In this document: positions 1 through 64,000 of the stretch, one piece after another
Layout of the letters: every line of letters begins with the position of its first letter
Position numbering within the stretch: position 1 is the first letter of the stretch
NCBI RefSeq assembly: GCF_016820655.1
Contig: NZ_WSFT01000053.1
Coordinates: 62,001-126,000 of the forward strand
DNA length: 64,000 bases
Source: Anaeromonas frigoriresistens
GTDB taxonomy: Bacteria; Bacillota; Clostridia; Tissierellales; SIT17
Reading direction: 5' to 3'
Notes under the pieces: model-generated
What the model was told of the DNA's origin: nothing
Databases searched by the model: none
Seen by the model: only the letters and a program-made list of their open reading frames with translations
Made by a program: the position numbers and the translations under genes

Positions 1-821
1 ACATTAAATTCTTCACAAAGTGTATCAATACTTTTTCCATGGTGTTCAGATATTTTATTTACAATATACTCTTCAAAAGTTTGATTTTCTAGTATAGATT
101 TATCTTTAATGATAGGCTCATAAGTAGTTTTATGTTTTAGTATATAGTTTCTCAGTATGTAGTTCATATAAGTGCTTTTTAAAGAAAGAGCCCTTTGGGG
201 TGCTTTTATATCAGAAAAAGGTTGAACTCTATAACTATCTGCTTTTTTACTACCTTTAGTACAAGCACCAAGATACATAGTATCTCCTTCTGATAATTCA
301 TGTGCTTTACCTAATTTAATTTTATTTACTATTGTATTCCAATCTTGCTCAATAATTTTAAAATCTTCATGAGGATATTCAAATAACTGTACATATTTGA
401 TAAGAAAATCAAGTTTATTAGGTATATCGAAATCATGAAGATAAAATATTAAAAGTAATAGTTTGTTTTTATTAAGAAAGGAACTATTGTGAAAAGTCTC
501 GTAAACAATAGTTTCAAAGTTTATAATATTAAGCACTAATCTTTCCTTAGCAGAGAAAGGCTTTTTCTTACTTTTATTTTTCTTAAAAGGGGTTACTTTC
601 AATTCTACACCTGCTTCTTTAAAGTCAGGTTCACTATCAGAATTTAGTTGATATTGAAAGTAGTATTTTTCTAATAATTGACCGAGTCCACCCTTATTAC
701 CTTTCTTCATTTCAATATCATCTATTACTTCTCTAAATGTTTTTCCTATAAGTTTTTTAGCGTATTCTTCTATTGATACAGGATTTGTTTCATCATATGG
801 TAATAACTGTTGATTATTAAT
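1..821 (-). CDS. Sau3AI/MutH-family type II restriction endonuclease, partial at window edge
   Basis: Reading leftward from 821 the frame stays open to the window edge (about 273 codons visible), so the C-terminus is missing. The product resembles Sau3AI-type enzymes, which cut at GATC. The N-terminal part has the start NNQQLLPYDETNP, a GGLGQLLEKYYF helix, and the MutH-like catalytic pattern PDFKEAGVELKV (Asp, then Glu-x-Lys). Later the conserved KGSKKADSYRVQPFS and KAPQRAFSLK segments appear. There is no ATG, GTG or TTG at the N-terminus. An in-frame TAA (824-822) is followed at once by ATT (821-819), nine bases after a perfect AAGGAGG, so ATT is the likely start. The next ATG in frame would delete about 40 residues, including the conserved N-terminal helix. 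No partner methyltransferase is visible; it may lie left of the window. Family call is firm, start is inferred. Confidence 0.85.
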   Translation of the reverse strand, partial: MNNQQLLPYDETNPVSIEEYAKKLIGKTFREVIDDIEMKKGNKGGLGQLLEKYYFQYQLNSDSEPDFKEAGVELKVTPFKKNKSKKKPFSAKERLVLNIINFETIVYETFHNSSFLNKNKLLLLIFYLHDFDIPNKLDFLIKYVQLFEYPHEDFKIIEQDWNTIVNKIKLGKAHELSEGDTMYLGACTKGSKKADSYRVQPFSDIKAPQRALSLKSTYMNYILRNYILKHKTTYEPIIKDKSILENQTFEEYIVNKISEHHGKSIDTLCEEFN

Positions 822-837
822 TTATATCCCCCTCCTT
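819..837 (-). promoter_or_regulatory. Shine-Dalgarno with apparent ATT start codon
   Basis: On the minus strand AAGGAGG (837-831) is followed by a nine-base spacer and ATT at 821-819. The codon just before is TAA, so translation of the conserved Sau3AI-like N-terminus can only begin at this ATT or well inside the domain. Confidence 0.55.
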
Positions 838-960
838 AAAAAAAGATTAATATTATGATACTATAATTTACATTTATTAGCAAACTTCTACTTTGATGAT
901 TATTTTATATAGAATACATATCATTACAATAATTTAATTATAAAATTAACTATGAAATAT

Positions 961-1052
961 GACATTAAAACTCTGGTTTTATCAACTTCAAAACTTTTGT
1001 GAATAGCTCAGTTGACAGATGTTTAATGGATTTAGTATGATATAATAACTTT
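961..1052. repeat. Divergent-intergenic repeat, copy A, with promoter-like sequence
   Basis: Positions 961-1020 align without gaps to 5881-5940 with 47 of 60 bases identical by my count, beginning with GACATTAAAA in both. Similarity continues more weakly to a shared promoter-like end, TATGATATAAT here and TATGGTATAAT in copy B. Both copies sit between a leftward nuclease-like gene and a rightward gene, so they are probably shared control regions or element-derived sequence. The rest of the gap 838-1385 shows no gene. Confidence 0.7.
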
Positions 1053-1385
1053 ATAAAAAAACAAGAAACGTGTAAAATAATGGAATATAAATACATTCTT
1101 AGATGTTATGTGATAGTGAAGAGTTATGTTGGGATATTTGAGTATAATAAAATTTTTGAAAATAAAGATATATATTTGTTGGAAAGGATGATAAAGATAG
1201 TAGGCGTAGCTATGATTACATTATAAGTAGTTATAAGAAAAGATAAATTTCACTTTCAAACTAAGAGATAATTTCATAATGATACTAATAGAATTATAAA
1301 AAAGTAAGATTTCAAGTATATAACTAACTAGAAGAAAATTATATGTTTTCTAACAATAAATCTAATGTTGAATAGGTGATTGTAA

Positions 1386-2966
1386 ATGCGTGAAAAAACA
1401 TGCTCAAAATGTGGTAGTACACTTCCTTTAAATAAAACTTATTATCAGAAGCGTAAAGATAGTAAAGATGGTTTTAGAGGGACGTGTAGAAAGTGTCAAG
1501 GGTATAACTATTTAATACCTAATCCTGTAAAGGAAGGCTTTAAAAAGTGTAGTAAATGTAAAAGAGAACTTCCTGAAAGTAAAGAATATTTTAATGCTGA
1601 TAAAAACAGACCAGATGGACTTACAACTCAATGTAAGGAATGTAGATACAAGAAGGAAATATTCAACGTGAAAAAAGAGGTTATTCCAGAAGAACATAAG
1701 AAATGTATAGACTGTAAAAAAATACTTCATATTTCTAATTTTAAAACGAACAAAAATTCAAAGGATGGATACTACATGGCTTGTACTTCTTGTTTAATAA
1801 AAAGAAGAAGAATTGGGTGTAAAGAAGGTCATAAAATATGTAGAAAGTGTAAGAGAGAACTTCCAAGTACAAATAAATTCTTTTTAATATCTAAAACAAG
1901 TTTTGATGGACTAGAAAATACTTGTTTAGAGTGTGCTGGAAGAAAATTTAATCCAAAGAAGAAATATACTCTATGGTCAGATGGAGAAATTGATATTTTA
2001 ATAGAAAGTTATCTCATATTGACAAAAGAAGAATTGCAAAAATTATTGCCTAGTAGAACATGGAAGGCAATTAGAAGTAGAGCAAATAAAATGAATTTGA
2101 AACGTACTAATGATTATAAAAATATACCAGACGATGAATTATATAAAAGTATAGATAATATAAAACATAAAAAATGCAAAAAGTGTAGAGAATATTATCC
2201 TTTTGATGCAATTCATTTTCCTAAGGATATCGCATGTAATGATGGATATAGAAATATTTGTAAGGAATGTAAAGGAGAGAATTTTGCAATATCAGACGCT
2301 CAACAATGGTCTTTGGAAGAAGAAGAAGTTTTTATTGAACTATATTCATCTAAGACGAATACAGAACTTATAAAAGAACATTTTCCTAACCGTACATTAA
2401 AGAATTTGCAAGACAAAGCATACACAATTTGGATACAAAAAGGAATAAAATTATATAAAAACATTGAAACAACTGAAAGAATGATTAGACAAAAAAGTAC
2501 CCAAGAATGGAAGGATAAAATATCAGAGACTCTTAGAAAAAGAGGAATATTTAAAGGTGAAAAAAATCCTATGTATGGGGTAAGAAGAACAGGAAGTCTT
2601 AATCCTAATTGGAAAAATGGAAGAACACCTGAAAAACAAATAATAATGAACACACCAAAATATAAGGGATGGAGAAATAAAGTAATGCAGAGGGATAACT
2701 ATAGTTGTCAAATATGTGGAAATAAAAAAAGTGGTAATCTTGAAGTCCATCATTTAGATAACTTTGCAGACTTCATAGAGAAAAGATTTATTATTGATAA
2801 TGGAATTACATTATGTAAGGAATGTCATAATCCTAATAAAAGTGGTAGTTATCATAATGTGTTTGGGACTGTAGGAAATACTAGAGAAGAGTTTTTAGAA
2901 TATATTGTTGAAGTAAGGAATTTAAATATACCTTCTATTTTAAATATTAATACTAATATAAATTAA
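1386..2966 (+). CDS. HNH endonuclease with repeated CxxC modules, Myb-like and NUMOD3-like segments
   Basis: A 526-residue protein built like a phage or intron-type homing endonuclease. Residues about 6-190 hold four modules, each a CxxC pair, about 22-26 residues, then a second CxxC pair. A fifth module lies near 263-300. Two Myb/SANT-like helix segments (about 198-244 and 309-355, with PSRTWKAIRSRA and PNRTLKNLQDKA) flank the fifth module. A NUMOD3-like stretch (GEKNPMYG and LNPNWKNG, about 393-414) precedes the C-terminal HNH nuclease: C441, C444, H455-H456, C477, C480, H481. Cysteine pairs and Myb segments probably bind zinc and DNA and give site specificity; the HNH module cuts. It follows repeat copy A by about 340 bases. 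It could be a free-standing homing endonuclease or part of a restriction locus; I see no methylase. Confidence 0.8.
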   Translation: MREKTCSKCGSTLPLNKTYYQKRKDSKDGFRGTCRKCQGYNYLIPNPVKEGFKKCSKCKRELPESKEYFNADKNRPDGLTTQCKECRYKKEIFNVKKEVIPEEHKKCIDCKKILHISNFKTNKNSKDGYYMACTSCLIKRRRIGCKEGHKICRKCKRELPSTNKFFLISKTSFDGLENTCLECAGRKFNPKKKYTLWSDGEIDILIESYLILTKEELQKLLPSRTWKAIRSRANKMNLKRTNDYKNIPDDELYKSIDNIKHKKCKKCREYYPFDAIHFPKDIACNDGYRNICKECKGENFAISDAQQWSLEEEEVFIELYSSKTNTELIKEHFPNRTLKNLQDKAYTIWIQKGIKLYKNIETTERMIRQKSTQEWKDKISETLRKRGIFKGEKNPMYGVRRTGSLNPNWKNGRTPEKQIIMNTPKYKGWRNKVMQRDNYSCQICGNKKSGNLEVHHLDNFADFIEKRFIIDNGITLCKECHNPNKSGSYHNVFGTVGNTREEFLEYIVEVRNLNIPSILNINTNIN

Positions 2967-3476
2967 ATAAGATTACATTCTATAGCTTATTGTATGATAT
3001 AAATGATAATTTATTAATGAACAATTTGTTTAAGTAATGTAAGCTCTGAGACATTAACTACTCCTTCTTTTAAACATTTTAATAAATAAGTATGTCCAAA
3101 CTTTTCATTTAATGAATGATTTAAATTTTCAGTACAATAAATGCCTATTATTAATTTTATTGTGAGGGATGAATCATACAGGAGTGAAACTATTATTTTA
3201 AGGTCTGTTGTTCTGTTGTAACAAGTATATATGTAATTATATTTGAAGAAAAAATAAAAAGGTAGATGTATTAGGCTATCAAGTTTGTCAAAGATGAAGC
3301 AATATAACTCCAAAGGTAAAAATATCAAAGGTGAATATGATACAATAAATATAAAATCAAATCAAGGGAATAATGTGATGATTTTTTTAAAATATTGGAT
3401 AAACATTATTAGAAATTGTAATGAAAATTTTAAGTAGTATAGGTATTGTTCAGGTATATATTCAAAGGGGGAAAAT
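2967..3476. other. Intergenic region without a supportable gene
   Basis: AT-rich spacer. A leftward open frame at 3014-3328 has only a TTG start without a ribosome site and no recognisable motif, so I do not call it. The end (3465-3476) carries the GGGGG-rich ribosome site of the next gene. Confidence 0.6.
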
Positions 3477-4559
3477 ATGTATAAACTTAATCAAAATAAC
3501 AACGAACTAGAAAAAATTACAATGACTACATTTTCAGATAACAATTTAAAAGAAAGAGATAATATAGAAGAATGGATAAGAAAAGACTCATCTATACTAG
3601 GAGAAGAAATTATTATTATTGCTCATGAGTATGATAAATTTGAAGTTAACGAAAGACTAGATTTATTAGGTTTAGATAAAGATGGTAATCTAGTAATAAT
3701 TGAAGTTAAAAGGGATAAGACAGGTGGAAATGTTGATTTTCAAGCACTTAAATATTGTTCATATTGCTCTAATCTAACACCGAATGAAATTGTAGATATA
3801 TATGATGAGTATTTAAAAAAATTCAATATAGAGGAAGATGCACTTGATAATATAATGAATTTTTTAGAAGTAGACTCTGAAGATTTATTGAATGGACTAT
3901 TAAATTCATCTCAAAGAATTATAATTATTGGAAAAGAAATAGATAAACGAATTTTATCGGTATGTGCGTGGTTATCACAAAACAATATTGATATAAAATG
4001 TCAATCAATTGTTCCATATCTAATAAATAATAATGAAGAAATAATTATTGATGTTAATCAAATTATACCTCCATATAATATAGAGGATTATTTTATAAAC
4101 AAGAAAAAAGTTAATAAATCAAAAGGAAAAATAGTGCAATCAGATGAAGTAATACATTTCTTTAATAAAATAGTTTCTATGGCAAATGAACGAGGACATA
4201 AGGCTTATTATAATAATAGAAAACCATATGTCAAGATTTATTCAGGAATAGATAGTAATTTAGTTTTTGCGCTTGTTTATAAGAAGAGAGAAGGACAATT
4301 CAGATTAGAACTTTCTGCAAGGAACAGTATAGTATCAGAAAAACTAAATGATATATATTTTGCCAAAAAAGAATATATTGAAAATGAATTACAATATTCC
4401 TGTGAAGTAAAAGAAGGGGTAAAAAATTCAGATTGGTTAAGAGTTTATAAAGAGATGAGTTGTGATATGAATAAAGGGTTAATTAATTACACTGAAGAGG
4501 TAGGAGTTATGTTTATAAAGTTTGTAGAAGTACTAAAAAAATACTTATCTAAGATATAA
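3477..4559 (+). CDS. PD-(D/E)XK nuclease-like protein (NucS/DUF91-type core, DUF4268-like C-terminus)
   Basis: A 360-residue protein. The N-terminal core has RLDLLGLDKDGNLVIIEVKR: Asp62, Glu76 and Lys78 fit the D...ExK metal site of the PD-(D/E)XK superfamily, closest in wording to NucS/DUF91 proteins. A following alpha/beta part (to about residue 195) fits the same domain. The C-terminal third (about 225-360) looks like the DUF4268 domain often fused to such nucleases. The start is preceded by AAAGGGGG. It is alone on its strand with a bidirectional terminator behind it. Probable roles are DNA defence or mismatch/ssDNA cleavage; target unknown. Nuclease fold is fairly sure from the motif, DUF4268 assignment less so. 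Confidence 0.7.
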   Translation: MYKLNQNNNELEKITMTTFSDNNLKERDNIEEWIRKDSSILGEEIIIIAHEYDKFEVNERLDLLGLDKDGNLVIIEVKRDKTGGNVDFQALKYCSYCSNLTPNEIVDIYDEYLKKFNIEEDALDNIMNFLEVDSEDLLNGLLNSSQRIIIIGKEIDKRILSVCAWLSQNNIDIKCQSIVPYLINNNEEIIIDVNQIIPPYNIEDYFINKKKVNKSKGKIVQSDEVIHFFNKIVSMANERGHKAYYNNRKPYVKIYSGIDSNLVFALVYKKREGQFRLELSARNSIVSEKLNDIYFAKKEYIENELQYSCEVKEGVKNSDWLRVYKEMSCDMNKGLINYTEEVGVMFIKFVEVLKKYLSKI

Positions 4560-4663
4560 ATAATATTTAGGTATAAGACGATTAATACATAATTACTAAT
4601 ATAAATTATATTTTATTTCATTCTTTTGCTGATTGTATATACTATAGTATATAAATATAATAA

Positions 4664-4715
4664 GAAGTATTAGAGTGGTAATTTATTATAACAAATCAAA
4701 ACTCTAATACTTTTT
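4664..4715. terminator. Bidirectional hairpin between convergent genes
   Basis: GTATTAGAGT near 4667-4676 is complementary to ACTCTAATAC near 4701-4710, followed by TTTTT. It separates the rightward nuclease (ends 4559) from the leftward gene (ends 4756). The loop is long, about 25 bases. Confidence 0.6.
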
Positions 4716-4755
4716 ATTGATAGATAAATTATAAGCATAAGCGCTTTAATAGTTA

Positions 4756-5700
4756 TTATATAAAGGTTAAGTTCCATAGTTTTCTCAATTCTTCTATCCC
4801 TTGTTCAATCTTATTTTTATCTAATGATTTTACGTCAACAATTTCTATTTCACCATATCTACCTTTATAAAAAGCAAGTTTCTCTATTCTGTATTCCATT
4901 CCATGCTCATCAATTCCCATACCTTTTCCACCACATCTAATATCGATATTGTTTAATAGGTAATATCCAACAATTTGTGCAGAGTCTTTCCATCTATACC
5001 CTCTAATTTTAGTACATTTAAAATCGTACAATGTACCATCTATAAATAAATCTGCATCAGCCCCTTTACAACACAAAGAACCTATTCCAAATCGAGGATT
5101 AAATATGACATTACTATCTTCGTTTATAACTCCTGAATTAATGAATTTATTTTGAAAGATATCACACAATCTCCTTAAATCATTAATAATTTCTATGCTT
5201 ATATCTTCTATTAGACTTTCTTGGATATTCATAGGTGGAAGTCCTGACCTTCTAATAACTTCAAGCGAAGCTAAATATCCAGAAAAGTTTAGTAATTTAT
5301 CAAAATCGATATTTTTATTATAAACAAATCTTTTACATAATTTAATGCCTTTATTATATTTTTTATTAAGAATTTTGTATTGTCTTCCTTCTAGCATTTC
5401 TTCTAATACTTTGAGACCATATTCAGCGACAAGATTATTATAAGCAAGTACTTTACTGTCCTTAATTTTTAATTTTCTAGCAATCATAAATCTTGCAAGA
5501 TAATCAAACCCCGTTCCAACAATAGTTGAATAATAAGTTTTACTCAAATTATATGGTGCTAATTCTTTGTATTCAGAAGAAAAAGGTTTGTTTCCAGATA
5601 CTGTAGAAAATACTGGTCTCGGAGTAACTATATTTCTTAATATACTCTGGAACTGTTTATCCTTGTCAGTTTTACCTTTTAGCATAGAAGTTAATGACAT
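4756..5700 (-). CDS. Unrecognised protein with a PD-(D/E)XK-like patch
   Basis: A 314-residue soluble protein I do not recognise as a named family. Residues about 215-250 read ADLFIDGTLYDFKCTK followed by a helix with QIVGYYLL. This resembles a PD-(D/E)XK site (Asp, then Asp-x-Lys in place of Glu-x-Lys, then a helix with Gln). The N-terminal 200 residues are mostly helical. ATG at 5700 is preceded by GGGAGG at good spacing. It is divergent from the large ATPase at 6059, with repeat copy B between them, so the two may be controlled together. Nuclease function is an inference from one motif. Confidence 0.5.
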   Translation of the reverse strand: MSLTSMLKGKTDKDKQFQSILRNIVTPRPVFSTVSGNKPFSSEYKELAPYNLSKTYYSTIVGTGFDYLARFMIARKLKIKDSKVLAYNNLVAEYGLKVLEEMLEGRQYKILNKKYNKGIKLCKRFVYNKNIDFDKLLNFSGYLASLEVIRRSGLPPMNIQESLIEDISIEIINDLRRLCDIFQNKFINSGVINEDSNVIFNPRFGIGSLCCKGADADLFIDGTLYDFKCTKIRGYRWKDSAQIVGYYLLNNIDIRCGGKGMGIDEHGMEYRIEKLAFYKGRYGEIEIVDVKSLDKNKIEQGIEELRKLWNLTFI

Positions 5701-5880
5701 ATAAATACCTCCCTTTCAAATTATAGTAACTTTTCTAAGAAAACATATATTTGTATGGCTTTCTTATACTTATTTTACCATATATAAAAATCACTAACTA
5801 CTTAACTGATTTGATTGTCATGATAGGAGTTTTAAAATATGTTACGATAAATTAATTAAATAATTTAATAAGTAAAATTT

Positions 5881-5985
5881 GACATTAAAACCTTGATTTT
5901 ATCAAGATTAAAACCTCTATAAATGGCTCAGTTAACAAATGTTAAGTGAATTAGCTAAAATTAATATGGTATAATTAGTAAAACA
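5881..5985. repeat. Divergent-intergenic repeat, copy B
   Basis: Gap-free match to 961-1020 over 60 bases at about 78 percent, followed by a diverged section ending in TATGGTATAAT, a likely promoter for the gene at 6059. It lies 181 bases upstream of the leftward gene start at 5700. No gene is seen in 5701-6058. Confidence 0.7.
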
Positions 5986-6058
5986 ATATTCATTAAATGG
6001 TAATATATACAGTTGAAAATTATTGAGAGAAATAAAAGGGATTAAAAGGGGTGATTAA

Positions 6059-8959
6059 ATGAAGACAAAGCAATCCTTGGATATAGATGAATTGTTTAAA
6101 TATGTAGATGAAAAAGCTATAAAAAAGTTTAAAGAGACCATTGATTACAATGAATTTAAGAAAAAATCTGATTTAAATAAAAGACTTATACTAGATTTAA
6201 ATGAAAAATGTGAATTTGGAGAAAATTTTGAAGTTGAAAAAATATTAAGAAGTAATCACTTAGATTATGATTATATCTATAAACTTCTATTCGTAATTTT
6301 GGATACAAGTAATGAGAAACCTGAGTTTGATATACTAGGATTTAAGTTTGAAAGTACTGAACAAATAAAGACAATGTATTATCTCTATAATTATTTCAGT
6401 GAAAGTATATACTCGTTGAATAGTGGACTTCCTAAGTTACCAGATATTAAAATATTCACTTCACCTCAAATTGATGATAGAACTTTAGAATTTTTAAAAT
6501 CAATGATTAAAGTAGAGTGCGAAAAAGGTTATAACATGGAGGATAAAATTATAGAACCAAATACTATTTTAAACTTTCTGAAGGGTGCATTGGACTCTAA
6601 AGATGAACTTAAGTGGTATTTAACTGATAAAGACATTGAAATTTTAGAAAGTATCTATTGTAAAGCCAGTACATTTTTAAAAAATCATCCTGAACTATTA
6701 AAGAAAAAAAATGATAAGGATGTTGATAATCAAGAAGCAACCGAAGAAGAAACAACAATGGATTATCCTAAAATTAATATTGATGATATAGAAAGTAATT
6801 CACAAGAACCTATTTCAAAAGAGAAAGAAATATTTCATGATGTTATTAGCAAAGTGTGGTATTCAGCAACAGGAAAAAAATTACTTTATATGCAAAAAAA
6901 GATGATACAAAATTTAAAAGTTGATGCTTTGATTTATAATGATGATAAAGTAAACGACTTTGCAAATAAAGTTGTGAATAAGTATAATAATATTTTCACC
7001 CAATCATATAAGAAGAAAATATCACCTCAGCAATTAAGATTTTCATATGATTGTACTAGAGTATTAAGTGGTGGATTTAAAGATAATAAGCCAGTATTAA
7101 TACCAGCAAAAGCTGGTTTTGGAAAGTCAACACTTATTAGAACTTTTCTAGAAACTAAAATTAATGAAGCTAAAATTAAAGATGATGGATGGGGAGCAGT
7201 AATAGTTACAGATAGAATAGAAGATTTAAAACAATTACAAAAATATATTGAAGACAATGTTGGAGCATACAAAGAGGATAAATATTATGATGATAGAGGA
7301 AATAAAAAAGTAAAATTAACTCCATGGATATATGTATTAGAAGGTTGGAGTGAAAGTATATGCTTAAATAATATAAAGAAGTATGATGAGCGAAATTGTA
7401 CAAGAACTAATTGTCCTAAATTTGAAAGATGTAAGGTCTTTAGACAATTCTATGAACAGATAAATAGTCCAATAGTTGCTATGAGTAATGCAAGATTGTA
7501 TAATTATTTATCAGAAAATAAGTTGAAAGAATTTGTTAATTGGGAAAAAATAGATAAGAGCAAAGGAAAAAGGGAATTATTATTAATTGATGAAAAACCT
7601 AAACTTGAGAATACAGATGACATTGACATGAGAATTATAGAGGAAATGATTACAAATATTAATCAAATATCTGCATATAGTAATGAGAATATCAAAAGTG
7701 ATAAAAAACTTCTTAAAGACGAACTTGTACAAGCACAAGAAAAAATTATAGAGCTAATGAATAAACATTCTGATGATAGAAATGCAATAATTTATGAGGA
7801 TAAAGACAAGTTTTTTAGTAGTAAATTCATCATAAATTGGAATAAATATTATAAATTTAGATATAGATATAAAATTAATGCAATTGAAACATTACTCACT
7901 AAAGGTGGTCTATGGTGTAATACTAAGAATAGGAGGTATTTTAATATATTAGAATATATCAATTTTGACTGGAACAATAGTATAAATACAGTTATATTTG
8001 ATGCTACATCTGAAAGTGACCCCTCCTACAGTGAAATTTTTAATTATCTAGATATTAATGATTACAAAAAATATGAACATTTAGAGTTTAAGGTTATTGA
8101 TGATAATTTCTCTAAGAATGCTTTAAAAGAAAAACCAGAGAAGATAAAAGCAGTAACAGATTGGATTAAAAGAGATATAGTTGATAAAGGGAAAGTATAT
8201 GCTGTTACCTATATGAATTATTCACCAATTGTTAAAGAGCAACTTAAAGGATATGATAATATTGTTTTTGATATAAAAGATGATAAAGAAATAATACCTT
8301 ACTTTAACAATACAAAAGGTAAAAATACATGGCAAGACTGTAATCAAATAGTGCATATAGGATGGAATGTGTATCCAAGTGATGAGTATATAGCATCATA
8401 TTTATGTGTTTTTGGATTTGATAAACTCCATGAAAAGTACTTTGAATTTATAGAAGATGAAGAAGCAAGAAAATTTCTAACTACAGGACTTGTTAAGTTA
8501 GATGGATATAAATTTAATGTTCCTAATATAACTTTTCATAAGTTTTGTAAAATTGTATCAGACTTTGAACAAGAGATTTTCAGAACAAAACTAAGAGATT
8601 TCAGCTCTGAAGAAGAAGTTACAGCTTATATATTCAATCCTGATAAAATGCTATTACAAATGCTTGAACAAAGGTTTACAGGATGTAAAATTGATAAGAT
8701 AGAGGTTAATGAATTATTACTTGTTTCTAAAAGAAAAGGTAAGAATGGGGCAAATAACAAGGAAGTTAAATTAAGTGAATGGCTAAAAAACTGGAGTGGA
8801 GAAAAAACTGAGATTAAGCAGATAAGAGAAGAACTTGATATAACAGGAGATTATTGGAGTAAACTGAAAAAGAGAAGTAGTTTAATCAATGATATATGGA
8901 GAGAAAAAGATATTCATCATGTCCAGGAAAATGGAAAACATTATATTTATTATGATTAA
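6059..8959 (+). CDS. Large XPD/DinG-like superfamily 2 ATPase with a four-cysteine cluster
   Basis: A 966-residue protein. Walker A is AGFGKS (K356). Four cysteines follow at C435, C447, C452 and C458, then VAMSNARLYNYL and a Walker B LLLIDEKP (D511, E512). This order, with cysteines between motifs I and II and an N-x-x-L segment before II, is the layout of XPD/DinG iron-sulfur helicases, but motif II reads DEKP rather than DEAH. QEIFRTKLRDF near residue 839 could be motif VI. The last 70 residues look like a winged-helix tail. The N-terminal 250 residues are acidic and unassigned. ATG has AAGGGGTG upstream. Possible roles: helicase of a mobile element, or ATPase of a defence pair with the divergent gene. 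Helicase call is moderate. Confidence 0.55.
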   Translation: MKTKQSLDIDELFKYVDEKAIKKFKETIDYNEFKKKSDLNKRLILDLNEKCEFGENFEVEKILRSNHLDYDYIYKLLFVILDTSNEKPEFDILGFKFESTEQIKTMYYLYNYFSESIYSLNSGLPKLPDIKIFTSPQIDDRTLEFLKSMIKVECEKGYNMEDKIIEPNTILNFLKGALDSKDELKWYLTDKDIEILESIYCKASTFLKNHPELLKKKNDKDVDNQEATEEETTMDYPKINIDDIESNSQEPISKEKEIFHDVISKVWYSATGKKLLYMQKKMIQNLKVDALIYNDDKVNDFANKVVNKYNNIFTQSYKKKISPQQLRFSYDCTRVLSGGFKDNKPVLIPAKAGFGKSTLIRTFLETKINEAKIKDDGWGAVIVTDRIEDLKQLQKYIEDNVGAYKEDKYYDDRGNKKVKLTPWIYVLEGWSESICLNNIKKYDERNCTRTNCPKFERCKVFRQFYEQINSPIVAMSNARLYNYLSENKLKEFVNWEKIDKSKGKRELLLIDEKPKLENTDDIDMRIIEEMITNINQISAYSNENIKSDKKLLKDELVQAQEKIIELMNKHSDDRNAIIYEDKDKFFSSKFIINWNKYYKFRYRYKINAIETLLTKGGLWCNTKNRRYFNILEYINFDWNNSINTVIFDATSESDPSYSEIFNYLDINDYKKYEHLEFKVIDDNFSKNALKEKPEKIKAVTDWIKRDIVDKGKVYAVTYMNYSPIVKEQLKGYDNIVFDIKDDKEIIPYFNNTKGKNTWQDCNQIVHIGWNVYPSDEYIASYLCVFGFDKLHEKYFEFIEDEEARKFLTTGLVKLDGYKFNVPNITFHKFCKIVSDFEQEIFRTKLRDFSSEEEVTAYIFNPDKMLLQMLEQRFTGCKIDKIEVNELLLVSKRKGKNGANNKEVKLSEWLKNWSGEKTEIKQIREELDITGDYWSKLKKRSSLINDIWREKDIHHVQENGKHYIYYD

Positions 8960-8977
8960 TATAGGGTGGACTAGACC

Positions 8978-9115
8978 TTATAATATTATATAGAGTTGTG
9001 TCCATGCAGTCGAGGTTTGAACAAATTGGATAATGATATGAGTGATTAAAGCTGCTATAACGCTAGTTCCTATAGTGTAAAGTGGCTTTTTCACTTTTGT
9101 AGTGTTCATTTTCAT
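8978..9115 (-). CDS. Small single-span membrane peptide, 45 residues
   Basis: ATG at 9115 follows AGGAGGTGAT, fully complementary to the 16S rRNA tail. The product MKMNTTKVKKPLYTIGTS... has a basic N-terminus, one hydrophobic span (about residues 12-33) and a short tail. Strong ribosome site, tiny hydrophobic product and tandem repeats just upstream resemble type I toxin genes, but I cannot match a named family and no antisense RNA is proven. It is convergent with the big ATPase gene, with stop codons only 18 bases apart. Confidence 0.5.
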   Translation of the reverse strand: MKMNTTKVKKPLYTIGTSVIAALITHIIIQFVQTSTAWTQLYIIL

Positions 9116-9136
9116 TCTATTATATCACCTCCTATT

Positions 9137-9226
9137 GTTAGTCATTTTTAATAAATACAAGTGTTAGTTAGTCATTTTTAATAAATACAAGTGTTAGTTA
9201 GTCATTTTTAATAAATACAAGTGTTA
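9137..9226. repeat. Three tandem 30-bp repeats
   Basis: Three copies with period 30 (starts 9137, 9167, 9197), each containing GTCATTTTTAATAAATACAA, identical in this core. They end about six bases from the ribosome site of the leftward 45-residue peptide, so they form its leader or promoter. Alternatives are iterons or protein-binding sites of the element. Not CRISPR: the units are contiguous with no spacers. Confidence 0.9.
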
Positions 9227-9489
9227 TCTAATCTTAGTTATATGTAAGTGTTTTAAACTATAGTAACACTTTATTTAACTATGTTAGATGTATTTGAATT
9301 AGTCAAAACAATATTTTCCTACTATCTCTTTATAATACTTTGCACTTTGCCATTTTCATCTAATATACGTTTGTCCTACATATAATATATATTCCTTTAT
9401 ATATCTTCAGAAACATGATTTTACTACTTAAAGTATAATATTTTTCTAAAAAATTAGAACATCATAACATAAAACTAATATTAAATAAT

Positions 9490-9536
9490 AAAAAAGCACT
9501 AAACCACGTGTGTTACCGTGGTGGTGTTATTTTTTT
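9490..9536 (+). terminator. Probable intrinsic terminator
   Basis: ACCACG and CGTGGT form the core of a hairpin followed by ATTTTTTT. No rightward gene lies between 8959 and here, so it may end an untranslated or antisense RNA running opposite to the small peptide gene. Remaining sequence 9227-9660 shows no gene. Confidence 0.55.
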
Positions 9537-9667
9537 GCGTTAATAAAAGTGACTTATTATTTCTAGTAATTATGTATATTAGGCTAATTGATATTGTTAC
9601 AATTATAGACTTAGTAAACTTCACTCTGTTACAAAAAATTACCATGTGAAGTTTTAGAGTATATTCA

Positions 9668-9800
9668 AGTTCGTCTTTTCCTTAAAACACGAACTATTTA
9701 ATGTAGATGAGTAATTAACTCAATTGAAGAGGTCAGTAATTAAAATCATAATTATATCACGAACTCTTTCGATACAAAACACGAACTATTGTGATATAAT
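9668..9800 (+). promoter_or_regulatory. Recombinase promoter with four ACGAACT boxes
   Basis: CACGAACT occurs at 9688-9695, 9758-9765 and 9780-9787, and an inverted AGTTCGT at 9668-9674. The last two are 22 bases apart (two helical turns) and bracket the expected -35 region of a TATAAT -10 at 9795-9800. Likely operator or recombinase-binding sites. The CGAAC core recalls a Firmicute LexA half-site, but no copy has a good second half. Confidence 0.6.
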
Positions 9801-9833
9801 AAAGAAAAAGAACATTGAAAGGGGAATAGAGCA

Positions 9834-10403
9834 TTGATTACTAGACCTATAGATTTGCAAGAGTATAAAGAAATAATGAAACTTATTACAGATGGATTTA
9901 CATATCAAGAAGATGGGAAAACAAAAAACTTTAGACCTAATCAAAAATTATTCTTAGCTTTAATACTACAAGCTAACTTAGGTTTGAGAATTGGGGATGT
10001 ATTAAGTCTAAAAGTAAGTAATTTTAGAAATGGAAAGTTAATTCTGGAAGAAGAGAAAACCTCTAAAATTCAAAATCGCAAAGTTAATCCACAAATTATA
10101 GAATTGATAAAGGATTATGCTATAGAGAATAGTATTAAATCTAATCAAAAGTTATTTAATAGATTTGGAGTTAGAGCTGTACAAAAACAATTAAGAATTA
10201 TTACTGATTATCTGGAACTGTCAAATATATCAACACATAGCTTTAGAAAAATGTATGCTATACTTCAATATCAAAACAATAATAATAATATAGAACTTGT
10301 AAAGGAATTATTAAATCATTCTAGTATAGCAACAACACAAAGATATATAAGAGTACATCAAGAAGAGATAGACAAAGCAAGTGAGAGTATTTGCATAATG
10401 TAA
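9834..10403 (+). CDS. Small tyrosine recombinase/integrase (catalytic domain only)
   Basis: A 189-residue protein with the catalytic pieces of a tyrosine recombinase: Arg in NLGLRIGDVL, a Lys-bearing beta turn (EEKTSKI), HSFRK (His-x-x-Arg), LLNHSS (the later His) and the nucleophile Tyr in TTQRYIRV. Full integrases usually have another 100-200 residues of arm- and core-binding domains, absent here, so it resembles the short YopP-like recombinases of phage SPbeta type. The start is TTG after AAAGGGG. The operator-like boxes lie just upstream and a strong hairpin just downstream. A truncated second copy of its last 63 residues lies at 14864-15060. Probably acts on the repeats bounding the neighbouring cassette; this is inference. 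Confidence 0.85.
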   Translation: MITRPIDLQEYKEIMKLITDGFTYQEDGKTKNFRPNQKLFLALILQANLGLRIGDVLSLKVSNFRNGKLILEEEKTSKIQNRKVNPQIIELIKDYAIENSIKSNQKLFNRFGVRAVQKQLRIITDYLELSNISTHSFRKMYAILQYQNNNNNIELVKELLNHSSIATTQRYIRVHQEEIDKASESICIM

Positions 10404-10414
10404 TAGAGATTATG

Positions 10415-10466
10415 ATACCTATTTTACTGAGGGGGGGTAGTTTACAGTAGAATGGGTGTTTTTTAT
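10415..10466 (+). terminator. Recombinase terminator hairpin
   Basis: ATACCTATTTTACTG (10415-10429) pairs over 15 positions with CAGTAGAATGGGTGT (10445-10459), with three G-U pairs, followed by TTTTTTA. The loop and right arm are part of the direct repeat shared with 16466. Confidence 0.75.
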
Positions 10467-10560
10467 TTTGGTTGAATGTGGAGTACATCTGGTACAGAGG
10501 AAATTCAAAGAATAAAAAATATGGAGGAATATGACAATTGTTGTAGAAGTATTATATATT
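10432..10560. repeat. Cassette boundary repeat, left copy
   Basis: The 18-base core GGGGGGTAGTTTACAGTA (10432-10449) recurs exactly at 16466-16483. Beyond the core the two copies remain recognisably related for roughly 130 bases, with indels. They bound the 6-kb block that holds the HNH-RES and STAND genes. Candidate attachment site, or one half of an old duplication. Nothing else is seen up to 10685. Confidence 0.7.
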
Positions 10561-10685
10561 AGTAACTAGATAATAAAAAGTTTTAAGTTAGATAGATTTA
10601 ATTATAAAAGAAAAAAGAAATATAATTAAATCTAAAACTTCTTACAAGTATAATAATTTACACATAATTAGTTTGTTAAGAAAGG

Positions 10686-10857
10686 ATGCACAATAAGTTG
10701 AATAAAAGTCTAGAAGAAGTAATTTTAGAAATTATTAAATTCAGAGATAATAGAGATTGGAAGTAATTCCATAACCCTAAAGGTTTAGCAATTTTTTTAA
10801 AATATAGAAGCAGAAGAGTTAATTTTGGAAAATATAATTAATCTATTAGGTAGATAA
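10686..10857 (+). pseudogene. Decayed MazG-like nucleotide pyrophosphohydrolase
   Basis: ATG at 10686 after AAGGA opens a frame reading LEEVILEIIKFRDNRDWK, then TAA (10764-10766) where the family has Gln, then FHNPKGLAIF. A shift of frame continues as NIEAEELILENI to a stop at 10857. The pattern FRDxRDWxxFHNPKxLA...IEAxEL is that of small MazG/iMazG nucleotide pyrophosphohydrolases, which clear unusual nucleotides. Stop codon plus frameshift make it non-functional, and it is cut short. It is a passenger of the cassette, just upstream of the HNH-RES gene. Confidence 0.7.
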
Positions 10858-10885
10858 ATAGCTTTATGAAAAGTGAGGTATTAAG

Positions 10886-10939
10886 ATGAGTAATGAATTA
10901 GATAAGGATAAATTTGAAAAAAATATGAAGAAGAAATGA
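10886..10939 (+). other. Out-of-frame N-terminal start of the HNH-RES gene (17 codons)
   Basis: ATG at 10886 follows GTGAGGT at seven bases and reads MSNELDKDKFEKNMKKK before TGA at 10937, overlapping the next ATG as ATGA. The two frames meet at a run of seven A (10917-10923). One more A would give FEKKYEEEMIDEF, joined to the HNH-RES protein. Either a frameshift mutation, ribosomal slippage on the A run, or a coupled leader peptide. Confidence 0.55.
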
Positions 10940-11862
10940 TTGACGAATTTAGTTGTGAAAAAAAGCGAGTAAGAAATATAAAAAGAGGTAAAGAACTTCC
11001 ATATATAAGAGAAAAATTATTACTAAAAAAATCAGGTTGTGATATATGCGGATTCCAACCAAAGAATAAACAAATTTTAGAATTACACCAAGTTAAATCT
11101 CATGAAAAATCTGATGTATATAATACTGGTGATTATCTTCTCGTATGTCCTAATTGCCACAAAAAAATTCATATTGACACTGAAGGACTAAATAGATTAG
11201 GTGATGAATTTGATATAGAGTTTAAAGAGAATGAAGTTGAGGATTTTATTGAACATATATATTATAATCCTATGGTGGCATACAAACATATTATTGGCGA
11301 GAAAATATACAATTTACTGAAGAAATGTTATAAGAAGAACTATTTCGAAACTGTACAACCTTCTATGAAATTGTATAGAGGAAGAAAAAGAAAAAAATAT
11401 GAAAGGCAATATAGTAAGAAGCAATTATGGAGTCCTCCAAGTGGGTTAGCTTCGCATGGAAGATATAATTCTGTAGGAGTTTCAGTTTTGTATTGTTCAG
11501 ATTTGAAAGATAGCATACCTTATGAAATACATCCACAAGTTGGAGATATAATTGATATTGGTGAATTTACAGTTGAAAGGGAATTAAAAGTATTAAATAT
11601 TAACAATATCTTCAATGAGTTTGAAGGGTTTATTAGTGTAGAAAATACTGAAAATAAATTAGTAAATAGATGTTACTTATTTACTAACTATATTAGAGAT
11701 TGTTGCAATATAATTGGATATAATGGAATTATTTATAATGGTGTAACGGAATTAGATTATAATAATTTTGCATTTACTAATTTGAAAAAGCACGAAGATA
11801 TAGAAATTAAATCTGTAAAATCAATAGAATATAAAAACAATTATATTGCTATAACTAAATAA
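10936..11862 (+). CDS. HNH-RES fusion protein (putative NAD+-degrading effector)
   Basis: A 308-residue two-domain protein. Residues 35-79 form an McrA-like HNH module: C35-x2-C38, LELHQVKSH (H51), C71-x2-C74, H75, H79. Residues about 145-300 match a RES domain: Y147-R148, SHGRYNSVG (G175 to G181), VLYCS (184-188), E197 and a late YNGIIYNG segment. RES proteins are known as NAD+ phosphorylases that act as toxins, as in Xre-RES and MbcT. The Arg, Tyr/Asn and Glu positions expected for activity are present. The natural start may be ATG 10886 via the A7 run. The STAND ATPase follows 78 bases later on the same strand, suggesting a sensor-effector pair. Domain calls are good; function in this context is inferred. 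Confidence 0.75.
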   Translation: MIDEFSCEKKRVRNIKRGKELPYIREKLLLKKSGCDICGFQPKNKQILELHQVKSHEKSDVYNTGDYLLVCPNCHKKIHIDTEGLNRLGDEFDIEFKENEVEDFIEHIYYNPMVAYKHIIGEKIYNLLKKCYKKNYFETVQPSMKLYRGRKRKKYERQYSKKQLWSPPSGLASHGRYNSVGVSVLYCSDLKDSIPYEIHPQVGDIIDIGEFTVERELKVLNINNIFNEFEGFISVENTENKLVNRCYLFTNYIRDCCNIIGYNGIIYNGVTELDYNNFAFTNLKKHEDIEIKSVKSIEYKNNYIAITK

Positions 11863-11940
11863 AACGAAGATTTTATTATATTTTGAATATATTAAGAGGG
11901 TAATGCTGAAATGTTATTCAATTCAAGTAGGAGGAATAAA

Positions 11941-14709
11941 ATGAAGTTATTAAAAAGGAATTTTATTAATAGTATCGTTAAAGAACTAGAAGTTTTAAAC
12001 GGAACAGAATTTGAGTATTTTTGCAGAGATATACTAAATATAATAATTCAAGACGAAGTTATACATAAGGGACACAATTTATTTGCTAAGCCTGTTGGTT
12101 ACACTAGGGATTTTTATGAGGATGATTTTAGCATAGTAGGACAAGCAGGAACTGACAAAGATTACTTTACCAATTATGATAAACCAATTAATGATGCTCT
12201 AAAATGTATTGAAAAATCACAAAAATGCGAGAATATATACTTGTTTTCTAATTTGTATTGTACTGGTAATCATTTTAATAATTTAAAAAGCAAGATTAAG
12301 GATGATAAAAGATTTAAAAATAAAAAAATATATGTATATGATGCTCAAAGAATTGGTGAAGTAATATTTGAAAATTTAACACACAATAAAGTTGATGATA
12401 TTCTAAAGTACACACCTATTGCATCAGAAATATACAAAATATTACCTAATAATAACAAGTTACCAGGATATAAAAACCACTATTATTCAAGAGAAGAAGA
12501 ACAAGAGATAATAAATCAATTGGAAAAAGTTGATTTAATTCAAATATATGGTTTAAGTGGGGTAGGTAAGACAGAGATTAGTATTAAAATAGCCAGTGAG
12601 TTAAAAAACTCATTTGATGCTATTTTATGGATAAGTAGTGATTTGCAAAATAATAATATTATTAATTTTAGTAGTATTAGATTAGATAATTATGGTCAAA
12701 AAGTTAATATTGAATACTTTATTGAAAAATACAGTGTTTTAGTAATTATTGATAACTTAAACAATAATGTAACTAATATAAAAAAGCAGTTTAAAAAAAT
12801 AAATAAAAATAAATCTAAACTAATTATTACCTCATTGCAAAAAGATTTACATGAGAGTGAAGTTTATAAATTAGATGGTGTTAATAAAAGTATTTCGAAA
12901 CGAATATTAAATGAATGCTATCCAAATCCTATCAAAAATCAGTTAGAAAAGATTATTAATAAAGTAAATGGTTACCCATTAGTATTAAATCTAATAAAAA
13001 ATGGAATTAATAATGATGATTTTAATTGGGACGATATTTCTAGTGATATTGATGATATACATAGTATTGATGATGAAAACAATATGAAAATATGTACCCG
13101 ATTAATAGGGAGATATTTGGATAACTATCAAAAAGAACTATCTTCTCTTAACTACTTAAACTCTACTAAGATACATGTAGAATTTATCAAATATTTACTA
13201 AGTTCTATTAAAGTTCGCAATCTAACTAAGAGAAATATAATTAACGATAATAATGAATACTTTACAGTACATCAATTGGTAATGGACTCAATAAATGCAT
13301 TAATTGATGAAAACAAATTTGAAGATAGTTTTGACAAAAAGCTAGTTAGCTTTTTAAAGGAAAAGAATATAATTAAAGATATAAATTATTATACTTTTAT
13401 ATGGACACATAATAATTTGATATATAATAAGTATAATAATAAAAATATTAAAATAGATAAAAAGATTTTACTATATGCAATCATAATGTCTAAAGATTAC
13501 TTTTCAGAAGCTAAAGAAATAATAAGTAAAATTGAGACAGTGAACTTAGACTTGAATAATTATTATGATATTGCAATATACATTGAAAAATGCGAATTAG
13601 ACTTATTATTAACTAAAAAAGAAAGTAAAGAAGAATATGAACTCAAAGCTAAAGAGTATATAAATAAACTTGTAAATATTGAACAAACAAAAGAATTAGA
13701 TTTAGAAACAAAAGTTTTAGTTTTTCATCATATTGGTAAAATATATAAATGGATTAATTATTTAACTGAAGCTAAGAACTACTTACTAAAGACTCTTGAT
13801 ATGAATAATGAATATTATCAATCTATGTTACAATTAGCAAGAATATATGTATCTAAAAAGGAATTAGATGAAAGTATTGATTATTTTAATATTGTTTTGG
13901 GAAGTGATAATACTTCAAATGTCCCAATTACAATAGTATTGTCATTTTATGATTTGTTACATCAAAAGGTATGTTCAGACATAAAGTATAAATATATCTA
14001 TAAAGATATTAATAAATTTATTAAAATTTTATTAATATCTTTACATTCAGAATTTGACCAACCATATAGAATAATTAATAAATTTGCTAGAGACTTGTCA
14101 TATAATTTTCCAGAACAATTCAATATCTTGTGTGAAAATTTGCCATATCCTCAATACATAAATGAAAATAAAACTATATGTAAGTCTTATGCAGAAATTT
14201 TTTCATCGTATTATAATATGATTAAATATAATCAGATTATAACTAAAGAAGAAGAGAAAAATGAAAAAATGAAAGAAATATTTAAAATTAGCGAAAAATT
14301 TTTTCTTAGAAGTGATATTAATAAAGATTATGATAGGAAATTATTAATGGACTTATATATTAAAGCAGAAGAATATGAATTGGCTAAGGAGTATTCAGAG
14401 GTTTTTGATGATAAATCACAACCATTTTACTTGCAAAACATGTGTAAAGTTGAAAGAGGATTAAAGAATTATGAAGAAGCACTAAACTATATTAATCAAG
14501 CAATAGAAAAAGGCAAAGAAAAGAAAGTAAGTGGGTACTTTCAAAGTGCCTTTCTACATGATAAAGCAAATACTGAATTTATGATGAATGATGAAGAATG
14601 TACTAACACCTTAAAAGAAGCTATTAGGATGCAAAGAAATATGAAAACATTAAGCATTTGGGAGGAGAAATTAATAAATTGGAAAAGTGAATTTAATATA
14701 GAAAAATAA
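11941..14709 (+). CDS. STAND ATPase: N-terminal nuclease-like domain, NB-ARC, TPR-like repeats
   Basis: A 922-residue protein from ATG 11941, chosen because AGGAGG sits seven bases upstream; ATG 11911 is possible. Residues about 20-160 (GTEFEYFCRDIL at the start) resemble the entry helix of Mrr-like PD-(D/E)XK domains, but a convincing E-x-K is not visible. The NB-ARC core has Walker A GLSGVGKT (204-211), Walker B VLVIIDN (D271), LIITSLQ, and GYPLVLNL (344-351). The C-terminal 500 residues are helical with TPR-like units such as LDESIDYFNIVLG and YEEALNYINQAIEKG. This is the STAND layout of ligand-sensing, oligomerising ATPases such as Avs defence proteins. A hairpin terminator follows. It is probably co-transcribed with the HNH-RES gene. 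Confidence 0.75.
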   Translation: MKLLKRNFINSIVKELEVLNGTEFEYFCRDILNIIIQDEVIHKGHNLFAKPVGYTRDFYEDDFSIVGQAGTDKDYFTNYDKPINDALKCIEKSQKCENIYLFSNLYCTGNHFNNLKSKIKDDKRFKNKKIYVYDAQRIGEVIFENLTHNKVDDILKYTPIASEIYKILPNNNKLPGYKNHYYSREEEQEIINQLEKVDLIQIYGLSGVGKTEISIKIASELKNSFDAILWISSDLQNNNIINFSSIRLDNYGQKVNIEYFIEKYSVLVIIDNLNNNVTNIKKQFKKINKNKSKLIITSLQKDLHESEVYKLDGVNKSISKRILNECYPNPIKNQLEKIINKVNGYPLVLNLIKNGINNDDFNWDDISSDIDDIHSIDDENNMKICTRLIGRYLDNYQKELSSLNYLNSTKIHVEFIKYLLSSIKVRNLTKRNIINDNNEYFTVHQLVMDSINALIDENKFEDSFDKKLVSFLKEKNIIKDINYYTFIWTHNNLIYNKYNNKNIKIDKKILLYAIIMSKDYFSEAKEIISKIETVNLDLNNYYDIAIYIEKCELDLLLTKKESKEEYELKAKEYINKLVNIEQTKELDLETKVLVFHHIGKIYKWINYLTEAKNYLLKTLDMNNEYYQSMLQLARIYVSKKELDESIDYFNIVLGSDNTSNVPITIVLSFYDLLHQKVCSDIKYKYIYKDINKFIKILLISLHSEFDQPYRIINKFARDLSYNFPEQFNILCENLPYPQYINENKTICKSYAEIFSSYYNMIKYNQIITKEEEKNEKMKEIFKISEKFFLRSDINKDYDRKLLMDLYIKAEEYELAKEYSEVFDDKSQPFYLQNMCKVERGLKNYEEALNYINQAIEKGKEKKVSGYFQSAFLHDKANTEFMMNDEECTNTLKEAIRMQRNMKTLSIWEEKLINWKSEFNIEK

Positions 14710-14737
14710 TTTTATTATGTAGATATGTAACTCAATT

Positions 14738-14763
14738 AAGCTAGGAGAAATCCTAGCTTTTTC
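14738..14763 (+). terminator. Intrinsic terminator after the STAND gene
   Basis: AAGCTAGGA-GAAA-TCCTAGCTT hairpin followed by TTTTC, 29 bases after the STAND stop codon. Confidence 0.85.
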
Positions 14764-14863
14764 TTATTTGTAACTTTTAAAACATAGATTATTATGATTA
14801 AGAATACATAATTTAGATGAGTTGGTATATTTTTATAGAATTTATTTATTAAAGGATTAGTAG

Positions 14864-15060
14864 TCTATTTGGAGCTATCAAATATATCTACTCATAGTTT
14901 TAGAAAAATGTATGTTTTATTTATTTATCAACATAATGAGAATAATATTGAGCTTGTAAAGGAACTATTAAATCATTATAGCATAGCAACAAAACAAAGA
15001 TATATCAGAGCGCATCAAGAAGAGATAGACAAAGCAAGTGAGAGTATTTATATAATGTAA
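14864..15060 (+). pseudogene. C-terminal remnant of a second tyrosine recombinase
   Basis: Encodes the last 63 residues of a close homologue of the recombinase at 9834, including HSFRK, LLNHYS and the RYIRAHQEEIDKASES tail. Homology begins abruptly near 14864 (compare 10211). It lacks the first catalytic Arg and Lys, so it cannot recombine by itself. A hairpin terminator follows. It shows that this block once carried, or recombined with, its own integrase copy. Confidence 0.9.
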
Positions 15061-15100
15061 CAATTAATATACTTATTATACGGATAGGTATAATAATTTA

Positions 15101-15144
15101 AAGCATGAAGCTAAGATAAAACAAGGTTTTCATGCTCTTTTTTA
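15101..15144 (+). terminator. Hairpin terminator after the recombinase remnant
   Basis: GCATGAA (15103-15109) and TTCATGC (15129-15135) flank a 19-base loop, followed by TCTTTTTTTA. Confidence 0.7.
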
Positions 15145-15180
15145 TAATATTGAAAACTTTATCATACAATAAAATTATTA

Positions 15181-15405
15181 TTAATATTCTTTTCTTCCAT
15201 CTGGAAAAAGTAAAAAAGGTTGGTTGTTTTTTACATCATATCTTACTACTGGGTTCCCCATAATAAATTTTCTAATATCTTCTAGGATAAAAATAGCTCT
15301 GAAAAGCATTTCATTATCATCATCGTCATCTTTTTTATCAATATATTTTACTATTCTGTTGAGCTCATCAGTCAATTGTTGTATCCTGATTGCTAATTGA
15401 CCCAT
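15181..15405 (-). CDS. Small hypothetical protein
   Basis: A 74-residue soluble protein, not recognised. The N-terminal 30 residues form an amphipathic helix, an acidic KKDDDDDNE linker follows, then a second helix and a short beta-like tail (QPFLLFPDGRKEY). ATG is preceded by GAGGAG ten bases away. It lies downstream of the decayed gene at 15406-15888 on the same strand, inside the cassette. Confidence 0.45.
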   Translation of the reverse strand: MGQLAIRIQQLTDELNRIVKYIDKKDDDDDNEMLFRAIFILEDIRKFIMGNPVVRYDVKNNQPFLLFPDGRKEY

Positions 15406-15888
15406 TTTCTAGACACTCCTCATATTTCTTATAAAATTGTGTATATATTTTACTACATTTTTGCTCAATAACTTTACTCTTTACAGTTGTAGTTAAAAGT
15501 GTTTCTTGTTTTTTATTTAATGCTTTACAAATTGATTTGAATTTAGTTTACGATTTGTCTCATTGCTATCCTTAGGGGGAAAGCTTATCAAATTCTTTTA
15601 TATTTTTTACTATTGCATCTCTTATAAGGTCATGGCTATAAGTCGCTGATATCCAAGGAAGTTAAGACCTCTTTGATTATCATTTAAACCTTTTCCATTA
15701 TTTACAATATTTTCATCAAAAAATTCTTTAGCCATATCATACAGAGCAAGATTAAACCCTTTTGTTAAATGATATAATTTTTGAACATCTCGAGATAAAA
15801 GCTTAGTTTTACTTTCATAATATTTTTTTCTAACATCTTCTATTGGTTGTTGCTTTAAAGTTTTTATAATGTCATTTTGACTTCTCAT
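15406..15888 (-). pseudogene. Frameshifted small gene of unknown function
   Basis: An open frame 15888-15622 (88 residues, MRSQNDIIKTLKQQPIEDV...) begins after AGGAGG. Near its end the reading GYQRLIAMTL* gives way in another frame to TYSHDLIRDAIVKNIKEFDKL, and after another disruption to ICKALNKKQETLLTTTVKSK and KIYTQFYKKYEECLENG, ending near 15406. Three consecutive protein-like pieces in different frames suggest one gene of about 155 codons broken by indels. No family recognised. Confidence 0.45.
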
Positions 15889-16040
15889 ATTTTTTATATT
15901 CCTCCTTTTTTGTTTTTTTTAATTTCTTCCAGTTTTTAATTTTAGTCATTTACTTATCTCCTTATAAAATAAATAGCCATAAACTAGCTATTAACTACTT
16001 AAATTATATATAATAAATATATAAAAGTCAATACTCTATA

Positions 16041-16073
16041 AAAAAAGAAAACCTAAAACATTTGTTTTAGGTT
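16041..16073 (-). terminator. Intrinsic terminator for the leftward gene at 16099
   Basis: AAACCTAAAACA and TGTTTTAGGTTT form a stem; read leftward it is followed by TTTTCTTTTTTT. Confidence 0.85.
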
Positions 16074-16098
16074 TACTACTTTATGTATATAATGATAT

Positions 16099-16281
16099 TT
16101 ATTCTTCTGACTTTTTATCTAAGTTATAAAAGTCTATAATGTAGTCATAATATTTATTAATTGATTGATTAAGAATATATGCTTTAGTGACTTTACCTTC
16201 TTTTTCTTCGAAAATTTTCTGAATTTCATCAAGTTGCTTAGATGATTTTTGTGTCATATAAAATGCCATTTGTTTCCTCAT
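16099..16281 (-). CDS. Small basic/acidic protein, possibly ribbon-helix-helix
   Basis: A 60-residue protein with GGAGGT six bases before its ATG. The order is a short beta-like start (KQMAFYM), a helix (SSKQLDEIQKIFEE), a turn, then a second helix (TKAYILNQSINKYYDYII). This could be a ribbon-helix-helix repressor or antitoxin-like protein, but no family is recognised. It has its own terminator and lies near the right boundary of the cassette. Confidence 0.5.
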   Translation of the reverse strand: MRKQMAFYMTQKSSKQLDEIQKIFEEKEGKVTKAYILNQSINKYYDYIIDFYNLDKKSEE

Positions 16282-16465
16282 AATTCACCTCCAGTAACTA
16301 TTATATAGATAGTTTATAACTAGTTAATTCCAATGTCAATGATTAATAAATGCAAACAAATTGAAAACAACTGAAAAATTCATTAGTGTTTTCAAATAAT
16401 TCTCGGAAGTTGAAAGTATTGATAAATAAACAAATAAGTTTAAATAGATTATAGAAATAATAGAA

Positions 16466-16610
16466 GGGGGGTAGTTTACAGTAAAATAGGTATCTTTTAC
16501 TATCTTATTTGAATTAGTACGTATATCACTGGGCAATAAATTCAGTTTCATTTTATTTAATTTTTAGAAATATGAAGGATTATAATGGAAAATGTAGAAT
16601 ATTTATTTAA
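16466..16610. repeat. Cassette boundary repeat, right copy
   Basis: The core GGGGGGTAGTTTACAGTA (16466-16483) is identical to 10432-10449. The next bases, up to 16493, make CAGTAAAATAGGTAT, the exact reverse complement of the left terminator arm at 10415-10429, six kb away. The adjacent left arm is not present here. Weaker similarity to the left copy continues to about 16610. No gene is seen in 16282-16736. Confidence 0.7.
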
Positions 16611-16736
16611 ATTGAACTCTAATTGATTAATAAATCTTAAGTACAATCATGAATAATTTATCTCTTTTTATAAATTTATGTGATAATAAGTTATATATTT
16701 TATGTGTTAAAAATATTGTGACTGTGAGGGAATAAT

Positions 16737-17366
16737 ATGTGGAACTGTAAAAAATGTGGAGAAAAACATCAAGATGAATTTGATATTTGTTGGAATTGTG
16801 GCACAGGAAAAGATGGTAATATAAATAAAGATTTTAAAGTTGAATTAGATGAGAATGAAATAGAAGAATTAGCAGAAATAGAAGACATAAGTTTAAGCTC
16901 CTCTGATAAAGAAGAAAAAATAAATTCTATATTAGTTACTACCACTCAGATACTTCAAAATAGAAGAATAGTCAAATATTTTAATATGCTTACAGAAGAG
17001 TCAATGATAGGAACTGGAATTTTAAGTGAGTTTAGTGCATCTATTAATGATATTATAGGAGGTCAAGGTGCATATAGTAGTAAATTTAAAACAATAAAAG
17101 AAGATGTTTTGAAATTAATAAAATATAAGACATATAAATTAGGGGCAAATGCAATAGTGGGAACTGAAGTTGAATATTTAATTACACAGAATAATATGAT
17201 TATGTTCTCTATTTCAGGAACACCAGTTATAGCAGAAGACATAATTCATGAGAAATTAGATGTTTTAAATGAAATAGAGAAATTATTTAATTTAAAACAA
17301 AAAGAAGTATTAACGGAGGAAGAATATATAGAAAAGAAAAAAATACTATTAAATAAAATTAATTAG
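16737..17366 (+). CDS. Zinc-ribbon / YbjQ-like / SHOCT protein
   Basis: A 209-residue protein. Residues 3-22 form a zinc ribbon (WNCKKCGEKH and FDICWNCG). An acidic linker leads to a YbjQ-like (DUF74) domain at about 60-165, with LVTTTQILQNRRIVKYFNML, the GTG turn and NAIVGTEVEY. The last 35 residues (EIEKLFNLKQKEVLTEEEYIEKK) match a SHOCT-type short helical tail. Such domain sets are common in small proteins of unknown function in Firmicutes and phages. ATG after GTGAGGG. Ten bases separate it from the next gene, so the two form an operon. Confidence 0.65.
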   Translation: MWNCKKCGEKHQDEFDICWNCGTGKDGNINKDFKVELDENEIEELAEIEDISLSSSDKEEKINSILVTTTQILQNRRIVKYFNMLTEESMIGTGILSEFSASINDIIGGQGAYSSKFKTIKEDVLKLIKYKTYKLGANAIVGTEVEYLITQNNMIMFSISGTPVIAEDIIHEKLDVLNEIEKLFNLKQKEVLTEEEYIEKKKILLNKIN

Positions 17367-17376
17367 GTGGGATAGG

Positions 17377-18063
17377 GTGAATATATTATCAAATTTACTT
17401 TCTGGAATTGGTGGAGTTTTGATAGGTGGTTTTATAACATGGTGGAGTAATCTTGCTATACAAAAGAAAAAAGTAATATTTGAGTTACAACAAGAACGTT
17501 ATATAGAAACTAAAAAATATATAGAAGAACTTATAAACATACTTGAAAAGCTAAATAATAGAATATATCTTTATCATATGAATATGGTTATATATTATGA
17601 AAAATCTTATTCTGAGGATAATGATAATAATATTTTACAAGAAAGATTTAAAAGAAACTCTGATTTGAATGAAGAAATTGATACTTTAAATCGTAGATTT
17701 AGAAGAAAGTTAGAAATTTTTAATAATTATGTAGATACTAATGAAATTCTACTTTTAAAATATAAACATGATTTGAATGAAGTAATTTCAAAAGGTCAAC
17801 ATATTTTTAAAAATATATGCAATATTAAGTTTATAATATTAAATAATGTTATTGAATTAAAAAAGGATATAGAAAAAGAGGTTAAAATTGATGAGGAATA
17901 TAAAAAAGAGAAGAAAAAAGAGTATCAATTTGCACTAGAACTTGTAAATAAAAATAATACTGAAATAAACAAAGTAATTACTTTTTATAACAACTTATTA
18001 AAAATACAGTTAAATGATATCTATGGGAATTATGTAAATATTAAAAATAAAAAAATAAAATAG
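17377..18063 (+). CDS. Membrane-anchored coiled-coil protein
   Basis: A 228-residue protein starting at GTG after TAGGTGGG. One N-terminal membrane span (about residues 5-27, rich in Gly) is followed by about 190 residues of charged helix, heavy in Lys, Glu and Asn, without motifs. This is consistent with a cytoplasmic coiled coil hung on the membrane. It is in an operon with the zinc-ribbon protein and ends before a strong hairpin. Function unknown. Confidence 0.6.
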   Translation: MNILSNLLSGIGGVLIGGFITWWSNLAIQKKKVIFELQQERYIETKKYIEELINILEKLNNRIYLYHMNMVIYYEKSYSEDNDNNILQERFKRNSDLNEEIDTLNRRFRRKLEIFNNYVDTNEILLLKYKHDLNEVISKGQHIFKNICNIKFIILNNVIELKKDIEKEVKIDEEYKKEKKKEYQFALELVNKNNTEINKVITFYNNLLKIQLNDIYGNYVNIKNKKIK

Positions 18064-18114
18064 AACATAAGATAACAAGAATTAAAAGTAAGTTTCGATA
18101 TAAAAAGAAGTAAA

Positions 18115-18146
18115 TTAAAAATACTGGTAATTACCAGTATTTTTAA
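18115..18146 (+). terminator. Perfect hairpin terminator
   Basis: TTAAAAATACTGGTAA and its perfect reverse complement form a 32-base palindrome ending in TTTTTAA. It closes the operon 16737-18063. Confidence 0.85.
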
Positions 18147-18302
18147 TTTGGTGATATTGATAAATACCTACAGGACAATATATAATTTAATATAAAAACA
18201 AGGAAATTAATAGTAATGCAGAATAACTACTAAAAGCTATTATAAGTGAATATTTGATGAAATCATAAGATTCTACTTATAAGAAGGGGTGGGGGAATAA
18301 AT

Positions 18303-19628
18303 ATGAAGGACAACGATATCCAAATTCCAAGAGAAGAACCTTTTAAAAATGATATATTAAACAGGAAACCAATCGCTGAAAACTTTACTAAAATTTTTAA
18401 TAATATGGATGGGAATTTAGTTGTTGGAATAGATGCTCCTTGGGGAACCGGTAAAACAACATTTATAAAAATGTGGAAAGAATATTTAGCATCCATAGAG
18501 GACTATAAAACAATATATTTTAATGCTTGGGAAAATGATGATAGTGATGACCCATTATTAGCCATAATTTATCAATTAGAAGAACAGTATAATGGGAAAA
18601 ATGATAAAATTGATAACATTAAAAAATATGGTGCTCAACTTATTAAGAAAACTGTGCCAATTGGACTAAGATTACTAACTAATGGAATTTTGGATGTTAA
18701 AGATGTTAAATTAGGTGAGTTCAATGAAAGTGAATTTGTAGATTTGGCTGGTAAATTAGGAGAAGTAGAATATAGTAAGTTTAAGCAAAGTAAAAACGCA
18801 AAAAGTGAATTTAAAAAAACTTTAATAGAATTTCAAAAAGAGCAAAATAAGAAAATAATTTTTTTCATTGATGAGCTAGATAGATGTAGACCTTCTTTTG
18901 CTATAGAAACACTAGAGAAGATAAAACATTTATTTGATATTGATAATTACTTTTTTATTATTTCTTTAGATAAGCAACAACTTTCTTGTTCTATTTCTAC
19001 TTTATATGGACAAGATATGGACTCACTAGGATATCTAAGAAGATTTATAGATTTGGATTACAGTTTACCGATTCCAGATAAAAGAAATTATGTTGAAATG
19101 ATGATTAATACATATAAACTTAATAGAGATAATTGGTTTTGGGTATATCTTAAAAAGATGATTGACTTAATGGATTATAGCTTAAGAGATATTGACAAAT
19201 TATTTTATTATTTAAAAATCATATTACCATCTACAATTTTTCATAAGGATGGTAAAGAATATTCAGACGCCTATTCAGCTGTAATGGGGATTGTATATTC
19301 TTTTTTAATATCAATAAAGTTAAAAAAACCTTTATTGTATAATAAAATAGTTTTAAAAAATTATAAAACTTCATCACTTATAAATGAAATCAATATAAAT
19401 GATATTAAATTGGATAAATATTTTAATAATCAATTACGATTAATAATGATTGATACATTATCAGCTTTCTTAAATAGGAACTTAAAAAGTAACGCTGAAT
19501 CCAAATATGAAGATTTTAATTTGAAATTTGATTCAATTTATGGTGAATATAACTTAAATCGATTATGGGAAAATAATAAGTGTATTGTAATTAATCAATT
19601 AGATTTTCTAGACAATTTTTTTATATAG
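18303..19628 (+). CDS. KAP-family P-loop NTPase
   Basis: A 441-residue protein. VVGIDAPWGTGKTTFIKMW holds Walker A (K51, T52) and KIIFFIDELDRCRP holds Walker B (D190, E191), both in the wording typical of KAP NTPases, with YFNAWENDD between them. No membrane spans are evident in the visible insertion, unlike many KAP proteins, but a separate membrane protein is encoded two genes later. The KAP family includes PifA of plasmid F, which blocks phage T7. ATG is preceded by a purine-rich AAGAAGGGGTGGGGG. It heads a three-gene rightward group with 19706 and 20948. Confidence 0.85.
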   Translation: MKDNDIQIPREEPFKNDILNRKPIAENFTKIFNNMDGNLVVGIDAPWGTGKTTFIKMWKEYLASIEDYKTIYFNAWENDDSDDPLLAIIYQLEEQYNGKNDKIDNIKKYGAQLIKKTVPIGLRLLTNGILDVKDVKLGEFNESEFVDLAGKLGEVEYSKFKQSKNAKSEFKKTLIEFQKEQNKKIIFFIDELDRCRPSFAIETLEKIKHLFDIDNYFFIISLDKQQLSCSISTLYGQDMDSLGYLRRFIDLDYSLPIPDKRNYVEMMINTYKLNRDNWFWVYLKKMIDLMDYSLRDIDKLFYYLKIILPSTIFHKDGKEYSDAYSAVMGIVYSFLISIKLKKPLLYNKIVLKNYKTSSLINEININDIKLDKYFNNQLRLIMIDTLSAFLNRNLKSNAESKYEDFNLKFDSIYGEYNLNRLWENNKCIVINQLDFLDNFFI

Positions 19629-19705
19629 TATTTATGGAGATAGAGTAAGAACATTTAATTATAAAAAAGAAACTTTAACTAAACTACTATTTAGGAGGGT
19701 AAAAG

Positions 19706-20779
19706 ATGGATTTGGATGAATTGGAAAAAGATACCATATTACTACACATAGATGAGAACGAAAGGATGTCAGATTTAGCAATATTATCTCTAAGGATTGC
19801 TTTGAAATCATATTTCACAACATATTCTTCTATAAAATATCGTATAGGAGCTTTAAAATTTAACTCTGAAGGTGTTAATTTATTTACATATAATTATTAT
19901 GAAGAATACTCTAAAGTTATAGTATACTTACATCATTTTTTTGAACTTATAATTAAGGAGTACTTAAGAAATGAAGATGAATTATTAGTAATTGATTTTG
20001 TTAGAGACCCACTAATTCTTCATAAATTGATAAAAAAACAAGAGATTAGTCCAGAAGAATATAATAAAATATTTACTATTGAATTTTCTAAATCGTTAAG
20101 AATGCTGGTAGATTTAGTTAAAAGTAAATCAATCTACTCTGATGGAAGGATAGATTTTTTAATTGAAAGAAAAAATGTAGATGCATTAATTAAATTAAAT
20201 AATTTTAGAAATAGAATAGTGCATCGTGGGAGCTTTATATTAAAGTATAAATCACTAGATATATTTATTGGTAAGTATCTTTTACCTATAATAAAAAAAA
20301 TCTTAGAATTAAATGAAGGAGAAAAACTAGGAAATGTATGGAAGTATAAAAATAACTTTTTAGGCATTGATGTAATAGATGAAATAATTAATGTTTTTGA
20401 GGAAGTGGATTATAATATGGATAAAGTAGCATATTTAAAAGAAATAGGTCGTGCATCATATGAAAATCCGCTTAACTCTAGTTTTAAAATTTTCGATGAC
20501 CAAGTTATTAGAAGAACAACTGAGATGCTGAATTATGAAGAGCAGTCTCAGAATGTTTCTAAAATTATTAAATGTCCTGTTTGTGGACAAAGAACATTAA
20601 CAATTTATGAAGATGAAGAATTGAACATAGATGAAGAAGGGCAGATGATAGAACATTTTAGGTATACATATGAAGCAAAATGCTATTGTTGTACATTTGA
20701 GGTTAATCATCATTTAGCAAATCCTAGAGAATGTGATTTAGATATTACTGATTTATGGTATGGAGAAGATATAGTGTAA
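19706..20779 (+). CDS. HEPN-like protein with C-terminal zinc ribbon
   Basis: A 357-residue protein. The helical part contains NNFRNRIVHRG: R168-N-R-I-V-H173 fits the R-x4-6-H motif of HEPN ribonucleases. The C-terminus has a four-cysteine zinc ribbon (KCPVCGQ near 290 and CYCC near 330). ATG follows TTAGGAGGG at ideal spacing, 77 bases after the KAP gene. KAP or other STAND-like NTPases coupled to a HEPN protein often form abortive defence pairs, so RNA cleavage is a plausible role. HEPN is inferred from one motif and helical context. Confidence 0.6.
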   Translation: MDLDELEKDTILLHIDENERMSDLAILSLRIALKSYFTTYSSIKYRIGALKFNSEGVNLFTYNYYEEYSKVIVYLHHFFELIIKEYLRNEDELLVIDFVRDPLILHKLIKKQEISPEEYNKIFTIEFSKSLRMLVDLVKSKSIYSDGRIDFLIERKNVDALIKLNNFRNRIVHRGSFILKYKSLDIFIGKYLLPIIKKILELNEGEKLGNVWKYKNNFLGIDVIDEIINVFEEVDYNMDKVAYLKEIGRASYENPLNSSFKIFDDQVIRRTTEMLNYEEQSQNVSKIIKCPVCGQRTLTIYEDEELNIDEEGQMIEHFRYTYEAKCYCCTFEVNHHLANPRECDLDITDLWYGEDIV

Positions 20780-20947
20780 TAATAAAGCATTTTATATATC
20801 ATTATACTATCCTTTAAACTTATAATTACTAGCATATTAGTGGTTTTAAAAATAAATAAATATTTGTTTCTTATTTATAACATATTCAAGAAAAGAATAT
20901 TGATAACAATAAATTATTTTTAAAATTAATTAAAAGGTGGGTTAAGT

Positions 20948-21502
20948 ATGTCAAAAAATCAAGTTACTCTCATGGTGAGTAAATATATAATATTATGTAT
21001 CAAGACAATATTTATATCAATATTATTTATAATAATTCCTATTTTCTTTCTTCGTGTTACTAGAGAAAATATATTAAGATTATTTTTTGAGATAGCATCC
21101 TTGATGATTACCGTTATACTTCCTTTAGTAGTAATAGATGGAACATTATTTGAAAGTTCTAAAGAGGATGATATAAATTATACTCTACTTAAAAGTCTTA
21201 ACGGAAATAAAAAAGAGAAACAATTAGCTCATGTGGACATTATTTCGGGAATTATATTTATAAACAGTGCAATGGTTATCGGGTATATTAATGAATGGAT
21301 TTTTCAAACAGTAATTGAACCTTCTAACCATCAATTAGCAATTCAGATAATTATTAATACTTCATGGGTAATATTGTTTGTATCATTACTCATAAAATTG
21401 CATTGTGTCTTAGTGAGGAGAAAAAAAGCAAAAGAGAATAAACAACAAAATATAGAAAGAGAATGTAAAACATTTTTTGTAACTGTGAGAGAAGTAGAGT
21501 GA
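20948..21502 (+). CDS. Four-helix membrane protein of the KAP/HEPN group
   Basis: A 184-residue protein with four predicted membrane spans (about residues 13-36, 45-65, 97-120 and 131-153) and a basic cytoplasmic tail. No family recognised. The ribosome site is AAAAGGTGGG. It is 168 bases behind the HEPN-like gene on the same strand, so joint function is plausible but not shown. Confidence 0.55.
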   Translation: MSKNQVTLMVSKYIILCIKTIFISILFIIIPIFFLRVTRENILRLFFEIASLMITVILPLVVIDGTLFESSKEDDINYTLLKSLNGNKKEKQLAHVDIISGIIFINSAMVIGYINEWIFQTVIEPSNHQLAIQIIINTSWVILFVSLLIKLHCVLVRRKKAKENKQQNIERECKTFFVTVREVE

Positions 21503-21743
21503 TTTAACTAATATAATTACTAAATATATCCATTAAGCTAGATTTACTTTTGAAATTTTTATTTTTATTATAATATAAAAACTGTTATAATTAGACTATG
21601 ATATACTGAAAAATTCACTATATCTGAACTACGGTTTTTATGAAAATTTAAAATCTTAGTTGAACTACGATATACATAATAAAAAAATAGAGAAATTTTA
21701 TATCAATGATATTTTCAATCTATACCTTTTAAATGTTGTAATC

Positions 21744-21860
21744 ATGACATTTAAAGACATCAAAACTATGGAAAAACTTATAGATGCATTAGAAGATAAT
21801 GACGATGTTCAAGAAGTTTATCATAACTGGGACATGCCTGAGGATATGGAAGAAGAATAA
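21744..21860 (+). pseudogene. yebC: 3' end of yebC (pmpR), displaced fragment
   Basis: The last 38 codons read [18 protein letters not shown] then [20 protein letters not shown], which is the C-terminus of YebC/PmpR-family regulators. The other 200 or so residues are absent. The frame extends upstream to TTG 21660 with unrelated residues. A strong terminator follows at once, as expected for the true end of the gene. yebC commonly lies beside bofC/ruvC in Clostridia, and both occur further right. It is best read as the chromosomal side of an integration junction, with the rest of yebC expected left of the window. Confidence 0.8.
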
Positions 21861-21875
21861 TTATATAGCATAATA

Positions 21876-21914
21876 AAACACCTCTAAAATCTATAGATTT
21901 TAGAGGTGTTTTTA
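21876..21914 (+). terminator. Intrinsic terminator of yebC
   Basis: ACACCTCTAAAAT and its exact reverse complement enclose a short loop, followed by GTTTTTAA, 16 bases after the yebC stop. Confidence 0.9.
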
Positions 21915-21965
21915 ATTTTTGAAAGTAAAAACTGTTAATATATGGTATGATTAACATAAATAAAA

Positions 21966-21990
21966 ATATCTGACAATTCAGATGTTTTTA
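21966..21990 (+). terminator. Small hairpin before the 22038 gene
   Basis: ATCTGA-CAAT-TCAGAT followed by GTTTTTATTTA. Possible terminator or leader structure of the downstream gene. Confidence 0.45.
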
Positions 21991-22037
21991 TTTATAGGAA
22001 AATTTATTTGAAATTTTATAAAGTGGGGAGGAAAATA

Positions 22038-22583
22038 ATGGATAAGGTGATTTTTATACTTTTTGGGATTTTCTATATTATTTATGGACTTATTGTTATT
22101 AGTGGTAAAAAGTTTATGGTGAGAAGCAAGTATGAAGCAATAATTCAAAACTTTTTTTTCTTAGCAATTATCATCTCGCGATTTATTGAAATTGATGGTG
22201 GAATATTTATAATATCTATTTTCATACTAATATTTGCTTTAATATTTCTAGGACAGAGAGGAGTCTATACCATGTATAATGTAAATGGTGAAACTTTCTC
22301 ATCAATTCTTATGAGTATTTTAGAGGAGAAAAACATATCATATGTGGTTAATAAAGATGAATTAGTATTAAAAGGTTATAATAATGAGGTTATATTTTAC
22401 CGCAAACCTCTTAATTCATTACAAATTAATTTAAAAGAGATAAGACACTTAGATTTCTATAAAGAATTATTAAAAGAGCTATCAAATCAAATTAAAGAAG
22501 TAAACTTGAAATTATTTCCTACAGCAGGGATTGTAGATTTATTATTAGGAATTGGATTTTTAGCTTTAGTTCAATTTATGTAA
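22038..22583 (+). CDS. Membrane protein of unknown function
   Basis: A 181-residue protein from ATG 22038, chosen because GGGGAGG lies just upstream. Two or three membrane spans fill the first 80 residues. The following 80-residue soluble part (NGETFSSILMSILEEKNISY) resembles a small alpha/beta domain, and a last hydrophobic helix ends the protein. Not recognised. Confidence 0.55.
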   Translation: MDKVIFILFGIFYIIYGLIVISGKKFMVRSKYEAIIQNFFFLAIIISRFIEIDGGIFIISIFILIFALIFLGQRGVYTMYNVNGETFSSILMSILEEKNISYVVNKDELVLKGYNNEVIFYRKPLNSLQINLKEIRHLDFYKELLKELSNQIKEVNLKLFPTAGIVDLLLGIGFLALVQFM

Positions 22584-22600
22584 ATTATGGGGGATGGAAA

Positions 22601-22712
22601 TGAATAAGAATCTGATTACAGTATTATTAATAACTATTTTGCTGATGAAAAGTCATATCAGGATTTTATAATTGGAATGTAGTATGGAATTTATAATGAA
22701 AGAAGGTTAATT
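22601..22712 (+). pseudogene. Degraded small membrane-protein gene
   Basis: ATG 22601 after GGGGGA starts MNKNLITVLLITILLMKSH and stops after 23 codons. In another frame the text continues FADEKSYQDFIIGM, a TAG, then YGIYNERRLINE. This looks like one short gene damaged by a shift and a stop. Low certainty. Confidence 0.3.
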
Positions 22713-22713
22713 A

Positions 22714-22920
22714 ATGAAAGGGATAAAAAATAATATTAATATTATACTAATAGGTTTAGGAATAATCACTCTTATTATTGAATTTAATTTTTATATGTTT
22801 AATGGTATTTTGGGTTGGTTTTTAACTACTTTAGGAGTAATATTGATAGGACTTGGGATATTTTATAAGTCAAAAAATCCTTTAAAACTTCTATTTGAAA
22901 TTATATTAGAATTATTCTAG
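22714..22920 (+). CDS. Small two-span membrane protein
   Basis: 68 residues with two hydrophobic spans (about 8-27 and 31-50). Weak AGAAGG ribosome site upstream. It sits in a series of small membrane proteins with short gaps, probably one transcript. No family recognised. Confidence 0.4.
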   Translation: MKGIKNNINIILIGLGIITLIIEFNFYMFNGILGWFLTTLGVILIGLGIFYKSKNPLKLLFEIILELF

Positions 22921-22932
22921 GGGGTCTTACAT

Positions 22933-23121
22933 ATGATAGATGATAAAAAAGTAAATTTAATAGTAGTTTTTATTCAATTAATTATTTGGATTTATATTGC
23001 TGTTACATTAATGATCTATGAAACATATAAAATTAGTCATCTTATTTCTTTTATTCTACTATTATTTACTTATATCATTATAATAATAAGATATATAAAA
23101 AATAAAAGGAGTAATCGATGA
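22933..23121 (+). CDS. Small two-span membrane protein
   Basis: 62 residues with two hydrophobic spans (about 7-27 and 34-54) and a basic tail. GGGGG overlaps the preceding stop region and serves as ribosome site. Last gene before the terminator at 23193. Confidence 0.4.
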   Translation: MIDDKKVNLIVVFIQLIIWIYIAVTLMIYETYKISHLISFILLLFTYIIIIIRYIKNKRSNR

Positions 23122-23192
23122 AGAAAGATTTAATTATTTTTTAGTGTTATATATTTTCATATAAAAGAGTACTTTAAAAAAATTGATTAATC

Positions 23193-23224
23193 AAAAACAG
23201 GACCTGATTCAGGTCCTGTTTTTA
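23193..23224. terminator. Bidirectional terminator
   Basis: AACAGGACCTGA-TT-CAGGTCCTGTT with T run on the right and A run on the left. It serves the rightward small genes and the leftward gene that ends at 23225. Confidence 0.85.
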
Positions 23225-23434
23225 TTATTGATGACAAGGCCCTTTAGTATCGTTCACTTGAGTGCCAGAGTAAGGATTATAATTTAATTCTGATGTTCTT
23301 TTGTAGGACTCTAAGAACATTTCAAGATTGGTTTTTAGATCCTTTTCTGAACTAGATGCTTTTAGGGCTCTTTTTATGACCTGTTTTGGATATTTTTCTC
23401 TTAATTTTTTCCTTTCTTTTCTACTTATTTTCAT
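23225..23434 (-). CDS. Small hypothetical protein
   Basis: 69 residues, very basic at the N-terminus (MKISRKERKKLREKYPKQV) with a helical middle and a Pro/Gly/Thr-rich tail ending GPCHQ. A weak AAGGAT ribosome site precedes the ATG. It shares the terminator at 23193. Unrecognised; could be a nucleic-acid-binding or spore-associated peptide. Confidence 0.45.
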   Translation of the reverse strand: MKISRKERKKLREKYPKQVIKRALKASSSEKDLKTNLEMFLESYKRTSELNYNPYSGTQVNDTKGPCHQ

Positions 23435-23687
23435 AATATCACGATCCTTTTATCTCTATATTTATATTATATTACAAAATCCAGTGAATTAGCTTTTAAA
23501 TATTTTTAATATTCTGTATACTTCATTATTTATTAAAGTTTTAGGAATTATTTTTTTGTACAAGAATATACATATAAAAATAATAAATTTAATTTTAAAG
23601 ACAAGTCATAGTATTTAAAATGAGAAAGGAGGAATAGTTTCGAAACTTAAGCTTTGAAAAATAGTATTAAATGAGGGGGAATTTTTG

Positions 23688-24845
23688 ATGAAGAAGCTAT
23701 TAAGTTTAACATTGATTTTAGTAATGGTACTAAGTTTAGCTGCTTGTGGAGGGGACTCAGCTAGTGATAAACCCAAAGGAGATTGGAAAATAGGTATTAT
23801 GACTGGTACTGTATCTCAGAATGAAGAAGAATATAGAGCTGCTGAAAGAGTATTAGAGAAGTATGGAGAAGATAGAGTTATTATCCAAACTTATCCTGAT
23901 CAATTTATGAAAGAGCAAGAAACTACTATTGCTAACATAGTTAGTATGGCATCTGATCCTAAGGTTAAAGCTATAGTAATTGTTCAAGGTATTCCTGGAA
24001 CATCTGCTGCTATAGATAAGGTTAAGGAAATGAGAGAAGATATCCTGTTTGTAGTAGGAACTGCTGGTGAAGATCCAAATATGATCGCTTCAAAAGCAGA
24101 TGTAGTATTCCAAATGGATGAATTAGGAATGGGTACAGCTGTTATAGAACAGGCTAAGAAGCAAGGAGCAGAAACATTTGTTCATTATTCATTCCCTAGA
24201 CATATGTCATATGCATTATTAGCTGCAAGAAGAGATTTATTTAAAGAGACTTGTGAAGAATTAGGTTTAGAGTTTGTAGATGCAACTGCACCAGACCCAA
24301 CAGGAGATGCTGGAGTATCTGGAGCACAACAGTTTATATTAGAAGATGTTCCTAGAAAGATATCAGAGTATGGTGAAAATACTGCTCTATTTGCTACAAA
24401 TTGCTCTATGCAAGAACCTTTAATTAAATCAGCATTAACTGAAGGAGCTATTTTACCACAACAATGTTGTCCATCTCCATTCCACGGATATCCAGGAGCT
24501 TTAGGAATAGAAATTCCTGAAGATAAAAAAGGTGATATTAATTTTATTATAGATGAAATCAGTGGAAAAATTGAAGAAGGTGGCGGAAAGGGAAGATTCT
24601 CTACTTGGCCAGTACCTATGAATATGATGTTTGTTGAAGCTGGAGCAGAATATGCAAAAGCATATATAGAGGGTGACACTGATGGTAAATTAGACGTAGA
24701 TAAAGTAACAGAGAAATTTAATGAATATGTAAAAGAGAATGCAGGAATGGAAATAGATATGACTATAGTTCCTTATACAGATGAAAATACAGAGAAGACT
24801 TATGATAACTATTTAATGATTTTATCTGATTTTATTGATTTTTAA
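23688..24845 (+). CDS. DUF3798-family substrate-binding lipoprotein
   Basis: A 385-residue exported lipoprotein from ATG 23688, eight bases after GAGGGGG. The signal peptide ends in lipobox LAAC (C20), giving a lipid anchor on the outer membrane face. The mature part (DWKIGIMTGTVSQNEEEYRAAE onward, split here by motif) matches the DUF3798 family, periplasmic-binding-protein-like folds found beside sugar/nucleoside-type ABC transporters. Ligand unknown. Three transporter genes follow on the same strand after an attenuator-like hairpin, so this protein is likely made in excess. The gap 23435-23687 shows only promoter-type AT-rich sequence. Confidence 0.8.
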   Translation: MKKLLSLTLILVMVLSLAACGGDSASDKPKGDWKIGIMTGTVSQNEEEYRAAERVLEKYGEDRVIIQTYPDQFMKEQETTIANIVSMASDPKVKAIVIVQGIPGTSAAIDKVKEMREDILFVVGTAGEDPNMIASKADVVFQMDELGMGTAVIEQAKKQGAETFVHYSFPRHMSYALLAARRDLFKETCEELGLEFVDATAPDPTGDAGVSGAQQFILEDVPRKISEYGENTALFATNCSMQEPLIKSALTEGAILPQQCCPSPFHGYPGALGIEIPEDKKGDINFIIDEISGKIEEGGGKGRFSTWPVPMNMMFVEAGAEYAKAYIEGDTDGKLDVDKVTEKFNEYVKENAGMEIDMTIVPYTDENTEKTYDNYLMILSDFIDF

Positions 24846-24860
24846 TAGTTAATCAAATAT

Positions 24861-24884
24861 AAGGCTATCTGGTCAGATAGCCTT
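24861..24884 (+). terminator. Attenuator-like hairpin inside the ABC operon
   Basis: AAGGCTATCT-GGTC-AGATAGCCTT, a perfect ten-base stem with only a weak ATATAATTT tail. It lies between binding-protein and ATPase genes and probably lowers read-through or stabilises the upstream mRNA end. Confidence 0.6.
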
Positions 24885-24925
24885 ATATAATTTACTCTCC
24901 GATAATATAGAAGGGGGATTGGCAG

Positions 24926-26530
24926 ATGAGCAATGTTGCTTTGGAAATGAAAAATATTGAAAAAGAATATTTTAATAATAAAGTATTAAAAGGTATAGAC
25001 TTAAAGATCAAACCTGGAGAAATTCATGCCATATTAGGAGAAAATGGAGCAGGGAAGTCTACTTTAATGAATATATTATTTGGCATGCCTGTTATTCACT
25101 CTACTGGTGGATATACTGGTGATATATTAATTGATGGGAAAAAAGTGGACATAAAGTCCCCTAAAGAAGCTATGGATTTAGGCATAGGAATGGTACACCA
25201 AGAGTTCATGTTGATTCCTGGATTTACAATAACTGAAAATGTAAAATTAAACAGAGAAAAAAGTAAGAGTAATTTAATAAGTAAAATATTAGGTGAGAAG
25301 TTAGAAACTTTAGATGTGAAATCTATGAATCAAGATACGAGAAAAGCTTTGGATAAATTAGAAATGGATATTGAAGAGTGGTCAATGGTAGAGGGATTAC
25401 CAGTAGGATATAAACAATTTATTGAGATTGCAAGAGAAATAGATAAAAGTAATATTAAAGTGCTTGTATTTGATGAACCTACAGCTGTCCTTACTGAAAG
25501 TGAAGCTGAGAATCTATTATCAGCTATGAAAAAATTAGCAACTGATGGAATAGCAATAGTATTTATTACCCACAGGTTAGAAGAAGTTATGATGGTTTCA
25601 GACAATATTACTATTCTTAGAGACGGAGAATTAGTTGCCTCTAAGCCAAAAAAAGATACAAATATCATTGAATTAGCTCAACTGATGGTAGGAAGAAAAA
25701 TAGAAAAGATAGCTAATGCTGAAAGTAATGAAGAGGAATTTAAAAATAAAAAAGTAATACTTTCTATTAAAAATTTTGAAGTTGATATGCCTGGAGAAAC
25801 AGCTAAAGGGATTAATTTAGAGGTTAGAAAAGGAGAAATCTTAGGTATTGGTGGTTTAGCTGGTCAAGGAAAGATAGGCATTGCTAATGGTCTTATGGGA
25901 TTATATGAATCTAGTGGAGAAGTGACAATAAACAATAAAAAATTAAACTTAAATGATACTACTGAATCCTTAAATAAAGGGTTATCTTTTGTATCAGAAG
26001 ACAGACGAGGGGTAGGGTTACTTTTAGATACTTCTATTGAAATGAATATAGTACTTACTGCAATTCAAATGCAAGGAAGGTATATTTCAAAAATTGGTCC
26101 CTTTACACAAAAGTCCAAAAAAGAAATCAGAAGTCATGCTTTAAAAATGATTAAGGATCTTGATATTAGATGTAGAGGCCCGGAACAAATTACTAGAAGA
26201 TTGAGTGGTGGGAATCAGCAGAAGGTATGTATAGCTAGGGCGTTAACCTTAAAACCTGATATTTTGCTAGTCTCTGAACCTACTCGTGGTATAGATATAG
26301 GGGCTAAAAAACTAGTGTTAGATTTATTATATAAACTCAATAAAGAATTGGGAATGACTATAATAATGACCTCTAGTGAACTAGCAGAGCTAAGAACAAT
26401 ATGTCATAGAATCGCAATAATAGCAGAAGGAAAAGTAGAGGGTATATTAAGTCCTGATGAAAGTGATGTAACCTTTGGATTAATGATGGCCGGTGAATAT
26501 AACAAAATAAATAAAAAGGGGGCTTTATAA
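24926..26530 (+). CDS. ABC transporter ATPase, two fused nucleotide-binding domains
   Basis: A 534-residue cytoplasmic ATPase of the sugar/nucleoside (RbsA/YufO-like) type. The first half has GENGAGKST (K44, S45), a degenerate signature (PVGYKQFIEIAREI) and VLVFDEPTAVLT. The second half has a degenerate Walker A (GLAGQGK) and a clean signature RLSGGNQQKVCIARAL with ILLVSEPTRGID. One functional ATP site per half-pair is usual for this group. Ribosome site GAAGGGGG. It ends just before the permease start at 26531. Confidence 0.85.
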   Translation: MSNVALEMKNIEKEYFNNKVLKGIDLKIKPGEIHAILGENGAGKSTLMNILFGMPVIHSTGGYTGDILIDGKKVDIKSPKEAMDLGIGMVHQEFMLIPGFTITENVKLNREKSKSNLISKILGEKLETLDVKSMNQDTRKALDKLEMDIEEWSMVEGLPVGYKQFIEIAREIDKSNIKVLVFDEPTAVLTESEAENLLSAMKKLATDGIAIVFITHRLEEVMMVSDNITILRDGELVASKPKKDTNIIELAQLMVGRKIEKIANAESNEEEFKNKKVILSIKNFEVDMPGETAKGINLEVRKGEILGIGGLAGQGKIGIANGLMGLYESSGEVTINNKKLNLNDTTESLNKGLSFVSEDRRGVGLLLDTSIEMNIVLTAIQMQGRYISKIGPFTQKSKKEIRSHALKMIKDLDIRCRGPEQITRRLSGGNQQKVCIARALTLKPDILLVSEPTRGIDIGAKKLVLDLLYKLNKELGMTIIMTSSELAELRTICHRIAIIAEGKVEGILSPDESDVTFGLMMAGEYNKINKKGAL

Positions 26531-27571
26531 ATGACAAGTAGTTTAAAAAGAATGATCAATACATTAGGCCTTCCTAGATTGATAATAATCAGTTTTTTCT
26601 TTTTACTTATTATATTGGCATATGTCTTAAAATTACCTGTGAGTATATTAATGGAGGATACATTAGTAAGGATAGGTATGAATGGTGTATTAGTTTTAGC
26701 TATGGTACCAGCAATACTATCAGGAACCGGGCCAAACTTTGGACTGCCCCTAGGAATAATTTGTGGTTTGTTAGGGGGCTTAATAAGTATTGAACTTAAC
26801 TTAACCGGTTTAACAGGTTTTTTTGCAGCCATCGCAATTTCTATTCCTTTTGCACTAATAATAGGATATTTATATGCGAAAATATTAAATGCAGTAAAAG
26901 GATCAGAGATGATGGTAGCTACTTATACTGGATTTTCAGCAGTGTTTTTTATGAGTATTGCTTGGATATTAATGCCTTTTAAAAGCCCTGAGATGATTTG
27001 GCCCATAGGTAAAGGGTTGAGGGTAACTATATCATTAGATGGTAGATATGCACAAATATTAAATAAAATTGCCCCTGTTTCTATTGGAAATATTACTATT
27101 CCAACAGGGCTTTTAGCTTTCTTCTTAATGCTATGCCTAATAGTTTGGGTTTTCTTAAGAAGTAAGACTGGTATATCAATGAAAGCAGCGGGGGATAACC
27201 CTAAGTTTGCAGTAGCTTCTGGTATCAATGTGAATAATGCAAGGACAGTAGGTACTATATTATCTACTGTTTTGGGAGCTATTGGTATATTGGTATATGC
27301 TCAAAGTTATGGTTTTTTACAATTATATCAAGCACCTTTAATGATGGCTTTCCCAGCAGTAGCTGCAATTCTAATAGGAGGAGCTTCTGCACAGAGGGCA
27401 AAAATTTCTCATGTTATATTAGGTGTTTTATTGTTCCAAGGTTTATTAACAATATCATTACCTGTAGCCAATAAGATAGTAAGTGAGGGTAATTTATCTG
27501 AAGTTGCTAGAATGATAATTCAGAACGGAATTATCCTATATGCTTTAACAAAAGTAGGGGGTGATGATTAA
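26531..27571 (+). CDS. ABC transporter permease, BPD_transp_2 type
   Basis: A 346-residue inner-membrane protein with about nine or ten hydrophobic spans. It has the sugar/nucleoside permease features of this family: a conserved GDNPKFAVASGI loop near residue 220 and a Gly-rich ILIGGASAQRAKIS segment near 285. It begins at the next base after the ATPase stop, so the two are translationally coupled, and pairs with the next permease. Confidence 0.85.
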   Translation: MTSSLKRMINTLGLPRLIIISFFFLLIILAYVLKLPVSILMEDTLVRIGMNGVLVLAMVPAILSGTGPNFGLPLGIICGLLGGLISIELNLTGLTGFFAAIAISIPFALIIGYLYAKILNAVKGSEMMVATYTGFSAVFFMSIAWILMPFKSPEMIWPIGKGLRVTISLDGRYAQILNKIAPVSIGNITIPTGLLAFFLMLCLIVWVFLRSKTGISMKAAGDNPKFAVASGINVNNARTVGTILSTVLGAIGILVYAQSYGFLQLYQAPLMMAFPAVAAILIGGASAQRAKISHVILGVLLFQGLLTISLPVANKIVSEGNLSEVARMIIQNGIILYALTKVGGDD

Positions 27572-27572
27572 T

Positions 27573-28886
27573 ATGACAACTTCAAATGATTTATTGAAGG
27601 AGAGTATTAATAACGAAACATTAGGAAAAAAGACGAAAAAAATTATGTTTAATAATATGGTTACTATTATATTTGTAATTTTATGTTTAATTGGAGTAGT
27701 ACTATCTAAATTGCCTATATCTTTTATTTTAAATGAGTTAGTAACAAGAATCACTAGAAATTCTTTTCTTGTATTAGCTCTTATAATTCCGGTATTAGCT
27801 GGTATGGGTTTGAACTTTAGTATTGTAGTGGGAGCTATGGCAGGTCAAATAGCTATCATTTGTGTAACTCATTGGGGAATAACAGGTCTTAATGGCTTTC
27901 TTTTAGCTATAGCCTTAGCATTTCCAATAGCATTATTATTAGGGCTTTTAACTGGAAAGTTATTAAATAAAACCAAAGGACAAGAAATGATTGCTAGCAT
28001 GATCACTGGCTTTTTTGCTAATGGTATCTATCAATTAATATTTTTATTTTTAGTAGGTACATTAATACCTATGAAAAATCCAGTACTAATGCTTAGTGGA
28101 GGAGTTGGGATTAGAAATACTATAGATTTATCCGGGGGAGTTAAAGCTACAGGTATTAAATATGCTTTAGATGATATCATTAAGCTTCCTTTATTTCAGG
28201 TACTCCTAGTTAGTTGTGTAGTCAGCATAATTATATACTCTTATCTTTATTTTAGGAGCAAAAAAGATTCCTATAAAAATACATTAAGTAAAAGTAAATA
28301 TATAACTACTATGATACTTTTAGTTATTGGCATTGGAGTATCTATATATGTAATTACAAGTAACTCACTTGTTAGTATGATCAAATTACCTTTAGTTACT
28401 ATGTTAGTGATTGTGGCTTTATGTGCGTTTAATCTTCTTATAGTCAAAACAAAAATAGGTCAAGAGTTTAGAACAGTAGGTCAGGATAAACATATTGCTA
28501 AGGTATCTGGAATTAATGTAAGCAGGATAAGGGTACTTGCAATTGTTATTTCTATAGTCTTGGCTGCTTGGGGACAGATTATATTCCTACAAAACTTAGG
28601 GACATTAAACACTTATGGTAGTCATGAGCAAATTGGTATGTTTTCTATAGCAGCTTTACTTATTGGGGGGGCTTCAGTATCTAAAGCAACCATAGGTCAG
28701 GCCATTTTAGGAACAACTTTATTCCACACCCTATTTATAGTATCACCCTTAGCGGGAAAAAATTTATTTGGGGATGCTCAAATAGGGGAATTTTTCAGAG
28801 CTTTCGTTGCTTATGGAGTAATAGGAGTCTCATTGGGATTACATGCCTGGAAAAAAAGAGTTCAATTAAGAAGGAAAAAATTATAA
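27573..28886 (+). CDS. ABC transporter permease, second subunit
   Basis: A 437-residue membrane protein from ATG 27573, with AGGGGGTGAT upstream inside the end of the previous gene; GTG 27561 is a less likely start. It has the same family pattern as the first permease (GQDKHIAKVSGINV, LLIGGASVSKATIG) plus a central insertion with a charged loop at about 225-240. It forms the heterodimeric channel of the DUF3798-linked importer. Two hairpins follow. Confidence 0.85.
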   Translation: MTTSNDLLKESINNETLGKKTKKIMFNNMVTIIFVILCLIGVVLSKLPISFILNELVTRITRNSFLVLALIIPVLAGMGLNFSIVVGAMAGQIAIICVTHWGITGLNGFLLAIALAFPIALLLGLLTGKLLNKTKGQEMIASMITGFFANGIYQLIFLFLVGTLIPMKNPVLMLSGGVGIRNTIDLSGGVKATGIKYALDDIIKLPLFQVLLVSCVVSIIIYSYLYFRSKKDSYKNTLSKSKYITTMILLVIGIGVSIYVITSNSLVSMIKLPLVTMLVIVALCAFNLLIVKTKIGQEFRTVGQDKHIAKVSGINVSRIRVLAIVISIVLAAWGQIIFLQNLGTLNTYGSHEQIGMFSIAALLIGGASVSKATIGQAILGTTLFHTLFIVSPLAGKNLFGDAQIGEFFRAFVAYGVIGVSLGLHAWKKRVQLRRKKL

Positions 28887-28906
28887 ATTTTATAGCTTAT
28901 ATAAAT

Positions 28907-28935
28907 AAAGCACCTCTATAGAGGTGTTTTATTTA
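28907..28935 (+). terminator. Terminator of the ABC operon
   Basis: GCACCTCTATAGAGGTG hairpin followed by TTTTATTTATT, 20 bases after the permease stop. Confidence 0.75.
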
Positions 28936-28993
28936 TTATTAAATTAATATATAATATAAGCATATAAACATAATTGACTGGGTTTAATTTAGC

Positions 28994-29029
28994 ATAAAAG
29001 TGAGGTGCCCTCACTTTTATATTTTTTTT
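28994..29029 (+). terminator. Second terminator-like hairpin
   Basis: ATAAAAGTGAGG and CCTCACTTTTAT pair around a short loop, followed by ATTTTTTTT. A backup terminator, or the end of a short untranslated RNA. No gene is seen in 28936-29128. Confidence 0.75.
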
Positions 29030-29128
29030 AAGAGTTTTATCCATATAACTACAAGATTCGACTAATAAGTATTGAAAAAAACATTATATACTAGTATAAT
29101 AAAGACTCAAGACTTTTTTTGTCGGAAT

Positions 29129-29632
29129 TTATTGTAAATCAATTAACCACCTTCTTAATAGTCTTTTAACTAAGATCATTAAAAGGATTGAAATAAAAAC
29201 ATAAAGTAGTGATTGATAATTCCATGGTGTTAGTATGAGTGACAAAGCCATACCCACTGCAGGTGGGTGTTCAGTATTTGTTATAGCCATGACAAAAATA
29301 GTTATACCAACTGATAAAGCTCCTGTTATCATATATAGCATAGACAAATTTATCATGTCTATTTTGTCTACTAATACTAAGGACATGCTATTAAATATAA
29401 TTCCTGAGATTATACCTACTGTATATCCACCTAATATGTTTTTTGTTTTTGCTGAATAAGCACTGGGCATTGTGAAAATTATAAAAGTAGTTGCACCTAA
29501 ACTTGCTATTATAGTAGTATATACAAATAGGTTTAGAAATAGTAAAATAAACATTATTGAAATTGTTGCAAGAGTACATTGGAATATATATCTCTTTAAA
29601 TTATTTTTTAATTTAGGATCCCAGAATTTAAT
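29129..29632 (-). CDS. HPP-family membrane protein, apparent ATT start
   Basis: A 167-residue integral membrane protein with four or five spans and the diagnostic NTEHPPAVGMAL motif of the HPP family. Some HPP relatives transport nitrite; others are unassigned. An ATG at 29554 would leave out 26 residues (KFWDPKLKNNLKRYIFQCTL and following) that look like the family's normal N-terminus. Upstream in frame there is no ATG, GTG or TTG before a TGA at 29641-29639. GGGAG at 29646-29642 stands nine bases before ATT 29632 (or six before ATT 29635), so ATT is the likely start. It lies alone on the minus strand. Confidence 0.75.
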   Translation of the reverse strand: MKFWDPKLKNNLKRYIFQCTLATISIMFILLFLNLFVYTTIIASLGATTFIIFTMPSAYSAKTKNILGGYTVGIISGIIFNSMSLVLVDKIDMINLSMLYMITGALSVGITIFVMAITNTEHPPAVGMALSLILTPWNYQSLLYVFISILLMILVKRLLRRWLIDLQ

Positions 29633-29760
29633 AATGAATCACTCCCAATACTATTATTAGATAATATATTACCATAACTTTAAGAACAAAAAAACTCTAT
29701 ATTTATATAGGTTTATTTTAATTTATATTGGCAATAATTGCTAGAGAAGGAGGGATAGAG

Positions 29761-30498
29761 TTGCCAGCTTCCGCAGTAAAACTATGGGAATTATACGAAG
29801 GTCTAAAAAATAGATTTTTATTTAATAACGATATTAATTCTATTTACATATTACTATCACTGTATGACTTAGAGGAAAACATCAGCAACATTTACCCTCA
29901 GTACATTTGCACAAGAAATATTAATAATAGAATTAAGAATATTTTGAAGGACAGAAATAATCCCTCAGCTACTTCTAGAGCAATTACTAAAGTTATACAT
30001 GAAGATATTGATAGAATTGAACTTTGTTTTTATTTAGAGGGGTATAAATATGGATTTTATAATAATAAATGGATAAATGTATTAGAGGAAATGGCGTTAA
30101 AATATTTTGATTTAGATATTCTATATGAGAAAAAATACCTTTTTCATTTTAACTACAATAATAACGAAGTAAATAAAATAAGAAGAAATATAAGAGATGA
30201 AATAGAGTACAAAGAAAAAGAAACTAGAGAATATACTGATTTAATAGATATATTTGCAAATAAAGTTATTAGACCTAAATTAAAAAATATAGATAACTAT
30301 ATAGATAGACAATTAAAACTAGAATTCAATCCTCACGAGTTTAATATAAAAGAGGAGAAAATTAATTTCACTGATGAAGAATTAGACAAAGTATATAATG
30401 CAATAATTCGTGAACTGAACAAAAACCTTATGAATATATTTAAAGATTCATGCTGGTATGCTTTAAATGATAGAGTACTAAAAAGATACCCCTATTAA
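29761..30498 (+). CDS. Conserved-looking hypothetical protein
   Basis: A 245-residue soluble, largely helical protein starting at TTG 29761, six bases after AAGGAGGG; this excludes the earlier TTG at 29728. Rich in Asn, Tyr, Lys and Glu, with no motif that I recognise and no membrane span. It is flanked by the HPP gene (divergent) and the BofC-like gene (same strand, 108 bases on). Confidence 0.5.
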   Translation: MPASAVKLWELYEGLKNRFLFNNDINSIYILLSLYDLEENISNIYPQYICTRNINNRIKNILKDRNNPSATSRAITKVIHEDIDRIELCFYLEGYKYGFYNNKWINVLEEMALKYFDLDILYEKKYLFHFNYNNNEVNKIRRNIRDEIEYKEKETREYTDLIDIFANKVIRPKLKNIDNYIDRQLKLEFNPHEFNIKEEKINFTDEELDKVYNAIIRELNKNLMNIFKDSCWYALNDRVLKRYPY

Positions 30499-30606
30499 TA
30501 ACTTACGTACTTCACAAAGTTGTAATAGGGGTCTTATACGTCCTATAGTGTATATAATATTTTTTATTGGAAATAATAACCCTTTATAAAGTATAGGAGG
30601 GATATT

Positions 30607-31200
30607 ATGAAAAATTCTTCTAAAATTTTTTATCTATCTATAGGATTGATTTTTTCAGTAGTAGTTTTGGTTTTTACAATTTTAGAAATAGGATTTGATA
30701 AGAATTCAAATGATAATATCACCAAGGAGAATGAAGAGAATGAAAGTATGGATGAATTATTAACTACTGAAATAAATGGAAGTGAAGGGAAAGAAATCAC
30801 TGAGGATACTATCATCGAATATGATATTTTTTATACTAAATGTGAGCATAACATAAGAGATTTCCAGGTAAATAAGAATGATTATATTGGAATGAACAGA
30901 AAAGCTTTAGAAGATAGCTTTGATGAAGAGTCCAATAAAGAGGTTTTAAAATTTGATTCTAATAGAGTGGTAATTAAACAAGTAAAGGATAGCTTATGTC
31001 CAGATCATTATATTGTTGGTGAAAATGAAGGTAAGGTTGCCATATATAAAATAGATGAGAATGGTGATAGGGTATTGTTCAAAACTTTAGAACAATCTAT
31101 TCAATTATTAGGTGAATATGATAAAGAGAGATTAAGAAATGGAATAGTTGTAGATGACTTAGATGATATAGGAGAAGTTATAGAAAATTTTATAAGTTAA
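30607..31200 (+). CDS. BofC C-terminal-domain protein
   Basis: A 197-residue protein with one N-terminal membrane span (residues 9-27) and an acidic linker. The extracytoplasmic domain with SNRVVIKQVKDSLCPDHYIVG and GKVAIYKIDENGDRVLFKT matches the BofC C-terminal domain. In Bacillus, BofC slows activation of sigma-K signalling during sporulation; clostridial relatives of this form commonly sit just before ruvC, as here. Ribosome site AGGAGGG. A terminator follows. Confidence 0.75.
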   Translation: MKNSSKIFYLSIGLIFSVVVLVFTILEIGFDKNSNDNITKENEENESMDELLTTEINGSEGKEITEDTIIEYDIFYTKCEHNIRDFQVNKNDYIGMNRKALEDSFDEESNKEVLKFDSNRVVIKQVKDSLCPDHYIVGENEGKVAIYKIDENGDRVLFKTLEQSIQLLGEYDKERLRNGIVVDDLDDIGEVIENFIS

Positions 31201-31209
31201 ATAATCATA

Positions 31210-31240
31210 CAAAAGTTAAACTGATCCAGTTTAACTTTTG
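31210..31240 (+). terminator. Terminator after the BofC-like gene
   Basis: CAAAAGTTAAACTG-ATC-CAGTTTAACTTTTG, a perfect 14-base stem ending in a T-rich tract. The gap to 31417 holds the ruvC promoter region. Confidence 0.8.
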
Positions 31241-31417
31241 TTGATTTGAATATATATAATAAGTTAGAATTACAGAGCTTAATATAGTAGCTGGATTTTA
31301 TTACTTTCTATTTTTTCTTTATTATTAAAATGTGATAAAATTATAGATGCTTATACATACAATAAGATACGATACATAGTACATAGCTTAAAGTTTTAGG
31401 ACATAGGAGAGGATATT

Positions 31418-31912
31418 ATGATAATAGTAGGGATAGATCCAGGTATTGCTATAGTTGGATATGGAGTAGTTGAATATAAAGGAAATAACTTTAAAGTTAT
31501 AGATTATGGTGCAATAACTACCCCTTCAACAATGAGTTCACCAGCACGATTAAAATCTGTTTATGATGATTTGACAGAAGTTTTATTGAAATATAAACCT
31601 GATGCAGTAGCTATAGAAGAACTATTTTTCAATAAAAATGTAAAAACAGCTATACAGGTAGGACAAGCTAGAGGTGTTGAGATATTAGCAGCTATGAATC
31701 AGAAATTAGATATATTTGAGTATACTCCTCTACAAGTAAAGCAAGGAGTTGTTGGCTATGGTAGAGCTAAGAAAAGACAAGTTCAAGAGATGGTAAAGAT
31801 ATTATTGAACTTAAAAGAAATACCTAAACCTGATGATGTAGCAGATGCCCTTGCAGTAGCTATATGTCATGCTCACTCAGGACAATTTGATAGCTTATTT
31901 AGAATGAAATAA
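31418..31912 (+). CDS. ruvC: Holliday junction resolvase RuvC
   Basis: A 164-residue endonuclease that cuts four-way DNA junctions as a dimer in the RuvABC complex. [12 protein letters not shown] gives the first catalytic Asp (D7), [10 protein letters not shown] the Glu, and [14 protein letters not shown] the last acidic pair. Length is normal. Ribosome site AGGAGAGG. First gene of ruvC-ruvA-ruvB, 12 bases before ruvA. Confidence 0.97.
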
Positions 31913-31924
31913 TGGAGGTATATA

Positions 31925-32512
31925 ATGTATAGTTATATTAGAGGATATATTGAAGAAATATCAGAAGATTATATTGTATTAGATAATAATGGGATAGGAT
32001 ACAAAATAAATACATCCATGCAAACAATGGCTAATATTAAGTTAAATGAGGAGTATAAGATATTTACTCATCTACATGTTAGAGAAGATGATATGAGTCT
32101 GTATGGGTTTATTTCGAAGGAAGAATTAGGATTATTTCTAAACCTGATATCCGTGTCAAAGATAGGTCCAAAGGTAGGTTTGGGAATTTTATCTGCATTA
32201 TCAGTTGATGAAGTGAAATTTGCTATCATAAGTGAAGATCCAAATACTTTATCTAAAGCACCAGGAGTAGGTAAAAAGACCGCTAATAGAATGATATTAG
32301 AATTAAAAGATAAGGTTAAAGATTATGATATTAATAAATTAGAATCTAAACCAGTCTCTATGAATTCAAATATTGATGAAGCTTTAGATGCTCTAATGTC
32401 TTTAGGGTATACTAAATATGAGGCAACTAATGCAATGAATAAACTAAATACTGAAAATTTAAAGACTCAAGAAATAATAAAACTTTCTTTAAATGAATTA
32501 TCAAAACAATAG
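31925..32512 (+). CDS. ruvA: Holliday junction DNA-binding protein RuvA
   Basis: A 195-residue protein. The N-terminal OB domain (MYSYIRGYIEEISEDYIVLD), two helix-hairpin-helix parts (VSKIGPKVGLGILSAL and APGVGKKTANRMILELK) and the C-terminal RuvB-contact domain are all present. It holds the junction for the RuvB motor. Start has GGAGG at suitable spacing; ruvB begins 12 bases later. Confidence 0.97.
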   Translation: MYSYIRGYIEEISEDYIVLDNNGIGYKINTSMQTMANIKLNEEYKIFTHLHVREDDMSLYGFISKEELGLFLNLISVSKIGPKVGLGILSALSVDEVKFAIISEDPNTLSKAPGVGKKTANRMILELKDKVKDYDINKLESKPVSMNSNIDEALDALMSLGYTKYEATNAMNKLNTENLKTQEIIKLSLNELSKQ

Positions 32513-32524
32513 AAGGAGATAATT

Positions 32525-33532
32525 ATGGAAGAGATGGAAAATAGGATTGTGACTAGTGATGTGAAAAATGAAGATTTTGATATAGAAACTTCATTAAGAC
32601 CTAAGTCATTAGATGATTATACAGGACAAAATAAGGTCAAAGAAAAATTAAAGATATTCATTAAAGCAGCAAAGAGCAGGGAAGAATCATTAGATCATGT
32701 ATTATTATATGGCCCTCCTGGGTTGGGGAAAACTACCCTGGCAAGTATCATTGCTAATGAAATGGGGGTTAACTTAAGAATTACATCAGGCCCTGCTATA
32801 GATAAGCCAGGGGACTTAGCGGCGATTCTTACCAACTTAGGAGAAAACGATGTGCTATTTATTGATGAGATACATCGTTTAAATAGAAGTGTAGAAGAGA
32901 TACTATACCCTGCTATGGAAGATTTTGCACTAGATATAATAATAGGTAAAGGACCAAGTGCAAGGTCGATTAGGTTAGACTTATCTAAATTTACTTTAAT
33001 TGGTGCAACAACTAGAGCAGGGTTACTTACTTCACCCCTAAGAGATAGATTTGGTGTTATATGTAAATTAGACTATTATGATGTGAAAGATTTAAAAAGT
33101 ATCATAATCAGATCAGCAAGTATTTTAGATGTAAAAATAGATGAAATAGGAGCTTTAGAGATAGCAAAAAGGTCAAGAGGAACTCCTAGAATAGCTAATA
33201 GAATATTAAAAAGAGTAAGGGACTATGCAGAGGTTGTAGAAGATGGTAATATTACAAAAGCTGTAGCTGAAAAGGCATTAGATCTATTAGAAGTGGATGA
33301 GCTTGGGTTAGATAATGTTGATAAGAGACTACTATTAACAATTATAAACAAGTTTAATCATGGCCCAGTAGGTTTAGATACCCTGGCAGCCTCCATAGGA
33401 GAAGAAAGAAATACTATAGAAGATGTTTATGAGCCCTATTTATTACAAATTGGATTTATAAATAGAACTCCAAGGGGTAGAGTAGTCACTAAAAGATGTT
33501 TAGATCATTTCAATATTAAAAGTGAGGAATAA
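32525..33532 (+). CDS. ruvB: Holliday junction branch-migration ATPase RuvB
   Basis: A 335-residue AAA+ motor. [14 protein letters not shown] (Walker A), [10 protein letters not shown] (Walker B), [10 protein letters not shown] (sensor 1), RGTPRIANR (sensor 2) and the C-terminal winged helix ([11 protein letters not shown]) are all present. Works with ruvA and ruvC encoded immediately upstream. AGAAGGAG ribosome site. Confidence 0.97.
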
Positions 33533-33534
33533 AC

Positions 33535-33750
33535 ATGTATGATATTGGAAGAACCATAATTACTATTGGATTTATTATTATAATTATAGGGATAATAGTA
33601 TCAATAGGTAGTAAACTTGGATTAGGAAAATTACCAGGAGATATAGTAATAAAAAAAGGAAATTTTACTTTTTTCTTTCCAGTAATAACATCAATAGTAT
33701 TAAGTATTATTTTGACAGTTATTCTTAATATTATTAGAAAATTTTTCTAA
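33535..33750 (+). CDS. DUF2905 small membrane protein
   Basis: A 71-residue protein with two spans (about 9-26 and 46-66) and the family's GLGKLPGDIVIKKGNFTFFF loop. DUF2905 genes commonly follow ruvB in Firmicutes. Function unknown. The start lies two bases after the ruvB stop. Its 3' end is part of a long hairpin. Confidence 0.85.
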   Translation: MYDIGRTIITIGFIIIIIGIIVSIGSKLGLGKLPGDIVIKKGNFTFFFPVITSIVLSIILTVILNIIRKFF

Positions 33751-33762
33751 TAATATTAAGAA
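33723..33762 (+). promoter_or_regulatory. Long perfect hairpin over the DUF2905 stop codon
   Basis: A 19-base stem (left arm ending ATTATTAGAAA, right arm TTTCTAATAATATTAAGAA) with a three-base loop. There is no clear T run after it, so it may be an mRNA stability or processing element separating ruv genes from queA-tgt. Confidence 0.6.
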
Positions 33763-33794
33763 GTATTATTAAGTAATAAGCAAAGGATGATTGT

Positions 33795-34820
33795 ATGAAA
33801 ACTAGTGATTTTTATTTTGATTTGCCAGAGGAATTAATAGCACAACATCCTCTTAAAGATAGAGAGAAGTCTCGATTGTTAGTATTAGATAAGGAAAATG
33901 GAGATATAGAACATAAAGTATTTAGTGATATAATTGATTATTTAGAAGAGGGAGATTGTTTAGTATTAAATAATACTAGAGTTATTCCTGCAAGACTTTT
34001 AGGCCAGAGAGAAAACACTGGAGGTAAAGTGGAGTTTCTTTTATTAAATAACATAGAAGGTGACCAGTGGGAAACTCTAGTTAAGCCAGGAAAGAAAGCA
34101 AGGGTTGGAGATGTTATAGAATTTGGTGATGGAATACTTAAAGGAGAAGTATTAGATATAAAAGAAGGAGGAACTAGAGTAGTTAAATTTATCTACAAAG
34201 GTATATTTCAAGAGATCTTAGATCAGCTAGGTGAAATGCCCCTACCTCCATATATTACTGCTCAATTAGAAGACAGAGAAAGATACCAAACTGTATATTC
34301 TAAAAAGGAAGGTTCAGCTGCTGCACCTACAGCAGGATTACATTTTACTAAAGACTTATTAGACAAAATAGAAAAAAAAGGTATACAAATCGCCTATGTT
34401 ACATTACATGTAGGATTAGGTACATTTAGACCCGTAAAGGTAGATGATGTGAATGAACATAAAATGCATTCAGAATTTTTCGAGGTAAGCGAAGAAACGG
34501 CGGGAATTATTAATAAGGTAAAAGAAAATGGTGGTAGAATAATATCTGTAGGGACTACATCTACTAGAACTTTAGAATCTGCTACTGACGAAGAAGGTAA
34601 AGTAAAAGAATGTTCAGGATGGACAGAGATATTTATTTATCCAGGATATGAATTTAAAGTTATTGATGGATTAATAACTAATTTTCATTTGCCAGAGTCT
34701 ACATTAATAATGTTGGTTAGTGCATTAACAGGAAAAGAGAGCATATTAAATGCTTATAAAGTAGCTGTAGATGAAAAGTATAGGTTTTTCAGCTTTGGCG
34801 ATGCTATGCTTATAATTTAG
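33795..34820 (+). CDS. queA: S-adenosylmethionine:tRNA ribosyltransferase-isomerase QueA
   Basis: A 341-residue enzyme that transfers the ribosyl part of AdoMet to preQ1 in tRNA, forming epoxyqueuosine. Family landmarks: [16 protein letters not shown] at the N-terminus, [32 protein letters not shown] and [16 protein letters not shown]. Length normal. Followed after 21 bases by tgt, the previous step of the pathway. Confidence 0.96.
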
Positions 34821-34823
34821 TAA

Positions 34824-35960
<1,137 letters not shown>

Positions 35961-36039
35961 AATTAAAGGGTTTTTAAAGTTTTTGTAGAATACTAAATAG
36001 TGATACAAATATATATTATATTTGAAAGGGGTGTATACA

Positions 36040-36306
36040 ATGGTAGATACGTTGAGAGCATTAATTCTTCCCATTGGTTTTTTAGCAATTTTTTATTTTC
36101 TTTTAATTAGACCACAACAAAAGAAGGATAAAAAAATTAAAGAAATGAGAAATAATCTTCAAGTAGGAGACAAGATTACTACTATCGGTGGAATAATTGG
36201 TAAGATTGTGAAAATCAAAGAAGATGATGTAACTATAGAAATTGGATCTGACAAGACAAAATTTGAAGTTAAGAAGTGGGCAATAGGAAACAATATAAAC
36301 GAATAA
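36040..36306 (+). CDS. yajC: Preprotein translocase subunit YajC
   Basis: An 88-residue membrane protein. One span (about 6-23) ends in LLIRPQQKKDKK, followed by VGDKITTIGGIIGKIV and VTIEIG, the standard YajC fold. ATG 36040 is chosen for GAAAGGGG upstream. Works with SecD-SecF, encoded 3 kb downstream. Terminator directly behind. Confidence 0.93.
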   Translation: MVDTLRALILPIGFLAIFYFLLIRPQQKKDKKIKEMRNNLQVGDKITTIGGIIGKIVKIKEDDVTIEIGSDKTKFEVKKWAIGNNINE

Positions 36307-36337
36307 AAAAAGATTGGTTTAAACCAATCTTTTTTTA
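36305..36337 (+). terminator. Terminator after yajC
   Basis: AGATTGGTTTAAACCAATCT palindrome with A run before and TTTTTTT after; directly follows the yajC stop. Confidence 0.9.
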
Positions 36338-36422
36338 TTGTAATTAAACACACCTAACTTTTTTTGTTGGCATAAAACAAAAATAATAGCATATGTATTG
36401 ATTAAGGGTAGGAGGTGTTCGT

Positions 36423-36806
36423 GTGAATAGTAATAAAACATCTATTAATTATGGGGTATTATTAGGAAAGAGCTTGATCTTAAGCTTTATTGTAACTTTA
36501 ATCTTCTTTGTTTTATTTACATTAATATTAACTTATACTAAACTATCGGAGAACTTGATACCATTAATTGATTCAATAATTTTAATAATATCGATAAGTC
36601 TTGGAGCCATTAAAATGTCGATAAATACTAGTAAAAGAGGATTTTTAAATGGAGGAGTAGTAGGTTTAGTATATATCGTTATTCTTATCATATTTAGTAT
36701 GATATTTATGAAGGATTTCCAATTCTCTACGTATACTCTGACTAAACTCATTATCGGTTTGGTAACCGGGATATTAGCAGGAATGATAGGAGTGAACTTA
36801 AAATAA
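36423..36806 (+). CDS. TIGR04086-family membrane protein
   Basis: A 127-residue protein with four membrane spans, GTG start after GGAGGTG. Short four-span proteins of the TIGR04086 family are found beside yajC and scfA in Clostridia, as here. Function unknown. Family call rests on size, topology and neighbourhood. Confidence 0.7.
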   Translation: MNSNKTSINYGVLLGKSLILSFIVTLIFFVLFTLILTYTKLSENLIPLIDSIILIISISLGAIKMSINTSKRGFLNGGVVGLVYIVILIIFSMIFMKDFQFSTYTLTKLIIGLVTGILAGMIGVNLK

Positions 36807-36870
36807 AACTTTATAGGAAATATACTTTGTGATATAATTTAAACGTAAATTATGGATTAGGAGGTATCTT

Positions 36871-37014
36871 ATGAAACATATTAAAACATTAAGTAGTAAA
36901 AACCTAAAAAACACTATAGTAAATGGCGGCTGTGGAGAATGTCAAACCTCTTGTCAATCAGCATGTAAAACATCATGTACCGTAGGAAATCAAATTTGCG
37001 AAAATACTAAGTAA
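36871..37014 (+). CDS. scfA: SCIFF precursor peptide (six cysteines in forty-five)
   Basis: A 47-residue peptide, MKHIKTLSSKNLKN then IVNGGCGECQTSCQSACKTS and CTVGNQICENTK, with six cysteines in the C-terminal half. It is the precursor of the SCIFF ranthipeptide, in which ScfB makes thioether crosslinks from Cys to Thr. ATG follows GGAGG at seven bases, and TATAAT at about 36831 is a likely -10. The maturase gene lies 142 bases downstream behind a terminator. Confidence 0.95.
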   Translation: MKHIKTLSSKNLKNTIVNGGCGECQTSCQSACKTSCTVGNQICENTK

Positions 37015-37015
37015 T

Positions 37016-37045
37016 AAAAAAGTAGTGGTTAATCACTACTTTTTT
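37016..37045 (+). terminator. Terminator between scfA and scfB
   Basis: AGTAGTGGTTAATCACTACT with flanking A and T runs, just after scfA. It likely allows more precursor than maturase transcript. Confidence 0.9.
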
Positions 37046-37156
37046 ATCGTTTAGCATTTTTATATGAAATTAAACCAAAAGTTCAATCTATAAATATATT
37101 GAAGATATAGGATGTTTACTATAAAATAGATATTATCAGAATATGGGAGGAAGAAA

Positions 37157-38509
37157 ATGAGAAACTTACATAAGTTTAAGCAGAATGATAAGAATGTAGT
37201 ACTTGATATAAACAGTGGGTCAGTTCATGTGGTTGATGAATTGATATGGGATATGATTGATTTGTATGTGGAAAAAGCTTTAGAAGAAATATATGAGATA
37301 TTATCATCTAAGTATGATACTGATCTAATAAAAGAAGGTTATGAGGAAGTTAAAGAGCTTGAAGAAAATGGTATTTTATTTACTGAGGATAGTTATATAA
37401 AAGATATTAAATTCAATGAAGAAAAAATAGTAAAAGCTCTATGCTTACATATAGCTCACGACTGTAACTTGAAGTGTGAATACTGTTTTGCTTCTCAAGG
37501 AGATTTTGATGGGGACAAGTCCTTTATGAGTTTAGAGGTAGGTAAAAAGGCATTAGACTATCTAGTAAATAATTCAGGAAATAGAAGAAATTTAGAAGTA
37601 GACTTCTTTGGTGGAGAACCTTTAATGAACTTTGATGTAGTAAAAGAATTAGTACACTATGGTAGAACCTTAGAAGAAGAATATAATAAAAACTTTAGAT
37701 TTACCATAACTACAAATGGTTTATTATTAGATGAAGATAAGATGAATTTCATTAATGAGCATATGTCTAATGTGGTATTAAGTTTAGATGGAAGAAAAGA
37801 TGTTAATGATAATATGAGAAAGACAATTAATGGAGAAGGTAGCTTTGATATCATAGTTCCCAAATTTTTAGAAATGGTAAAATTAAGAGGGGATAAAGAT
37901 TACTATGTAAGAGGTACATTTACTTCAAAAAATCTTGATTTTTCTAAGGACATAAAGGAATTATATAATATTGGATTTAAAAGTGTATCAGTTGAACCAG
38001 TGGTGACTGAACCTACCCAAGAGTATGCTATATTAGAAGAACATATCGGAGATATATTAAAAGAGTATGATAAGTTATCAAAGGATTATATCAATATTAA
38101 AAGAAAAGATGAAGAATTTAATTTCTTCCATTTTACAATAGATCTAAATCAAGGCCCATGTGCTATTAAAAGAGTATCAGGCTGTGGTGCCGGGGTAGAA
38201 TATCTAGCTGTTACACCAGAAGGGGATTTATATCCTTGTCATCAATTTGTTGGAGATGAACATTTTAAGCTTGGTACTTTAGATACTGGAATTCAAAACA
38301 ATAAATTAGTAGATGAATTTAATAAAGCAAATGTATATAACAAAGATGAGTGTAATGATTGTTGGGCAAGATTCTATTGTAGTGGTGGTTGTCATGCTAA
38401 TGCATATAACTTCAATAATGATATAATGAAACCATTTAAAATTGGGTGTGAAATGGAAAAGAAAAGAATAGAAAGTTCAATTTCTATACTAGCGAATCTT
38501 AATGATTAG
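37157..38509 (+). CDS. scfB: SCIFF radical SAM maturase
   Basis: A 450-residue radical SAM/SPASM enzyme. An N-terminal peptide-binding part comes first. The cluster motif CNLKCEYC (C103, C107, C110) binds the AdoMet 4Fe-4S cluster. The C-terminal SPASM region (CAIKRVSGCG, YPCHQF, CNDCWARFYCSGGCHAN) binds auxiliary clusters. It forms Cys-Thr thioether bonds in the ScfA peptide. GGGAGGAAG ribosome site. The carbonic-anhydrase-like gene follows after 11 bases. Confidence 0.95.
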   Translation: MRNLHKFKQNDKNVVLDINSGSVHVVDELIWDMIDLYVEKALEEIYEILSSKYDTDLIKEGYEEVKELEENGILFTEDSYIKDIKFNEEKIVKALCLHIAHDCNLKCEYCFASQGDFDGDKSFMSLEVGKKALDYLVNNSGNRRNLEVDFFGGEPLMNFDVVKELVHYGRTLEEEYNKNFRFTITTNGLLLDEDKMNFINEHMSNVVLSLDGRKDVNDNMRKTINGEGSFDIIVPKFLEMVKLRGDKDYYVRGTFTSKNLDFSKDIKELYNIGFKSVSVEPVVTEPTQEYAILEEHIGDILKEYDKLSKDYINIKRKDEEFNFFHFTIDLNQGPCAIKRVSGCGAGVEYLAVTPEGDLYPCHQFVGDEHFKLGTLDTGIQNNKLVDEFNKANVYNKDECNDCWARFYCSGGCHANAYNFNNDIMKPFKIGCEMEKKRIESSISILANLND

Positions 38510-38520
38510 GAGGAGATAAA

Positions 38521-39021
38521 ATGATAAAAAACTATAAAGAAAAAAAGCCTATAATTGATAAAAGTTGTTTTATAGCAGAAAGCGCCGATGTTATCGGAGA
38601 TGTAACAATTGGGAAAAATTCGAGTGTATGGTATAACTGCGTTTTAAGAGCTGATGGTAATAAAATTGAGATAGGGGAAAATACAAATGTACAGGATGGA
38701 ACAATAATGCATATAGAGGATAATTACCCTACTATAATAGGAGATAATGTTACTATAGGTCATAAAGCAATAGTACATGCATGTACATTAAAGAATAATG
38801 TTTTAATTGGAATGGGTGCTATTATATTAAATGGAGCTATCATAGAAGAAAATGTTCTTGTAGGAGCAGGAAGTGTTGTTACACCAGGGAAAAGATTCCC
38901 ATCAGGAACTCTTGTATTAGGATCCCCTGCTAAGGTTGTAAGGGATTTAACTGAAGAAGAAATAAAGAGCTTACAAGATTCTGCAGACCATTATGTGAAA
39001 CTTTCTCAAGGACATAAATAA
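38521..39021 (+). CDS. Gamma-carbonic-anhydrase-family protein
   Basis: A 166-residue left-handed beta-helix protein with hexapeptide repeats (ADVIGDVTIGKNSSVWYNCVL). Metal-ligand histidines of the family are present (MHIEDN, GHKAIVHACTL). Members are trimeric zinc or iron enzymes or acyltransferase-like proteins; carbonic anhydrase activity is not certain. GGAGG ribosome site; follows scfB closely. Confidence 0.85.
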   Translation: MIKNYKEKKPIIDKSCFIAESADVIGDVTIGKNSSVWYNCVLRADGNKIEIGENTNVQDGTIMHIEDNYPTIIGDNVTIGHKAIVHACTLKNNVLIGMGAIILNGAIIEENVLVGAGSVVTPGKRFPSGTLVLGSPAKVVRDLTEEEIKSLQDSADHYVKLSQGHK

Positions 39022-39132
39022 ATATTTAAGTAAGTATAAAGATTATATTTATTTACTTAATCAAAAGATAAATAGTACAAGTATTAAATTTTTGATATAA
39101 TAGTTATTATCATAAATTAAGGAGGCAAATAT

Positions 39133-40401
39133 ATGAATGGGAAAAAATTGATTATTTTCCTTTTAATAGTTTCATTAGTAGTGCTAGGGGGATATATTGC
39201 AGCTAATGGTCTAAACTTAGGAAAGTACGAGATTGAGCCGGTGAGAGAGTCTATTAATTTAGGACTAGACTTAGAAGGTGGAGTATATGTTGTTTTGGAA
39301 GCTCAAACTGATGCAACTGGTGATGAATTAAATCAAAAAATGCAAGAGGCAAAATCCATTATTGATCAAAGGGTTAATGGATTAGGAGTAACAGAACCAA
39401 ATATTGTTATCGAAAGTGATAATAGAATTAGAGTAGAACTTCCAGGTCTTAAAAATACTCAAGAAGCTTTAGATATGATAGGAAAGACTGCAGAGCTTCA
39501 GTTCATTGATTCTGAAGGTAATATTATTGTTACTGGTAAGAATGTAGAGGAATCTGAACCAATGTATATTGAAAATCAAGTTACTGGAAAGAAGGAAGCT
39601 GCAGTATCATTAAATTTTGACTCAGAAGGAGCGGAGTTATTTAGAGAAGGTACTGAGAGAGCCATGGCAAAGCCTGTGGGTGATGGAAGGATAATAAGCA
39701 TAGTATTAGATGGTAAGGAGATTTCAGCTCCAGCGGTTAGTAGTGTTATAAACAATGGTGAAGCTTCTATTGAAGGCGGTTTCGATATTGAATACGCAAC
39801 AGAACTTGCAACATTGATTAGAGCAGGTGCACTACCAGTAGAGATGGAAGAGGTTCAAGCTTCTGTAATAGGACCTACTTTAGGATTAACATCTCTTGAC
39901 AAATCAATATATGCAGGTATTATTGGAATAATTTTAATATTTATATTTATGCTATTATTCTATAGAATTCCAGGCCTGGTATCTGTTATAGCTTTAAGTA
40001 TATATATTATGATGGTACTATTTACAATGGTTAGTTTAAAGGCTACTTTAACCTTGCCTGGTATAGCTGGATTAATTTTATCTATTGGTATGGCAGTAGA
40101 TGCTAATGTTGTAATATTTGAGCGTGTTAAAGAGGAGATTAGAGCAGGTAAGTCATTAAGATCTTCTGTTGACTCAGGATTTAAAAAAGCATTATCAACT
40201 GTTTTAGATGCTAATATAACTACCCTTATTGCAGGTATAGTTTTGTTTAGTTTTGGTACAGGACCTATCAAAGGATTTGCAGTAACTTTAATAATAGGTA
40301 TTATCGCCTCTATGATTACAGCGGTGGTTGTTACTAGATTATTATTAAAATTATTTATTGGAATGAATATAACTAAGAATACAAAATTATTCGTAGCATA
40401 G
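39133..40401 (+). CDS. secD: Protein translocase subunit SecD
   Basis: A 422-residue RND-family membrane protein. One N-terminal span, LGLDLEGGVYVVLEA (domain P1), a large extracytoplasmic loop, then five spans with IAGLILSIGMAVDANVVIFER (the proton-path region, shown in two parts in the protein). With SecF it uses proton flow to pull exported proteins. GGAGG ribosome site; secF starts 11 bases downstream. Confidence 0.95.
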   Translation: MNGKKLIIFLLIVSLVVLGGYIAANGLNLGKYEIEPVRESINLGLDLEGGVYVVLEAQTDATGDELNQKMQEAKSIIDQRVNGLGVTEPNIVIESDNRIRVELPGLKNTQEALDMIGKTAELQFIDSEGNIIVTGKNVEESEPMYIENQVTGKKEAAVSLNFDSEGAELFREGTERAMAKPVGDGRIISIVLDGKEISAPAVSSVINNGEASIEGGFDIEYATELATLIRAGALPVEMEEVQASVIGPTLGLTSLDKSIYAGIIGIILIFIFMLLFYRIPGLVSVIALSIYIMMVLFTMVSLKATLTLPGIAGLILSIGMAVDANVVIFERVKEEIRAGKSLRSSVDSGFKKALSTVLDANITTLIAGIVLFSFGTGPIKGFAVTLIIGIIASMITAVVVTRLLLKLFIGMNITKNTKLFVA

Positions 40402-40412
40402 GGGGGAGAAAA

Positions 40413-41276
40413 TTGAATTTACAAATTATTGAAAAGAGAAATATATTTTTTATAATATCATCAATAGTTATCTTGATTGGAATAGTAATGATGATGATCA
40501 GTGGGCTTAACTTTGGAATTGATTTCACTGGTGGTACCCATATTCAGATAGATCTAGGTGAAACAATTCCAGTAAAAGAAATTAGAGAGATTACAGATGA
40601 ATTTGATAAAAATGCTGACGTTATTCATGCAGGAGATGAAAGAAATCAAGTTATTATTAAAACTGCTAAAAGTTTAAATAGTGATGAAAGAATTGAAGTA
40701 TTTAATCAGTTTAAAGAAAAATACAATTTAGAAGCTGATGAACCTATGATGTCTGAACAATTTGGACCCTCTATAGGGAAAGAGATAAGAAATAAAGCCT
40801 TATTAGCTATAGTAATAGCTACAATAGGTATGCTTATATATATTACTTTTAGATTTGAATTTAAATTTGGTATTTCAGCTATTTTGGCATTAATTCATGA
40901 CATATTAATTGCTCTTGCTGTATATGCAATTTTTAAATTGCCAGTTAATTCATCCTTTGTAGCTGCAATGTTAACTATTGTGGGATACTCTATAAATGAT
41001 ACAATAGTGGTTTTCGATAGAATAAGGGAAAATCAAAAGCTATTTAAAAAGACAGAATATAATAAATTAATTGATACCAGTGTATCTCAAACAATTGTAA
41101 GATCAATAAATACATCTTTTACTACATTATTAGCAATTGCATGTCTTTATATCTTTGGAGTAGAGGCTATAAAAGACTTTGCTCTACCATTGATTGTAGG
41201 GGTAGTAGTAGGTACTTATTCATCAATTTTCATTGCAAGTCCAGTATGGTATCTCTTAAAAGTAAAAGCAAAATAA
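40413..41276 (+). CDS. secF: Protein translocase subunit SecF
   Basis: A 287-residue partner of SecD. GLNFGIDFTGGTHIQIDLG at the N-terminus, six spans, and GYSINDTIVVFDRIREN are standard. Starts at TTG after GGGGGGAG. Terminator follows. Confidence 0.95.
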   Translation: MNLQIIEKRNIFFIISSIVILIGIVMMMISGLNFGIDFTGGTHIQIDLGETIPVKEIREITDEFDKNADVIHAGDERNQVIIKTAKSLNSDERIEVFNQFKEKYNLEADEPMMSEQFGPSIGKEIRNKALLAIVIATIGMLIYITFRFEFKFGISAILALIHDILIALAVYAIFKLPVNSSFVAAMLTIVGYSINDTIVVFDRIRENQKLFKKTEYNKLIDTSVSQTIVRSINTSFTTLLAIACLYIFGVEAIKDFALPLIVGVVVGTYSSIFIASPVWYLLKVKAK

Positions 41277-41304
41277 AATCTCAGGGTTTCCTGAGATTTT
41301 TTTT
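41276..41304 (+). terminator. Terminator after secDF
   Basis: AATCTCAGG-GTTT-CCTGAGATT followed by TTTTTT. Confidence 0.9.
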
Positions 41305-41428
41305 ACCAAAAATGACTAGAAAAATAGATATAACTATAATTTATTCTCATAATATCATTAAATTAATTAATATCACTATTTTTAGGGTAAATTAATAATA
41401 GAGTAAATATGGTTAAGGTAGGTTATTT

Positions 41429-43102
41429 ATGATTAAAAATAAATTTAATAAAATGCAGAGATATAAACAAATCTCAGATATACTTAGAAAATATGGGTTT
41501 AGTATGATAGCTGAAAAATTACATAATAAAGGTATAATAAAAAAAGTATTCTTTAAAAGATCTAGTAAATTAAGTGAAGATTTTAGTAAACCTGAAAGGA
41601 TACGAATGGCTTTAGAAGAATTAGGGCCTACATATATAAAACTAGGACAATTACTAAGTACTAGATATGATCTCTTGCCAGAGAATATAGTTGAAGAACT
41701 TTCGAAATTACAAGATAACGTATCTGTATTTCCATGGGAAATGGCTGAGAAAATATTTATAGAAGAGACGGGATTAAATATTGAAGAAGTATTTTTGAAA
41801 TTTGATAAAACACCTATTGCAGCAGCATCTATAGGTCAGGCATATAGAGGTACTCTTAAATCAGGAGAAAATATAGTAGTAAAACTAAGAAGGCCTAATA
41901 TAGATAAAATAATCTCAAGAGATTTAGATATATTAGAGACAATAGCTGGTATTTTAGATGATTATTTAGTAAAGAAAAATGTAGTGAGATTTCGAGAGGT
42001 ACTTAATGATTTTTCTATAACAATAAATAGAGAATTGGACTATACTATTGAAGCACAAAACTATGAAAACTTTCGAGAAACTTTTAAAGATAATAATAAT
42101 ATAATTATACCAAAAGTATTTTGGAAATTTACAACTAAAAAAGTAATAATAACTTCAGAGATAAATGGACTAAAAATAAGTAATATTAAAGAAATTAATA
42201 ATAGAAAATATGATAAAGAAAAAATTGCATTTAATATAGCAAAACTTTATATGGAACAAGTATTTTTACATGGTTTTTTTCATGGGGATCCTCATCCTGG
42301 TAATTTATTTGTAGTGAATGAAGATAAAATTGGATTTGTGGATTTTGGAATAGTAGGTTACTTAGATGATGAAAGTATGAAATTATTGATATTATTATTA
42401 AGGTCTTCAGTACATAAAAACTCAGATAAAATAGTGGAAGTTTTATATAAAATGGATAGTATCCCTAAAGAAACGAATTTGATGCTTTTTAAAAGAGATA
42501 TTAATTATGCATTAAATTATTATTATAATGTTCCTTTTGATAAGCTTAGGTTTAGTGATGCTTTAAATGATGTATTAAGAATAGCTTTTAAACATAAAGT
42601 ACGGGTGCCTAGTCAACTGATACTATTAATAAAGGCCATAATAACTATAGAAGGTACAGGTAAAAGATTAAATCCTAGGTTTAACCTTACAGATGTATCA
42701 AAAGATTTACTAGAAGAAATAAGACGGGATAAGTTAAGTCCTAAAAAAATATTTAAAAATACATATAATACAATATATGATGGATTGGATGATATTAAAG
42801 AAATACCCGGGATGCTAAATAATATATTGTATAAAATTGATAAAGATAAAGTAAACATTACAATGAATCATGAAGGAATAGATGAAATAAAAAGAGAATT
42901 AAATACAGTATCAAATAAGCTATCAATAAGTCTTATAATAGCAGCTATAATAATAGGTTCTTCAACTATAATACAATCTAAGACTGGGCCTGAAATCTTA
43001 GGGATGTCTGGAATTGGATTAATAGGATTTTTAATAGCTGGTATAATGGGGATTATTTTAGCTCTATCTATAATTTTTCATTCTTGGGGAAATAAAAAAT
43101 AA
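41429..43102 (+). CDS. AarF/UbiB-family atypical kinase
   Basis: A 557-residue protein. GPTYIKLGQLLSTR (the KxGQ helix), AASIGQAYRGTL, FFHGDPHPGNLF (catalytic loop) and IGFVDFGIVG (metal Asp) define the UbiB/ADCK group. Two C-terminal spans anchor it to the membrane. In ubiquinone-making bacteria the family supports quinone synthesis; in anaerobic Firmicutes the role is unclear. Confidence 0.88.
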   Translation: MIKNKFNKMQRYKQISDILRKYGFSMIAEKLHNKGIIKKVFFKRSSKLSEDFSKPERIRMALEELGPTYIKLGQLLSTRYDLLPENIVEELSKLQDNVSVFPWEMAEKIFIEETGLNIEEVFLKFDKTPIAAASIGQAYRGTLKSGENIVVKLRRPNIDKIISRDLDILETIAGILDDYLVKKNVVRFREVLNDFSITINRELDYTIEAQNYENFRETFKDNNNIIIPKVFWKFTTKKVIITSEINGLKISNIKEINNRKYDKEKIAFNIAKLYMEQVFLHGFFHGDPHPGNLFVVNEDKIGFVDFGIVGYLDDESMKLLILLLRSSVHKNSDKIVEVLYKMDSIPKETNLMLFKRDINYALNYYYNVPFDKLRFSDALNDVLRIAFKHKVRVPSQLILLIKAIITIEGTGKRLNPRFNLTDVSKDLLEEIRRDKLSPKKIFKNTYNTIYDGLDDIKEIPGMLNNILYKIDKDKVNITMNHEGIDEIKRELNTVSNKLSISLIIAAIIIGSSTIIQSKTGPEILGMSGIGLIGFLIAGIMGIILALSIIFHSWGNKK

Positions 43103-43116
43103 AAGGAGGATTACAT

Positions 43117-43515
43117 ATGCAATTAGGATTCATTGTGTCATTATTATTCGCTATTCTTATTACAGTATTTGCATTACAGAACTCTGATGTAGTAAATATT
43201 AACTTTTTATTTACAAACATACCAGTATCCCAAGCCTTAGTAATCTTTATATCAGCGGCTTTTGGAGCAATTATTGTGACGATTTTAGGATTGTTTAGAC
43301 AGTTAAAATTAACTAAGAAAATCAAAGATCAGAAGCATGAAATTAGTAAATTAAAAGAAGAGAATACAAAGCTACAAGAAATAAATAGTATAGCAGAATC
43401 TCCTGTTGAAACCCTTGAAAATGATACTAAAGATGATATATTAGTTAACGAAGAAAACACAGAAAATATATCAGCTGAAAACTTAGATAATAAAAAGAAT
43501 GATAACTTAAGTTGA
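43117..43515 (+). CDS. LapA-domain membrane protein
   Basis: A 132-residue protein with two spans and the LapA/DUF1049 pattern (FALQNSDVVNINFLF and VSQALVIFISAAFGAI). A cytoplasmic coiled coil (KITKLKEEN-like) and an acidic tail follow. In other bacteria the LapA family works with LapB at the membrane; here the partner is unknown. AGGAGG ribosome site, 14 bases after the UbiB-like gene. Confidence 0.8.
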   Translation: MQLGFIVSLLFAILITVFALQNSDVVNINFLFTNIPVSQALVIFISAAFGAIIVTILGLFRQLKLTKKIKDQKHEISKLKEENTKLQEINSIAESPVETLENDTKDDILVNEENTENISAENLDNKKNDNLS

Positions 43516-43576
43516 ATATAATCCATCTATTAGCTATAATATTATATGTGTTTTTAAAATATTGTAGGTGAATTAT

Positions 43577-46021
43577 ATGAGAAAAAATGATGAAAAGTTT
43601 TTGAAGGTTTTACAACAAGAAAAAAGTGATATACAAAGAATTTCCCAAGAATTGAAAATATCTCCATTAGTATCTAGAGTTTTATTTAATAGAGGAATAA
43701 AAGATAATCAGGAAATAATTAAGTTTTTAGATCCTGATTATAATTATTTTTATGATCCTTATTTATTAAATGATATGGGTAAAGCTACTGATAGAATACT
43801 AGAAGCTATAGAGCTAGATAATACTATATGGATTTATGGTGACTATGATGTAGATGGCGTAACAAGTACCTCATTGCTTGTTACTTTTTTATCTCAAATT
43901 GGAATTGAAGTAAGGTATTACATACCAGATCGTCACACAGAAGGTTATGGGGTTAATAAAGATGCTATCAAATATATTTATGAAAATAAAGGGGATCTTA
44001 TAATAACAGTAGATTGTGGTATAACTTCTGTTGAAGAGGTTGAATACTGCAATGAATTAGGAATGGACATTATTATAACTGACCACCATACCTGCGGAGA
44101 TATACTTCCTAATGCTATAGCTGTTATAAACCCTAATAGAGAAGACAGTAATTATCCTTTTAAAAAATTAGCTGGAGTAGGAGTAGCGTTTAAGCTTGTA
44201 CAGTCAATTAGTAAGGCGTTAAAAATTGATATTGACTACTCTTTACTTCTTCCAATTGTTGCTATAGGAACAGTTGCAGATGTAGTTTCTTTAATGGATG
44301 AAAATAGACTAATAGTGAAAAAAGGTTTGGAATTGATTAAGGAAACTCCTAATCTAGGGATACAAGCCTTACTTGAAGTTACTGGGTTGAAAGATAAAGA
44401 TATTACTAGTGGTCATATAGGTTTTGTAATAGGTCCAAGAATAAATGCAGCTGGAAGAATGAACTATGCTACAAAAGGAGTAGAACTATTCACTTCAGAT
44501 GATTATGAAAAAGCATTAAATATTGCTAGAGAATTAGATGAGGAAAATAAGAACAGACAATTAGTAGAAGGAAAAATACTAGAAGATGCTGAAGAAATTA
44601 TAAAAAAGAGAAATTTAGAGAAAGATAACGTTATAGTATTAGCATCTAATAACTGGCATCATGGAGTTATAGGTATAGTTAGCTCTAGAATAACTGAAAA
44701 ATATCATAGACCCTCTGTTCTTATCTCTATTGATGAAAATAAAGAAGGTAGAGGATCTGCAAGAAGTATTTCAACGTTAAATATATATGATGCACTAAAG
44801 AATTCAAAAGATCTTTTTTTAGGTTTCGGAGGTCATAAACAGGCTGCGGGATTATCAATTAAAGAAGAAAATATTGAAATTTTTAGAGAAAAAATAAACA
44901 CTTGGGTTGATAAAGAATTAGAAGAGGAAGATTTTTGTCAAGAGATAGTTATCGATTCAACAGTAGAAGTAGATGATATAAGCTTAAACACAGTAAATGA
45001 ACTAAAAAAACTTGCTCCTTTTGGTATGGGTAATTCTAGTCCAATTTTTTTATTTGAAGATGCAATAGTTACAAATATCAAGGGAGTAGGAAAAGATAAA
45101 ACCCATCTTAAAATGGAAATATTATATAAAGGGATTCAAATTGATGGTATTGGATTTAATTTAGGATATTATGTAGATGATATTTGCAATACTGACTTGA
45201 TAAATATAATAGGTTCATTAGATATAAATGAATATATGGGAAATAAAAAGGTTCAAATAATGATAAAAGATATTATTAAACCAAAGATAGAATATGATAT
45301 AGAAAATCGATACTATAATAGCTTGAATGATGTCTTTAGTAAGGGATACAAATTATACTCTAAGGATTTTAATTTTAATAATTTAGATAATAAATTAAAT
45401 TATTTAATTAAAAAATTAAAAAGTGATAAAAATATAAAAGTATATATTAATAACTTAATCAACTTAAAAAATATATTAAATGCAATGAATAGAGAAGGAA
45501 GAGATATATTTAAAAATACCTCTTTTGGATATAGTGAAGAGCAAAAAATACGAAAAAATATAATTATTATAAATCCTACTAATGAAAGCATACTAAAAGA
45601 AAAATATGATGAAGTAATATTATATGATTTGCCTTTTATTGAGGAAATATATTATACTATAAGAACTGTTCATGACAATGTGGAGATATTATGTGAAGAA
45701 AATGATCTAAATTACAATAAAGAGATGATATCAGAATGGACGCCAAATATTGAAGAATTAAGAAATATATATAAATCATTCTTGACTAATAAATCTTTTA
45801 AACTTAATATGATAAAATATATTGATTCTTTAAGAAGTAGGAATATAAATATTAATGTAGTAAAATTACAGTTATCGTTGGATATATTTAAGGAAACTGG
45901 ATTATTAGATTATAAAAAATTAGATAATAATAATTATTATATTAAAATAAATAAAGTATCATCTAAAGTTAATATTAGTGATGCTCCACTATTGAAAAGT
46001 TTGAATAATTATATTTTATAG
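43577..46021 (+). CDS. recJ: Single-strand-specific 5'-3' exonuclease RecJ
   Basis: An 814-residue DHH-family nuclease from ATG 43577 (AGGTG six bases upstream). [34 protein letters not shown] and NPNR are the catalytic motifs; GRGSARSI and [12 protein letters not shown] form the DHHA1 part; an OB domain and a long C-terminal domain follow, as in Firmicute RecJ. Acts in mismatch and recombination repair. Next gene apt is 20 bases on. Confidence 0.95.
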
Positions 46022-46041
46022 GATATGGAGGAGGAAAAAAA

Positions 46042-46554
46042 GTGGACTTAAGAGATAAAATAAGAAATATTAAGGATTTTCCTAAGGAAGGTATTAATTT
46101 TAAGGATATAACTACTGTTTTAAAAGATAAAGAGGCTTTCAATTATTGCATTAATGCATTAGCAGAAATAGCAAAAGAGGTAGAATATGATATTGTAGTA
46201 GGTCCTGAAGCAAGAGGGTTTCTAGTAGGAGCACCCTTAGCATACGCTACAAAAGCTGGATTTGTACCGGTAAGAAAACCAGGCAAATTACCAGCAGATA
46301 CTTACAGTTATGAATATGAGTTAGAATATGGAACGGATACATTAGAAATTCATAAAGATGCTATAAATCCTGGAGACAAAGTAATTATAGCAGATGATTT
46401 ATTAGCTACCGGTGGAACAGTTCAATCTACTATAAATATGATTGAAAAATTAGGTGGAGAAGTGGTAGGTGTTTACTTCATGATTGAATTAGAGTTCTTA
46501 AAAGGTATCGAAAAATTAGAAGGGTACAATGTTAAATCATTAATAAAATATTAA
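46042..46554 (+). CDS. apt: Adenine phosphoribosyltransferase
   Basis: A 170-residue salvage enzyme joining adenine and PRPP to [19 protein letters not shown] is the PRPP loop and [20 protein letters not shown] the flexible hood. GTG start after GGAGGAGG. It is often next to recJ and relA, as here, linking purine pools to the stringent response. Confidence 0.96.
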
Positions 46555-46577
46555 ATGCACTTAGGTGCATTTTTTTA
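46553..46577 (+). terminator. Terminator after apt
   Basis: AATGCACTTAGGTGCATT hairpin followed by TTTTT. Confidence 0.85.
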
Positions 46578-46679
46578 TACAATTTGTACAAGAATTTTAA
46601 TAGTAAATTGTAGTTTTTAAAATTCACAATAATAAAATAATATACTATAATAATCTTAAATAGAGTTAGGAACTATTTA

Positions 46680-46712
46680 CTTTTGACTTCCTATTCTATG
46701 TGGTATACTATT
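46680..46712 (+). promoter_or_regulatory. Probable relA promoter
   Basis: TTGACT, then 15 bases, then TATACT preceded by TGG (extended -10 like). Spacing is short, so the -10 element may dominate. It lies in the 196-base gap before relA. Confidence 0.45.
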
Positions 46713-46750
46713 AGTATTATTAAATTTTGACAGTAGAGAAGGTGGGTTAG

Positions 46751-48907
46751 TTGTCATTAGAAAGACTACTAGATAAAATAAAACAATATAACCCTCAAGG
46801 TGATTTAGAGAAGGTTGAAAAGGCCTTCTATTTTGCTAAGTCCGCCCATGAGGGGCAGCTTAGAAATTCCGGTGAAGAATTCTTTATTCATCCTGTTAAT
46901 GTTGCGATGATTTTAGCTGATATAAATATGGATATAAATACTATAGTGGCTGGTCTACTTCATGATGTTATCGAAGATACCGAAAATACCTATGATAATG
47001 TTATGGAAGAATTTGGAGAAGAAGTTGCTAATCTAGTAGATGGTGTTACTAAGCTTAAAAAAATTAAGTATAGTACAAAAGAAGAAAGATTAGCTGAAAA
47101 TTTAAGGAAAATGGTCATTGCTATGGCTAAAGATATCAGAGTTATTATAATAAAACTGACTGATAGACTCCATAATATGAGAACGCTAGAATATATGTCT
47201 GACGAGAAGAAAAAAGAAAAGGCATTGGAGACTCTTGAGATTTATGCACCTATAGCCAATAGATTGGGTATATTTAGAATTAAATGGGAACTAGAAGATA
47301 TATCTTTAAGATATATTGATCCTGAAGGATATTATGATTTAGTAGATAAAGTTTCTAAAAAGAGAAAAGAGAGAGAAGAATACATCAATCAAGTTATTGA
47401 AAAATTAAAAGTAAATCTAGATGATGTTAATATAGAGTGTGAAATAAGCGGTAGACCTAAACATTTTTATAGTATATATAGAAAAATGGTATATCAAAAC
47501 AAAGTATTTGAACAAATTTTTGACTTAACTGCTATAAGAGTAATAGTAGATTCAGTTAAAGACTGTTATGGTGCTTTAGGAATTGTTCATACTTTATGGA
47601 AACCAATACCTGGTAGATTTAAAGACTATATAGCAATGCCCAAACCAAATATGTATCAATCATTGCATACTACTTTAATCGGTCCAAATGGGGAAACCTT
47701 CGAGATTCAAATAAGGACTTGGGATATGCATAGGACTGCTGAATACGGTATTGCAGCCCATTGGAAGTATAAAGAAGGAAATACTGAAGATAGTGATTTT
47801 GATAAAAAGTTGACTTGGTTAAGACAAATGCTTGAATGGCAAAAAGAAATGAAAGATCCTAAAGAATTTATGGAATCTTTAAGAATAGATTTATTTAATA
47901 ATGAAGTATTTGTGTTTACGCCTAAGGGAGATGTAATAAATTTACCTGCTGGATCTACCCCTATAGATTTTGCTTATAGAGTTCATACTGCTGTTGGTAA
48001 TACCTGTGTAGGAGCAAAGGTAAACGGTAGAATTGTCCCCCTTGATTATAAACTTAAAAACGGAAATATAGTTACTGTACTAACTTCTCCTAATAGTAAT
48101 GGACCTAGTAGAGATTGGCTAAAAATAGTAAAGAGTAGCCATGCCAAAAGTAAAATCAAACAATGGTATAAGAAGGAAGAGAGATCTCAAAATATTATTA
48201 AAGGGAAAGATAAGTTAGAAAAAGATATTAAAAGACAGGGATATAAAATTACTGAGATATTGAAGGAAGAGTGGTTAGAAAGAGTTGCTGATAAACTAAG
48301 CTTTAGTAATGTAGATGATCTATATGCAGCTTTAGGATATGGAAATATCTCTTTAGCACAAATCACTACAAAGCTTAAAGAATATCATAAGGAATATTAT
48401 AAGATTTCCGATGAAGAAGAGCATCTTAATAATCAATTAAAGATTAGAAAAAATAAAAAACCTGTCCAAGGGGTTAAAATAAGCGGTATAGACAATGTTA
48501 AGGTAAGGTTTGCAAAGTGTTGTAATCCTGTACCTGGAGATGATATTAAAGGATATATTACTAGAGGTAGAGGAGTATCAGTCCATAGGAGTGACTGTCC
48601 AAACATATTAGATTTAGGTAAAGATCAAAGATTCATAGAAGTGGATTGGGATACAGAAGATAAAGTATCCTATCAAGCAGAAATCCAAGTCAAAGGGACT
48701 GATAGACCAGGACTCTTATCGGAGGTAACTAAATTGCTTTCTGATGCAAATTTATTAGTATCATCTTTAAATGCTAGAACAAATAAAGAGAAATTAGCAA
48801 TAGTTAATCTTACGCTAGAAATCAAAGATGTAGAACAACTTAATGATTTAATAAAGAAGCTTAAGAGAATCAAAGGTGTTATTGATGTATATAGAGTAAT
48901 AACATAG
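46751..48907 (+). CDS. relA: Bifunctional (p)ppGpp synthetase/hydrolase RelA/SpoT
   Basis: A 718-residue protein with all domains: HD hydrolase (HPVNVAMILAD, GLLHDVIEDT), synthetase (GRPKHFYSIYRKM, PKPNMYQSLHTTL), TGS (VFVFTPKGDVINLPAGSTPI), a zinc-finger region (FAKCCNPVPGDDI) and a C-terminal ACT domain. Both activities appear intact. TTG start after AGGTGGG. dtd follows after 12 bases. Confidence 0.96.
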   Translation: MSLERLLDKIKQYNPQGDLEKVEKAFYFAKSAHEGQLRNSGEEFFIHPVNVAMILADINMDINTIVAGLLHDVIEDTENTYDNVMEEFGEEVANLVDGVTKLKKIKYSTKEERLAENLRKMVIAMAKDIRVIIIKLTDRLHNMRTLEYMSDEKKKEKALETLEIYAPIANRLGIFRIKWELEDISLRYIDPEGYYDLVDKVSKKRKEREEYINQVIEKLKVNLDDVNIECEISGRPKHFYSIYRKMVYQNKVFEQIFDLTAIRVIVDSVKDCYGALGIVHTLWKPIPGRFKDYIAMPKPNMYQSLHTTLIGPNGETFEIQIRTWDMHRTAEYGIAAHWKYKEGNTEDSDFDKKLTWLRQMLEWQKEMKDPKEFMESLRIDLFNNEVFVFTPKGDVINLPAGSTPIDFAYRVHTAVGNTCVGAKVNGRIVPLDYKLKNGNIVTVLTSPNSNGPSRDWLKIVKSSHAKSKIKQWYKKEERSQNIIKGKDKLEKDIKRQGYKITEILKEEWLERVADKLSFSNVDDLYAALGYGNISLAQITTKLKEYHKEYYKISDEEEHLNNQLKIRKNKKPVQGVKISGIDNVKVRFAKCCNPVPGDDIKGYITRGRGVSVHRSDCPNILDLGKDQRFIEVDWDTEDKVSYQAEIQVKGTDRPGLLSEVTKLLSDANLLVSSLNARTNKEKLAIVNLTLEIKDVEQLNDLIKKLKRIKGVIDVYRVIT

Positions 48908-48919
48908 AGGTGATAATAA

Positions 48920-49369
48920 ATGAGGGCTGTTATTCAAAGAGTAAGTACAGCTAAGGTAACTGTAGATAATAATATTTCAGGTGAAATCTCCAAAGGTCTA
49001 TTAGTACTTTTAGGAATTGGAGAAGAAGATAGTTTAGATGATATAAAGTATCTATCAGATAAGATTATAAATTTAAGAATTTTTGAAGATGAAAATGAGA
49101 GAATGAACTTATCGCTTTTAGATATAAAAGGGGAACTATTAATAGTTTCCCAATTTACTTTGTACGGAGACTGTAGAAAAGGAAGAAGACCAAATTTCAT
49201 GAGTGCAGCTAAACCTAAGGATGCGAATATTCTTTATGAAAAAATTATTTCTACTTGTTCTGAGTATGATATAAATGTTGAATCAGGAGAATTTGGAGCT
49301 GATATGAAAGTTGACTTAGTAAATGATGGTCCAGTAACAATATTATTAGATAGTAAAAAGAATTTTTAA
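48920..49369 (+). CDS. dtd: D-aminoacyl-tRNA deacylase
   Basis: A 149-residue enzyme that frees tRNA from D-amino acids and glycine mischarging. [16 protein letters not shown] at the start, [17 protein letters not shown] active-site segment and the near-C-terminal [11 protein letters not shown] are family marks. It follows relA as in many Firmicutes. Confidence 0.95.
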
Positions 49370-49386
49370 CTAAGGAGGATTTATAT

Positions 49387-50013
49387 ATGATATTAGAAAG
49401 ACTTCCTTGTGGAGTATATGCAGCAAACTGCTATATAGTTGGTTCACAAAATACAAAGGATGGAATAGTAATAGATCCAGCTGGTGATGTAGATGAAATA
49501 ATGAGTATCATCAATAAGTATGAGTTAAATATCAAATATATCATATTGACCCATGGACATGGAGATCATATAGGGGGATTAATTGAACTGAAAAAACAAA
49601 TCAATGCTCCTATATTAATACATGAGTTAGATAAAGAAATGTTGATGAACAAAGATATTAATTTATCTAGCCAAATGCCAATATCTCCTATAGAAGTGAA
49701 ACCGGATAGATTAATAAAAGATGGCGAAAAATTAAAAATTGGAGATCTTGAAGGGGAATTGATACATACTCCTGGACATACCCCTGGAAGTATTTCAATA
49801 AAAATAGATAATAAAATTTTCACAGGGGATACTTTATTTAAAGGATCTATTGGTAGAACGGACTTACCTGGCGGTTCCTTTGATGATATAATTATATCAA
49901 TTCAAAATAAATTGCTTAAATATGATGACGATATCACTGTATTGTCAGGACATGGCCCCTCTAGTACCATAGGCATCGAAAAGGCAACAAATCCTTTTAT
50001 AAAAAACTATTAA
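49387..50013 (+). CDS. Metallo-beta-lactamase-fold hydrolase (glyoxalase II-like)
   Basis: A 208-residue two-metal hydrolase. THGHGDHIGG supplies the first ligands, HTPGHTPGSIS and FTGDTLFKGSIGRTD the next, and LSGHGPSSTIGIE the last His. Similar to YcbL/YqgX-type thioesterases; substrate unknown. GGAGG ribosome site; same operon as dtd and hemZ. Confidence 0.88.
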   Translation: MILERLPCGVYAANCYIVGSQNTKDGIVIDPAGDVDEIMSIINKYELNIKYIILTHGHGDHIGGLIELKKQINAPILIHELDKEMLMNKDINLSSQMPISPIEVKPDRLIKDGEKLKIGDLEGELIHTPGHTPGSISIKIDNKIFTGDTLFKGSIGRTDLPGGSFDDIIISIQNKLLKYDDDITVLSGHGPSSTIGIEKATNPFIKNY

Positions 50014-50031
50014 ATTAATGGGGATAATAAT

Positions 50032-51510
50032 ATGATAAAAGTATATTTAAATGGTCATAAAAATTCTCATAATATCTATGAGTTATTACGTATACTTATG
50101 GAGACTTCAGAAATTGAATTTGTGGATTATGACTCTATCGATAATGAAAATTTATATATTATTAGTAGTTTAGAAGATAATGTTATTAGAACTGAGATTT
50201 ATAAAGAAGGAAAGTTAATAAGTGATAATATTATTAATGATATAGATAATATTAATATTAGAAGAGACTTTGAAAAGAAAACAAGTGTAGGGACAAAAAA
50301 ATCCTTATATGAAGCTATTAAAAAAGTAAATAATATCAGTTCTCCATGGGGTATTTTAACAGGAATTAGACCTTCTAAAATTGTTCATGAATTAAGAGAA
50401 AAAGGTATTAATAAAGATGAGATCTTTAATATATTAACTGAGCAATATTTGATTGCAAAGGAGAAAGCCCAGTTATTATTAGAAATAACAGAAGTTGAGT
50501 CAAAATATCTTTATCCTCTAGATAAAAGTAACTATAATCTATATGTAAGTATACCTTTTTGTCCGACTAAATGTGTCTATTGTTCTTTTCCTTCATATAC
50601 CCTAGAGAAATGGGAAGATTTAGTAGATAGTTATACAGAGACATTATTATATGAAATAAGACAGATTGCTGAATTAATGAAAGGACAAACAATAAATACT
50701 GTTTATATCGGCGGAGGTACACCTACATCGATACCTAAAGAAAATTTGGTGAAGATTATTAGTTCTATAAATGATCTATTTGGAAGAGAGAATATAACTG
50801 AATTTACTGTGGAAGCTGGAAGACCAGATACAATTAATGAAGAAATTTTACAAGCTCTAAGAGATAATCATATAGATAGAATAAGTATAAATCCCCAAAC
50901 GATGAATGGAGAAACCTTGAAATTAATAGGTAGAAATCATAGTCCAAAGGATATAGAAGAAGCTTATATAATAGCTAAAGATAAGGGATTTAAATCTATA
51001 AATATGGATATCATTGTAGGGTTACCTGGGGAAGATCTAGAAGATATTAATAATACTATGAATCATTTATCAAAATTAAACCCAGAGAACCTAACAGTTC
51101 ATACTTTAGCCATAAAGAAGACGTCTAAACTAAATAATGAAAAAGAAAAATATGATATTGCTGAAGGTGAAAAAATAGAAAAAATGCTTAAATTAACTGA
51201 AGACTATGCAGCAAGAATGGGTATGAAACCTTATTATATGTATCGACAGAAACAAATCCTTGGTAACTTTGAAAATGTTGGATATGCAAAAGAAGATAAG
51301 GAGTGCATATATAATATTTTGATAATGGAAGAAAAACAAACGATAATAGGTGTTGGAGCAGGAGCTATATCTAAAGTGTATTATCCAAGTCAGAATAGGT
51401 TAGAAAGGGTACCAAATGTTAAAAGTCTAAAAGATTATATTGATAGAATAGATGAGATGATTGATAGGAAAAGTATCGGGATAAATAATATGTTGACAGC
51501 GGAAGCATAA
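50032..51510 (+). CDS. hemZ: HemZ-like coproporphyrinogen III dehydrogenase
   Basis: A 492-residue radical SAM protein. After a roughly 160-residue N-terminal domain, PFCPTKCVYCSFPSYTLEKW carries the CxxxCxxC cluster, followed by YIGGGTPTSI and ISINPQTMNGETLKLIGRNH. This is the HemZ form of oxygen-independent coproporphyrinogen oxidase relatives, commonly placed before hisS in Clostridia. Role in heme synthesis is uncertain in anaerobes. Confidence 0.88.
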   Translation: MIKVYLNGHKNSHNIYELLRILMETSEIEFVDYDSIDNENLYIISSLEDNVIRTEIYKEGKLISDNIINDIDNINIRRDFEKKTSVGTKKSLYEAIKKVNNISSPWGILTGIRPSKIVHELREKGINKDEIFNILTEQYLIAKEKAQLLLEITEVESKYLYPLDKSNYNLYVSIPFCPTKCVYCSFPSYTLEKWEDLVDSYTETLLYEIRQIAELMKGQTINTVYIGGGTPTSIPKENLVKIISSINDLFGRENITEFTVEAGRPDTINEEILQALRDNHIDRISINPQTMNGETLKLIGRNHSPKDIEEAYIIAKDKGFKSINMDIIVGLPGEDLEDINNTMNHLSKLNPENLTVHTLAIKKTSKLNNEKEKYDIAEGEKIEKMLKLTEDYAARMGMKPYYMYRQKQILGNFENVGYAKEDKECIYNILIMEEKQTIIGVGAGAISKVYYPSQNRLERVPNVKSLKDYIDRIDEMIDRKSIGINNMLTAEA

Positions 51511-51534
51511 TAAACTATAATAGTCTACAATATA

Positions 51535-51768
51535 AAAATACTGTGAAGAGGAAGAGTAATTGATTTAATTAGTTCCAGAGAGTCGGTGGTAGCTGGGAAC
51601 CGATACTAATGATTAATGAAGACACCTCAGAGTAGATAATCTGAAATAATACTAGGATTATCCGGTTATCTCCGTTAAGGATCTAATGAGTGGATTATAT
51701 AATCAACTAGGGTGGTACCACGGGAATCAAAACTCTCGTCCCTTTTCAGGGATAAGAGTTTTTTTATT
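51535..51768 (+). promoter_or_regulatory. T-box leader controlling hisS
   Basis: The conserved T-box AGGGTGGTACCACG lies at 51709-51722. Upstream stem I contains an AGTA-type turn and a specifier region GACACCTCAGAG, in which CAC (51623-51625) fits histidine. The terminator arm AACTCTCGTCCC (about 51731-51742) pairs with GGGATAAGAGTT, followed by a T run to 51766. Uncharged tRNA-His would favour the antiterminator and turn on hisS, and perhaps aspS. Confidence 0.93.
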
Positions 51769-51811
51769 GTCTAAAATAATAATTACATATATTTTTAAAG
51801 GAGGTTACATT

Positions 51812-53077
51812 ATGTTAACAAAAGCTCCAAGAGGAACGAAGGATGTTGCACCAAAGGAATCTTATAAATGGCAATACTTAGAGGATATGTTTAGAAAGGT
51901 ATGCAAGGATTTTGGATACCATGAACTGAGAACCCCTACTTTTGAGCATACGGAACTATTTGAAAGAGGTGTAGGAGAAACAACTGATGTTGTACAAAAG
52001 GAAATGTATACATTTGAAGATAAAGGTGGAAGGAGTATAACACTAAAGGCTGAGGGTACAGCGCCAGCAGCTAGACTTTACGTAGAAAATAAACTTTATG
52101 CTGATCCTCAACCTATTAAAACTTTTTATGTAACACCTGTTTTTAGATATGAAAGACCACAAAAGGGGAGACTTAGAGAACATCATCAGTTTGGAGTAGA
52201 AGTATATGGTAGTGAAAATCCTTCAGTGGATTCAGAAGTAATCAGTATCGTGGATACTTTATATAAGAAATTAGGTATCACTAATGTAGAGTTACAGATT
52301 AATAGTATAGGCTGTCCTGAATGTAGAGGGGATTATGACAAAGCTTTAAAAGATTATTTAGAATCTAAATTGGAAAATTTATGTGATACATGCAATTCGA
52401 GATTTGACAAAAATCCAATGAGAATATTAGATTGCAAAAATCATAATTGTCAAACTCAATTAGAAGAGGCTCCAGTGATGATCGATTATTTATGTGAAGA
52501 GTGCAATGTTCACTTTGAAGGGGTAAAAAAGTATCTTGATGTATTAGATATAGATTATTTGGTTAACCCTAGAATAGTTAGAGGGTTAGATTACTATTCA
52601 AAAACTGCTTTTGAATTTATTTCAAGTGAAATAGGTGCTAAGAGTACAGTGTGTGGTGGTGGTCGATATGATGGTCTGGTTAAAGAAATCGGAGGACCTG
52701 AAACTGCTGCTATAGGTTTTGGTATGGGTATGGAAAGATTATTACTTACTCTAGAGAATAATAATATTGAAATTCCTAAACCAGAAGGATTAGATATTTT
52801 TATTGTTACTATGGGTGAAAAGGCAAGAGAATTGTCAATGAAACTAGTTAATCAATTAAGAAGAATAGGTATATCTTCAGATATGGATCATCTTGATAGA
52901 AGTGTTAAGGCTCAATTCAAATATTCTAATAAAATAGATGCTACTTATACTATAGTTATTGGAGAAGATGAAATAGATAAAGATGTATTAAGCATTAAAA
53001 ATATGAAAACTGGAGAACAAGAAGAAATTAAACTAAGTAATTTAGTAGAAAGTATAAAAGTTAAGTTAGGGAGGTAA
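51812..53077 (+). CDS. hisS: Histidyl-tRNA synthetase
   Basis: A 421-residue class II synthetase from ATG 51812 after AAAGGAGG. TKAPRGTKDVAPKE start, motif 2 (FRYERPQKGRLREHHQFGVE), the histidine loop RGLDYYSKTAFEF, motif 3 (GIGFGMGMERLLL-like, AAIGFGMGMERLL) and a C-terminal anticodon domain are present. The T-box above controls it. Confidence 0.97.
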   Translation: MLTKAPRGTKDVAPKESYKWQYLEDMFRKVCKDFGYHELRTPTFEHTELFERGVGETTDVVQKEMYTFEDKGGRSITLKAEGTAPAARLYVENKLYADPQPIKTFYVTPVFRYERPQKGRLREHHQFGVEVYGSENPSVDSEVISIVDTLYKKLGITNVELQINSIGCPECRGDYDKALKDYLESKLENLCDTCNSRFDKNPMRILDCKNHNCQTQLEEAPVMIDYLCEECNVHFEGVKKYLDVLDIDYLVNPRIVRGLDYYSKTAFEFISSEIGAKSTVCGGGRYDGLVKEIGGPETAAIGFGMGMERLLLTLENNNIEIPKPEGLDIFIVTMGEKARELSMKLVNQLRRIGISSDMDHLDRSVKAQFKYSNKIDATYTIVIGEDEIDKDVLSIKNMKTGEQEEIKLSNLVESIKVKLGR

Positions 53078-53081
53078 TATG

Positions 53082-54866
53082 ATGGGTGAAAAATTAGGTA
53101 GTCTAAGAAGAACACATATGTGTGGAGATTTAAGAAGTAGTAATATCAATGACGAAGTAGTGTTGATGGGATGGGTTCAGAAAAGAAGAAATTTAGGTGG
53201 ATTAATATTTGTAGATTTAAGAGATACCACAGGAATCTCCCAAATTGTATTTGATACAGACATTTCTGAAGATGCTTTTAATAAAGCTGATAAAATAAGA
53301 AATGAATATGTTATAGCTATAAAAGGAAATGTTGTTGAGAGACACTCTAAAAATAAGGATTTACCTACAGGTGATATTGAAGTTTTCGTTAAAGAGGTTA
53401 AAATATTAGATGAATCTCAAACACCGCCAATTTATATAAAAGATGATGATGATGTTTCAGATGCAATGAGATTAAAGTATAGATATCTTGATTTAAGAAA
53501 ACCTTTTATGCAAAATAATCTTAAAATAAGACATAAGACCGCAAAGTTAGTTAGAGATTTCTTTGATGAGAATTCTTTTGTAGAAGTTGAAACTCCAATT
53601 CTAACTAAACCTACACCAGAAGGTGCTAGAGATTATTTAGTACCTAGTAGGGTTAACCCAAATAAATTCTTTGCATTACCACAATCACCTCAGCTTATGA
53701 AACAGATGTTAATGGTCTCTGGTATGGATAGATATTATCAGATAGTAAAATGTTTTAGAGACGAAGATTTAAGAGCTAATAGACAACCAGAATTTACACA
53801 GGTTGATGTGGAAATGTCATTTGTTGATATAGAGGACATAATTAGATTAAATGAAAAACTTATTTATAAAATATTTAAAGAATTAAAGGGTATTGAGATT
53901 GATTTACCAATTAAGAGAATGCCATATAGAGAAGCCATGGATAAATATGGTTCAGATAAACCTGATTTAAGATTTGGTTTTGAGATTAGTAATATATCAG
54001 AAATAGTTAAAGACTCTCAATTTAAAGTATTTAGTGATACGGTAGATACCGGAGGAGAAGTAAGAGCTATTAATGTAAATGGATATGAAAGTGAATTCAG
54101 TAGAAAAGGAATTTCTAAATTAGAAAAATATATCAAAACCTATGGGGCAAAAGGATTAGCATGGATCAAGATAAATGAAGAGGGAATTAACTCTCCTATA
54201 TCAAAATTCTTAAGTGAAGAAGAAATTAATAATATAATCGAAAACTTTAATGCTAAATTAGGAGATATAATATTTATAGTGGCTGATAAGCAAAAAGTTG
54301 TACTTGATTCTTTAGGACATTTAAGAATTGAAGTAGCTAAACAATTGGACCTTATTGATGATGAGAAATTCGAATTTGTATGGATAACTGAATTTCCATT
54401 ATTTGAGTACAATGAAGAGGAAGATAGATATGTAGCTAAGCATCATCCATTTACCCATCCAGTAGATGAAGATATAGATATATTGGAAACTTCACCAGAA
54501 AAAGTTAGAGCTAAAGCTTATGATATAGTTATAAATGGAGATGAAATTGGTGGGGGAAGTATCAGGATAAACAACTCTGAATTACAAGAAAGAATGTTTA
54601 ATGCATTAGGTTTTACTAAGGAAGAAGCATGGAGTAAGTTTGGATTTTTACTTGAAGCTTTTAAATATGGTGTTCCACCTCATGGAGGTATTGCTTACGG
54701 ATTCGATAGATTGATAATGTTATTAACGGGTATGAAAAATATAAGAGATGTAATAGCATTTCCCAAAACACAGAATGCTACATCTCTATTAACAGAGGCA
54801 CCTTCTGGAGTAAACAAGGATCAATTAGAAGAACTAAACATATCTTTAATTAGCAAAAATGATTAA
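53082..54866 (+). CDS. aspS: Aspartyl-tRNA synthetase
   Basis: A 594-residue bacterial-type class IIb synthetase. N-terminal OB anticodon domain (VLMGWVQKRRNLGGLIFVDL), catalytic motif 2 (FRDEDLRANRQPEFTQVD), a bacterial GAD insertion (about 290-420) and motif 3 (GIAYGFDRLIMLL). The second of two tandem ATG codons (53079 and 53082) has the better spacing to GGGAGG. Directly follows hisS, so it shares the T-box transcript. Confidence 0.97.
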   Translation: MGEKLGSLRRTHMCGDLRSSNINDEVVLMGWVQKRRNLGGLIFVDLRDTTGISQIVFDTDISEDAFNKADKIRNEYVIAIKGNVVERHSKNKDLPTGDIEVFVKEVKILDESQTPPIYIKDDDDVSDAMRLKYRYLDLRKPFMQNNLKIRHKTAKLVRDFFDENSFVEVETPILTKPTPEGARDYLVPSRVNPNKFFALPQSPQLMKQMLMVSGMDRYYQIVKCFRDEDLRANRQPEFTQVDVEMSFVDIEDIIRLNEKLIYKIFKELKGIEIDLPIKRMPYREAMDKYGSDKPDLRFGFEISNISEIVKDSQFKVFSDTVDTGGEVRAINVNGYESEFSRKGISKLEKYIKTYGAKGLAWIKINEEGINSPISKFLSEEEINNIIENFNAKLGDIIFIVADKQKVVLDSLGHLRIEVAKQLDLIDDEKFEFVWITEFPLFEYNEEEDRYVAKHHPFTHPVDEDIDILETSPEKVRAKAYDIVINGDEIGGGSIRINNSELQERMFNALGFTKEEAWSKFGFLLEAFKYGVPPHGGIAYGFDRLIMLLTGMKNIRDVIAFPKTQNATSLLTEAPSGVNKDQLEELNISLISKND

Positions 54867-54958
54867 GTATTAATTAATATAGAATAAATTGATGGGAAGA
54901 ATATGTTATGATATTATTATAATATGAACTAAGTCGGTAGCCATGAGGAGGGAGAACA

Positions 54959-55381
54959 ATGGATCAAATAGGCTATGTTATTGAGACAAAAGATGACATT
55001 GCAGTAGTGGATGTAAGAAGAACCACAGCTTGTGGTGATAAATGTAGTAGTTGTGGCGGTGGATGTAGTGTACCTGCCATGAGAATAAATATTAAGAATA
55101 CAATAGGTGCAGAAACTGGTAATTTTGTAGAGGTAGAAATGGAAACAAAGAGTTTAATGAAATCTGCCTTTATTGCATACGTTATTCCACTTATTATGCT
55201 TATAGTAGGAATCTCAAGTGGAATCTATTTTTTCCAATCTAGGGGATTTGGCAATTATGAATCCTTAGGACTTCTAACTGGACTGGGTTTTCTAGGTTTG
55301 TCCTATTTCATATTGAAATTTATCGATAATAGAATAAAAAACAGCAAATCTTCAGAATTGAAATTAGTGAGAGTATTATAG
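54959..55381 (+). CDS. RseC/SoxR-reducing-system family protein
   Basis: A 140-residue membrane protein. The N-terminal domain has four cysteines (ACGDKCSSCGGGC) that bind a metal or cluster; two spans follow (about 70-90 and 101-118). RseC relatives belong to electron-transfer systems (Rnf-linked) that reset SoxR or handle stress sigma factors. The group here is RseC, then a CsoR/CstR-like regulator four bases downstream, then a thioredoxin-like protein. Confidence 0.8.
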   Translation: MDQIGYVIETKDDIAVVDVRRTTACGDKCSSCGGGCSVPAMRINIKNTIGAETGNFVEVEMETKSLMKSAFIAYVIPLIMLIVGISSGIYFFQSRGFGNYESLGLLTGLGFLGLSYFILKFIDNRIKNSKSSELKLVRVL

Positions 55382-55399
55382 TCTATGGAGGAACTTCAA

Positions 55400-55672
55400 A
55401 TGAAAGATTTAGATACTAAAAAAAGTACGATAACTAGATTAAGAAAAGTAGAAGGCCAAATAAAAGGTATTCAGAAAATGGTAGATGAGGATAAATATTG
55501 TGGAGATATATTAATCCAGATTGCTGCTGCTAAGTCTGCTCTAAATAAAGTCGGAGGTTTAATACTGGAGAATTATATGAAAAACTGTATCAAACGTGAC
55601 ATAATTGATAATGATAATAGTGAAGAAGCTATACAAGATTTAATAAACATTATGGTTAAATACACAAAATAA
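55400..55672 (+). CDS. CsoR/CstR/FrmR-family repressor lacking the copper histidine
   Basis: A 90-residue all-helical DUF156 regulator. ATG 55400 is favoured because GGAGG lies at 55387-55391; an earlier in-frame ATG (55385) overlaps that site. Counting from 55400, Cys34 (KYCGDIL) and Cys63 (KNCIKRD) are kept with the normal 29-residue spacing. The position of the copper-binding His of CsoR is Tyr59. Two cysteines without His is the CstR pattern, a persulfide sensor, so sulfur stress rather than copper may be the signal. Confidence 0.85.
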   Translation: MKDLDTKKSTITRLRKVEGQIKGIQKMVDEDKYCGDILIQIAAAKSALNKVGGLILENYMKNCIKRDIIDNDNSEEAIQDLINIMVKYTK

Positions 55673-55683
55673 TGTATATTTTT

Positions 55684-55729
55684 ATCCCTCCAAGTATATC
55701 TATTTATAAATAGATATACTTGGAGGGAT
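55684..55729 (+). terminator. 46-base perfect palindrome overlapping the next ribosome site
   Basis: Left arm ATCCCTCCAAGTATATCT and onward is perfectly complementary to the right arm ending ATACTTGGAGGGAT, a 23-base stem, followed by TTTTTT. It terminates the csoR transcript. The right arm contains GGAGGG, the ribosome site of the TTG start at 55734. Confidence 0.9.
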
Positions 55730-55733
55730 TTTT

Positions 55734-56054
55734 TTGTCTAAAGATATATATGATAATATTGTTGATGACATAGTAAATAATAAATTTCCTGTATTAATAT
55801 ATTTTTTTTCAACTAAACTTATAATTGATTCAAAAGCTTTAGAATTCTTTAATAATTTAAAGAATTCTAAGAAAAATAATATAATTATTCATACTATTGA
55901 TATAGATCTAAACTCAAAAGTATTATCTGAGTTTGAGATTACTACGATACCGGCAATAATATGTTTTAAAAATAATAAAGAATACTTTAGATTTACTGGC
56001 ACCCAATCTAAGAACCAGTTAAGTACAATCTTATATCTTGCTTTTTATAAATAA
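55734..56054 (+). CDS. Thioredoxin-like protein without CxxC
   Basis: A 106-residue thioredoxin-fold protein: FPVLIYFFSTKLI where a CxxC would stand, IHTIDIDLNSKVLSEFEITT, then TIPAIICFKN with the cis-proline. No active-site cysteines, so it is not a standard disulfide reductase. The TTG start is six bases after GGAGGG, which is locked in the terminator stem, so it would be translated only if the stem is opened or transcription starts within it. Could be a decayed or strongly repressed gene. Confidence 0.65.
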   Translation: MSKDIYDNIVDDIVNNKFPVLIYFFSTKLIIDSKALEFFNNLKNSKKNNIIIHTIDIDLNSKVLSEFEITTIPAIICFKNNKEYFRFTGTQSKNQLSTILYLAFYK

Positions 56055-56491
56055 CTTTTCTTTGACTTTGATGCTCTTATTATTTTACTCATAGATATAG
56101 ATATGATTATAGCACTGGCGATTGCTGCTGCAATAAATATTGTTTCACTACCTATATTAGCTGCATCGATAAATCTTTTTTCTGTAATTGCAAGCATTGT
56201 ATAATACATACCTGAGCCAGGAACTAATGGAACCATTCCAGGAATTATAAAAATAGTTGCTGGTTTTTTAAAGAACCTTGCAAAAAATTCTCCTAATAAC
56301 CCTACACTTAAGGCTCCAAAGAAAGCTGCAACCACTGGAGAATTAAATGTGTTATTAAGTATAGTATATATAATCCAACCTATAGCACCGTTTAGTCCAG
56401 ACTTAATGATTGAGTCTCTAGAGATATTAAATATTATAGAAAAACCTATAGTTGATATAAAGGCAAATATAAAGTTTTTAAAGTAGAGCAT
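56045..56491 (-). CDS. ThrE-type exporter, small subunit (YjjB/DUF3815-like)
   Basis: A 148-residue membrane protein with four or five spans and the PATIFIIPGMVPLVPGSGMYY motif region of the threonine/serine exporter family (YjjB half). It overlaps the end of the large-subunit gene by 14 bases and overlaps the rightward thioredoxin-like gene at its 3' end by 10 bases. Confidence 0.85.
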   Translation of the reverse strand: MLYFKNFIFAFISTIGFSIIFNISRDSIIKSGLNGAIGWIIYTILNNTFNSPVVAAFFGALSVGLLGEFFARFFKKPATIFIIPGMVPLVPGSGMYYTMLAITEKRFIDAANIGSETIFIAAAIASAIIISISMSKIIRASKSKKSYL

Positions 56492-57284
56492 AAATTAATC
56501 CTCCAATATTTGAGATTTGACCAAATGTATTAAAAATAAGTTTTAATGTAACCCCTACACCAAAGGCAATAGCTAAAGCAATAATTGTTGCTTCAACAGC
56601 TCTTGATACTCCTGATATAAAGTCTCCTGATATTGAATCCCTTATAGCATTGGTAATAACAACACCTGGAACTAATAACATAAGTGAACCAATAATTATT
56701 ACATTAATATTTTCTCCTATTCCTAATTTATATAAAATAATAGAAAATAGAGTAACAAATATACCTCCTATTACATTACTTAAAAAGAATGTGATAGGCA
56801 ATTTTTTTACATTGTCTATTAGAACTAATAGGGAGGAACTTGTTAAAAATGTAGCTAAAAAATCTAATAAACTTCCTCCAAACATAAGAGTGAAAAAGCT
56901 ACCGGCAAAGCCAGCAAATAGGTATCTTATAATACTTTTATAGGGAAGAATTTGCTCTATATTATTTAGAATATCCATCCCTTCAGATATAGTCATATCG
57001 GAATTAACGAAATTTCTAGAAAAATTATTAACCACATCTATTTTATGTAAATCAATAGTTATAGATTTAATTCTTTGTATATAAGAAAATAAGTCATCCT
57101 CATGTTCAACTGAGAGAAATATCCCAGTTGGAGTGACAAAGGTTTGGACATACTGTATATTTCTTGATTTGCATATCCTTGCTATGGTATCCTCTACTCT
57201 ATAGGTTTCGGCACCATTTCGAAGCATTATTTTTCCAGCTAATATAGACATTACTAATAAATTTTTAATTTCTTTTTTTTCCAT
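56478..57284 (-). CDS. ThrE-type exporter, large subunit (YjjP-like)
   Basis: A 268-residue protein. The N-terminal cytoplasmic domain (LLVMSILAGKIMLRNGAETYRVEDTI) is typical of YjjP; five spans follow, with LMLLVPGVVITNAIRDSISGDF. Together the two subunits export small amino or organic acids. AGGAGG ribosome site. The gene is read leftward, divergent from glyA. Confidence 0.88.
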   Translation of the reverse strand: MEKKEIKNLLVMSILAGKIMLRNGAETYRVEDTIARICKSRNIQYVQTFVTPTGIFLSVEHEDDLFSYIQRIKSITIDLHKIDVVNNFSRNFVNSDMTISEGMDILNNIEQILPYKSIIRYLFAGFAGSFFTLMFGGSLLDFLATFLTSSSLLVLIDNVKKLPITFFLSNVIGGIFVTLFSIILYKLGIGENINVIIIGSLMLLVPGVVITNAIRDSISGDFISGVSRAVEATIIALAIAFGVGVTLKLIFNTFGQISNIGGLIYALL

Positions 57285-57436
57285 TGGGATCCTCCTTAGA
57301 AAGGATTATGATTTTAATATATATTATAACATTATGGGTATATTATTATAAAGGGATGATAGGAAAATAATGTTTTGACTATTTTGTGGTTTTTGATTAA
57401 TATAATAAGTATTACATAGAAAGGGTGATGAGGGTT

Positions 57437-58666
57437 ATGAAAAACATACAAGAAAAAGATAAAGAAATATATGAAATAATTAACAAAGAATTTAACAGAC
57501 AAAAAGAGGGACTAGAATTAATAGCCTCTGAAAATTATGTTAGTGAATCTGTGCTAGAAACCATGGGTAGTATATTGACAAATAAATATGCTGAAGGATA
57601 TCCTGGGAAAAGATATTATGCAGGATGTGAATATGTAGATTTAGCTGAAGATTTAGCTCGAGAAAGATTGAAAACAATATATAAAGCAGATCACGCAAAT
57701 GTACAACCTCATTCCGGATCAAATGCTAATATAGCAGTTTATTTTAGTATATTAAAGCCTGGAGATACAGTTCTAGGTATGGATTTATCCCACGGAGGAC
57801 ATTTAACCCATGGAAGCCCTGTAAATATCTCTGGAGTATACTATAACTTCGTTTCCTATGGTGTAGACAAAGAAACACAAACTATAGATTATGATGAAGT
57901 ACTTAAAATGGCTAAAGAGAATAAGCCGAAGCTTATAGTAGCTGGAGCTAGTGCTTATCCTAGAAAAATAGATTTTAAGAAATTTAGAGAAATAGCTGAT
58001 GAAGTAGGAGCATATCTAATGGTAGATATGGCTCATATAGCTGGTTTAGTAGCTGCTGGTCTACATATGAATCCAGTAGAGTATGCAGATTTCGTTACAA
58101 CTACAACCCATAAAACTTTAAGGGGACCTAGAGGGGGAGCTATACTTTGTAAGGCAGAACATGCAAAGAAAATAGATAAGGCAATATTCCCTGGAATACA
58201 AGGAGGACCTTTAATGCATATAATTGCTGCTAAAGCAGTGGCATTTAAAGAGGCAATGGGTAAGGAATTTATTGAATACCAAAACCAAGTTATAAAGAAT
58301 GCAAAGGCATTGGCAGAGGGGCTTAAAGATAGAGGTCTCAAATTAGTTTCAGGAGGAACGGATAATCATATAATATTAATAGATGTTATCGGGAATGGTC
58401 TAACTGGAAAAGAGGCAGAAAAATTACTTACTGAAATAGATATATCTGTAAATAAGAATACAATTCCTTTTGATAAAGAGTCCCCATTTGTTACTAGTGG
58501 TATTAGAATAGGTACTCCTGCTATAACTACTAGAAACATGAAGGAAAAAGAAATGGATATAATAGCAGATATAATATTTAGATGCTTAACACAAAAAGAA
58601 AGTCCAGAAAGATTGAAAGAAGAGGTTCACCAATTGACAAGTAAATTTGATCTACCTACGAGATAA
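57437..58666 (+). CDS. glyA: Serine hydroxymethyltransferase
   Basis: A 409-residue PLP enzyme interconverting serine and glycine with tetrahydrofolate. [40 protein letters not shown] (PLP-lysine) and [14 protein letters not shown] are family marks. The start is taken at ATG 57437; GTG 57425 and ATG 57428 are possible. Length is normal. Confidence 0.96.
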
Positions 58667-58734
58667 TTATCTTAGTGATTACAGGAATGAATGTAGTAGT
58701 GATTATAAGTACAAAAATAAAGTTATAATGAGGA

Positions 58735-58777
58735 AAACAGGGTAGCGGATAGTAAATTGATCTGCACCCTGTTTTTA
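58735..58777 (+). terminator. Terminator after glyA
   Basis: AACAGGGT and GCGGAT pair with ATCTGC and ACCCTGTT (one G-U), followed by TTTTA. Region 58778-59132 is AT-rich with no gene seen; a five-codon frame ATG 59043 to TAA after GGGGGGG is too short to call. Confidence 0.75.
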
Positions 58778-59132
58778 TTTATTTTTCTCTTTAAAGTTAG
58801 TTAGTTCCACTAAACAATCTTTTATTAGTATCAGTTTTTATAATGGTAAATTCTTTTAAATTTTAATTTACAAAAATACTAAAAAATGGTATTATATTAG
58901 TAGAAAATGACAGAATATTAAAAAATATCATAAATGAAAATTCTAAAAGGAAATATCATAAAATATTAAGTGAAACACAGTATATTGACTTATTAATATC
59001 TTATCACTAAATCTATCAATAATTTTTCAGGGGGGGATTCCGATGTATAAGTTAGAATAATATTTTCTTTTACTCAAGAAAATAAGGCAAAGATAAATAA
59101 TATAACTTACTAAAAATTAGGAGGAATTTGGG

Positions 59133-59831
59133 ATGAAAAAAAGTATTTATAGATTAACAACAGTTTTGATAATGACCCTTATAATGGTTGTTGGGTTTGG
59201 ATTAAGCGTATATGCTTCAGATGACTCAAAATACAATCCAGTTCCTGATAGCAATTACGATATTGATAATATCCAAAGTACGGCTGATAGTAATTTTGAA
59301 TTTGATACAGAAGAAGTTGAAAAACTTCTTGAGGATGCAAATTCTGAGCCTATTCTCCCAGATAAAGCAACCGGAGAGAGCGGTATTACGACAATGGGAT
59401 TTGGCACTTATCCTACGAGATATGGTGTGATTTTGGTTACAGCAGATGCCTATAAAGGGTTAATACCTACAGGACATGCTGCTATCATATGGACTAAAGA
59501 AAAAGTTGTTGAATCCCTAAGTAATGGTGTTACAACAGGTAAAAATAACTGGAATACCTCGAAAACTACTTGTTATGGTGTTACAGTACGTGGTACTACT
59601 ACCTCACAAGATAATGAGGCATCGAATTGGGCATACAGACAAAGAGGAAAACCATACAATTGGGTTTACCCTAATAAATGGACAAGATCTAAATTCTATT
59701 GTTCACAGCTTGTATATGCGGCTTTTGCTGACTTATATGGTATTAATTTAGATACCGCCGAATTTGGATCAGCTATACACCCATTAGAGCTTGTTACTTC
59801 AAGTAATACTTATACAATTTACCAGAAATAA
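59133..59831 (+). CDS. Exported permuted NlpC/P60-like (YiiX-type) hydrolase
   Basis: A 232-residue secreted protein. A signal peptide of about 29 residues ends in VYAS. After a 50-residue acidic linker, residues 100-230 form a papain-like fold in the permuted order: His in PTGHAAIIW and Cys in FYCSQLVYAAF. Similar to YiiX/YaeF amidases acting on peptidoglycan or lipids. GGAGG ribosome site. The lipoprotein gene follows behind a hairpin. Confidence 0.75.
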   Translation: MKKSIYRLTTVLIMTLIMVVGFGLSVYASDDSKYNPVPDSNYDIDNIQSTADSNFEFDTEEVEKLLEDANSEPILPDKATGESGITTMGFGTYPTRYGVILVTADAYKGLIPTGHAAIIWTKEKVVESLSNGVTTGKNNWNTSKTTCYGVTVRGTTTSQDNEASNWAYRQRGKPYNWVYPNKWTRSKFYCSQLVYAAFADLYGINLDTAEFGSAIHPLELVTSSNTYTIYQK

Positions 59832-59841
59832 TACTGAACTA

Positions 59842-59880
59842 TAAGTATATTCCAGTAATTAAACTACTGGAATATACTTA
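59842..59880 (+). terminator. Hairpin after the YiiX-like gene
   Basis: AAGTATATTCCAGTA and TACTGGAATATACTT pair perfectly around a short loop, with a weak T-rich tail. Confidence 0.65.
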
Positions 59881-59901
59881 ATTATACGAGGGGGTGTGAG
59901 T

Positions 59902-60969
59902 TTGAAACGTCTAATAATAATACTTATGGTAGTAATAAGTGTATTATTACTTTTTGCTTGTGATACAGAAAAAGAGAAAACAGAATACAATAAGGATTAC
60001 AGTGTTGGTGTTATTGAAACCACTGAACAGAAAAATAGAAGTAGACTAACTTTTTATGATATTGACTTAGCCAAAGTTAATTCAATAGAATATAATTTAG
60101 GAAGTATGGGATCTTACTTTTACCCGCCTAAAGTATTTGATAATTATATGTATGTTGTTCCACAAGGGATTGGTAATCGGAAGGAAAAAACTGTTATCTT
60201 TGAATTGAATCTAGAAACAGGTGAGACTAAAGAGTACGATATGGGACTCCAAAATATGAATAGCTTTTGCATCACAGATAAGTATATTTTTGGTGTAGCT
60301 ACATGGAATCACACTTCCATCATTGCTCGCTATGATAAGAACTTAAAGGAAATAAAAACATTAGAATTTTCAGAGATTTTTATTGAATTAATGGAACCTA
60401 CTGATGATAATCTTATGGCTTTTGGAGGGTCGAAAGTGGAATCTTATCTGTATAAAATTGATATTGAAAAATTAAGAATAGAGAAAGAATATAATATTAT
60501 AGAGCATGGACTAGTCCATGAGGGGGCAGTAGTAATCGGTGATGATCTCTATTTTACAAATACTACAAAACAAGGCGATGGAAAAGAAGATTTAGAAAAT
60601 GATACAATGTCTGTCTTCCATATGAATGATGAAACTTTTGAAAAGATACAGCTAGAATCCGATTCACCTTCACATATTATAGAATATAATAATAAATTGT
60701 TTATTGTTCATTGTAATTTAGTAATAGGTGAAGGGAACGAAATTTCTATTTATGATATTGAAACAAAAGAAATCGAGTTAATAGAACTTGGACATAATGT
60801 ATGCCAGATTGAAATTCAAGATAATATATTATATGCAATAGATTATGAGAAAAATTTATATAAATATATTCTTAGTGAGGATAAATTAGAACTTGAGAAT
60901 CAAGTAGATTTGGATACAACTGAAGGAGAGAAAGAACATTTTTATATAGGTGGTTTTTTTAAGAAATAA
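59902..60969 (+). CDS. Lipoprotein, probable beta-propeller
   Basis: A 355-residue exported lipoprotein from TTG 59902 (GAGGGGG upstream). Signal peptide with lipobox LFAC. The rest alternates short beta strands with recurring blocks such as VIFELNLETGETKEYDMG, SYLYKIDIEKLRIEKEYN and ISIYDIETKEIELIELG, as in six- or seven-bladed propellers. No catalytic motif. May bind the product or partner of the neighbouring hydrolase. Confidence 0.65.
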   Translation: MKRLIIILMVVISVLLLFACDTEKEKTEYNKDYSVGVIETTEQKNRSRLTFYDIDLAKVNSIEYNLGSMGSYFYPPKVFDNYMYVVPQGIGNRKEKTVIFELNLETGETKEYDMGLQNMNSFCITDKYIFGVATWNHTSIIARYDKNLKEIKTLEFSEIFIELMEPTDDNLMAFGGSKVESYLYKIDIEKLRIEKEYNIIEHGLVHEGAVVIGDDLYFTNTTKQGDGKEDLENDTMSVFHMNDETFEKIQLESDSPSHIIEYNNKLFIVHCNLVIGEGNEISIYDIETKEIELIELGHNVCQIEIQDNILYAIDYEKNLYKYILSEDKLELENQVDLDTTEGEKEHFYIGGFFKK

Positions 60970-61023
60970 AAATGAACTAAGTTATTAACAAACTGTTGCA
61001 TTAAAAGTGTATTTTATACTATG

Positions 61024-61086
61024 GAGAATATCTTCAACTGTTAGTTTTTTATTAAACTATCTAGCAGTATGGAAGATATTCTTTTT
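61024..61086 (+). terminator. Terminator after the lipoprotein
   Basis: GAATATCTTC (from 61025) and GAAGATATTC pair across an inner stem (ACTGTTAG with CTAGCAGT), followed by TTTTTATTCTTTTTATT. The remaining gap to 61204 shows no gene. Confidence 0.75.
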
Positions 61087-61204
61087 ATTCTTTTTATTCT
61101 ATGAAATCTATATTTTAAAATTCCATCCCTACTCCATCAAGTATTAGAATATTTATGATTAATTGAGGTACACTAATTTTATAAAACTTTGTAAAGGTGA
61201 TTAA

Positions 61205-62122
61205 ATGATTGATTATGGATATATTATTGTACCATCATTTATATTGGGATTTTTATCTAGATTATCAATGTTAAGAATAGATTATAGGCAATATCCTAGC
61301 TATCCTCAAGCTGCATTTTCACATATTACATTAGGGGCCATAGCAGCTAGTTTAGGAGCATTAGCAATACCAGCCATAGCAGCAGAGCAGTATAGTGCTG
61401 TTACATTTTTATCTTTAGCTGCTCAACAGTTTAGAGATGTTAGAAACTTAGAAAGACAGAGTCTTGATAATATTGAGCCTACGGAATTAATACCTAGAGG
61501 TACAGCTTATATTGAAGATATTGCAAAATCTTTCGAAGCTAGAAACTATGTATCTATGATCACATCAGTTTTAGTAAGCATTTCTATTTTTAGTTCTAGT
61601 AGATTTGGAGTAGGGGATCAAATATCCGTATTAATAGGAGTAATAATAGGTATAGCAGTAATAATCTATTTAAATAAAAAAATCAAGCGATCTGTATTAG
61701 GAGAAATAGCTGATGTTAAAGAGGCCACTATTAGTTTTGATGGTCCTTTATTATTAGTTAATGGAATAGTTATCATGAATGTAGGATTTGAAGATTCCCG
61801 AGAGATATATATAGAAAAAGGAATCGCTGTAGAGATAATTCCTAAAGATGAAAATGGATTAGCTACCATTGCAAATGTAGGTCAACGACAAGCAATTACC
61901 CATGAAGCAGCTGCACAGTTAGGAATTAGAAAAGATGTTGATGAACCTGACTTTACACCTATGATCAGAAGAAATTCTGAGAATGGAAATCTAGTGCTTT
62001 CTATTGTTGCATTAGAACCTGACGTTGAGTGTTTAATTGAAATAGTAAAAAGTACTTTAGTTTTAGAAAGTGCTAAAAGAAAACCTTTAGCATCAAAATA
62101 CGGTAAAAAGGCTGCTGATTAA
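61205..62122 (+). CDS. YIEGIA-family membrane protein
   Basis: A 305-residue protein with several N-terminal spans (SFILGFLSRLSMLRIDYRQYP) and the family word here as YIEDIAKSFEARNY. A soluble C-terminal half follows (VECLIEIVKSTLVLESAKR). YIEGIA proteins occur in endospore formers with a small capping-complex partner, encoded next. Exact function unknown. Confidence 0.8.
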   Translation: MIDYGYIIVPSFILGFLSRLSMLRIDYRQYPSYPQAAFSHITLGAIAASLGALAIPAIAAEQYSAVTFLSLAAQQFRDVRNLERQSLDNIEPTELIPRGTAYIEDIAKSFEARNYVSMITSVLVSISIFSSSRFGVGDQISVLIGVIIGIAVIIYLNKKIKRSVLGEIADVKEATISFDGPLLLVNGIVIMNVGFEDSREIYIEKGIAVEIIPKDENGLATIANVGQRQAITHEAAAQLGIRKDVDEPDFTPMIRRNSENGNLVLSIVALEPDVECLIEIVKSTLVLESAKRKPLASKYGKKAAD

Positions 62123-62134
62123 AGGAGGAGAGTT

Positions 62135-62329
62135 ATGGATATAGGTATTAAAGAAGCAATACTAGCAATTATTACTACAAATAAAGATGTAGTACAAGGG
62201 GGAAGTGTTCCTGTTTTTTACGCAAATGATAAAGAAGAAATGGAGCAAATAGCATTAAAGGTTGCTAAGGTGACTCTAGGCATGATTCATGATCTAGAAA
62301 ACGATTGTTTTGTGGTTGTTAGACATTAA
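62135..62329 (+). CDS. Capping-complex subunit for YIEGIA
   Basis: A 64-residue soluble protein (ILAIITTNKDVVQGGSVPVF, then DKEEMEQIALKVAKVTLGM) of the small family that accompanies YIEGIA. AAAGGAGGAG ribosome site, 12 bases after its partner. Confidence 0.8.
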   Translation: MDIGIKEAILAIITTNKDVVQGGSVPVFYANDKEEMEQIALKVAKVTLGMIHDLENDCFVVVRH

Positions 62330-62454
62330 CCATAGCAAAGTAATATATCTTGATTTTTATAATATATAGTGATAGTATAACCTAAGTGTGATAGGAAAAA
62401 AGGGATAGTTATGGTATAATATTAATACCTGGTACTAATTAGAAGGAGTAAATT

Positions 62455-63786
62455 ATGGAATTAAGAAATATTGATAAGAATGCAAATATAGTAGAAGAAG
62501 TAATGAAAGATAGTATAGCTGAAGAGCTAGGAGTAGAAAAGGGAGATATTCTACTCTCAATAAATGGACAAGATATAAAAGATATAATTGATTATAAATT
62601 TCACATTGCAGATGACTATGTTTTGGTTGATATTCAAAAACCAAATGGTGAAGTATGGGAATTAGAGATAGAAAAAGAATATGATGAAGATTTAGGAATA
62701 AACTTTTCTAATCCTCTAATAGATAGGGCAAAAAACTGCAGAAATAACTGTATGTTTTGTTTTATTGATCAATTACCAAAAGGAATGAGAGAAACGCTAT
62801 ACTTTAAAGATGATGACTCAAGATTATCTTTTCTACAGGGAAATTTTATTACATTAACGAACATGAGTGAAGAAGAAATTGATAGGATTATAAAATATAG
62901 AATAAGTCCTATTAATATTTCAGTTCATACTACAAATCCAGATTTAAGAATTAGAATGTTAAATAATAAAAATGCTGGAAAGTTATATAATATATTAAAA
63001 CGATTTAATGAAGCTGATATAAAGATGAATGCTCAAATTGTATTAATACCAGAAGTAAATGATGGTAGTGAATTAAAAAGAACAGTAAAGGAATTAGCTG
63101 AATTTTATCCTAATATAGAAAGTATGGCAGTAGTGCCAGTTGGAATAACAGAGCATAGAAAAGAACTACCTGTTTTAGATTATTATGATAAAGAAAAATC
63201 CCAGAGATTATTAGAAGAAATCAAATCTTATCAAAATGATTATTTAGTAAAGATAGGTACACGATTTGTATTTGCTTCTGATGAGTTTTATATATTGGCG
63301 GAAAAACCTATACCTTCCTTTGAAGAATATGAAGGATTTCCTCAAATTGAAAATGGAGTTGGACTTTTGAGGGAATTTAAAAATGGTATAGAAAATGAAT
63401 TATTAAATTTAAAAGACATAGAATTAAATAAAACAGTATTAATAGCAACAGGAACTTCTGCTTATAAATTTATGGAAGAAGTTAGTGAAATGATTAGTTC
63501 TAAAATAAAAGGGTTGAATATTAAAGTAATATCTATTAAAAACAGATTCTTTGGTGAAACTATAACTGTATCTGGATTAGTAACTGGATCTGACCTATTA
63601 GAGCAAGTTAATAAAGTAGAAGGATTTGATGAATTAATTATTCCAAGATCTATGTTAAGAAGTGGAGAAGAGATTTTTTTAGATGATGTTACATTAGAAG
63701 AAATAAATAATAAATTAAATAAAAGTGTACTTGTTTCTGAAGTAAATGGAAAAGATTTTATTAGTACATTAATAAACAAGAGGTGA
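62455..63786 (+). CDS. DUF512 radical SAM protein with PDZ domain
   Basis: A 443-residue cytosolic protein. An N-terminal PDZ-like domain ([19 protein letters not shown]) is followed by CRNNCMFCF, a radical SAM-type cluster motif, and the DUF512 C-terminal half ([20 protein letters not shown]). The family is usually next to der (engA), as here, and may act in ribosome or tRNA modification; role not established. Confidence 0.88.
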
Positions 63787-63790
63787 TGAA

Positions 63791-64000
63791 ATGGGAAGAC
63801 CAATTTTAGCTATAGTTGGAAGACCAAACGTTGGAAAATCTACATTATTTAATAGAATTGCAGGAAAAAGAATATCAATAGTAGAAGATAAACCTGGAGT
63901 AACAAGAGATAGGATCTATGCTGAAGGTGAATGGTTAAATAATTATTTCTCAATGATAGATACGGGAGGTATAGAGCCTGACAGTGAAGATATAATCCTA
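63791..64000 (+). CDS. der: Ribosome-assembly GTPase Der (EngA), partial at window edge
   Basis: The first 70 codons are visible. [17 protein letters not shown] (G1), PGVTRDR (G2) and IDTGGIE (G3) are the first GTPase domain of Der, which assembles the 50S subunit. GAGGTGATGAA ribosome site overlaps the previous gene end. The rest lies outside the window. Confidence 0.96.

Follow-up and report, generated by a model that had tools for sequence, protein, structure and literature searches.

This locus poses the question of why the last codons of yebC stand alone and where the rest of the gene lies. We analysed a window of 64,000 nucleotides (C10:62001-126000; C10 is a 549-kb contig of a 3.2-Mb genome in 53 contigs), and positions without a contig name refer to this window. 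Translation of 21753-21860 (+ strand) gave the last 35 codons of YebC and the stop codon, in frame, as the C-terminal part of an open reading frame at 21660-21860. The match to PF01709 covers only positions 133-160 of the 160 in the profile (33 bits, cut-off 27). A palindromic hairpin with a T-run was read from the sequence at 21878-21913 (+), and a hairpin of like kind was read shortly 3' of the yebC stop codon in three congeners (G001-G003); the hairpin in the window is probably the original terminator of the host yebC. The isolated yebC 3' end proposed in a sequence-only reading of this DNA is real. The ATG at 21744 was rejected as part of yebC because similarity to the congeners begins further in, at 21749 for G001 and G003 and at 21753 for G002. 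The remainder of yebC was not found inside the window.

The intact yebC and its adjoining integrase gene

A genome-wide search with PF01709 returned two matches on the same contig, the stranded fragment and a full yebC (C10:57080-57553). The complete frame of the latter (C10:56837-57580, 247 aa) lies to the left of the window, and its product scores above the cut-off of the NCBIfam YebC equivalog (370.7 bits against 243). The part shared by the two copies begins at AAAGACAT, which is at C10:57476 in the intact gene and at C10:83753 in the fragment, a spacing of 26,277 bp. Over C10:57476-57561 the intact copy is identical to the stranded one at 79 of 86 bases (92%), so the repeat is not due to chance (two-sequence BLAST, E 1e-31). 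Beyond the repeat the tails differ, the intact copy ending in MPSDLDE and the fragment in MPEDMEEE before the stop codon. The earlier reading had named as checks a yebC to the left with a missing or replaced 3' end and a direct repeat of part of 21744-21860; we found the gene, with a tail of its own, and the repeat within it.

A gene for an XerC/D-like tyrosine recombinase (C10:57790-58689, TTG start) begins 209 nt after the stop codon of the intact yebC; the longest frame begins at C10:57754. The protein contains PF00589 (100.8 bits) and PF02899 (34.7 bits). Its closest NCBIfam models are those of the XerC and XerD recombinases (158.7 and 149.3 bits), but these scores are far under the curated cut-offs of 335.15 and 329.6 bits, and it is not an XerC or XerD equivalog.

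We conclude, with a probability of roughly 0.9, that the fragment is the attR of a site-specific island of ~26.3 kb in the 3' end of yebC. The integration within the 3' part of the gene that had been proposed for this DNA is supported by the split gene, the repeat, the adjoining integrase gene and the uninterrupted yebC of the congeners, all directly visible in the sequences, as is the recurrence of the arrangement in other genera described below. We infer that the recombinase encoded at C10:57790-58689 carried out the insertion.

Gene order in relatives, which the earlier reading had named as a check, agrees with this conclusion: G001-G003 each have a single, uninterrupted yebC. The operon at 23685-28886 lies within ~300 bp of yebC in G001 and G003, and other genes are found there in G002. 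The two copies differ at 7 of the 86 sites, giving 21 comparisons with the three congeners, in which the congener base matched the stranded copy 13 times, the intact copy twice and neither copy 6 times. Both matches to the intact copy come from G003 (2 of its 7 differing sites). When the 5' part of yebC was joined to the stranded end, a 248-codon frame resulted that aligns through the junction with yebC of G001, G002 and G003, to within at most 7 bases of the stop codon. In its tail and in the bases that follow, the intact copy resembles an element in another genome, G038. The 13 versus 2 congener matches argue that the fragment most probably represents the host end that was displaced, and that the tail of the intact gene was supplied by the element. 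An element-supplied end restoring the stop codon had been suggested from the sequence; the differing sites favour it, short of proof, and the G192/G198 pair of genomes described below does not decide the matter.

In the mechanism that we propose, the attP of the element would have contained a yebC-like 3' end of its own, and recombination between this attP and the 3' end of the chromosomal yebC would have been catalysed by the recombinase encoded at the left end of the island. The 5' part of the host gene would be retained, and the 3' end, the stop codon and a new terminator would come from the element. YebC would thereby stay complete, at 247 aa as compared to 248 in the rebuilt empty site, and the original 3' end, together with its terminator, would be displaced to the far side of the island.

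Cargo and surroundings of the island

The right part of the island occupies 1-21752. The left part, beyond the left edge of the window, contains the integrase gene and genes for a methyltransferase and a Sau3AI-type endonuclease. The GC content of the island is 25.2%, versus 31.9% and 29.7% in the flanks. The Sau3AI-family endonuclease passes its NCBIfam model (NF040973; 534.1 bits, cut-off 300), and the C5-methyltransferase on the same island matches PF00145 (224.7 bits). Two genes belong to PADLOC candidate families: 3477-4559 (+) to PDC-S11 (E 2.3e-156), with a NucS-like nuclease domain (NucS_C, 20.5 bits, below the Pfam cut-off of 24), and 18303-19628 (+), encoding a KAP-type NTPase (PF07693, 135.2 bits), to PDC-S20 (E 2.7e-108). 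A 932-aa NB-ARC/TPR protein (11911-14709, +; PF00931, 30 bits, cut-off 23.5) had no PADLOC match. Further cargo consists of HNH-domain proteins and unknowns. The island likely carries anti-phage genes, and a part of it, but not the whole, fits the description of this region as defence-rich.

A Pfam scan of 18 island ORFs revealed no relaxase or secretion gene of the kind found in ICEs and IMEs, and no phage structural family. Comparison of four island proteins (6059, the integrase, 10936 and 1386) and the small ORF 15622 with PHROGs gave integrase and nuclease matches and a single weak match to a terminase small subunit, on the nuclease part of an HNH protein. No RDF gene was identified on the island. 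A tRNA was rejected as the target, there being no tRNA within the window.

A second tyrosine recombinase of 189 aa, consisting of the catalytic domain only (PF00589, 55.4 bits), is encoded at 9834-10403 (+). It shares 28-42% identity over 40-74 residues with the integrases found at yebC. Its 3' end is repeated directly (195 nt, 86%; 10209-10403 and 14866-15060), and the two repeats flank the HNH/RES and NB-ARC/TPR genes, perhaps as a nested unit. Upstream of this recombinase gene, 9137-9240 contains a 30-bp unit in tandem, GTTAGTCATTTTTAATAAATACAAGTGTTA.

The chromosome segment with bofC and ruvC that had been placed next to the fragment is present to the right, but it lies ~9 kb further on and is not a direct neighbour. 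We identified bofC at 30607-31200 (PF08955, 22.6 bits, cut-off 21), and we take 31418-31912, from its translation, to be ruvC. Between the yebC terminator and this pair are small ORFs and then the DUF3798/ABC-transporter operon. The ~1.7 kb with small ORFs that precede this operon (21920-23600) are missing there in G001 and G003, a difference for which the proposed insertion does not account.

Recurrence at yebC and the point of crossover

We searched a sample of 249 genomes of the order with the C-terminal part of YebC as the query and found a match in 236, with two matches in six genomes. The second match in G102 lies in a full frame of 298 aa; it was dropped as a displaced end and is likely a paralogue. 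The remaining five genomes with two matches are the source genome, G038, G192, G234 and G238. In G038, both yebC ends are on one contig, a 49-bp stretch read from the sequence is identical at both sides, and the integrase is reduced to a stub. The genes between these ends (L039 5257-12959) presumably serve glycerol uptake and oxidation; with only an integrase stub left between the yebC ends, this element is perhaps a trapped island. G192 has an integrase gene after yebC on one contig and a second yebC end on another. In G234 the second end is also on another contig, and the start of an integrase-like frame was noted by eye after yebC. In G238, yebC runs off the end of its contig, and elsewhere a broken integrase start follows a yebC end.

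We also searched for relatives of the integrase in samples of the order, class and phylum. In each genome, the integrase was scored against no more than 5-9 candidate places, such that relatives may be missed and the counts are minima. At E ≤1e-32, at least 5 of the 249 order genomes were positive: the source genome, G177 (72% identity) and G192 (68%), in which the gene directly follows yebC, and G011 (38%) and G016 (37%), in which it follows a gene with an SSB domain. At E ≤1e-45, at least 4 of 391 genomes of the class sample were found, comprising the source genome and G365 (47%), G535 (46%) and G318 (43%), all three with the integrase gene directly after yebC. A second yebC end is on the same contig ~18 kb, ~12 kb and ~8 kb away in G365, G535 and G318, respectively; those of G535 and G318 had weak protein scores (E 0.002 and 0.004) and are clear in the DNA. 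An integrase profile at E ≤1e-55 recovered at least 3 of 398 genomes of the phylum sample: the source genome, G858, in which the integrase gene follows a FeS_assembly_P gene, and G945 (34% identity), in which it follows a gene that we take to be guaA.

In the order and class samples, every integrase found with 42% identity or more (six, the source included) directly followed yebC, and a second yebC end was seen for five of them; none was found in G177. None of the four relatives with 34-38% identity was at yebC, all of them following other genes. In a tree built from 10 integrases, targeting of yebC requires two changes, and a single change sufficed in 20% of 200 bootstrap trees, so that this targeting may have arisen once or more than once. 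Viral contigs contained one relative of the integrase (24% identity), and the 208 integrase matches in phage records were all below 60% identity. A helicase shared between elements was rejected, the 966-aa protein of the island matching the helicase of G318 with an E value of 0.20; a fragment in G177 has one short stretch in common with that helicase (E 5e-7). The yebC elements in G535, G365 and G318 (L069, L070 and L071) each have a short serine recombinase (PF00239). Beside the yebC integrase of G192, L045 1168-3981 (-) encodes a 937-aa protein that matches the RNA-dependent RNA polymerase family PF05183 (60.7 bits, cut-off 23.8).

A stack of two or more elements at yebC, with the island being the remnant of a merged array and the 3' end having been displaced by an earlier element, is improbable. 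The catalytic-only recombinase inside the island, with the repeat of its own 3' end, would fit such a history, as would G238, where a yebC end directly before another integrase start looks like a tandem junction. Against this, the source genome contains no third yebC end.

A relative of G192, G198, has an empty yebC site. The 400 bases immediately 3' of the yebC stop in G198 agree at 394 positions with the 400 that follow the displaced end in G192, and the sequence after the intact copy in G192 differs from that of G198. This pair of an empty and an occupied site confirms the junction. It does not decide which copy belonged to the host, because the two 50-bp repeat copies in G192 are identical and have three differences from G198 in common. 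Just before the repeat, the displaced copy of G192 has the GACGTTCA of G198 and the intact copy has GATGTACA. Such pairs largely refute the idea that there is no junction and that the fragment in the window stems from an unrelated paralogue or from chance duplication of a yebC end. A second YebC-like match in a full frame, as in G102, speaks for this idea, but the congeners lack a duplication, an integrase gene adjoins the intact copy, and a like layout is found with other integrases elsewhere; we consider this explanation to have almost no chance of being correct.

The repeats in G192, G535, G365 and G318 start at or near GAYGTNCARRA, which encodes a conserved D-V-Q motif, and end at the stop codon. 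The repeat in the source genome starts 51 bp further upstream, with that of G038 in between. Either the place of crossover varies within yebC, or the element has taken up additional yebC sequence. In the latter case, the same island and integrase would have crossed over further downstream, in GAYGTNCARRA, only the last codons would have been displaced, and the stranded copy would owe its more upstream bases to a related yebC from which the element captured them. Related integrases are expected to cut alike, and the common repeat start in the four other genomes is in keeping with this; nonetheless, we regard a downstream crossover as unlikely. Upstream of the motif there are 6 differing sites and 18 comparisons, of which 10 match the stranded copy, 2 the intact copy and 6 neither, and the repeats of streptococcal elements in lysS are reported to lie at different locations within that one gene (PMC4701971).

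Ends of the element and related systems

The right end of the island contains the direct repeats ACTATGATATAC, GAACTACGGTTT and GAACTACGATATAC (21591-21673, +), and its stretch 21561-21669 shares 76% identity with the right end of the element in G038. In 13 end segments (3,008 nt), AAYTAYGRT occurred 13 times in the forward and 0 times in the reverse orientation, and was present in 9 of the 13, with ~0.2 occurrences expected from 82 kb of the source contig; these same ends were the ones from which the motif had been chosen by eye, and some of them are related by descent. A check on four held-out segments gave a weak result: the right end of G234 had one forward TAYGATAWAC and one reverse AAYTAYGRT, and the other three had neither. 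The end repeats are possible arm sites of the integrase.

A hairpin lies between the stop codon of the target gene and the integrase start at all yebC-linked left ends examined (9 of 9) and all sister left ends examined (4 of 4). The folded left-end stretches had z values of -2.3 to -7.9. In 13 of 13 left ends, the 3' arm of the hairpin holds the likely ribosome-binding site of the integrase, as judged by eye, and a T-rich run precedes the start codon. The left-end hairpin may end the repaired host transcript and also hide the start signal of the integrase, which would keep integrase levels low while the element is integrated. More tentatively, and with the odds somewhat against it, these integrases could represent an undescribed group in Bacillota with gene ends, yebC among them, as harbours and a switch made of terminator and ribosome-binding site, combining gene repair and integrase silencing in one RNA.

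Genomic islands that use gene 3' ends as their site are a well-known kind of element; what may be new in detail is yebC as the target, the group of integrases and the arrangement of the hairpin. In the open-licence literature, yebC was not named as an integration site in any title or abstract start that we found, and it is absent from the main text of PMC12884075, PMC5704250 and PMC4701971. Streptococcal ICEs and IMEs in the 3' ends of housekeeping genes such as rplL, rpsI, lysS, rpmG and guaA (PMC4701971, PMC5704250) likewise have a tyrosine integrase, a site at a conserved gene's 3' end, flanking direct repeats and a target product that is little changed. Their repeats are 12-54 bp, compared to 86 bp at 92% in the part shared by the two yebC copies, and the island differs from them in targeting yebC and in having no relaxase or secretion gene in the ORFs scanned. 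GIsul2 and further elements that occupy the 3' end of guaA (PMC5704250) also pair a tyrosine integrase with a gene 3' end, but with guaA in place of yebC.

The results map an attachment site in yebC, a gene matched in nearly all genomes of the order sample, and provide a small set of natural integrases adjoining that site. They help to predict and delimit islands at yebC in other clostridia, and the integrases could serve as tools for site-specific integration in anaerobes whose genetic engineering is difficult. A terminator-like hairpin overlapping the integrase ribosome-binding site is a simple and testable regulatory idea. The presumed guaA upstream of the 34%-identical G945 integrase would be a link to the guaA elements. 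In G024 (L029), a sequence resembling the right-end repeats was noted by eye after an apparently intact yebC, perhaps the scar of a lost element.
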